Assembly: GCA_947456185.1 (NCBI GenBank) | Contig: CANGPW010000018.1 | Span: 1-40,347, forward strand | Origin: Bacteroidota bacterium | Lineage (GTDB): Bacteria > Bacteroidota > Bacteroidia > UKL13-3 | Reading direction: 5' to 3' | DNA: 40,347 nucleotides | In this document: positions 1 to 40,347 of the stretch, one piece after another | Numbering within the stretch: the first letter of the stretch is position 1 | Layout: the number at the start of each line of letters is the position of its first letter | Notes under the pieces: generated by a model | What the model was told of the DNA's origin: nothing | The model's database searches: none | Seen by the model: only the letters and a program-made list of their open reading frames with translations | Position numbers and translations under genes: made by a program

Positions 1-863
1 ATGGTTTCTTTTCCTAAGAAAAATGCAGTTAGAATTACTGAAATAGGCAAGAAAGAAAAAATGGTTTGCGCAATGGAAACGTTCATCATGGAGGCTGCTA
101 ACATGGACATGCTTACTCCTAATACTGGCCCAAAAGCGGTTCCAATAATAATGGGTTTAAAAAACACTTTATTGGTGGTAATATCTTTTAGTTCTTTCCA
201 TACATTTACCTTAAAAATTCCCATGGCATAAATAAAAACCACACCCACAAGCATGCGAATCCAAGTAGCGTGAACAGGCGAAAGCAATTGTCCGTTGGAA
301 TCAAATAGAACCAAACCTTTTTTGGCAAAAACCAACCCAATTCCTTGACAAACCGCACCAAGAACGGCATAAACAATACCTTTTAGCAAATGCTTTTTAT
401 CTAATTCTTCGTGGTTATGCGCATTGCTTTTTATAAACCAAGCGATGCCAATTATGGAAATAAACATTCCAATAACGCCTATAAAATTGATGTTTTCGTT
501 CAACATAAAAATGCCACCAACCAATGCTGCGGCTGGCGCAAAAGTGTTAAACAAACTGGTGCGGCTACTTCCTAAAATTTTAAAAGCTGTAAACGCAAAA
601 TGATCGCCTATACTTAACCCAATAATGCCCGAAATTCCTAACCAAACCCATTGCATAGCAACAGGTTTTGTGAACAATGCAAGCGGATTTATTTGATAAA
701 TAATACAAGTAATTAAACTTAATAAAATTAGCGCATATAATAATCTAACCCTATTAACCGAAACTGGCGCATATAACTTAGCTGCTTTGGTAAACGAAAA
801 CGTTCCAATAGTCCAACAACCTAAAGTAATTAATGCAGCTATTATTCCTGTCGTTTGATTCAT
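1..863 (-). CDS. EamA/DMT-family transporter, truncated at the window's left edge
   Basis: My translation of the - strand from ATG at 863 (MNQTTGIIAALITLGCWTIGTFSFTKAAKLYAPVSVNRVRLLYALILLSL...) is open to position 1, hydrophobic, with an EamA-like 10-TM pattern. It is absent from the ORF track because it has no stop in the window. Confidence 0.85.
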   Translation of the reverse strand, partial: MNQTTGIIAALITLGCWTIGTFSFTKAAKLYAPVSVNRVRLLYALILLSLITCIIYQINPLALFTKPVAMQWVWLGISGIIGLSIGDHFAFTAFKILGSSRTSLFNTFAPAAALVGGIFMLNENINFIGVIGMFISIIGIAWFIKSNAHNHEELDKKHLLKGIVYAVLGAVCQGIGLVFAKKGLVLFDSNGQLLSPVHATWIRMLVGVVFIYAMGIFKVNVWKELKDITTNKVFFKPIIIGTAFGPVLGVSMSMLAASMMNVSIAQTIFSFLPISVILTAFFLGKET

Positions 864-929
864 GTGTTTTTAAATTGTTGAATTGTTGAATTGCTAAACG
901 GTTATATTGTTTATGGGTTTTTCTATTTA

Positions 930-1011
930 CGTCATTTCGAGGAACGAAGCAATCTCTGTTTTGTTGCAATGATTCCGATTAATCGGAAGCTTCACTTCAT
1001 TCGCAATGACG
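930..1011. repeat. Dispersed palindromic intergenic repeat, copy 1
   Basis: cgtcatttcgaggaacgaagcaatct...gcttcacttcattcgcaatgacg: complementary ends; related copy at 29138-29214. Confidence 0.7.
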
Positions 1012-1046
1012 CTAAAATCCATGGTCTATCGTCCATAAACCGTCAA

Positions 1047-1616
1047 CTAATTCAACCTTCTTCCAATAATTTCCTTTACTCTTTGATACAACAAAAACGG
1101 ACTAAAAGTTCGCCAAGGCATGTTATCAAATTCACCACCAAAATTGATATAATAATCAATATTGGCTTGCTTCATTTCGTGTAACACATGCTCTTGAAAA
1201 TTTAGTGCTACTATCCATCCTTCCTCTTCTACGTCTTGAAACCATTCCTCGTAATAGCTATCATCGCTAGTGTGAAAATTCAATACATTTTCGCCAATCA
1301 ATATAAATTTATCAATTCCTGCTGCGTTAAAAACTTCCATTACATCGCGTTTTAAATACATAATATCGTTATGTAGCGCATCGTTCCATTCGCCTATTAA
1401 TTCAGCTATTAAGAAGCCATTTTCATAATCGGCAAAAAGTATTTTTACATATAAAGTTGGGGTTCCAAATTCATCCCATTGCGGGTGAATGAGGTAATTA
1501 TAAATTTGGTTAGTAAAATCAAATTCACTATATTCTTTTTCATAAAATGGAGAGTTTTCATCATCCTCACTTTTATAAATATCTCGCCATAAATAATGTG
1601 GCTCAATGTGATCCAT
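1047..1616 (-). CDS. Hypothetical protein (189 aa)
   Basis: Intact ORF immediately downstream of, and co-directional with, the OmpA-family gene. Family not recognised. Confidence 0.7.
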   Translation of the reverse strand: MDHIEPHYLWRDIYKSEDDENSPFYEKEYSEFDFTNQIYNYLIHPQWDEFGTPTLYVKILFADYENGFLIAELIGEWNDALHNDIMYLKRDVMEVFNAAGIDKFILIGENVLNFHTSDDSYYEEWFQDVEEEGWIVALNFQEHVLHEMKQANIDYYINFGGEFDNMPWRTFSPFLLYQRVKEIIGRRLN

Positions 1617-1626
1617 AGTTGTCTAA

Positions 1627-3570
1627 TTATCGTTTAAAATCGGTTTTTAAAACCCTAAAAGTAGTTCGTCTATTTACTTGATGTTCCACCTCAGTACAAT
1701 CTATTCCATCGATACAATCGTTCAATAATTTACTTTCGCCATAACCTACAGAAACCATTCTGCCTTTTGCAATTCCTTTGGTGAGTAAATAATTCAAACA
1801 ACTTTGCGCACGTTTTTTCGAGAGTTCTAAATTATAATCTGCGGGCGCGCGGCTATCGGTATGCGAACCAATTTCAATGGCAATAGTTGGGTTGTTTTTT
1901 AAAATAATAGCCAATGAATCTAACACCACTTTTGACTCCGTACGCAAATCGTATTTATCTAAATCATATAAAATTCCTTGTAAAGTAAAATCAACTTCAG
2001 GTGCGGGAATGGCATCTAAATAAATGGTAAATTCTACCACGGAATCCTTTTGCAAACCAATGCTTGAAATATTAATTGGTGTGCTTGCAAAATATCCGCT
2101 TTTATTAGCAATTAACGATTGCAAAGCATTCAAAGGAATTTCACCGCTAAACTCTCCTTTTTCAGTTGTATTGACGGTAAATAAATTCTTTCCTTCATTG
2201 CTTGTTAAAGCCACCAACGATTTGCTAATTGGCGCATTGGTTTCACGTTCCAATACTTTTCCTTTTACCAAAAACACAAACGGTTTAATTGAAATACTAT
2301 AAATATCATCATCGCCCATGCCATCCATTCTATTAGAAGTAAAAAATGCAATAGGTGTATTGGTTTTTTGAGCATTTTTGGGCAGGTAAGAAATGCCAAA
2401 ATCATCGCCTCCGCTGTTAATTGGCGACTGTAAATTTTGAGGAACTTTGTACGTATTAGCAGAATCTTGAGTTTTAAAAATATCTAATCCCCCAAAACCA
2501 ATTTTTCCTTTGGTGGAATAATAAAGTTCATTGTTTTCACTGATAAACGGGAACATATCATCGTCAAAAGTATTCACCATATTTCCTAAGTTTTTTGGTG
2601 TTTGCCAAACAGCTTTAACCTCATCAAACTGACTTACATAAATGTCTTTTTCACCAAATCCACCTTCCATGTCACTGCTAAAAAACAATTTTTTACCATC
2701 AGCACTTAAGCTCGGTTGACCACAACTAAAACTATCGGAATTAAATGGCAATAAATTAGGGTCGCCCCATAAATTATTTTGTTTATAACTTACATAAATT
2801 TTACAGTTAACGCCCTTGCCATCAATTCCATTACATTGTGTAAAGTACATCGTATTTTGAGTTAAATCTAAGCAAGCCGTTCCATCGTTATAAACACTAT
2901 TAACTTTGCCTCCCACATTATTTGGTTTACCATAACCTGAGATATAATCTGCTTCAAAAACATCACACATTTTTTGGCCTGTCCATTCAAAAACCAAATT
3001 CCCTGAACTTTCTTTCCTACTCGATGTCCAAAACACTTTTCCATTGCTATAAAAAGGCGCAAAATCACCAAATTCTGTATTCCATTCTTTTACATTAATA
3101 ATAGTGAATTTTTGCGGATTTGCTTTCCATTGCTGCGCAATATTGCATGATTGTAAAGCTAATTTTCCTTTTTTATCTTCTGGCATTTCAAACAAATAAT
3201 CACCAAAAGTGCGGCTTGCTTCATCATATTTTTCAAAATATTTTAGCAAATTTCCATAACTGTAAAGCACGACAGGATCCGGATATTTGGCATTGATGAC
3301 CTCTTCAAACCACTTGAAAGCTTGGGTATAATTATTTCCTAATCGGTAGCTTTCAGCAATGTAAAAAAGCACTTTTTGTTTTTGCTCAGGATCTTTTACT
3401 TTAGGATAAACTTTTTTGTATAAGCCCGCTGCGGTATTGTATTTCTTGGCATTATAAGCATTGGTTGCTCTGTCTAATTCAAACTGATAAGAAGGTTGTT
3501 TTTGCTGCGCAAATAATTTTTGCGAAAGCAAAATAATTAATAAAACAGAAGCAATTAAGCGTATTTTCAT
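1627..3570 (-). CDS. OmpA-family protein with TPR, PD40/WD40-like propeller, carboxypeptidase-regulatory-like domain and C-terminal OmpA domain (PorE-like architecture)
   Basis: Signal peptide MKIRLIASVLLIILLSQKLFAQ; TPR-like N-terminus; propeller repeats (SADGKKLFFSSDMEGGFGEKDIYVS); CRD-like FLVKGKVLERETNAPISKSLVAL; OmpA motif IEIGSHTDSRAPADYNLELSKKRAQSCLNYL. Confidence 0.9.
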   Translation of the reverse strand: MKIRLIASVLLIILLSQKLFAQQKQPSYQFELDRATNAYNAKKYNTAAGLYKKVYPKVKDPEQKQKVLFYIAESYRLGNNYTQAFKWFEEVINAKYPDPVVLYSYGNLLKYFEKYDEASRTFGDYLFEMPEDKKGKLALQSCNIAQQWKANPQKFTIINVKEWNTEFGDFAPFYSNGKVFWTSSRKESSGNLVFEWTGQKMCDVFEADYISGYGKPNNVGGKVNSVYNDGTACLDLTQNTMYFTQCNGIDGKGVNCKIYVSYKQNNLWGDPNLLPFNSDSFSCGQPSLSADGKKLFFSSDMEGGFGEKDIYVSQFDEVKAVWQTPKNLGNMVNTFDDDMFPFISENNELYYSTKGKIGFGGLDIFKTQDSANTYKVPQNLQSPINSGGDDFGISYLPKNAQKTNTPIAFFTSNRMDGMGDDDIYSISIKPFVFLVKGKVLERETNAPISKSLVALTSNEGKNLFTVNTTEKGEFSGEIPLNALQSLIANKSGYFASTPINISSIGLQKDSVVEFTIYLDAIPAPEVDFTLQGILYDLDKYDLRTESKVVLDSLAIILKNNPTIAIEIGSHTDSRAPADYNLELSKKRAQSCLNYLLTKGIAKGRMVSVGYGESKLLNDCIDGIDCTEVEHQVNRRTTFRVLKTDFKR

Positions 3571-3672
3571 GGCAGAATTTATTAAAAAGCTTCATCAAAT
3601 ATATGGCAGAATCAGCCGCTTTGCAATAGTAATTATAGCTATAAGAAAAATTTTACGAATGTCTTTCTATTA

Positions 3673-4269
3673 TTATTGCTTCCATTCTACGCTCACTGTA
3701 ATTTCATTTCTTCTTCCTATAATTTGAAATGGTGGGTTATACCCTAAAAACCGATAGTTCCCATGGCTCAAAATACCATTTTCTAAAAGTAATTTTTTTA
3801 GTTTTTCGGAATAGTTTTTTATATCTTCATCAGAGGCATAGCCACCAAATTTTATAACTGCTACATATTCTTCTGGTATTTTTTTTACCTCTACACCTGC
3901 ATTATTTGGCTTGGGTAAATTTTCTATTGAATAATTAGCTGGCATAACAAAACTCATGCTAGAATTACTGTCGTTAATATCTAATCTAACCGGTGCGGTC
4001 ATTGCTATTTTAGTTTCTTTATCGTTACCACCAAATATGTATCCTGCTAACTTGTTAAAACCAGGCCCAGCTAACTCCTTGTATGTTTTTGCCTTAGAAT
4101 AAACAGTAGCCAAAACCGCTGAAGGATAAAAACGAATTTCAAATGCTGGATACTTTTTTACTGCTTTATATTTTTGTTCTTCCACTTGTTGGTTTGTAAT
4201 GTATCTAAATGCTTGAAAAAGCAATAATAAAACCAATAATACCGATAATGTTATGACTGTTGTTTTCAT
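3673..4269 (-). CDS. SOUL heme-binding family protein
   Basis: EEQKYKAVKKYPAFEIRFYPSAVLATVYSKA...IAMTAPVRLDI is typical of SOUL/HBP proteins; N-terminal TM helix. Confidence 0.88.
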   Translation of the reverse strand: MKTTVITLSVLLVLLLLFQAFRYITNQQVEEQKYKAVKKYPAFEIRFYPSAVLATVYSKAKTYKELAGPGFNKLAGYIFGGNDKETKIAMTAPVRLDINDSNSSMSFVMPANYSIENLPKPNNAGVEVKKIPEEYVAVIKFGGYASDEDIKNYSEKLKKLLLENGILSHGNYRFLGYNPPFQIIGRRNEITVSVEWKQ

Positions 4270-4298
4270 GTTTTTGTATCAAATAAACTCTTTTAAAA

Positions 4299-4520
4299 CT
4301 AAGGAACAGGATCAAAACCGCTTCCACCCCAAGGATGGCAAGAACCAATGCGCTTAATAGCCAAATAAGTTCCTTTTAAAACTCCATATTTCGTAATTGC
4401 ATCTACTGCATATTGGCTACAAGTGGGATTATACCTACAAGCTTTTGGCAAATAGGGAGAAACCAGCTGTTGGTAGCCTTTAATTAATAGGAGAAACGGG
4501 AATTGAATGATCTTTTTCAA
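4299..4520 (-). CDS. yidD: Membrane protein insertion efficiency factor YidD
   Basis: [67 protein letters not shown]; adjacent to rnpA. Confidence 0.96.
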
Positions 4521-4896
4521 GGTGGAGCGCTATTAAATTAATCACTTTTTGCAATGAATTTTCTGCCTGATTATATGCTAAATCTGTTTTACTAATATAA
4601 GCAATTGAAATGGCAATTTGTTTGCTTTGCAATACAATATTATTCAATAATAAATGCTTATTTAATCGATAAATTTCTCTGATTTGGCGTTTAATTCTAT
4701 TTCTGTCTACTGCTTTTTTAAAATTTCGTTTTGGAACAGTAATTAAAACCTGGCAATTAGCTTGCTGTTCAGCAACAAAAGCCATAGAAACTTTAAATGG
4801 AAAAACAAAAACACTGTAATTCCCTTTGGAATAAAGTGCTTCAATTATTTTTAGTGAAATAACTTTTTCTTGTTTGGGAAAACTATAATTCATCAT
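4480..4896 (-). CDS. rnpA: Ribonuclease P protein component
   Basis: [30 protein letters not shown] signature; rpmH-rnpA-yidD order. Overlaps yidD by 41 nt. Confidence 0.95.
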
Positions 4897-4943
4897 AAAA
4901 CAAGGACTGTTTAAGTGATATTTACATTGGTTGGTTTACAAAC

Positions 4944-4978
4944 AAAAAAACACATGTATTTATAAAATACCATGTGTG
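4944..4978 (-). terminator. Intrinsic terminator between rpmH and rnpA
   Basis: cacatgtatttataaaataccatgtg inverted repeat at 4951-4978, with an A-run at 4944-4950 that is a U tract on the - strand. Confidence 0.55.
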
Positions 4979-5039
4979 ATAAAATAAAAAACAAATCCCG
5001 AATTCTAATCCTGTAGAGTAAAACTCGGGATAAGGCTTT

Positions 5040-5201
5040 CTATTTCTTGTGACGTCTTTCGTCAGAAACTGTTAATTTTTTTCTTCCACGTGCTCTACGA
5101 GAAGCAATAACTTTTCTGCCCGAAGCCGATTCCATTCTTTTGCGGAAACCGTGTTTGTTTCTTCTTTTTCTTACCGATGGTTGGTATGTTCGTTGTGCCA
5201 T
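5040..5201 (-). CDS. rpmH: 50S ribosomal protein L34 (53 aa)
   Basis: - strand translation [53 protein letters not shown]. Below the 60 aa cutoff of the ORF track. Confidence 0.97.
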
Positions 5202-5309
5202 GAGCTTATTTTTTTAGGACTGCGAATGTACTTTTTTTTATAAAAATAAAAAAAGTTATTCGCAAATAATTAACTTTTTTATTCGTTGTAATTCAGAATG
5301 TTGTAAAAT

Positions 5310-5345
5310 AAAAATGCCATCCGTTTCGGGATGGCACTTTTTTAA
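5310..5345 (-). terminator. Rho-independent terminator, possibly bidirectional
   Basis: TGCCATCC-GTTTCG-GGATGGCA hairpin with T-rich and A-rich flanks, downstream of the small lipoprotein gene. Confidence 0.75.
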
Positions 5346-5373
5346 ATTTGATTTCTGTTTAATAGAAAAAAAA

Positions 5374-5592
5374 TTAGTGTGCAGCTTCAACAGCAACAGT
5401 TGTATCAACAACAGTTGAATCAGGAACCATAGTTCCTTCTAAAGCAGCTAATGAATCAGCAGCGCGAGTTGCAGCAGCGATTGAATCAGCTTGATGAGCA
5501 GCTTCCATTTTTAATTTTTCTTCAGCAGAAGGACCACAAGCTACGATAGCTAACATAGCAGAAGCGGCAACGATTGATAATACTTTTTTCAT
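5374..5592 (-). CDS. Small Ala-rich lipoprotein, unknown function (72 aa)
   Basis: MKKVLSIVAASAMLAIVACGPSAEEKL: signal peptide with lipobox-like AIVAC; followed by a terminator. Confidence 0.8.
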   Translation of the reverse strand: MKKVLSIVAASAMLAIVACGPSAEEKLKMEAAHQADSIAAATRAADSLAALEGTMVPDSTVVDTTVAVEAAH

Positions 5593-5670
5593 TTTGTTTG
5601 ATTTTTTAATTAAGTGAGTTTCTAATTCGGTGGCAAATATATGACTAATTTGTTAATAACAAAATTTTTT

Positions 5671-6984
5671 TTATTTATTTCTCATATAAATAATAATTGG
5701 CACTCCCACAAAATCAAATTCATCTCTGATTTTATTTTCCAAATAACGTTTATAAGAGTCAGTAACATACTGAGGATGGTTACAGAAAAACGCAAATCTT
5801 GGACTTCTACCTGGTAATTGCGTGGCATATTTTATTTTAACAAACTTTCCTTTTACACTTGGTGGCGGATACGTTTCAATTTTTTCAAGAATGTAATCGT
5901 TGAATTTACTGGTCGAAATTTTACGTTTTCTATTATCGTAAACATGTAACGCTTCTTCTATTGCTTTAAAAATACGTTGTTTTGTGGTAGCCGAAGTAAA
6001 AACTATTGGCACATCATCAAATGGTTTTAGTTTTTCGCGAATGGTTTTTTCAAACTCTAACGATGTTTTATGGTCTTTTTCTATTAAATCCCATTTGTTT
6101 ACCAAAATTACTAAGCCTTTATTGTTTTTTACAGCTAACGAAACCAAGTTCATGTCTTGATTATCTAATCCAATTGTTGCATCAATTACCAAAACTACTA
6201 CATCACAATCTTCTAAGGCTTTGATACTGCGCATTACAGAATAAAATTCTAAATCTTCTGTTACGCGGTTTTTTCTTCGAATTCCTGCGGTATCAACCAA
6301 CACAAATTCTTTATCAAATAATTTATAATGCGAGTTAATGGCATCACGTGTGGTTCCAGCTACATCGGTTACAATGTTTCTTTCTTGCCCAAGCAATGCA
6401 TTGATTAAACTAGATTTTCCAACATTTGGTCTGCCAACAATGGCAATTTTTGGCAGCTCCACTTCATCTGCATCAATGTCTTGATCTTCAAAAGTTAAAT
6501 GCTTCATTGCTTCGTCTAGCAAATCGCCAGTTCCCGAACCGCTCGCAGATGAAATATTATAAATATTATCAAAACCTAATGCCCAAAACTCATGAGCATC
6601 TAATTGACGGTTTGAATTGTCAACTTTATTTACTACCAATAAAACTGGTTTTTTGCTTTTACGAAGCATCAACGATAATTCTGTGTCTAAATCGGTGATT
6701 CCAACTGATACATCCACCATAAACATTAACACATCCGATTCTTGAATGGCTATTTTTACTTGATTTCTGATTGCTGCTTCAAAAATGTCTGCACTATTTG
6801 GAACGTATCCTCCAGTATCAATTACATTGTATTCTTTATCAAGCCATTCAGCTTTTCCATAATGTCTATCACGAGTTACTCCACTAAAATCGTCAACTAT
6901 GGCGTGTTTGTTGCCTGTTAAACGATTAAAAAGTGTTGATTTGCCAACATTTGGCCTTCCTACTATTGCTACTATATTTCCCAT
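5671..6984 (-). CDS. der: Ribosome biogenesis GTPase Der
   Basis: Two tandem GTPase domains (GRPNVGKSTLFN and GRPNVGKSSLIN) plus a C-terminal KH-like region. Confidence 0.98.
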   Translation of the reverse strand: MGNIVAIVGRPNVGKSTLFNRLTGNKHAIVDDFSGVTRDRHYGKAEWLDKEYNVIDTGGYVPNSADIFEAAIRNQVKIAIQESDVLMFMVDVSVGITDLDTELSLMLRKSKKPVLLVVNKVDNSNRQLDAHEFWALGFDNIYNISSASGSGTGDLLDEAMKHLTFEDQDIDADEVELPKIAIVGRPNVGKSSLINALLGQERNIVTDVAGTTRDAINSHYKLFDKEFVLVDTAGIRRKNRVTEDLEFYSVMRSIKALEDCDVVVLVIDATIGLDNQDMNLVSLAVKNNKGLVILVNKWDLIEKDHKTSLEFEKTIREKLKPFDDVPIVFTSATTKQRIFKAIEEALHVYDNRKRKISTSKFNDYILEKIETYPPPSVKGKFVKIKYATQLPGRSPRFAFFCNHPQYVTDSYKRYLENKIRDEFDFVGVPIIIYMRNK

Positions 6985-7163
6985 TAAAGTGGCAAATGTA
7001 GGTTATTTTTACTGTTTTGGTTAAAAAATGTTGATAAGTGGAATTGAATTGAAAGATTATAAGGTGAGAAAATTGAAAAAATTGACTTTTAAAAGCTATT
7101 ACATCTTTGATAAATATGTGGCTTCTATGAAATCTGTGGCTAAAAAATTTATATTTGCCAATT

Positions 7164-8250
7164 ATGACCAATGATCAATTAAAAAATTTAGACGAAAGAG
7201 TGATTGCGCTGAGGAGGTATCTTTGACGTTGCTTTTAAATTACAACAAATAAAAGAAGAAGAGGACTTGACCTTAGAACCTGGCTTTTGGGACAATCCTA
7301 AAAAGGCAGAATCAGTGCTAAAAGGAATTAAACAAAAAAAAATTTGGACAGAAGGATTCGATTTTTCACTTGCTAAAGTGGAAGACTTAGCAGTGCTTTA
7401 CGAGTTTTATCAAGCCAATGAAATTAGTGAAGAGGAGCTAAATTTAAACTATTCGGAAACCTGTAAAATAGTGGAAGAATTAGAGCTTAAAAACATGCTC
7501 AGTGGGGAAGAAGATATGTTTAATTGCATCATCAATATAAACTCGGGAGCAGGTGGAACAGAAAGCCAAGATTGGGCAGAAATGCTCATGCGCATGTACA
7601 TTATGTATGCCGATAAAAAAGGTTTTAAAGCCGCTGTTGTTGATGAACAAGCAGGCGATGGCGCTGGAATAAAATCATGTTCTATAGAAGTAGAAGGTGA
7701 ATTTGCTTATGGGTTTTTAAAAGGCGAAAGTGGCGTGCATCGTTTGGTGCGTATTTCTCCTTTTGACAGCAACGCCCGAAGACATACCAGTTTTGCTTCG
7801 GTGTATTGTTACCCAATTATTGACGATACCATTGAAATTGATATTAAAGATGCGGATATTGAAATTCAAACTTCCCGTTCGGGTGGTGCTGGTGGCCAAA
7901 ATGTAAATAAGGTAGAAACTAAAGTTCAATTAACACATAAACCAAGTGGTATTGTGATTGTTTGTCAGGTTGATAGGTCGCAAAGTGCCAATAAAGACAG
8001 GGCCATGAAAATGCTAAAATCTCAACTTTATGAAATAGAATTGCGCAAGCAAAATGAGGAAAAAGACAAAGCAGAAGCTGGTAAACGAAAAATAGAATGG
8101 GGAAGCCAAATAAGAAATTATGTAATGCACCCTTATAAACTAGTAAAAGACTTAAGAACAGATACCGAAACAAGTAATGTTAAAGCGGTAATGGATGGTG
8201 ATTTAGATTTATTTATTAAAGCTTATTTGATGGAAAATTCTGGAAATTAA
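7164..8250 (+). CDS. prfB: Peptide chain release factor 2, with programmed +1 frameshift
   Basis: ATG at 7164 reads [20 protein letters not shown] then TGA at 7224-7226 in AGGAGGTATCTTTGAC. A +1 shift continues as [29 protein letters not shown], with GGQ motif [16 protein letters not shown]. The ORF track begins late, at 7267. Confidence 0.97.
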
Positions 8251-8282
8251 TGCTTTTGCTGAGGCATAAATTTTATTAAATG

Positions 8283-8312
8283 AAACCGCTCGTGGCTAAC
8301 GAGCGGTTTTTG
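8283..8312 (+). terminator. Rho-independent terminator downstream of prfB
   Basis: AACCGCTCGT-GGCTA-ACGAGCGGTT followed by TTTTG. Confidence 0.85.
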
Positions 8313-8329
8313 TTTTTATATGTTTTGCT

Positions 8330-10552
8330 TTAAAACTTCCAAGTTAATCCCACAAATATATTGCGAGTAGCAGCAGGAAAAAACAAAGGTACAGTTGTAG
8401 CTTTTCCTTGACCATCAAGGTAGTTGGTATAACTTTGAACATTTCCTGAAGGAGTATAAAGCTGATCCGTTAAATTATTTACTTGAACACTTATGCTTGG
8501 TTCTCCATATTTAACCCATTGTTTTAAATTGATTCCAAACTTTAAATCCATCAAATTGTAATCGGCAATACTTACATTTTTATCTTCACTATTGTCTAAA
8601 TATTGCATGCTTACAAAACGGTAATTAAGTTCGGCAAAAAACCAATTGCAAGGAATTAACCTAATTCCTTGATTAATAATCACGGAAGGTGATAGTGTCG
8701 CAGCTGCATTTTTCTTAGTAATTACAGTGTCTGCATAAGTATTTGGATCAAAATAATGAAGGTTGATGCTGTTTATGGTGTTTTGGCTAAATGCAGAGCT
8801 CTGTGTTAACCATATCATTTTATGTAGCTTCCAAATTACGTCTATTTCTATTCCTTTGCGCACACTTGCACCCACGTTGGTATTGATGGCAACACCATAA
8901 GTATTTGAACTTCCGGTTGATGCAATTTGATTTTCAAAATCCATGTAAAACAAATTTGCATTGATGGCTAATTTTTGATTGTTAAAACTTGCGCCAAACT
9001 CATAATCATTAACCGTTTCGTGTTGAATATCGTTTTGCTTAATATTGCTGTAAGGATGTTCATCTTTAAAATAATCAACCCTGGCTGGTTCGCGGTTACT
9101 GCGGCCAAACATGGCATAAACATTGGTGCTTTTATTAATTTGGTGCTTTAAACCAAATCGATAATTTACAAAAGTCCAGTTCATGTTTTCTACCAATAAA
9201 TTATCATTGTTTAAACCATAAATAGTTCTGTATTCCATTATTTGTGGCGTGTAATTAAAACTTACATTTCTAACTTGAATATCTCCAAAAGCTACTGTTT
9301 TGGTATTAAATGAATAGTTTAGTTTTACGTTTCCGCTTATTTCATTTTTATTACCTGTATTGAAAAAAGCATTTTGCCCAGGTATAAACCTAGGGTTGTA
9401 TCTGTCAATAGATTGAACTTCTAAAAAATGTTCTCCAGTAAATGAATTGGCGTGCATATTTGCCATCAAATCCCACTTGCCAGTTTTGAATTGATAGTTT
9501 AAAAATGCACCCACAAAATATTGATTCAATCGATAGCTTGTCATGGCTTGATATCCGCTATCGTTGTTATGAATTGGCAAATTCAAATATTCGTTTGCAA
9601 AACCTCCAAAATACTGAAATTTGGGAGCTTGCCCTCTTACAAAATAAACCGATGAAGTAACATTGCTTTTGCTATTTATTTGATAAGAGTATTGTAATTG
9701 GTAAAACGATTGTTTAAACGCATCGCTTTCACCATTTACTAATGGATTAAAGGTTCTGTTTGAATTTAAGGTATTCGCATCAATTCCATTATATGCCAGT
9801 TTGTTTTCTGCATATCCGCCAAAAATATTTAATTTTAAAACTGCTTTTTTCCAAAAATAACCGGCACTGAACAGGTAACTTGTAATTTTAGCTCCTGAAT
9901 TAATTCTATAACCGTTTGTTTGTAAATTACTTAATCTACCATAAAAAGCCAGTTTGTTTTTAATCATTCCACTTTGATATTCTAATGTAGCTCGGCTTGA
10001 ACCAAAAGAACCTAAACCAAAATTCATCGTTGCAGATTGTTTGGGAGCCAAGTTTTTAGTTAAAACATTTACACTTCCACCAAAGCTAGCCACACCATTA
10101 GTTGAAGTTCCAACTCCTCTTTGAATTTGAATACTTTCGGAACTACTTGCCAAATCGGCAAAATTATTAAAGTAAACGCCCATGTTTTCAGGATCATTTA
10201 CAGGTATTCCATTTACAGTAGTGTTAACGCGGGTTTGATCCATTCCCCTTAACCTAAAAAAGCTGTAACCAATTCCCATTCCGTTATCGCTATAACCATT
10301 GATGGATGGTGTGTAATTAATTAAAGAGGGGATATCGGCTCCATAATACTTTAGCGCTATTTGTTTGCTATCGAGCGTAGTTTGAGTAATGGGTAAATTT
10401 ACATTTGCTTTAATTCCTTTTACTACAAACTCTTGCATGTTTTTTGAGTTGAGCGAATCGGTTTGTGCAAAGCTAATTTGGCCTAGAGCCAATAAACTAG
10501 ATAAAATAATTATTTTTTTTAACATTTTTGTTGTGTTGAATAAGGTAAACAA
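8330..10552 (-). CDS. TonB-dependent outer membrane receptor, probably thiamin-related
   Basis: Signal peptide, plug domain (LPITQTTLDSKQIALKYYGADIPSLINYTPSI...RVNTTVNGIPVNDPE) and beta-barrel C-terminus ending in WKF; TPP riboswitch directly upstream. Likely start is ATG at 10525 (MLKKIIILSS). Confidence 0.92.
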   Translation of the reverse strand: MFTLFNTTKMLKKIIILSSLLALGQISFAQTDSLNSKNMQEFVVKGIKANVNLPITQTTLDSKQIALKYYGADIPSLINYTPSINGYSDNGMGIGYSFFRLRGMDQTRVNTTVNGIPVNDPENMGVYFNNFADLASSSESIQIQRGVGTSTNGVASFGGSVNVLTKNLAPKQSATMNFGLGSFGSSRATLEYQSGMIKNKLAFYGRLSNLQTNGYRINSGAKITSYLFSAGYFWKKAVLKLNIFGGYAENKLAYNGIDANTLNSNRTFNPLVNGESDAFKQSFYQLQYSYQINSKSNVTSSVYFVRGQAPKFQYFGGFANEYLNLPIHNNDSGYQAMTSYRLNQYFVGAFLNYQFKTGKWDLMANMHANSFTGEHFLEVQSIDRYNPRFIPGQNAFFNTGNKNEISGNVKLNYSFNTKTVAFGDIQVRNVSFNYTPQIMEYRTIYGLNNDNLLVENMNWTFVNYRFGLKHQINKSTNVYAMFGRSNREPARVDYFKDEHPYSNIKQNDIQHETVNDYEFGASFNNQKLAINANLFYMDFENQIASTGSSNTYGVAINTNVGASVRKGIEIDVIWKLHKMIWLTQSSAFSQNTINSINLHYFDPNTYADTVITKKNAAATLSPSVIINQGIRLIPCNWFFAELNYRFVSMQYLDNSEDKNVSIADYNLMDLKFGINLKQWVKYGEPSISVQVNNLTDQLYTPSGNVQSYTNYLDGQGKATTVPLFFPAATRNIFVGLTWKF

Positions 10553-10659
10553 AACCTATAACAGGGGCTGCTAAAGGCTAAAAAATTGTTTATCTAACTC
10601 TGAATGTAAAACCCAAAATGTGTTTGCGGCCAGCAAAATTATAAAAAACACATTGGTGG

Positions 10660-10738
10660 TCTATTTCCTTCGCAAGCATTACCTTGATCAGGTTCAGAGG
10701 GTGTAATCTCAGGCTGTTTTTGCAAACAACCACCCCTA
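10660..10738 (-). promoter_or_regulatory. TPP (thiamin pyrophosphate) riboswitch / THI box
   Basis: - strand GGGGTGgttg...cagcCTGAGATtacACCCtctGAACCTGATCaaggTAATgcttgcgaAGGAAata matches the conserved THI-box core. Confidence 0.96.
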
Positions 10739-10803
10739 AAGACAGTGCAATAATAGTAGTTAAGTTGATAGTTGACAGTTGATAATTGTCAGTAGCCTGT
10801 TTT

Positions 10804-11586
10804 TTATTCAAAGAGTCCGTTTTTACAATAAAACAAATTCGCTTCTTTTTTAATTTTTAACTGTGCTAAACCAGTTTCTATGGCCGTTCTTGAATAATTT
10901 TCTTTGTGGTGCAAATGAAACTCCAAAGCTTCAAATCGTATGCTTTTAAATTTTACACCAATTGCTGTTAAGCGCCATTCCAGGTCTACATCTTCGCCCA
11001 CTCCAGCTGTAATATAATCTTGGTCAAAACCATTTATTTGTAACAAATGTTTTTTGTAAACTCCTGCGTTGCAACCCCAAATTCCTTCTGTTCTTATTTT
11101 AGTTAAAAATGGAAAATATAGCGCGTATTTTAAGTTGGTAGTTTTGGTAAATAACAAACCTAAATAATTTAATTTTTGAATACTTTTGGTTTCATAGGTC
11201 TGTTTTGTGGTTGCTTCATCAACCATTACTCTTCGTCCAAAACATAATGTGTTTTCAGCCAAATTATTAATATAAGCTTTTAAAAACTTTGGATGCGGAA
11301 CACAATCGCCATCTAAAAAAACAATTATTTCACCAGTTGAGGCTTTTAGCGATTTGTTTAACATTTCATTTTTCCTAAAACCCAAATCTTGTTCTTGGCA
11401 TAAATGTTTGATTTCAAAACTATAAATTGCTTGATTTTCTTTAATAAAAAAAGGGGTTTTAGTATTGTTATCGTCTTCAGATACAATAACTTCAAAGTTT
11501 TTATAGGTTTGCTTTGCCATTGCTTTAAAAATTAAATCAAGGGCAGAAAAGTTTTTATAAAACGATATAATAATACTAATTTTCAT
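10804..11586 (-). CDS. Family 2 glycosyltransferase
   Basis: MKISIIISFYKNFSALDLIFKAMAKQTYKNFEVIVSEDDN...IIVFLDGDCVPHPKFL: GT-A fold with DxD-like motif. Confidence 0.9.
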   Translation of the reverse strand: MKISIIISFYKNFSALDLIFKAMAKQTYKNFEVIVSEDDNNTKTPFFIKENQAIYSFEIKHLCQEQDLGFRKNEMLNKSLKASTGEIIVFLDGDCVPHPKFLKAYINNLAENTLCFGRRVMVDEATTKQTYETKSIQKLNYLGLLFTKTTNLKYALYFPFLTKIRTEGIWGCNAGVYKKHLLQINGFDQDYITAGVGEDVDLEWRLTAIGVKFKSIRFEALEFHLHHKENYSRTAIETGLAQLKIKKEANLFYCKNGLFE

Positions 11587-11787
11587 GCGCTTTTTAAGAG
11601 GTCAAATGTATTGTTTTTTTGTTTCTAACATTGCAAAGCAATATAACAATTTTAAATTTCTTGGGTATAAACGTCTTAATTTTACACTAAAAGTTAATTC
11701 AATTTTACCTTTCAATTTTATTAAATTCCTTTGGTGTAACTAATATATTTATTACTAAACTTGTACTGTTATATTAGCGGAACTAAA

Positions 11788-12849
11788 ATGTTAAATAAAT
11801 CAAAAATATATTGGTATTGTCAGTTTGGAGGATGGTTCTTTTTTGTTCTCATTGAACTGATAACCTATATAAATGCACTTGGCTACAGTCATGGATTACT
11901 TATAAATGGTTTGACTAATTGGGTGGCCGGTATTTTATTAACTCACATTTACCGATTGATAGTTATCAAAGCAAATTGGTTAAATTTACCATTACAAAAG
12001 CTGATTCCTCGTGGCATATTTATGATTATTTTAGTATCAATTCCGCTTTCCATTTTAAATGTAATTCTTGATTTTTACACCATTCCTTCTGGTAATATTG
12101 AACAATTTGACTTGGGAAAAGAGTTTTTATCCAGAATAAATTTTGCTATTTTGCCTATAATTTTCTTTAATTTATCAAAATATGTTTTCTTATGGGCCAT
12201 TGTTTATCACTTTTTCGTTTATTGGGAAAAACTATTAAAAACCGAAACCGATAAATTTGAATTACAAGCAGTTTTAAAGGAAACACAATACAATAATTTG
12301 AAAACACAACTAAACCCTCATTTTTTATTTAATTCATTAAATGGAATCAGGACTTTGGTTGATTTGGATCCAGAAAATGCAAAAGAAGCCATTACAAAAT
12401 TGAGTGGTTTATTAAGGGGTTCGCTTAAAATGGAAAAAAATAAAACCGTTGCCTTGCAAGAGGAAATGAATACGGTAAACGATTATTTAGCCATTGAAAA
12501 AATAAGATTTGACAAACGATTAAACATTTTTTTAGAGATTTCGCCAGAAACAGTAAAATCTAATTTACCACCCATGATGATTCAAACTTTGGTAGAAAAC
12601 GGCATTAAACACGGAATTAGCAACTTAAAAAATGGTGGCACAATTTTTATCAAATCATTTGTAAAAAATCAAAACACCATTATTCAAATTACAAACAGTG
12701 GACAATATAATCCGAATATGGCTACAATTGGTTTGGGAATAGAAAACACCAAAGAAAGATTGCGGATTTTATTTGACGATAAAGCGTGTTTTTCAATAAA
12801 AAACTTGGACGATAAAAACGTATTAACCGAAATAACTTTACCATTATGA
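11788..12849 (+). CDS. LytS/YehU-type sensor histidine kinase
   Basis: N-terminal TM segments; His_kinase motif LKTQLNPHFLFNSLNGIRTLV; HATPase motifs. ATG at 11788 is preferred over the TTG of the track ORF (11761). Confidence 0.93.
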   Translation: MLNKSKIYWYCQFGGWFFFVLIELITYINALGYSHGLLINGLTNWVAGILLTHIYRLIVIKANWLNLPLQKLIPRGIFMIILVSIPLSILNVILDFYTIPSGNIEQFDLGKEFLSRINFAILPIIFFNLSKYVFLWAIVYHFFVYWEKLLKTETDKFELQAVLKETQYNNLKTQLNPHFLFNSLNGIRTLVDLDPENAKEAITKLSGLLRGSLKMEKNKTVALQEEMNTVNDYLAIEKIRFDKRLNIFLEISPETVKSNLPPMMIQTLVENGIKHGISNLKNGGTIFIKSFVKNQNTIIQITNSGQYNPNMATIGLGIENTKERLRILFDDKACFSIKNLDDKNVLTEITLPL

Positions 12850-13565
12850 TAAAAACAATCATTATTGACGATGAAAAACTGGCTCGCGAGGGTTTAAAAA
12901 ACCTTTTAAGAGAGTTTACAGATATAGAAATTATAGCTGAAGCCGGCAATGCTGACGAAGGATTAGACTTAATAGACAAACTAAAGCCACAGCTCATTTT
13001 CTTAGATATTCAAATGCCCGAAAAAACCGGTTTTGAAATGTTGGAAGAATTAATTGAATCGCCAGCTATTATTTTTACAACTGCTTACAACGAATTTGCC
13101 ATCAAAGCATTTGAGGTAAATGCGCTCGATTATATTTTAAAACCAATAGAAAGCAGTCGCTTGCGTGATGCAATTGCTAAAGCAAAAAAACAAATTTCCC
13201 TAACGGACGAACAAAGGGGAACCCAAAAATTAGCAGAAGACAGCCAAGTTTTTATTAGAGATGGAGAACGCTGTTGGTATGTTAAATTAAATGAAATTAG
13301 GCTAATAGAAAGCAATGGAAACTATGCTAAAATTTTCTTTGATAAATACCAGCCATTAATACATAGAACTTTAAATGCATTGGACGAAAGACTCAGTCCA
13401 AAAATGTTTTTTAGAGCTAATCGTCAGCAAATTATAAACCTTAACTATTTAGATAAAATAGAGCCCTTTTTTAATAGTGGATTATTGTTTTATATGAGAG
13501 ATGGCCTAAAAATAGAAGTTAGCCGCAGACAAGCTGTTAAATTTAAGGATTTAATGAGTTTGTAA
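12846..13565 (+). CDS. LytTR-family response regulator
   Basis: Receiver domain (IIIDDEKLAREGLKNLL...LIFLDIQMPEKTGFEML) and C-terminal LytTR domain; overlaps the kinase stop by 4 nt. Confidence 0.95.
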   Translation: MIKTIIIDDEKLAREGLKNLLREFTDIEIIAEAGNADEGLDLIDKLKPQLIFLDIQMPEKTGFEMLEELIESPAIIFTTAYNEFAIKAFEVNALDYILKPIESSRLRDAIAKAKKQISLTDEQRGTQKLAEDSQVFIRDGERCWYVKLNEIRLIESNGNYAKIFFDKYQPLIHRTLNALDERLSPKMFFRANRQQIINLNYLDKIEPFFNSGLLFYMRDGLKIEVSRRQAVKFKDLMSL

Positions 13566-13567
13566 AC

Positions 13568-14242
13568 CTATATTTCTATATCAATCGTTCTATATTCTCC
13601 TGCCTGTAAGTTTTCTAAATGTACGTTTCCAATTCTTACTCGTTTTAAACTAGTTACCATGTAATTAAGTTTAAAACACATGCGTCTTATTTGTCGATTT
13701 AATCCTTGAACCAGAATAATTTTAAAGGTAAATTCATCTAAAATTTCAGTTTTGCATAGCAATGTAATTTGTCCCAAAATTTCTACTCCATTACTCATTT
13801 CTATAATAAATTCTTGGGTAATTAGCTTATTTACAGTTACTATGTATTCTTTTTCTACTTCGCTTGCAGGGTTAATGGTTTTATTGAAATAGTAACCATC
13901 GTTGGTTAAAATCAATAATCCTTCCGATTCTTTGTCTAAACGGCCAACAGGAAAGAGTTTTTCGTTAAAATTAATAATAGTTGATAAATTTTGGTCTATT
14001 TTTTCGTTCAAGGTGCACTCTATTCCTCGTGGTTTATAAAGTGCGACATATATTAATTTCTTTTCAGCCCGAATAATATTATTGTTATAAAAAACTGTAT
14101 CTGTTTCCAATATAACAATGTTATCGCATACATTTTCAGTATTTACCAAAACCTTTTTTGATAAAATAATTTCTTTTGCTTGCGCATTTGAAATATTTAA
14201 TTTCTTTACCAATAAGTATTGTAGTTTATCTCTGTACGACAT
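13568..14242 (-). CDS. RsuA/RluF-family pseudouridine synthase
   Basis: N-terminal S4-like region; FPVGRLDKESEGLLILTNDG catalytic motif; GLNRQIRRMC. Confidence 0.92.
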   Translation of the reverse strand: MSYRDKLQYLLVKKLNISNAQAKEIILSKKVLVNTENVCDNIVILETDTVFYNNNIIRAEKKLIYVALYKPRGIECTLNEKIDQNLSTIINFNEKLFPVGRLDKESEGLLILTNDGYYFNKTINPASEVEKEYIVTVNKLITQEFIIEMSNGVEILGQITLLCKTEILDEFTFKIILVQGLNRQIRRMCFKLNYMVTSLKRVRIGNVHLENLQAGEYRTIDIEI

Positions 14243-14634
14243 TTTGAAGCAAAATAATTGAATATAAACTCAAAAACAAAACATATTGAATTTTAGGTTA
14301 ATTTAAAGACTAAAAAATAGCCTTAAGCATCGTTTTTATTTATAATTAACGCAAGTGGGACATTTTTGCCTTTTTATAGGTTTAATTTTCTGGTTTTAAT
14401 ATAAATTACTATTTGCTAAAACATTATATTTAAAATGAAATATAACATATAAGTAAAATGAAAAAATTGCTGTAGATATAAACCTACACAATAAAACAAC
14501 TATTCGGCTCGTTTATTGTTCAATAATAATATACAGCTTTCGAGTTTGTGCGTTTAAGTGTTAAGTAATGGTTTAAAAATTTGTCTGCGACTCTCCTATT
14601 TTTGCATAAATATAAATTTTTTAAAAAATAAATT

Positions 14635-15885
14635 TTGATCAAATATAATCAATTCCAATTAGCCAATGGCCTTCATGTAATTCATCATTTTGATGATAGC
14701 ACACAGCTTTGTGTTTTAAATATGCTTTACAATGTGGGGTCTAAACACGAAAATCCAGATAAAACAGGATTTGCACATTTGTTCGAGCACTTGATGTTTG
14801 GCGGTTCTATTAACATTGAAGAATTTGACACCGTACTTCAAGACGCAAGTGGAGATAGTAATGCATTTACGAGCAATGATATAACAAATTATTATTTGAC
14901 TTTACCCGCCAATAATATTGAAACAGGATTTTGGTTAGAAAGCGATAGAATGTTAAGCTTAGACTTTAGCCAGGAAAGTTTAGATATTCAAAGAAATGTG
15001 GTGATTGAAGAATTTAAGGAGCGTTATCTGAATCAACCATATGGTGATGTTTGGTTGAAAATATTGCCTTTGGCATATAAAGTTCATCCTTATCGTTGGC
15101 CCACAATAGGAAAAGAAATAAGTCATATAGAAAATGCAACGCTTGATGATGTAAAAACTTTTTTCAAAAACTTTTATTGTCCAAATAATGCCGTGTTGGT
15201 TTTGGCAGGAAATTTAGATTTAGAAACATGTAAAATATTAGTAAGCAAATGGTTTGCTCCTATACCTTCGCAAAATTTTGTTAAAACGGCTTATGGTAAA
15301 GAGCCAAAACAAACTGAAGCAAGAACAGATACTGTATATGCTGATGTTCCTTTAGATATGATTGTTAAAGCATATCACATGCCGTCCAGAACAGATGAAA
15401 ATTATTTTGCAGCAGATATGCTCACAGATATTTTGGGTGCGGGAAAATCGTCAAGGTTTTATGTTGAATTGGTAAAAAATAAAAACTTATTCAGTGAATT
15501 AGACGCTTATATAAGCGGAGATGTGGAAGCTGGTTTACTGATGATAGAAGGAAAACTAAGCAAAGGAGTGAGCATGGAAAATGCCGAAAATGCCATTTTA
15601 AGCATACTAGAAGACTTTAAACACAATAGCGTTAGGGAAATTGAATTGACGAAAATTAAAAACAAATCTGAAACCAATATTCGTTTTAACGATATGACCG
15701 TTTTAAATAAAGCAATGAAATTAGCATACGCTTGGGTTTTAGGTGATGTTGAATTGGTTAATACGGAGGCTGATTCCTATTTAAAAGTTACCGAAACTGA
15801 AATAAAAAATATTGCTAATCAAATATTGGTTCCTACAAATTGTTCAACTCTTTATTATTTATCGAAACAGCATGACACTAAATAG
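14635..15885 (+). CDS. M16 family metallopeptidase, putative catalytic subunit
   Basis: HxxEH motif in GFAHLFEHLMFGGS plus downstream Glu-rich IQRNVVIEEFKERY; apparent TTG start. Confidence 0.93.
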   Translation: MIKYNQFQLANGLHVIHHFDDSTQLCVLNMLYNVGSKHENPDKTGFAHLFEHLMFGGSINIEEFDTVLQDASGDSNAFTSNDITNYYLTLPANNIETGFWLESDRMLSLDFSQESLDIQRNVVIEEFKERYLNQPYGDVWLKILPLAYKVHPYRWPTIGKEISHIENATLDDVKTFFKNFYCPNNAVLVLAGNLDLETCKILVSKWFAPIPSQNFVKTAYGKEPKQTEARTDTVYADVPLDMIVKAYHMPSRTDENYFAADMLTDILGAGKSSRFYVELVKNKNLFSELDAYISGDVEAGLLMIEGKLSKGVSMENAENAILSILEDFKHNSVREIELTKIKNKSETNIRFNDMTVLNKAMKLAYAWVLGDVELVNTEADSYLKVTETEIKNIANQILVPTNCSTLYYLSKQHDTK

Positions 15886-17158
15886 AAAAGTTTCACCCGA
15901 TGTGGTGGAAATAAAGAGCATAAATATTAAAGAAGCACAAGAAAATATATTATCAAATAGTATAAAACTATATACTATAAATGCTAGTAATGAGGAGGTT
16001 ATAAAAATAGATTTGATTTTTGATGCAGGTTCAAATGTTCAGAAATTTAAAAGTGAAGCCAACTTTACTTCAAAAATGTTAAGCGAAGGAACTAGTAAAT
16101 ATTCTGCGGCAGAATTAGCTGAAAAACTAGATTTTTATGGTGCCTATTTTCAAACTAAAAACACAACAGAAGAAGCAATTATTACACTTTATTGTTTAAA
16201 TAAACACCTATACAATTGTTTGCCATTTATAGTTGAAATTCTTACCGATTCTATTTTTCCTGTAAAGGACTTAGACATTTTGAAAAAAAATACCATTCAA
16301 AATCTAAAAGTTAACGAGGAAAGAAATTCATATTTGGTAAGAAGAATATTTAATCAAGCCATATTTGGTGAAAATACACTTTATGGTTCCTATTCAAATA
16401 TTACAGATATTGAATCTATTTGTCAAGAACAGTTAACTGATTTTTATAAAACGCACTATCAAAAGGGTATTAAATATATTTTAGCATCTGGATATATTAA
16501 TAAAGAAACGATAAAAATAATCAACACAAATTTTGGTTCAAATACATTTAGGGTATATGATAATATAGCATATGATTACGTTGCAAAATATGGGACGCCC
16601 GCTGATTTATATATTGAGAAGTCTAATTCAGTACAAAGTGCCATTAGAATTGGAAGGGGGTTATTTAATAGAAATCATCCTGATTTTCGAGAAATGCAAT
16701 TACTTAATTTAATATTAGGGGGTTATTTTGGCTCGCGTTTAATGAAAAATATTCGTGAAGAAAAAGGTTTAACTTATGGTATTTATTCAGCAATAGAAGC
16801 TTATCCTTACGATGCCTGTTGGTATATAGACACAGAAATGAATAATGATTTATGTGAAACAGGAATTAAAGAAATATATATAGAATTGGCGCGATTAAGG
16901 GATGAACTAATTGAGGAAAAAGAGCTTAAAACAGCTAAAAACTATCTATTAGGATCGTTTTTGCGAAGTATTGACGGTCCGTTTAGCTTAGCAGATCGTT
17001 TTAAAATACTAAAAGATTTTGATTTAAAATACCAATATTTCCATGAATTTATTGAAATAATTAAAAATACAAGCGCGGAAAGATTAAAAGAATTGGCTAA
17101 TTTATACTTTAAAGAAGAAGATTTAACGAGAGTTGTTGTAGGCGCAAAAAAATATTGA
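15872..17158 (+). CDS. M16 family peptidase-like protein, putative non-catalytic partner
   Basis: M16 fold signature (FDAGSNVQKFKSEANFTSKMLSEGTSKYSAAELAEKLDFYGA, EEKGLTYGIYS) without HxxEH; ATG at 15872 overlaps the upstream gene. Confidence 0.9.
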   Translation: MTLNRKVSPDVVEIKSINIKEAQENILSNSIKLYTINASNEEVIKIDLIFDAGSNVQKFKSEANFTSKMLSEGTSKYSAAELAEKLDFYGAYFQTKNTTEEAIITLYCLNKHLYNCLPFIVEILTDSIFPVKDLDILKKNTIQNLKVNEERNSYLVRRIFNQAIFGENTLYGSYSNITDIESICQEQLTDFYKTHYQKGIKYILASGYINKETIKIINTNFGSNTFRVYDNIAYDYVAKYGTPADLYIEKSNSVQSAIRIGRGLFNRNHPDFREMQLLNLILGGYFGSRLMKNIREEKGLTYGIYSAIEAYPYDACWYIDTEMNNDLCETGIKEIYIELARLRDELIEEKELKTAKNYLLGSFLRSIDGPFSLADRFKILKDFDLKYQYFHEFIEIIKNTSAERLKELANLYFKEEDLTRVVVGAKKY

Positions 17159-18894
17159 TAAAAAAAATATACATATTATTACTGATTTCATTGTGGGTAA
17201 ATACTGCTGAGGCACAATATTGTTCCAAAATAAGGAGAATATGTAGAGATAATTTAAATAATACTATATTTTGGAGTATAAATTTGTCTGTTCCATGTGG
17301 TACATTTAAAGAATACAAATTATTTGGAAGAGACAAGCCTTCAAGTCCTTATATGTTAATTGCCTCAATTACAGATGAAAACACAACAGATTGGAGCCAT
17401 TTAAATGCAAATGTTCCAAGTAATAAAAATTGGGATTACTATATCGAAACGGTTTATAGCTGCTTAAGTATAGATCAATCGTGTTATTCAGACACACAAA
17501 ACGTAGCAGATTTTAGCTTGCCAAAAAGCAAAATAGCATATGTAACTATTGATATTGATTCTGAATTTCCTGTTATTGTTTGGGAAAAAAACAATTATCC
17601 AAGTTTTTGGTATGTTGATTTATTTAACGACAATCCAATAAAAACCAGCATAACTGACACATTTTATATAGATAAAATATCGAGCGGAGACCCAAAAGCA
17701 AGCCCAGTAAAATATGTAATAGCTGCTGTAGATAGCTGCACAAAAAGGTGGGATTATTTACCTGAAGATTTTCATTATACTATCAATTTAAAAGGCGCAA
17801 TAGATACTTGTAAAAATATTATAAATTTAAATTGGACAAAATATATTGGCTGGACTGATAGTATTAAATACTACTATATTTATAAAATGCTAAACAAATC
17901 AAATTATTATTTGATTGATAGCGTAAGTAATAGTACCACAAATTACTCAATAAAAACAACTATAAATGAAATAGTAGATTATTATGTATCGGCTGTAAAC
18001 AGTAAATATGTAAATTATAGAAGTAGTTCAAATAATATTTCTTTTATAACAAGCAACAGAAATTCAAATCAAAACTTAAAAATAAATTATATAACATTAG
18101 ATAATAATATAAATATAAATATTGGCTTCAATACATACTCTGATTTATCTGAAATAAATATATTAAAATCAACTGATGCAGTAAACTATTCACTATATAA
18201 AGTATTAAATAACACAACATCTCCAATAAACTTTATTGATTTAATAGAACAAGGAAACAGAAGGGTGTATTATTATTTGGTTTCTAAAAATAGTTGCGGG
18301 ATTTATACTGATACTACTGCTGTATCTACCAATATTTTATTAGAAAATATACAGGACAAGGGAGAAAGTAAATTATGGTGGAATAACTATTTCACGTGGA
18401 ACAACGGGGTTGAAAAGTATATAATATACAGAGAAACAAGGGTTAATGATATGACTACAAAGCCTTTTTCTCCAAAAGGCTTTACTGTAGATAGTAATTA
18501 TATTGATAATGTAGAGGCTGAAGATTTGTCTAAAGAAAAACTTTGTTATAAATTAGTTGCAATTGAAAATATAACAGGATTTACAAGTTCATCAAATTCC
18601 GTCTGCATATTTGGTGGCTTGGTTGTATATTTTCCAAATGGAGTAATTTCACGATCTAATTCAACCAGCTTTAAACCGGTTGGTGTATTTATAGATTATT
18701 CAAAATCAAAAATGAATATTTATAACAGATGGGGTTTGTTAGTAAAAGAAATTAATGATTTAAATATTGGGTGGGACTTGACTGATTTAAATGATAATTT
18801 TGCAGAAAGCGAAACATATATATATGAGGCTAATATTATTGGTTTAGACGGTAAAGAAGTTAACAAAAAGGGTACAGTTACAATAATTAGATAA
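17155..18894 (+). CDS. Secreted protein with FN3-like repeats and C-terminal T9SS type B sorting domain
   Basis: Signal peptide IKKIYILLLISLWVNTAEAQ; C-terminus MNIYNRWGLLVKEINDLNIGWDLTDLNDNFAESETYIYEANIIGLDGKEVNKKGTVTIIR; apparent TTG start overlapping the upstream TGA. Confidence 0.83.
   Translation: MIKKIYILLLISLWVNTAEAQYCSKIRRICRDNLNNTIFWSINLSVPCGTFKEYKLFGRDKPSSPYMLIASITDENTTDWSHLNANVPSNKNWDYYIETVYSCLSIDQSCYSDTQNVADFSLPKSKIAYVTIDIDSEFPVIVWEKNNYPSFWYVDLFNDNPIKTSITDTFYIDKISSGDPKASPVKYVIAAVDSCTKRWDYLPEDFHYTINLKGAIDTCKNIINLNWTKYIGWTDSIKYYYIYKMLNKSNYYLIDSVSNSTTNYSIKTTINEIVDYYVSAVNSKYVNYRSSSNNISFITSNRNSNQNLKINYITLDNNININIGFNTYSDLSEINILKSTDAVNYSLYKVLNNTTSPINFIDLIEQGNRRVYYYLVSKNSCGIYTDTTAVSTNILLENIQDKGESKLWWNNYFTWNNGVEKYIIYRETRVNDMTTKPFSPKGFTVDSNYIDNVEAEDLSKEKLCYKLVAIENITGFTSSSNSVCIFGGLVVYFPNGVISRSNSTSFKPVGVFIDYSKSKMNIYNRWGLLVKEINDLNIGWDLTDLNDNFAESETYIYEANIIGLDGKEVNKKGTVTIIR
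18388..18403 (+). promoter_or_regulatory. parS-like centromere site (inside a CDS)
   Basis: TATTTCACGTGGAACA: 15/16 match to TGTTTCACGTGGAACA, the complement of the B. subtilis-type parS TGTTCCACGTGAAACA. Confidence 0.7.
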
Positions 18895-19307
18895 TGATTT
18901 TTTACAATAATATAGATAATGGTTTTAGGATTAAAGATAAACTAAAATTAAAAAAGTGGATTATAAAAAGTATAGAAGAAGAAAAGAAGGGGGTGGATTT
19001 TATATCATTTAATTTTTGTTCTGATGTATATATTTTAGAATTAAACAAAAGGGCTTTAGGCCATAATTATTACACAGACATTATTACGTTTGAGCTTAAT
19101 AATGAAAATGAAAACATAGAGGGTGATATTTATATTAGTATTGACAGGGTAAAAGACAACGCTAAACTTTTAAAAGAATCATTTTTAAATGAGCTTCATA
19201 GGGTTATTATTCATGGTGTTCTTCACTTGTGTGGGTATAAAGACAAAATGCCTATAGATTTGAAGATGATGAGAGAAAAAGAAAATTATTACTTAAATAA
19301 ACGATAA
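18894..19307 (+). CDS. ybeY: Endoribonuclease YbeY
   Basis: HRVIIHGVLHLCGYKDKMPID motif; upstream NHYYTDIITFELN; immediately upstream of mnmG. Confidence 0.92.
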   Translation: MIFYNNIDNGFRIKDKLKLKKWIIKSIEEEKKGVDFISFNFCSDVYILELNKRALGHNYYTDIITFELNNENENIEGDIYISIDRVKDNAKLLKESFLNELHRVIIHGVLHLCGYKDKMPIDLKMMREKENYYLNKR

Positions 19308-19323
19308 CGTTTCACGTGGAACA
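19308..19323 (+). promoter_or_regulatory. parS-like centromere site (ybeY-mnmG junction)
   Basis: CGTTTCACGTGGAACA: 15/16 match to TGTTTCACGTGGAACA. Second such site within 1 kb. Confidence 0.75.
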
Positions 19324-19327
19324 AAAA

Positions 19328-21190
19328 ATGTTAGACAAATACGATATTATAGTTGTTGGTGCTGGTCATGCTGGATGTGAAGCTGCTGCTTCTGCAGCAA
19401 ATATGGGAAGCAAAGTATTGCTTATAACCATGGATATGAACAAGATAGCTCAAATGAGCTGTAATCCAGCCATGGGAGGTGTAGCTAAAGGCCAAATAGT
19501 AAGAGAAATAGACGCTTTGGGTGGTGGCTCAGGAATAGTTTCTGATAAATCAACTATTCAGTTCAGATTACTAAATAGATCGAAAGGGCCAGCCATGTAT
19601 AGTCCAAGAGCACAAATAGACAGAATGATGTTTTCACAATATTGGAGAGAAATGTTGGAAGAAAACAAAAATGTAGATTTTTGGCAAGACATGGTTTCGG
19701 GACTAATAATAGAAAAAGGCAGGTTGGCTGGGGTTAAGACAGGGATGGGTTTGAATATTTATTCAAAAGCAGTAGTTTTAACAAGTGGAACATTTTTAAA
19801 TGGTATAATACATATTGGTCAAAAACAATTTGGTGGTGGTAGAATTGGAGAAAAATCAGCAACGGGTATAACCGAACAATTAATATCATTGGGTTTTGAA
19901 AGTGGAAGAATGAAAACAGGAACTCCGCCAAGGGTAGATGGAAGAACGCTGAATTATGATCTAATGGAAAGACAAGAAGGAGATGATATTCCTGGTAAAT
20001 TTTCATTTACAAATACAATTGCTGTGGTTAATCAAAAACCTTGTTGGATAACATATACCAATGAAAAAGTTCACGAAATATTAAGAACCGGATTTAATGA
20101 TTCTCCAATGTATGCTGGAAGAATTAAAGGATTAGGACCAAGATATTGTCCTTCAATAGAAGATAAAATTAATAGATTTGCTGAAAGAGATAGACATCAA
20201 ATTTTTGTAGAGCCTGAAGGTTGGAATACCGTAGAAATATATGTAAATGGATTTTCAACTTCTTTACCTGATCATATACAATTAAAAGCAATGAAAATGA
20301 TTCCAGGTTTTGAAAAGGCTAAAATGTTTAGACCCGGATACGCTATAGAATATGATTATTTTCCTCCTACACAATTGAAGTTAACTTTAGAGACTCATTT
20401 AATAGAAAACTTATATTTTGCTGGACAAATAAATGGAACAACAGGATATGAAGAAGCAGCTTGCCAAGGTTTAATGGCAGGAATAAATGCACATAATAAA
20501 ATTAATGAAAAAGAAGATTTTATATTAAAAAGATCTGAAGCATATATTGGTGTATTAATTGATGATTTGGTAAATAAAGGTACCGATGAGCCTTATAGAA
20601 TGTTTACGTCTAGGGCTGAATATAGAATACTTTTAAGACAAGATAATGCTGATATTAGATTAACAAAATTGGGAAATAATATTGGTTTGGCTAGTTATCA
20701 AAGATTAGAAAATGTAAATGAAAAGATAAAAAACACCAATGAAATAATTCAATTTTTTAAGAAAACTTCGGTAACACCATATGAAATAAATCCATTGCTT
20801 AAAGAATATAATACAACTGATATTCCTCAGAATTATAAATTAATGCAAATTGTAACTAGACCTCAATTAGACATCAATATTTTAAATGATCATATTCCTT
20901 TAGTAAAAAACTTTCTAAAGGATTATTCAGAAGATAATTTATTACAAGCTGAAATATTGATGAAATATGAAGGTTATATAGAAAAAGAACAATTAATGGT
21001 GGATAAAATGAATAGGCTAGAAAACGTAATAATTTATGAAGATTTTGATTATTCAACCATTCATAATATTAGTAGTGAAGCTAGAGAAAAATTTACAAAA
21101 CAAAAACCAAGAACACTTGGACAAGCAGCAAGAATAAGTGGAATTTCACCTTCTGATATTTCAGTTTTATTGGTACATTTGGGGCGTTAA
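19328..21190 (+). CDS. mnmG: tRNA uridine-5-carboxymethylaminomethyl(34) synthesis enzyme MnmG
   Basis: MLDKYDIIVVGAGHAGCEAAASAANMGSKVLL; CNPAMGGVAKGQIVREIDALGG; GYEEAACQGLMAGINA. ATG at 19328 is preferred over the GTG at 19316, which lies in the parS-like motif. Confidence 0.98.
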   Translation: MLDKYDIIVVGAGHAGCEAAASAANMGSKVLLITMDMNKIAQMSCNPAMGGVAKGQIVREIDALGGGSGIVSDKSTIQFRLLNRSKGPAMYSPRAQIDRMMFSQYWREMLEENKNVDFWQDMVSGLIIEKGRLAGVKTGMGLNIYSKAVVLTSGTFLNGIIHIGQKQFGGGRIGEKSATGITEQLISLGFESGRMKTGTPPRVDGRTLNYDLMERQEGDDIPGKFSFTNTIAVVNQKPCWITYTNEKVHEILRTGFNDSPMYAGRIKGLGPRYCPSIEDKINRFAERDRHQIFVEPEGWNTVEIYVNGFSTSLPDHIQLKAMKMIPGFEKAKMFRPGYAIEYDYFPPTQLKLTLETHLIENLYFAGQINGTTGYEEAACQGLMAGINAHNKINEKEDFILKRSEAYIGVLIDDLVNKGTDEPYRMFTSRAEYRILLRQDNADIRLTKLGNNIGLASYQRLENVNEKIKNTNEIIQFFKKTSVTPYEINPLLKEYNTTDIPQNYKLMQIVTRPQLDINILNDHIPLVKNFLKDYSEDNLLQAEILMKYEGYIEKEQLMVDKMNRLENVIIYEDFDYSTIHNISSEAREKFTKQKPRTLGQAARISGISPSDISVLLVHLGR

Positions 21191-21197
21191 ATAATAT

Positions 21198-22091
21198 ATG
21201 GAAAAATTAAATAGTTGTCTAGTTTGTGGACATACAGAATTTATTAATGAATTAACTTGTACTGATTTTGTGGCTACAGGCGAAAATTTTAACTTACAAC
21301 GTTGTAAAAAATGTACTTTTTTATTTACCAATCCAAGACCAGATACAAATGAAATTGGTAAGTATTATCAAAGTGATAAGTATGTTTCACATGCAGGGAA
21401 AAAAGAGGGTTTTGGTATCATGTATAAAATATATGATATTGTTAGAAATTACAGTATCAATCAAAAATTAAATTTAATAAAACAATATAATTCCTCTGGA
21501 AATTTAATGGATTTAGGCTGTGGTCTTGGTTATTTTTTAGATGGGGCTATAAAAGATAAAACATTTGATTGTATAGGTGTGGATGTAAGTGATGATACTA
21601 TTAAATATGTAAATGATACATTTGGATATGATGTAAAAAACGAATCTGAACTAAATCAATTACCACAAAATAATTATGATGTAATCACTCAATGGCATGT
21701 ATTAGAACACGTACATTTTTTAAATGAAAGAATGAAACAATTAAATAATTTACTTAAAAAAGATGGTACTTTATTTATTGCTGTTCCAAATTCAAATAGT
21801 TGGGATGCTAAAAAATATAAAGAATATTGGGATGGATATGATGTACCAAGACACTTATATCATTTCAATAGAACTAGCATAAAAATATTGATGGAAAAAC
21901 ACGGATTTGAAATTATAGAAACCAAGCCTTTGTTATTTGATGCGCCATATATTTCGATGAGAAGTGAACTACATCAAAAAAATAGTTTTACTTTGCTTAG
22001 AGGTGCTATAAATGGTCTAATTTCAAATATTAGCGCAATTATAACTAAAGAATATTCAACTTTATTATTTATAGTTAAAAAAAATAAATAA
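21198..22091 (+). CDS. Class I SAM-dependent methyltransferase with N-terminal Cys cluster
   Basis: CLVCGH...LQRCKKCTFLFTNPRP; NLMDLGCGLGYFLDGA; YDVITQWHVLEHV. Confidence 0.93.
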   Translation: MEKLNSCLVCGHTEFINELTCTDFVATGENFNLQRCKKCTFLFTNPRPDTNEIGKYYQSDKYVSHAGKKEGFGIMYKIYDIVRNYSINQKLNLIKQYNSSGNLMDLGCGLGYFLDGAIKDKTFDCIGVDVSDDTIKYVNDTFGYDVKNESELNQLPQNNYDVITQWHVLEHVHFLNERMKQLNNLLKKDGTLFIAVPNSNSWDAKKYKEYWDGYDVPRHLYHFNRTSIKILMEKHGFEIIETKPLLFDAPYISMRSELHQKNSFTLLRGAINGLISNISAIITKEYSTLLFIVKKNK

Positions 22092-22117
22092 TTGAAATTT
22101 ATTATTTCAATATTACT

Positions 22118-23716
22118 ATGAATAAGCAAATATTTTATATAATTACTTTATTATTAATTAGTTGTGCAAAAGTTGTAACGCCAACTGGTGGACCAAAAGA
22201 TATTGAGGGACCAAAAATTATATCAATATTCCCAGAGAATAAAAAAACTAACTTTTTAACTAAAAATCAAGATATTAGAATAAAATTTGATGAATTTATT
22301 CAACTAAAGGAAATTACAAAACAAATAGTAATGAGTCCTCCACAAAAGGAAAGTCCAGAATATTTAATCAATGGAAAAGAATTAATTATAAAATTTAAAG
22401 AGGAACTTCAAAAAAACACTACCTACACTTTAAATTTTGGAAATGCTATAGCTGATAACCATGAAGGAATAACAGCTAAAAATATACAATATACTTTTTC
22501 AACTGGCACATACATAGATACTAATTTTATTAGTGGTAAAATTAGAAATGCTTTTACAAATTTACCAGTAGAGGGATTAATAGTTTCATTGTATAAAAAA
22601 TCAACATTTACTGATACAACAATCTATCAATTTAATCCAACCTATTTTACTAAAACAAAAGAAGATGGTTCATTTTTGATTGAAAATATGCCAATAGAAA
22701 ATTATATTCTTTGTGCATATAAAAAAGAGGGAATAGATTTAAAATATGCTAAAAATGATAGTATTGCTATTTATAATTCGGTAATAAATACTGGAATTAT
22801 TAACTCTAAAATTCCTCTGTATTTAATTAAACCAAATGAACATAAACCTAATAAAATATTTGATACAATTAGTACACAATTAGGTGTTTATAAATTTGCA
22901 GTTTATAAACCTACAAATTTTAAAATAATAAATCCAAACAACGAAAAAGTATATTTTAAAACCTTAAAGAATACCAATGGAATAGATACAATTAAAGTAT
23001 TTGTAAATAATAAAACTGATTCATGTAAATTTAAAATAACAACAAACGATTCAAGCTTTTATAAAATAATTATTAGTAAAAAGAAGAGTAAAAAACCTGA
23101 ATTTATATTGGTTTCAAAAACAGAATTAAATCCTCTAGATACTATTTTTATTGAATCATCAGTTCCAATAAATTACATAAATAAAGACAGTATAATTATA
23201 AAAGAAGATACAAATATTTTAAACCCAACTTATTTTGAAATAGATACTAATAAAATGATAATTGCTATTTGTAATAATTGGAAAGAATCTACCAAATATA
23301 GTATTGAATTTAAAGATTCTTCATTAAAGGATATATTTGGAACTTTTAATAAAAAAACTTCCTATAGTTATGATATAAAAGCATTTAAAGAATATGGAAC
23401 TTTACTTTTAAATGTAGATTTAGAAAATGCAAAAAATAACTATATCATTCAATTATTAGATAATAATTCAAATACAGTTGTTAGATCATTTAACGTAAAT
23501 AAAAGTACTATTTTAAAAATGGAATATTTAAGTCCAATTTTAGGTAAAATAAAAATTATAGAAGATTTGAATAACAATGGTTTATGGGATAATGGAGATA
23601 TAGAATCTATGTTATATCCTGAACGTACATTTATATCAAATCAACTGATAAATGTTAGAGCATATTGGGATATAGAGCAATCTATTAACATTAACGATAT
23701 AATTAGTCAACAATAA
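22118..23716 (+). CDS. Lipoprotein with bacterial Ig-like (SbsA-type) domain
   Basis: Lipobox-like LLISCAKV; GGPKDIEGPKIISIFPENKKTNF...IRIKFDEFIQL...NTTYTLNFGNAIADNHEG is typical of Bacteroidota Ig-like lipoproteins. Confidence 0.85.
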   Translation: MNKQIFYIITLLLISCAKVVTPTGGPKDIEGPKIISIFPENKKTNFLTKNQDIRIKFDEFIQLKEITKQIVMSPPQKESPEYLINGKELIIKFKEELQKNTTYTLNFGNAIADNHEGITAKNIQYTFSTGTYIDTNFISGKIRNAFTNLPVEGLIVSLYKKSTFTDTTIYQFNPTYFTKTKEDGSFLIENMPIENYILCAYKKEGIDLKYAKNDSIAIYNSVINTGIINSKIPLYLIKPNEHKPNKIFDTISTQLGVYKFAVYKPTNFKIINPNNEKVYFKTLKNTNGIDTIKVFVNNKTDSCKFKITTNDSSFYKIIISKKKSKKPEFILVSKTELNPLDTIFIESSVPINYINKDSIIIKEDTNILNPTYFEIDTNKMIIAICNNWKESTKYSIEFKDSSLKDIFGTFNKKTSYSYDIKAFKEYGTLLLNVDLENAKNNYIIQLLDNNSNTVVRSFNVNKSTILKMEYLSPILGKIKIIEDLNNNGLWDNGDIESMLYPERTFISNQLINVRAYWDIEQSININDIISQQ

Positions 23717-24095
23717 TATAATAATAAAGCTATAAAATGTGGATTAATGTTTATATCAATTTTTGTAAAAAAAGACATCTTGATAAGTACTAATTTATAC
23801 TAAATAATTTAACAGATAACTAACATTTTAACTGCGACATTTTATAAACACAAATATGTGAATGTCGCAATTAACACACTGTTTATAAATATATAAACTA
23901 CTGATTATAAATAAAAAAGTAAAAAAGTAAATTGTTAAGAATATTGTATAAGGTAAATTCCTAAACAAAAATTAAAAGTTATTCTATCAATTAACACCTA
24001 TTATTATTATTACAAATTATATCTAAAGATAAACAATAATACATTAACGCTGTGGGTAAGCTCAGGGTTAGTATTTATAAATTGTATTCTTATGT
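23717..24095. other. Candidate replication origin (oriC-like intergenic region)
   Basis: AT-rich noncoding DNA with TGTGGATTA (23738-23746) and TGTGGGTAA (24051-24059), each 8/9 to TGTGGATAA; inverted TTATAAACA/TGTTTATAA (23842-23850, 23880-23888); 9-bp inverted repeat TGCGACATT/AATGTCGCA; TAA/TAG triplet runs. parS-like sites about 4.4-5.3 kb away. Confidence 0.45.
23833..23869. repeat. Inverted repeat in the intergenic region
   Basis: TGCGACATT...AATGTCGCA perfect 9-bp arms, with an inner CACA-AATA-TGTG hairpin. Confidence 0.8.
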
Positions 24096-24134
24096 TTGTA
24101 CTGGAATAGAAAGAAAAAATATTTAAAACCCAAA

Positions 24135-25151
24135 ATGAAACAAAAACTAGAAGAACTTCAACAAAAACTTCACGAGTATAAAATAAATTCAAGTGAAGAT
24201 TTGGAAAATTTTCGTTTAAAATATCTTTCTCGTAAAGGATTAATGAATGATTTGTTTGAAGAATTCAAACAAGTACCTAATGAAATGAAACGTGATATAG
24301 GTAAATTAATGAATGTTGTAAAAACCAGTGTTCAGGAAAAATTTGACGAAGCAACTGAAAAATTTAAATCTGATAAAATAGAAAATACAAATTATAATAT
24401 TGATTATACTTTACCAGCTGAAACCACTGAATTAGGATCTCGTCACCCCTTAAATATTATAGAAAATCAAATTGTCGCCATTTTTACAAAGTTAGGATTT
24501 ACAATAGCTGAAGGACCAGAAATAGAAAATGATTGGCATAATTTTTCAGCATTAAATTTTCCACCAAATCACCCTGCGCGAGATATGCAGGATACTTTTT
24601 TTATAGATGAAGAAATTGCATTACGCACACATACTTCAAGTGTACAAGTAAGATTAATGCAGCAAAAAAATCCGCCCTTACGGGCTATTATGCCTGGAAG
24701 AGTTTATAGAAACGAAGCCATTTCGGCAAGAGCAAATTGTTTTTTTCATCAAATAGAAGGAATTTATATTGACGAAAAAGTAAGTTTTGCAGACTTAAAA
24801 CAAACATTATATGCATTTGTAAAAGACATGTTTGGTGATGATGTAGAAGTAAGATTCCGACCAAGTTATTTTCCGTTTACAGAACCAAGTGCTGAAATGG
24901 ATATAAGCTGTCAAATTTGTAAAGGAAAAGGCTGTAATATTTGTAAATACAGCGGTTGGGTAGAAATATTGGGTTGTGGAATGATAGATCCAAACGTATT
25001 AGAAAATTGCGGAATTAACCCAGAAAAATATACCGGCTTTGCTTTTGGAATGGGAATAGAACGAATTACTATGCTTAAATACGATGTGAAGGATTTAAGA
25101 ACGTTTTTCATAAATGATTCAAGATTTTTGAAACAATTCAGTAATTTGTAA
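24135..25151 (+). CDS. pheS: Phenylalanine--tRNA ligase alpha subunit
   Basis: HPLNIIENQIVAIFTKLGF; RVYRNEAISARANCFFHQIEG; FAFGMGIERITMLKYDVKDLRTFF. ATG at 24135 is preferred. Confidence 0.97.
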   Translation: MKQKLEELQQKLHEYKINSSEDLENFRLKYLSRKGLMNDLFEEFKQVPNEMKRDIGKLMNVVKTSVQEKFDEATEKFKSDKIENTNYNIDYTLPAETTELGSRHPLNIIENQIVAIFTKLGFTIAEGPEIENDWHNFSALNFPPNHPARDMQDTFFIDEEIALRTHTSSVQVRLMQQKNPPLRAIMPGRVYRNEAISARANCFFHQIEGIYIDEKVSFADLKQTLYAFVKDMFGDDVEVRFRPSYFPFTEPSAEMDISCQICKGKGCNICKYSGWVEILGCGMIDPNVLENCGINPEKYTGFAFGMGIERITMLKYDVKDLRTFFINDSRFLKQFSNL

Positions 25152-25295
25152 GTCACTATCAAAATACTTTAATTCAATAAAATGCATTTTATCCCATAAC
25201 TATCCCACAGGCTCTTTGGCTGGGGTCGCTGAGCTTATTGAAACGAATATCAATGAAATAACCACATAAAATAAATTAAAATAATCAACTAAAAA

Positions 25296-26738
25296 ATGAC
25301 AACAAAAATAAATATAACCACTAAAAGCAATAATCAATTAAGCACTTTAATTGTAACCAATAAAAAAGCAAAATGGAGTATACTTGGTTTTTCTAAACCT
25401 GAAATAGCTTACATAGAAAAAAAGATAAAAGCTACCGATACTTTTATTACCATCAATCAATTTGAACGATTGGTTTTTGTGCAATTGATAGAAGAATTTG
25501 AAAAGAAAAACGACTACTCAAAATTAGAAGCTTATAGAACACTAGGCAATAAAATTTGCGCTGCAATCAATGCACATAAGTACGATTCTATTCAAATTGC
25601 TGAATCATTAATTAATGAAGAACAATTATTAGCTATAGCTGAAGGAATAGCATTGAGCAATTACCAATTTATAAAATATTTAAATGATAAAAAAGGACAA
25701 TTTACTTTAAAAACCATTTATTTAGTAGGAGTAAACCTAAATAAAGTAGGAGTGGAGCAAACCAATATTTTAGTAGAAGCAGTTTGCGAAGCACGTAATT
25801 TAGTAAACGAACCACAAAACGTAATTGATGCAGTTTCATTAAGTAATGAATTTAAAAAACTAGGTAAAAAAGCCAATTTTAAAGTGGAAGTTTTAAATAA
25901 ACTTCAAATAGAAAGTTTAAAAATGGGTGGTTTATTAGCGGTAAATTTAGGCAGTCAAATTCCTCCAACATTTACCATTATGGAATACAAACCAGTAAAA
26001 CCTAAAAACAAGAAACCATTGGTTTTAGTAGGTAAAGGAATTGTATATGACACTGGTGGATTGAGTTTAAAACCCACACCAAACAGTATGGATAGCATGA
26101 AGTGTGACATGGCGGGTTCTGCAGCAGTAGCTTGTGCCATGTTTGCCATCGCTAAAGCAAAATTAAATTACCATGTAATAGCATTGGTTCCGGCAACAGA
26201 TAATAGACCTGGTGAAAATGCTTATACTCCTGGAGATGTAATTACTATGTATGACGGACAAACGGTAGAAGTTTTAAATACCGATGCGGAAGGCAGAATG
26301 GTTTTGGCTGATGCATTGACCTATGCAAAAAAATATAAACCAGAACTAGTGTTAGATTTTGCTACACTTACGGGTGCAGCAGCAGCAGCAATTGGTCAAT
26401 ATGGTATAGTTTGTATGGGAACAGCAAACGAAACGCAAAAAACAGCCTTAAAAAACAGCGGAAACAATACACACGAACGATTAGTAGAGTTTCCGTTTTG
26501 GGACGATTACAGCAAGTTAATCAAATCGGATATTGCAGATATGAAAAATATTGGAGGCCCGGTTGGCGGAGCAATTACAGCCGGTAAATTTTTAGAAAAA
26601 TTCATTGATTATCCTTGGATGCATTTTGACATTGCTGGTCCGGCATTTATAAACTCAAACGATAGCTATAGAGGAAAAATGGGAACCGGAGTTGGGGTGA
26701 GGTTATTATTTGATTTTGTGAAGAATCAAGCAAAGTAA
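25296..26738 (+). CDS. M17 leucyl aminopeptidase
   Basis: VGKGIVYDTGGLSLKPTPNSMDSMKCDMAGSAAV; NTDAEGRMVLADAL catalytic signature. Confidence 0.96.
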   Translation: MTTKINITTKSNNQLSTLIVTNKKAKWSILGFSKPEIAYIEKKIKATDTFITINQFERLVFVQLIEEFEKKNDYSKLEAYRTLGNKICAAINAHKYDSIQIAESLINEEQLLAIAEGIALSNYQFIKYLNDKKGQFTLKTIYLVGVNLNKVGVEQTNILVEAVCEARNLVNEPQNVIDAVSLSNEFKKLGKKANFKVEVLNKLQIESLKMGGLLAVNLGSQIPPTFTIMEYKPVKPKNKKPLVLVGKGIVYDTGGLSLKPTPNSMDSMKCDMAGSAAVACAMFAIAKAKLNYHVIALVPATDNRPGENAYTPGDVITMYDGQTVEVLNTDAEGRMVLADALTYAKKYKPELVLDFATLTGAAAAAIGQYGIVCMGTANETQKTALKNSGNNTHERLVEFPFWDDYSKLIKSDIADMKNIGGPVGGAITAGKFLEKFIDYPWMHFDIAGPAFINSNDSYRGKMGTGVGVRLLFDFVKNQAK

Positions 26739-26750
26739 AGGTGTTAATTT

Positions 26751-26784
26751 AAAAGAGCTTATTTAAACGATAAGCTCTTTTTTG
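26751..26784 (+). terminator. Rho-independent terminator downstream of the leucyl aminopeptidase gene
   Basis: AAAAGAGCTTA...TAAGCTCTTTT followed by TTG. Confidence 0.85.
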
Positions 26785-26802
26785 TTTAAATAAAAATATT
26801 AA

Positions 26803-28041
26803 ATGAAAAACGTAAAATATCTAATTGGTATAGCAATAATTAGTCTCTTTGTGTTATTTACAAATTCTACTTTTGATAAAGTAAAAGAGTCTAAAACACC
26901 ACAAAATAAATTATTATACAAAGAATTAAGTTTTGGTGCAAACCAACTAATTAACGAAGCCTTTAAAGGATTAGCGTACGGGAAAACAATAGACTATCAT
27001 ACCCACATTGTAGGTACAGGAGCAGGAAATAGTGGAAACTTTGTAAACAATGAAATGCAATCTGCGAAGTATCCAATAAAGCATTTAAAGTTTAATGTTT
27101 ATAAAAATGCTGCTGGAATAAAAAACACTAAAAATGCAGACGCAGAATTTTTGAAAACCCTGGTAAATAGAATAAAAAGTATTCCCAATCATGGTAAATA
27201 TTGTTTGTTAGCCTTTGATAAAAATTACAATGAAAATGGCACGGAAAATTTAAAGAAAACTGAATTTTATGTTCCCAATGAGTATGTTTTTAAAATTGCA
27301 GCGCAATATCCCGATTTATTTATCCCGGTTATATCAATTCACCCTTACCGTAAAGATGCTATATTAGAACTTGAAAAATGGCACAAAAAAGGCGGAAGAA
27401 TGATTAAGTGGCTTCCAAATGCTATGAGCATAAATCCGTCAAGCGAAAAGTGCAAGTTGTTTTATTTAAAAATGAAAGAAAAAGGCATTGTATTACTTAC
27501 CCATGCAGGTGAAGAAAAAGCGGTAGAAGCAGAAGATGATCAAAAACTCGGGAATCCATTGTTACTAAAACCACCATTGGATATGGGTGTAAAAGTAATT
27601 ATAGCACATTGCGCTAGCTTGGGGCAAGCAACTGTTTTAGATTCAAAAGGAAATAAAATTAAGCGGAATAACTTTGATTTGTTTTTGGAATTAATGAGCC
27701 AGAAAAAGTATGAAGGTTTATTGTTTGCCGATATTTCGGCAATGACACAATATAATAGAATGGGCGTTCCGCTTTTAACCATGTTAAACAACACTGCCAT
27801 GCACAAAAGATTAGTGAATGGAAGCGATTATCCTTTGCCAGCAATTAATATAATAATTAGAACAAGTTTGCTTGAAAAAGCGGGATATATTAACAAAATC
27901 GAAAGAAAATATTTGAATGAAATTTATCAATTCAATCCATTATTATTTGATTTTGTGGTAAAGCGAACGATTAAATCTCCTATTCTAAATAGAAAGTTTT
28001 CCAACTCAGTGTTTATGAGAAATGAAATGCTTGGATTTTAA
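26803..28041 (+). CDS. Amidohydrolase-family protein
   Basis: DYHTHIVGTG; VLLTHAGEEKAVE; VIIAHCASLG; NGSDYPLP: metal-dependent TIM-barrel hydrolase motifs; N-terminal TM/signal segment. Confidence 0.85.
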   Translation: MKNVKYLIGIAIISLFVLFTNSTFDKVKESKTPQNKLLYKELSFGANQLINEAFKGLAYGKTIDYHTHIVGTGAGNSGNFVNNEMQSAKYPIKHLKFNVYKNAAGIKNTKNADAEFLKTLVNRIKSIPNHGKYCLLAFDKNYNENGTENLKKTEFYVPNEYVFKIAAQYPDLFIPVISIHPYRKDAILELEKWHKKGGRMIKWLPNAMSINPSSEKCKLFYLKMKEKGIVLLTHAGEEKAVEAEDDQKLGNPLLLKPPLDMGVKVIIAHCASLGQATVLDSKGNKIKRNNFDLFLELMSQKKYEGLLFADISAMTQYNRMGVPLLTMLNNTAMHKRLVNGSDYPLPAINIIIRTSLLEKAGYINKIERKYLNEIYQFNPLLFDFVVKRTIKSPILNRKFSNSVFMRNEMLGF

Positions 28042-28076
28042 AAAACAAATATATTAATAGACAGACTTTTTGGTCA

Positions 28077-29112
28077 TTACAACCATTTAATTTTAGGAAT
28101 TAATTTATAGAACCTGTAACCAGCGTTTATTCCAATACTGGTTGATTGGAAAGCTACAAAGTTAGGATAGCCAAAAGCATTTAAATTACCATCGTAAGTA
28201 ATAAAAATGTTCCAAAAATATTTATACCCGTTTTTACCAATTGACAATTTAGCATGTGTATCAAATTCAAAGCTAGTTCCGGACTCAAAATCTTTGATAT
28301 TATTAATTTTATAACCCGCAATTCCTAAGCCCAAAAATGCCGAAGGAGAAATAAACCATTTACCACCTTTAAAGCAAAAGTTATGCGCATATCCAGGTCT
28401 AAAATTTAAACGCAAAAGGCGCAAATAATTCATTCCTGCTAGTTCGCCATAGTTTTTAACGCTATCTATATTATTAGGAATTAAAGAGGAGTCGGCCCTG
28501 ATAGATTTATACCCAACATTACATAAAACCAAGAAAGATCCAGAAGACTTTTTTTGAAATTCGGCCATAGAAAGTGCGCTGCGATAAGAGAATTTTTTAT
28601 AGTTAAAATTATAGAAAAAATTTAAACCATGGTCTTCAATTTTAGCATCGGGCCTAATTGACACATTGGTGTCATTTCCATGTGTTCGGTATGCGCCATT
28701 AAACGACCTAGAATATATTTCTCCACCGCCCCACATTTGATAATAACTGAATGAAAAGTCGTAATAATTAGTTTTACCATAACGTCCTTCATTGCCATTT
28801 GTTCTTGGCACTTGAACGCCAAAAGCTACTGTAAAATATTTTAAACCTAAGCTTACACCCGTTTGTAAACTTATGTTTGGAGTTAATTTTATAACTTCTT
28901 TCGATTCTGAAAATCGTGGAGGATTGATATAAAAACCAAAATCATTTAACCAAGTATTTGTTTGAATATTGTATGGTCTTTCAAATTGTATGATGTAGTT
29001 GGTATCTTTTTGTGCAAACGCATTTGAAAAAAATAAAAACAAAACAAAAACAGTTACAAAAATTTTTTTTGTAACTGTTTTTATTGAAAATACTGTTTTC
29101 AAATTGGTGTTC
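28077..29112 (-). CDS. DUF4421-like exported protein
   Basis: MNTNLKTVFSIKTVTKKIFVTVFVLFLFFSNAFAQ signal peptide; LTPNISLQTGVSLGLKYFTVAFGVQVP and C-terminal barrel-like strands. ATG at 29112 is preferred because the upstream extension runs into the palindromic repeat. Confidence 0.7.
29046..29082 (-). repeat. Perfect 17-bp inverted repeat (hairpin) inside signal-peptide codons
   Basis: aaaaacagttacaaaaa-ttt-tttttgtaactgttttt. Confidence 0.85.
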
Positions 29113-29137
29113 ATTTGATTGAATTTATTATTTAGTT

Positions 29138-29214
29138 CGTCATTGCGATCAGGCATAAGCGTGATTGGCAATCCCATAAAAAGGAGAGATTGCTTCACTA
29201 CGTTCGCAATGACG
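29138..29214. repeat. Dispersed palindromic intergenic repeat, copy 2
   Basis: cgtcattgcgatcaggcataagcgtgattggcaat...agattgcttcactacgttcgcaatgacg; ends match copy 1 (930-1011). Confidence 0.75.
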
Positions 29215-29222
29215 TTTATATG

Positions 29223-30746
29223 CTAAGGCAATAAACGTCCGTACATTCTAGGAAAAGGAATACTTTCGCGAACGTGAGGTAACTTACAAATCCATGTTAC
29301 CAAACGCTCTAAACCTAAACCAAAGCCTGCATGCGGTACACTTCCATATCTACGCAAATCCAAATACCATTCAAAAGCTTCCATTGGCAATTGATGCTCT
29401 TTAATTTTTTCAATTAATAAATCAGTATCTGTTTCCCGTTCGCCACCACCTACAATTTCGCCATAACCTTCAGGTGCTAATACATCAACGCCACGGGCAA
29501 ATTTTGAGTTATCAGGGTCGCGTTTTAAGTAAAACGCTTTTACTTCGTGTGGCCAATTATAAACCATAACAGGCACATCAAATAAGCGGGTTAACACTGT
29601 TTCATCGCTACCACCAAAATCGTTACCATATTCAAAATTACGAGCAGAGTTTAACCAACCCGGAATATTACGAGTTACCTCTTCCAAATCTTTCAACTCT
29701 TGTTTTAATTTATCAATTTTAGCTTGGTTAAAACCTATTTCTCCTTTTTTCATTCCAGGAGTTTTTATTTTTTCTTCGCGTTCAACAATTTCTTTATTTA
29801 TTTCTTCCATTTTGGCTTCCACTTGTTTCAATTCGTCTTCCAACGATTTGATAGAGTTTTGTCCATTTACATCTTGCTCGCCTTTAATAATTCTTACGGC
29901 TTCATCGTAACTTAAACGAGGAAAAGGTTTAATTATTTGTTCCAATACAGTTGTGTCGCGTCCAACCATTGCTAGTTCTGCTTTGCAATTTGTCAATACA
30001 TTGGAAACAACTTCACGCAGGAAGCTTTCTATTAAATCCATGTTTTGGAAAATATCAAAGAAAACCATTTCGGGTTCAATCATCCAAAACTCTGATAAAT
30101 GCCTGCGCGTTTTCGATTTTTCGGCCCTAAAAGTGGGTCCAAAAGTATAAATTTTCCCCATTGCAAAAGCCATTGCTTCGCCATATAACTGGCCGCTTTG
30201 ACTTAAGTATGCAGTATCACCATAAAAATCGGTTTCAAATAAATTACTGGTTCCTTCACAAGCATTTCCGGTAAATAAAGGCGCATCCATTTGAATAAAA
30301 CCTTCTTTTTGGAAAAACTGATGAATAGAAAAAATAATTTGATTTCTAATTTTCATGATCGCCCACTGGCGTTGGCTCCGTAACCACAAATGGCGATTAT
30401 CCATTAAAAAATCCACACCATGTTCTTTTTTAGAAACAGGGTATTCATCGGCTACAGCTATAATTTGTACATCGGTGGCTTGAACCTCAAAACCACCCAT
30501 TTGTTTTTCATCTTTGGTAACTGTTCCAGTAATAATAATGGAAGTTTCAGTGGTAATTTTTTTACATTCGTTAAATACTTCTTCGCTTACACTTTCGGCA
30601 CTTACCACACACTGACACCAACCTGTTCCATCACGTAAAATGATAAAATAAATTCCTTTGCTATCTCTTCTGTTACTTGCCCAACCTTGTAATGTAACTT
30701 GTTGACCTTCGTAATCTTTTAAATTTTTAATTAAATATGCTTGCAT
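29223..30746 (-). CDS. asnS: Asparagine--tRNA ligase
   Basis: VTLQGWASNRRDSKGIYFIILRDGTG OB fold; TFRAEKSKTRRHLSEFWMIEPEM; GFGLGLERLVTWICKLPHVRESIPFPRMYGRLLP; internal coiled-coil insertion. Confidence 0.97.
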   Translation of the reverse strand: MQAYLIKNLKDYEGQQVTLQGWASNRRDSKGIYFIILRDGTGWCQCVVSAESVSEEVFNECKKITTETSIIITGTVTKDEKQMGGFEVQATDVQIIAVADEYPVSKKEHGVDFLMDNRHLWLRSQRQWAIMKIRNQIIFSIHQFFQKEGFIQMDAPLFTGNACEGTSNLFETDFYGDTAYLSQSGQLYGEAMAFAMGKIYTFGPTFRAEKSKTRRHLSEFWMIEPEMVFFDIFQNMDLIESFLREVVSNVLTNCKAELAMVGRDTTVLEQIIKPFPRLSYDEAVRIIKGEQDVNGQNSIKSLEDELKQVEAKMEEINKEIVEREEKIKTPGMKKGEIGFNQAKIDKLKQELKDLEEVTRNIPGWLNSARNFEYGNDFGGSDETVLTRLFDVPVMVYNWPHEVKAFYLKRDPDNSKFARGVDVLAPEGYGEIVGGGERETDTDLLIEKIKEHQLPMEAFEWYLDLRRYGSVPHAGFGLGLERLVTWICKLPHVRESIPFPRMYGRLLP

Positions 30747-30909
30747 GAATAAAATAAATCCTTTTTTATAAAATGTAGCTACAAAAGTAATTTATTTTAA
30801 GCGATTAGCCATACTGAAATTTAAGACATTGCTCTTGAATTTCTTTTTTAAATAATAGTATTGTTTAAATTATACATAGCAAATTGAAAATAAAACGTTT
30901 TATTGTATC

Positions 30910-32256
30910 ATGATTTATCAATTGTTAAAGCTGCTTTTAAAAGGAACTATTCGCATTTTTTTTCGTTCTATTACAATTAGTAATTTGCATTTTATTCCTA
31001 AAAAAGGCCCTTTAATATTATTGGCAAATCATCCAAGTACGTTCATGGATCCTATAGTTTTGGCAAGCGTTATTAGTCGAAAAGTATATTTTTTGGGTAA
31101 AGGTGAATTGTTTAAAGGTGCTTTTGCAAAATGGTTTTTAACCCACATGAAGATTATTCCTGTTTACAGAAAACAAGATGACCCGAGTGAATTAAACAAG
31201 AATGCTGATACTTTTAGAAAATGTTACGAGCATTTAGAAAATGGCGGTGTAATTTTAATTTTTCCGGAAGGAGTTAGCGTTACCGAGCGTAAACTAAAAC
31301 CTATTAAAGGTGGTGCATCGCATATTGCATTAGGTGCGGAAGGAAGAAATGATTTTAAATTAGGTGTAAAAATTATCAATATTGGTTTGAATTATGCCGA
31401 CCAACATCAATTTAACAAAGACTTATACATTAATATTCACGAGCCAATAGCAATAGCAGATTATGCCGAAAAATTTAAGGCCGATAAAACAAAAACCATT
31501 AAGGAATTAACCGAAACCATTGCCCAACATTTAGATGAAGTTGTTATCTCCATTCAAGATGCTAAAACCGATGAGTTAGTAAAGGATATTGAGACGCTTT
31601 ACATGCAACAGCTAAAGGAAAAAAGAGGTGTTTCGCATAACGATTTGGAAGCCGAATTTGCTATTACTAAAAACATAGTAAAAGCGGTAAATTATTATTT
31701 AAATAACGAACCAAAATTTGTAGAAACAATGCAGTTAAGGATAAAAATTTACTTAAATAATTTAAACAAATTACAATTAAACGATTCCACTATTTTAAAT
31801 AATAAAAAGAATTATCTGCTTCATCATATCAAAGGTTTGTTGTTATTAATTCTGGGTTTTCCCTTGTATTTATTTGGGTTAATTAATAATTTTTTGCCTT
31901 TTGAAATACCAGGTTTTGTGGCAGTAAAAATAGTTAAAAGCAAAGATTACAAAGGTGCCATTGGAATGGTGTTAGGCATGTTTACATTTATCATATTTTA
32001 TAGTTTGCAAATTTCATTTTTCAAACATTTTTCACAGAATAATTTACTTACACTTATTTATGCTTTAAGTCTTCCTGTTACGGGGTTTTTTGCCTATTTT
32101 TATTGGCATCAATTCACTGACTATCGTTCAGATTTATTCTTTAATAATTTATTTAAAAATAAACGTACGATGATTGATGATTTAATAGCAGAACGAGAAA
32201 ATATTATTTACGAATTTGAGCAAGCAAAAGAAGATTTTTTAGCTAAAAATAAATAG
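30910..32256 (+). CDS. PlsC-like 1-acylglycerol-3-phosphate acyltransferase family protein
   Basis: LLANHPSTFMDP (NHxxxxD), FPEGVSVTERKLKPIKGGASHIA; C-terminal TM segments. Confidence 0.92.
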   Translation: MIYQLLKLLLKGTIRIFFRSITISNLHFIPKKGPLILLANHPSTFMDPIVLASVISRKVYFLGKGELFKGAFAKWFLTHMKIIPVYRKQDDPSELNKNADTFRKCYEHLENGGVILIFPEGVSVTERKLKPIKGGASHIALGAEGRNDFKLGVKIINIGLNYADQHQFNKDLYINIHEPIAIADYAEKFKADKTKTIKELTETIAQHLDEVVISIQDAKTDELVKDIETLYMQQLKEKRGVSHNDLEAEFAITKNIVKAVNYYLNNEPKFVETMQLRIKIYLNNLNKLQLNDSTILNNKKNYLLHHIKGLLLLILGFPLYLFGLINNFLPFEIPGFVAVKIVKSKDYKGAIGMVLGMFTFIIFYSLQISFFKHFSQNNLLTLIYALSLPVTGFFAYFYWHQFTDYRSDLFFNNLFKNKRTMIDDLIAERENIIYEFEQAKEDFLAKNK

Positions 32257-32308
32257 TGAATGAGTCTTTATAAAAAGAGTTTATTAGTACAAAATTTCTT
32301 GGTAATTT

Positions 32309-35233
32309 TTATTTCCATTTGTTCAATTCAAAAGTAATGGAAGCATAAGCCATTCGTCCAACAGAAGGGCCTCCATAAACTTGATAAATCAAACTATTTA
32401 ATGCGTTGCTTGCACCAATTTTAAATACTGCATTTAGTTTTGAAATGCTGGTATTCCATTGTACATCTAACATGCCATAGGAGTTAACTACACCCGTAAA
32501 CTGAGGAGAACCTTCAAATAAAAATCCTTCTTGCCATTTGTAGTTAACGCCATAACCCCACTTTTCTTTTTTGCTAAAACACTCAATATCTCGGCCATTT
32601 ATGCCCAGGTTAAACTTGTGTTCTGGTGTGTTAAATGCTGGAATAATTGGGTCTGTACTATTTCCACGGTCTATTTTATTCCAACTATAATTTCCCGAAA
32701 AACCTAAGTAGTTTTTATAATAATAATTCAAACCAATGGTAAAACCTTGCGTGGTTACTTCATCTCTTGAGTTAGTAGTAATTCTATAAGCACTTACCGA
32801 AGATGGGTTAGGGTTTAGCGAATCCCAAACTACAGCTGCACCTATTTTAAAACCTAAAAAATCGGTATACCAACTGTAATAATAACTTGCATCTACAAAT
32901 AGTTTTTCGGTAATATTTCCTCTATAACCAAATTCTATCGATTTACATCTTTCGGGTCTAATGGCATCTATATCAAAAGCGGCAGCTTTAAGCCTGTCAA
33001 CTCCAGAGGAATTGTATCTTCCTGTGTTAAAAATATCTATCAAAGTATCAATGGCAATTAGGTTTTTAAATCCATTTAAATTACCCAATAAAGTAGCTCT
33101 ACCCACATTTAAATTAAAGTATTGATCGGTAAGTGTTGGGTTGCGAATAGCTGATGAAAGTGAAAAGCGAAACACATTTTTGTTTTTGGTGTAAACCATT
33201 GTTGCCGCAGGCGACCATAGCCAATTAAAATTTTGATTTTTATCTACTCGATTAGTCACACTCATTTTTAATTTATTGTCTAAAAACTTACGTTCAAAAC
33301 CAATATACATACCTACTTCCTGATTGGTAATTTGCTTATAACTTTGGTTGGCATTACTTAAAACCGAATCAGCTCCATCGCTTTTTTGTTTTAAAATATT
33401 TCCCAACGAATCTTTTGCATACAAAATATCTTTCCCATCTTTAAAAATAGTTCCTTGTGAAAACGGCACATAAATTCTATAATTTCCCCCAACTACCACA
33501 TCTAAATTTAGTTTGCTATTGTAAATTTCGTCAGTATTAAACTTAAATTCTGCGGCAGCATGGTACAATGCAGATTGGTCAAAGAAACGCGACCCTCCTT
33601 GCTGATTGGTTAATGAAGTTATAGATTTAAAAACAGAATCAAAACGAGCAGTGCCAGGAACGAATCTATCTAATGCAGAAATACTACCAACACCCCCTGC
33701 ATTTGCTATATCACGAGCAATATTGTGGTATTTGTTCAGTGAATCGGATAAGGTGGTTCTCCAATAATTTTCTATAAAATTTAATCGCCTATTATTTGCA
33801 CCAGGAATGGTATCAAGTCGAACCCCCGCACCATAATTATCTTGAATCCATTTTTCAATTATTGGTGATAAAGTAGAAGTCAGCGCATAATTATAATCTT
33901 TGCCCCAAGCTAAATCGCTTTTAGCTGCTTTTTGCATGAGCAATGCAGTATTATAAGCATCATAACTGTTTCCAGCATCTTCATTGGTGGCATAAACCCT
34001 TACAAAAAAACGATTGTCTTTTTTAAGTTCTAACTTATTTTGAAAAAATAAAATATCACGCAAACTAAACCTGTTTTCACCCTGGTAAACAGTGGTTCCA
34101 GTTCCAAAATTTGAAGTGTAAATTAACTCAGTATTTTTGGTAACTTTATAATGTGCAGCAGCACCAATTTTCAAGTTTTTAGAGTTATAATCTACTAAAT
34201 CGCGTTCATTATAACCATTTCTTAAATAATAACCTTTTCCTACTGCAGAACCCAAATCAAGAGGTGTATAAAAAATACGGCTTGTATATTCATCGCCATA
34301 ACGGTTTACGGCATCATAACCACCAGGGTTATTAATGCCAACCGGTGATTGCGAAGTGGCGTTATCATTGGTAGCATTCCAATCATTGGCACGCATGTAA
34401 AATAAGTTTATTTTATAGGCAAATTTGTCTTCCCCGGTTTTATTCTTTATAACTTTAGCCCAACGAATGGCTGTTTCGGTTAAACTTCGTTCGCCAACTT
34501 TTACTTGCGCACTTAAACCCGGATGCAAAAAAGGGTTTTTGGTCTGCATATTTATAACACCATTAAAAGCATTTGGTCCGTAATAAGCCGAACTTGCGCC
34601 CACTATTAAATCTACTTTTTGAATATCAAGTTCTGAAGCCCCTAAAAAGTTTCCTAAACTAAAATTTAAACCGGGCGATTGGTTATCAACACCATCAATT
34701 AATTGAAGAGAACGAACAGGAGAAGTAGAATTAAAACCACGGGTATTTATAATTTTAAAACCAATACTTGCAGATGTAATGTCAACTCCTTTTAAATGCG
34801 CCAAACCTTCGTAAAAATTAGCTGCAGGGGTTTGCTTAATAGCAATGGCATCCATGGTTTCAACGGTCAAAGGATTTTGCTTCATTTTTTCAGTAATGCG
34901 GCTATCTCTTACCGATACTTCCTTTAAAGCTTTTTCCGATTTTGAAAGCTTAATTAATAATTTAGTTTTCGCATCGTTAATATTTATTTCTTTGGTTTCA
35001 AAACCCAAATATTTTATGACCAATATAAAAGGTAAATTGTTAGCTGTTTTTAACACAAACTGTCCATCATAATCAGTTTGAACCCCTTTGTTGGAGCCTT
35101 TTACCAAAACCGAAACGCCAATTAATTTTTCATTTGTTTTGGCATCAGTTACACTTCCTTGTATGGTAGTTTGGGCCATTGCATTAAAAATGCAAATGAA
35201 TAATATAGAAATACAAAAGATAAGTTTTTTCAA
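32309..35233 (-). CDS. TonB-dependent receptor with N-terminal carboxypeptidase-regulatory-like domain
   Basis: TTIQGSVTDAKTNEKLIGVSVLVKGSNKGVQTDYDGQFVLKT; plug GFNSTSPVRSLQLIDGVDNQSPG; barrel C-terminus. Confidence 0.94.
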   Translation of the reverse strand: MKKLIFCISILFICIFNAMAQTTIQGSVTDAKTNEKLIGVSVLVKGSNKGVQTDYDGQFVLKTANNLPFILVIKYLGFETKEININDAKTKLLIKLSKSEKALKEVSVRDSRITEKMKQNPLTVETMDAIAIKQTPAANFYEGLAHLKGVDITSASIGFKIINTRGFNSTSPVRSLQLIDGVDNQSPGLNFSLGNFLGASELDIQKVDLIVGASSAYYGPNAFNGVINMQTKNPFLHPGLSAQVKVGERSLTETAIRWAKVIKNKTGEDKFAYKINLFYMRANDWNATNDNATSQSPVGINNPGGYDAVNRYGDEYTSRIFYTPLDLGSAVGKGYYLRNGYNERDLVDYNSKNLKIGAAAHYKVTKNTELIYTSNFGTGTTVYQGENRFSLRDILFFQNKLELKKDNRFFVRVYATNEDAGNSYDAYNTALLMQKAAKSDLAWGKDYNYALTSTLSPIIEKWIQDNYGAGVRLDTIPGANNRRLNFIENYWRTTLSDSLNKYHNIARDIANAGGVGSISALDRFVPGTARFDSVFKSITSLTNQQGGSRFFDQSALYHAAAEFKFNTDEIYNSKLNLDVVVGGNYRIYVPFSQGTIFKDGKDILYAKDSLGNILKQKSDGADSVLSNANQSYKQITNQEVGMYIGFERKFLDNKLKMSVTNRVDKNQNFNWLWSPAATMVYTKNKNVFRFSLSSAIRNPTLTDQYFNLNVGRATLLGNLNGFKNLIAIDTLIDIFNTGRYNSSGVDRLKAAAFDIDAIRPERCKSIEFGYRGNITEKLFVDASYYYSWYTDFLGFKIGAAVVWDSLNPNPSSVSAYRITTNSRDEVTTQGFTIGLNYYYKNYLGFSGNYSWNKIDRGNSTDPIIPAFNTPEHKFNLGINGRDIECFSKKEKWGYGVNYKWQEGFLFEGSPQFTGVVNSYGMLDVQWNTSISKLNAVFKIGASNALNSLIYQVYGGPSVGRMAYASITFELNKWK

Positions 35234-35396
35234 TTTATGATTTTTATTAAAGTTCGAAAATATCTAAATAAATTTAAATACAAAGTAATTAGGTCAGATT
35301 AGTAAGAATTCTATATTTAAAAAATAACACTTTACATAAATGGTTTTGGTTTGTTAGCTTAAAAAAGCACTTTTGCTCAAATAACAAAATATAAAT

Positions 35397-37931
35397 ATGC
35401 GTAAAATTTCCTTGATAACCATTGCTTTTATTGTTGTGGGTTCTTGTGCTACTAAAAAAAAGCCTATTACCGTGGCGCCCCCGGCACCAAAAGTTACTTC
35501 TATTGCCGATAAAATAAAATCGTGTAAAAAAACAGATGGATTATTTCCACTTTTCCAAGATACAGTTAATGGAAATTTGTTTATGGTGCTTAAAATAGAG
35601 CAATTAAATAAAGAATATATTTATTTTTCTTATACTGTAGATGGTGTTGTAGCAGCTGGACATTTTAGAGGCAGTTTCCGTGACAACAAATTATTTACCA
35701 TTCGAAGGTATTTTGACAAAATAGAATTTGTAATTAAAAACACAGGTTATTATTTTGATAAAAACAATCCAATCAGTAAATCGGCTAACGCAAATATTAG
35801 TGATGCAATTTTGGTAAATCAGAAAATAGTTGCAGAAGATGTAAAAAAAGGTGAAATATTATTAGATGCAAGCTCCATTTTTTTAAGCGAAAGCATGTGC
35901 CAAGTAAAGCCTTCACCATTTTTTGGATTACCTGCCGGTTTTCAAATATTTAGTTTGGGCGGATTAAGCAAAGAAAAAACTAAATTTTCGAGCATAAAAA
36001 ACTATGAAAAAAACACAGATTTAATTGTAGAATATGTGTACGATAATCCAATGCCAACAGCTGGTGGAGGCAAGGAAGTAGCCGATGAGCGTGCGGTAAG
36101 TATTTTTTTACAACATACTTTAATTGAAGCGCCCAAAAACAATTTTAAACCTAGAGCGGATGACCCTAGATTGGGATTTTTTAGTGAAGAAGTTGAAGAC
36201 ATGACCACTACAAATGCTGTTGCTTTTAAAGACATGATTCATCGTTGGAATATAGAGAAAAAAGACACAAATGCGGCTGTTTCTGAACCAATAGAACCCA
36301 TTACTTGGTGGATTGAAAACACCACACCTTCAGAATTTAAAGCAACTATTAAAGAAGCTGGTGAAAAATGGAATTTGGCTTTTGAAGCTGCTGGTTTTAA
36401 AAATGCTGTGCTTATAAAAGAACAGCCCGATACTGCCACTTGGGATGCTGGCGATATTCGTTATAATGTGTTGCGTTGGACATCATCGCCTCAGCCTCCT
36501 TTTGGTGGATACGGGCCTAGTTTTGTGGACCCAAGAACGGGTCAAATTTTAGGTGCTGACATCATGTTTGAATACATTTTTGTTACTAATAAATTACGCC
36601 AAGAAGAGTTATTTGATGCCAATGCAATGAATATTCAAAAGCCATTTAGCAAAAATATGAATACTTTTTGCGATGCAAATAATCAATTACATCAAACTTC
36701 GTTGTTTGGTTTAAATGCCATGCAATTGCATGGCATTAGTGATGTAGAAAAACGCGAATACATAAAGCAATCATTGTATTACTTGGTTATGCATGAAATG
36801 GGCCATACCATGGGTTTAAACCACAATATGAAGGCTAGTCAAATGCTTAAACCAAACCAAATAAACAACAAAGAAATTACTCGAAAAATTGGGTTAATAG
36901 CATCGGTGATGGATTATCCAGCTGTAAATGTAGCCTTAGATAAAAGCAAACAAGGCGATTATTTTACTACTCGTCCTGGTCCTTATGATGCTTGGGCAAT
37001 AGAGTTTGCATACTCACAAGGTTTGAACAATGAGGTAAGTGAAAAAGCTCGTTTAGAAAAAATATTATCACGTTCTAGTGATACGCTTTTAATTTTCGGA
37101 AATGATGCCGATGACATGCGTGGAGTTGGAAGCGGAATAGATCCAAGAATAAATGTAAACGACATGAGCGGTGATGCCATTTCTTTTGGTGTTGACAGAA
37201 TAAAATTAGCCAATCAATTATTTACCAAAGTAAAAGAAAAATACACCAAAAATGGACAAAGTTACCAAGAGTTATTCCAGGCTTATAGAATTGCTCAATC
37301 GGAATATTTTAACCAAGTAAACGTAATTGCTCGTTATGTTGGTGGTGTATTTGTAGATAGAAGTTTTATTGGTCAAGCGGGAGCTACTAAACCATTAATC
37401 CCAGTTGATTATAAAGAGCAAAAGCGTGCCATGGATGTTTTAACTAAATATGCATTTGCACCAAATGCATTTAACGTTCAAGCCGATTTGTATAATTACT
37501 TACAAACCCAACGCAGGGGGTTTAATTTTTTTGGAAGCAATGAAGATCCAAAAATTCACACAAGAATTTTAGGTTATCAAACTACTATTATGGCGCATTT
37601 GTTAAATGCAACCATGCTAAGAAGATTAACCGATACCAAACTTTATGGCAATAAATATAGCGTTTTGGAAATGATGAATGACTTAACAAAAGCTTGTTTT
37701 GAAGCAGACGCAAGTAATCCAAATACTTTCCGTCAAAACTTACAAAATGCTTATGTTGAAAATATCATCGCTTTATTTAAATCGGGTAGATACGATGCCA
37801 TTTCTCAGGCAGCTGCACTGTCACAGTTAAAACAAGTTGGTAATATTTGTAAAGTTGGCGCAACCGAAGAAGCCAAAGCACATTATGCTAATTTAAAACT
37901 AAAAATTGATCAGGCAATTACTGACAAATAG
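35397..37931 (+). CDS. Zinc-dependent metalloprotease-like lipoprotein (DUF5117/DUF5118 type)
   Basis: VGSCATKK lipobox-like; HEMGHTMGLNHNMKAS (HExxHxxGxxH); YNVLRWTSSPQPPFGGYGPSFVDPRTGQILGADI. Confidence 0.92.
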   Translation: MRKISLITIAFIVVGSCATKKKPITVAPPAPKVTSIADKIKSCKKTDGLFPLFQDTVNGNLFMVLKIEQLNKEYIYFSYTVDGVVAAGHFRGSFRDNKLFTIRRYFDKIEFVIKNTGYYFDKNNPISKSANANISDAILVNQKIVAEDVKKGEILLDASSIFLSESMCQVKPSPFFGLPAGFQIFSLGGLSKEKTKFSSIKNYEKNTDLIVEYVYDNPMPTAGGGKEVADERAVSIFLQHTLIEAPKNNFKPRADDPRLGFFSEEVEDMTTTNAVAFKDMIHRWNIEKKDTNAAVSEPIEPITWWIENTTPSEFKATIKEAGEKWNLAFEAAGFKNAVLIKEQPDTATWDAGDIRYNVLRWTSSPQPPFGGYGPSFVDPRTGQILGADIMFEYIFVTNKLRQEELFDANAMNIQKPFSKNMNTFCDANNQLHQTSLFGLNAMQLHGISDVEKREYIKQSLYYLVMHEMGHTMGLNHNMKASQMLKPNQINNKEITRKIGLIASVMDYPAVNVALDKSKQGDYFTTRPGPYDAWAIEFAYSQGLNNEVSEKARLEKILSRSSDTLLIFGNDADDMRGVGSGIDPRINVNDMSGDAISFGVDRIKLANQLFTKVKEKYTKNGQSYQELFQAYRIAQSEYFNQVNVIARYVGGVFVDRSFIGQAGATKPLIPVDYKEQKRAMDVLTKYAFAPNAFNVQADLYNYLQTQRRGFNFFGSNEDPKIHTRILGYQTTIMAHLLNATMLRRLTDTKLYGNKYSVLEMMNDLTKACFEADASNPNTFRQNLQNAYVENIIALFKSGRYDAISQAAALSQLKQVGNICKVGATEEAKAHYANLKLKIDQAITDK

Positions 37932-37958
37932 CAAATTAATTTTAATAATTTATTTTAA

Positions 37959-37995
37959 AAAAAGCCTGTTAGTTTTTATACTAACAGGCTTTATG
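37959..37995. terminator. Bidirectional Rho-independent terminator between convergent genes
   Basis: AAAGCCTGTTAGT-TTTTAT-ACTAACAGGCTTT. Confidence 0.85.
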
Positions 37996-37997
37996 TT

Positions 37998-39047
37998 TTA
38001 ACTAAATCTTCTTTGTATTAGGTTTTCTAAATCTATAACCAAATTGTTTTCTATGTTCCAATTATGTGTTATTTTAAGTTCAGTCCAAATAAGCATTGCT
38101 TCATTTAAATTGTTTGAGCTATTTATTTTGTCAATAGATTTGGCATAATCAACAACATTTTCTTTGAACAACTCATTTACAAAAGCAATTTTTTTATTTA
38201 ATGAAATTGCTGTTTTTAAATTATCGATTTTAGGCTCAATTACTTTTTCTGATAATTGGAAACCATCTAACTTTTGAGCAATCATGTCATTTAAACTCGG
38301 TTCTGTTTTTGGCATAACCGTTTTTCCAATGCTAAAGAAAGGTGCAGGCTTTTCTTTTTGTTCTTCATTTACCAATTTGGTTTCAAAAACAGGAACGTCC
38401 AATTTTCTGGGTGTAATTAATGTTTCTGTAATTGTAATTTCTTCAATAGTTGTTTGTGTCTCCTCTAAAACCATTTCATCGTTTGTTTCTTCAACTATCT
38501 CTTCCTGATCAAAACCATTATAGCTGGCATTTTCTATAAAAATTGGCTGTTCATCGTCAATAATTATTTCATCAACTTCGGGTTCCATTGATATGGTTTC
38601 CTTTTCTTGACTAATTGGCTTTTGAAAATCTTCTTTTATTTCAGCCAATATATCTGCAATTGGATGGATGTTTTCAATTACTACTTCAACAATTGGTTCA
38701 ATTGCAGCTTCTAAAACTTGTTCTTCAAAAAGTTCTTTTTGTAAAGCGCCTTCAGCAATATTGTTTATACTTGAATCAAATTGAAAACTATTAGAAATAA
38801 CTGCTTTAAAACTTACCTCATTTTTAATTTCCTGACTTAGATTTTCTTTTAAGGCCAACTGCTCTTCGCTTAAATCGTTGCTAGTTTTTAGTTTTAAAAC
38901 TAACTCATATAATTCGCTGCAATTTCTTTTTATTACTTCTTTTTCTATGTTACTTAAATCGCCATTTGGCTTCAGTACTTCTTGGCTGAGCATAGCCAAA
39001 TCTTCTATACGAGAATTTATTTTGCTTATTAATTGAATGGAGTTCAT
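37998..39047 (-). CDS. Hypothetical Glu-rich protein
   Basis: Intact ORF with a terminator downstream. ATG at 39047 (MNSIQLISKINSRIEDLAMLSQEVLKP) is preferred over the 39098 extension. Confidence 0.75.
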   Translation of the reverse strand: MNSIQLISKINSRIEDLAMLSQEVLKPNGDLSNIEKEVIKRNCSELYELVLKLKTSNDLSEEQLALKENLSQEIKNEVSFKAVISNSFQFDSSINNIAEGALQKELFEEQVLEAAIEPIVEVVIENIHPIADILAEIKEDFQKPISQEKETISMEPEVDEIIIDDEQPIFIENASYNGFDQEEIVEETNDEMVLEETQTTIEEITITETLITPRKLDVPVFETKLVNEEQKEKPAPFFSIGKTVMPKTEPSLNDMIAQKLDGFQLSEKVIEPKIDNLKTAISLNKKIAFVNELFKENVVDYAKSIDKINSSNNLNEAMLIWTELKITHNWNIENNLVIDLENLIQRRFS

Positions 39048-39213
39048 AGTGCAAAATTCAATTAATTGCAATAGCAAACAATAATTAATAATAAACATGT
39101 GTTATTAACCTTTAAAATAAATTGATAGTTTAATAATTGACAATTAACAACAAACAAATTTATTCAAATTTCTAAAGTACAATTTATTCAAAATCTACTA
39201 TATTTGTTATTGA

Positions 39214-39798
39214 ATGTTTATAGAACCTCGTGCACATACCGACAAAAGAAAAGGCTGGATAGAAGTAATTTGTGGATCCATGTTTTCCGGAAAAACAGAA
39301 GAATTAATTCGCAGGTTAAATAGAGCTAAAATTGCCAATCAAAAAATTGAAATTTTTAAACCTTCGGTGGATATCAGGTATGATGAAACTGCCGTAGTTT
39401 CTCATAACCAAAACTCAATTAATTCAACACCTGTTACTTCGTCATTAAACATATTATTAATGTGTGGAGATGCCAATGTTATTGGTATTGATGAAGCCCA
39501 GTTTTTTGACAATGAACTAGTTTTTGTTTGTGAAAAATTGGCAGAACAAGGCGTAAGGGTTATAGTAGCGGGCTTAGATATGGATTATTTAGGAAAACCT
39601 TTTGGTCCAATGCCAGCCTTGATGGCAATAGCAGAATATGTAACAAAAGTGCATGCCATTTGTATGGTTTGTAACGATATTGCTACGCATACTTATAGAA
39701 AAACTGACGACAATAATTTAGTGATGTTAGGTGAATTAGACACTTATGAAGCTCGTTGCAGATTTTGTTTCAACGATGGAATGAAAAGCAAGAAATAA
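39214..39798 (+). CDS. tdk: Thymidine kinase
   Basis: IEVICGSMFSGKTEELIRRLNRA P-loop; IGIDEAQFFD; Zn-binding CMVCND...CRFCF. Confidence 0.96.
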   Translation: MFIEPRAHTDKRKGWIEVICGSMFSGKTEELIRRLNRAKIANQKIEIFKPSVDIRYDETAVVSHNQNSINSTPVTSSLNILLMCGDANVIGIDEAQFFDNELVFVCEKLAEQGVRVIVAGLDMDYLGKPFGPMPALMAIAEYVTKVHAICMVCNDIATHTYRKTDDNNLVMLGELDTYEARCRFCFNDGMKSKK

Positions 39799-39814
39799 TT
39801 TGATTTAGAAATTA

Positions 39815-40347
39815 CTAAATAGCCGCAGCACCATTTCCCGCTAAAAAGCCAGTAGTCCATGCTGCTTGAAAATTAAAACCTCCTGTGATGCCGTCAATAT
39901 CTAAAACTTCTCCTGCAAAAAACAGCCCTTTAATTTTTCTACTTTGCATGTTTTTAAAGTCTATTTCGTTTAAGTTTATTCCACCGCAAGTAACAAACTC
40001 TTCTTTAAAACCTGTTTTGCCTTCAATTTGGTAGGTATCGTAAAGCAACGATTGAACTAATTTATTTACCTGCTCTTTGCTAATTTCTGCCCAATTAAGT
40101 TTTGAGTTTATTTCACTTTTATCAAATAAATAATCCAATAACCTCGTAGGTAATTTAAATGGAAATAAATTATTTACTTGTCTGTTTGGGTTTGCTGCTT
40201 TTATATTCATTAATTCATTTCTGCACGACTCTTCTTTTTTATCGTTTAGCCAGCTTATTTGAATTTCGAAATGATAGTTTTTTTCAGCTATTAAACGAGC
40301 CCCAAAACTTGATAAGCGTAAAACAGAAGGGCCACTGAAACCCCAAT
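39815..40347 (-). CDS. HI0933-like NAD(P)/FAD-dependent oxidoreductase, truncated at the window's right edge
   Basis: GLFFAGEVLDIDGITGGFNFQAAWTTGFLAG C-terminus. The same frame stays open to 40347 (WGFSGPSVLRLSSFGARLIAEKNYHFEIQISWL), so the 40210 start in the track is internal. Confidence 0.93.
   Translation of the reverse strand, partial: WGFSGPSVLRLSSFGARLIAEKNYHFEIQISWLNDKKEESCRNELMNIKAANPNRQVNNLFPFKLPTRLLDYLFDKSEINSKLNWAEISKEQVNKLVQSLLYDTYQIEGKTGFKEEFVTCGGINLNEIDFKNMQSRKIKGLFFAGEVLDIDGITGGFNFQAAWTTGFLAGNGAAAI

Follow-up and report, generated by a model that had tools for sequence, protein, structure and literature searches.

Where does replication of the chromosome begin in an uncultured member of the Bacteroidota? 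Chromosomes are commonly drawn starting from dnaA, and to our knowledge few origins in this phylum have been defined. The question is raised by a short noncoding gap upstream of pheS in contig C18, a complete contig of 40,347 bp (hereafter, the window) from a 2.61-Mb assembly in 127 contigs, which an earlier note had read as a candidate chromosomal origin. We conclude that the gap is probably the chromosomal oriC and put the probability at roughly three in four on comparative sequence evidence. Clusters of DnaA-box-like sites, an element made of a box, a spacer, and triplets, and conserved parS sites support the earlier reading.

Extent and Content of the Gap

The gap lies within a run of + strand genes in the order two M16 peptidases, a T9SS-type protein, ybeY, mnmG, a methyltransferase, a Big5 lipoprotein, the gap itself, pheS, and leucyl aminopeptidase (Table 1). 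It had been delimited as 23717-24095 (380 bp). Its noncoding, AT-rich character (G+C of 0.20-0.21) was borne out, but its 3′ end shifts to 24134, because PheS has its in-frame ATG at 24135, the earlier TTG (24096) being no more than a mechanical ORF start. The mechanical GTG start of mnmG (19316) falls inside a parS site, so the true start of that gene is probably downstream. On rereading the sequence, we found every previously quoted motif in its place (TGTGGATTA at 23738, TGTGGGTAA at 24051, TTATAAACA at 23842, TGTTTATAA at 23880, and TGTTTATAT at 23748), although the inventory had overlooked the weak box CAATTAACA before the minus-strand triplets as well as the TGCGACATT palindrome.

Table 1. 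Coordinates of the candidate origin, its sequence elements, and its neighbors in the window
Feature	Position	Strand	Remarks
parS site TATTTCACGTGGAACA	18388..18403	+	14/16 to TGTTTCACGTGAAACA
parS site CGTTTCACGTGGAACA	19308..19323	+	14/16 to TGTTTCACGTGAAACA; directly before mnmG
mnmG, neighbor	19316..21190	+	TIGR00136
Big5 (Ig-like) protein gene, upstream neighbor	22118..23716	+	PF13205
Candidate oriC, AT-rich noncoding gap	23717..24134		418 bases, between Big5 lipoprotein gene and pheS
DnaA-box-like site TAATCCACA (8/9)	23738..23746	-	retained in closest relatives only
Palindrome TGCGACATT...AATGTCGCA, full TGCGACATTTTATAAACACAAATATGTGAATGTCGCA	23833..23869		encloses first TTATAAACA
Weak DnaA-box-like site TTATAAACA	23842..23850	+	block 23841-23850 invariant in nine genus sequences
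Weak DnaA-box-like site TTATAAACA	23880..23888	-	38 bp from mirror copy; in 8/9 genus sequences, the ninth having TTATTAACA
Weak DnaA-box-like site CAATTAACA, trio-proximal	23988..23996	+	ATTCACA in many relatives
Five DnaA-trio-like triplets, CTA TTA TTA TTA TTA on + strand	23998..24012	-	presumed start of unwinding
AT-rich stretch adjoining the trios, presumed unwinding region	24014..24050		predicted from sequence
DnaA-box-like site TTACCCACA (8/9)	24051..24059	-	TGTGGGT in several relatives too
pheS, downstream neighbor	24135..25151	+	TIGR00468

Box Clusters in the Gap and in Relatives

Single boxes carry no meaning here, since one-mismatch boxes are no more common than expected across the window (9 observed vs. 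13.9 expected). The exact box TTATCCACA has three scattered, unclustered sites genome-wide, and a one-mismatch scan of UKL13-3 also gave no cluster. We therefore adopted a degenerate DnaA-box matrix, with weights hand-set from general knowledge and untrained, and used the reversed matrix and shuffled sequences as controls. With this matrix, the gap holds 4 boxes, a count that no window elsewhere in contig C18 reached; shuffles give 0.85 (P about 0.01). The two 8/9 boxes that had been singled out near the ends of the gap are not retained as such beyond the closest relatives. As a separate observation, the three occurrences of TTATCCACA in the 2.61-Mb genome compare with 33 for the reversed string, which suggests that the perfect DnaA box may be avoided in this genome.

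The gap is 95.2% identical to its counterpart in the close relative L010, vs. 44-84% for other intergenic stretches of at least 60 bp; third codon positions in the same comparison, with genes aligned in frame, are 67-89% identical. Its sole intergenic equal is 10553-10803 (94.8%), which holds a TPP riboswitch (10648-10747 on the minus strand; Rfam RF00059, 67.5 bits) upstream of the minus-strand gene 8330-10552. Conservation of the entire gap in L011-L013, which are more distant, does not exceed that of another intergenic stretch, but fixed blocks persist. A divergent intergenic stretch at 14243-14634, where gene direction switches, was also considered as an origin; we rejected it because its identity to L010 (79%) is below that of the gap and because no other window of the contig matches the gap in box count.

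The order mnmG, methyltransferase, Big5, gap, pheS recurs in some 17 relatives, with a gap of about 380-480 bp. Across 19 such gaps, we counted 95 boxes vs. 16.3±3.7 in shuffled sequence and 30 with the reversed matrix, bearing in mind that counts across related species are not independent trials. At 14 of the 19 loci, the count of the gap is unmatched by any other window, and at one more it is matched by a single window of 428. A set of 30 pheS-upstream stretches, which overlaps the 19 gaps, gave 94 boxes (26.5±4.9 in shuffles; 46 reversed). Contig ends truncate some of these loci (L241, L256, L264, and L268), whose low counts are probably artefacts. Among the 19 gaps, those of L013, L022, L023, and L034 show little or no excess. 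In Persicitalea jodogahamensis (Cytophagales), 14 boxes are packed into 433 bp right after Big5, where the next gene is not pheS. When only exact or one-mismatch boxes are counted across 1.48 Mb of mnmG loci, the top two clusters by density both come directly after Big5, in Persicitalea (L033) and in L035. Of the complete UKL13-3 chromosome, 1.88 Mb was read, and the gap is the densest box cluster in that part. An oriC is recognized by a DnaA-box cluster in noncoding DNA and by syntenic conservation in relatives; the gap has such a cluster, weak in the window and strong in relatives, and it is conserved in synteny.

A Box, a Spacer, and Triplets at a Fixed Place

The string CTATTATTATTATTAC at 23998-24013 reads as trios on the minus strand. 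Block 24005-24015 is invariant in nine genus sequences, and the triplet runs align in relatives. Of the two trio runs proposed earlier, this one is thus conserved, whereas the other, at 23713-23726, persists together with the box at 23738 in the closest relatives only; its first bases belong to the upstream gene's stop codon, and across the genus it is unconserved. A run of five trios alone is not unusual at such AT richness (P about 0.12), and its length is not significant. The combination is rarer: a TNACA-type box word followed within 4 nt by at least five trios has P of 0.0015 per shuffled gap and occurs once in the window, and TTAACA followed by at least five trios is found three times in the 2.6-Mb genome, one of them in the gap.

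In full-length relatives, a fixed place upstream of pheS holds (A/T)TT(C/A)ACA or a close variant, followed after one to a few spacer nucleotides by triplets. The element reads CTATTATTATTATTA in the window and four other members of the genus, CTATTACTATTA in G008 and G015, CTATAATAACAATAACA in UKL13-3, and CATAATAATAACAACAAC in another genus. Its strict form (a box-like word, at most 4 nt, and at least three trios) is present in 9 of 30 gaps, where 1-3% is expected per shuffled gap. Conservation of boxes upstream of pheS, which the earlier note had named as a check, is therefore borne out: box clusters and the box-spacer-triplet element recur at the same place.

This arrangement resembles the basal unwinding system (BUS) of Bacillus subtilis-type oriC, in which a DnaA-box, a spacer, and trios with the consensus 3′-GAT-5′ follow one another (PMC8287927, PMC6669920). 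Like such origins, the gap has a box-like site, a short spacer, and CTA/TTA triplets adjoining AT-rich DNA, and it is a conserved noncoding region with further boxes; unlike them, it does not adjoin dnaA. The published search rule asks for a DnaA-box with at most two mismatches within 16 bp of at least three trios. The window satisfies it literally through TAATCCACA (23738) and the trios at 23719-23727, a pair that is unconserved across the genus, whereas its conserved trio-proximal box is weak, with four mismatches to TTATCCACA. Some relatives satisfy the rule at the conserved place (e.g., L023, with TTTTCCACC ATATTCACA TCT CTATTACTA), but many carry TAATAACAA-like triplets rather than strict trios. 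The gap probably belongs to the DnaA-dependent origins with a BUS-like element.

A Palindrome Within the Gap

The arms of the TGCGACATT palindrome are nearly invariant in the genus, and the arrangement is unique in the genome. The motif TGCGAC occurs two to three times in the gaps of 13 of 19 relatives; it is missing from those of UKL13-3 and Persicitalea, and the palindrome is thus lineage-specific. We tentatively entertain, with more doubt than confidence, an origin that uses few canonical boxes and relies mostly on weak sites of the TTATAAACA or TTAACA type, together with the TGCGACATT palindrome bound by a second origin protein. The palindrome is possibly new among origin elements.

parS Sites near mnmG

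The parS-like sites noticed earlier at 4.4-5.3 kb from the gap proved real and conserved in place among relatives. Within the genome, only those at 18388 and 19308 combine the full CACGTG core with no more than two mismatches; the other listed matches lack the core. Of 64 family genomes, 56 have sites of this type, frequently as a pair about 915 bp apart. Where parS and pheS were found on one contig, about 4.8-5 kb separates them in nearly every family genome. In most Bacteroidia loci examined, parS adjoins mnmG, commonly 10-80 bp ahead of the gene; in the 58% of the UKL13-3 chromosome that was read, the only three parS sites are all at the mnmG locus. The pair resembles the ParABS centromere parS TGTTTCACGTGAAACA in having two sites with the full core at a conserved place and spacing, and it differs from the consensus in that the window has these two sites only, each matching 14 of 16 positions. 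A parS assignment calls for a consensus match, few sites per genome, and a conserved place, all of which we found, and ParB binding is predicted.

GC Skew

In UKL13-3, cumulative skew has its maximum at about 1.79 Mb and its best-fit minimum at 0.04 Mb, and it is flat between 2.9 and 0.1 Mb. The gap, at 3.08 Mb, falls within the bootstrap interval of 2.90-0.10 Mb, and dnaA, at 0.98 Mb, falls outside it. The minimum is 190 kb from the gap, and a simple step model prefers it (delta about 9), so this chromosome may have been rearranged or may use a different origin. In contig G044 (341 kb), from the same genus as the window, skew declines up to about 130 kb, stays level as far as 170 kb, and then rises; the turning zone of 125-170 kb is 12-57 kb from the gap (181.7 kb), and dnaA lies at 125-127 kb. 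On the B1(2017) contig, skew falls overall over 1-780 kb, past dnaA (430 kb) and toward the gap near 1.12 Mb. Skew thus agrees only coarsely with an origin at the gap, at a resolution of about 50-200 kb. Because skew cannot place an origin to a few kilobases, it supports the oriC reading and does not prove it.

Competing Explanations

It is unlikely, though worth weighing, that the genus initiates at the dnaA promoter and that the pheS gap is a secondary DnaA-binding site or a relic origin. The dnaA gene is on contig C22 of the source genome and about 50 kb from the gap in the same-genus contig. Seven to eight box-like sites lie upstream of dnaA in the genus vs. four in the gap, the skew minimum at 125-130 kb of the same-genus contig coincides with dnaA, and within the window's genus alone skew cannot separate the two places. 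However, at least four sites upstream of dnaA are kept in every genome examined, even where a long distance separates dnaA from the skew minimum, as in UKL13-3, which would fit autoregulation. Moreover, a search of nine dnaA-upstream regions for the box-spacer-trio element returned only one poly-T-like string, and the conserved cluster of the deeper family is the gap. In the source genome (L008, on C22), the sites form a cluster about 350 bp upstream of dnaA, some at fixed offsets, with TTTTCAACA at about -94 and -284.

The position of the gap directly before pheS, and the ability of the TGCGACATT palindrome to form a hairpin, would also suit a conserved regulatory or leader region for pheS, or a terminator for the lipoprotein gene; the box-like words would then be a by-product of AT richness. 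We consider this very unlikely: the gap has no Rfam match, its folding barely beats shuffles (z of -1.2 and -1.0 on the two strands), boxes exceed both the shuffled and the reversed-matrix controls, and the 14-box Persicitalea cluster follows Big5 although pheS is not the next gene there. A gap that titrates DnaA or is linked to segregation, near an origin located elsewhere in the surrounding 200 kb, would accommodate the skew plateau of UKL13-3, which is flat at the locus and has its numerical minimum about 190 kb off. Still, no denser cluster exists in the contiguous 2.82-0.10 Mb of that chromosome, and the triplet element would be expected of an unwinding site rather than a titration site; we regard this explanation as highly improbable.

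A Possible Mechanism and a Proposed Origin Landmark

Computation yields the conservation of the gap, the clustering of its boxes, the order of box, spacer, and triplets, the parS sites, the synteny, and the separation from dnaA as direct observations. If the gap is oriC, DnaA would bind several mostly weak boxes within it and extend from the box at 23988-23996 onto the triplets at 23998-24012. The AT-rich DNA would then open toward pheS, allowing the helicase to load, after which ParB, bound to both parS sites at a distance of 4.4-5.3 kb, would segregate the new origins.

In gut bacteria including two Bacteroidetes, origins have been placed by a parS cluster and GC skew, with dnaA not always coincident (PMC10197239). 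The candidate described here is alike in having parS near the presumed origin and dnaA elsewhere; that study used Hi-C, coverage, and skew, whereas our evidence consists of sequence motifs and comparison. Because origins separate from dnaA had already been demonstrated there, the kind of origin is known. The literature that we searched describes none for UKL13-3, and open papers cover Bacteroidota origins little; by that literature, the place, the synteny rule, and the palindrome are new here.

In the family of the gap, dnaA can sit far from the skew turning zone. The landmark of parS at mnmG, then Big5, oriC, and pheS would place origins in draft genomes of uncultured relatives and would aid peak-to-trough growth estimates in them. 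The gap also offers a compact oriC that is amenable to testing and whose palindrome may be a new origin-binding one. In Crocinitomicaceae-type loci, the origin may lie on the other side of mnmG. There, the densest DnaA-box cluster is at about 5.0-5.6 kb of the locus (L039, L043, L044, L057, L073, and L080) or at 3.6-4.0 kb (L060); it sits in a gap about 4.5 kb upstream of mnmG, ahead of a long conserved gene and, at several of the loci, behind an rpiB-like gene.
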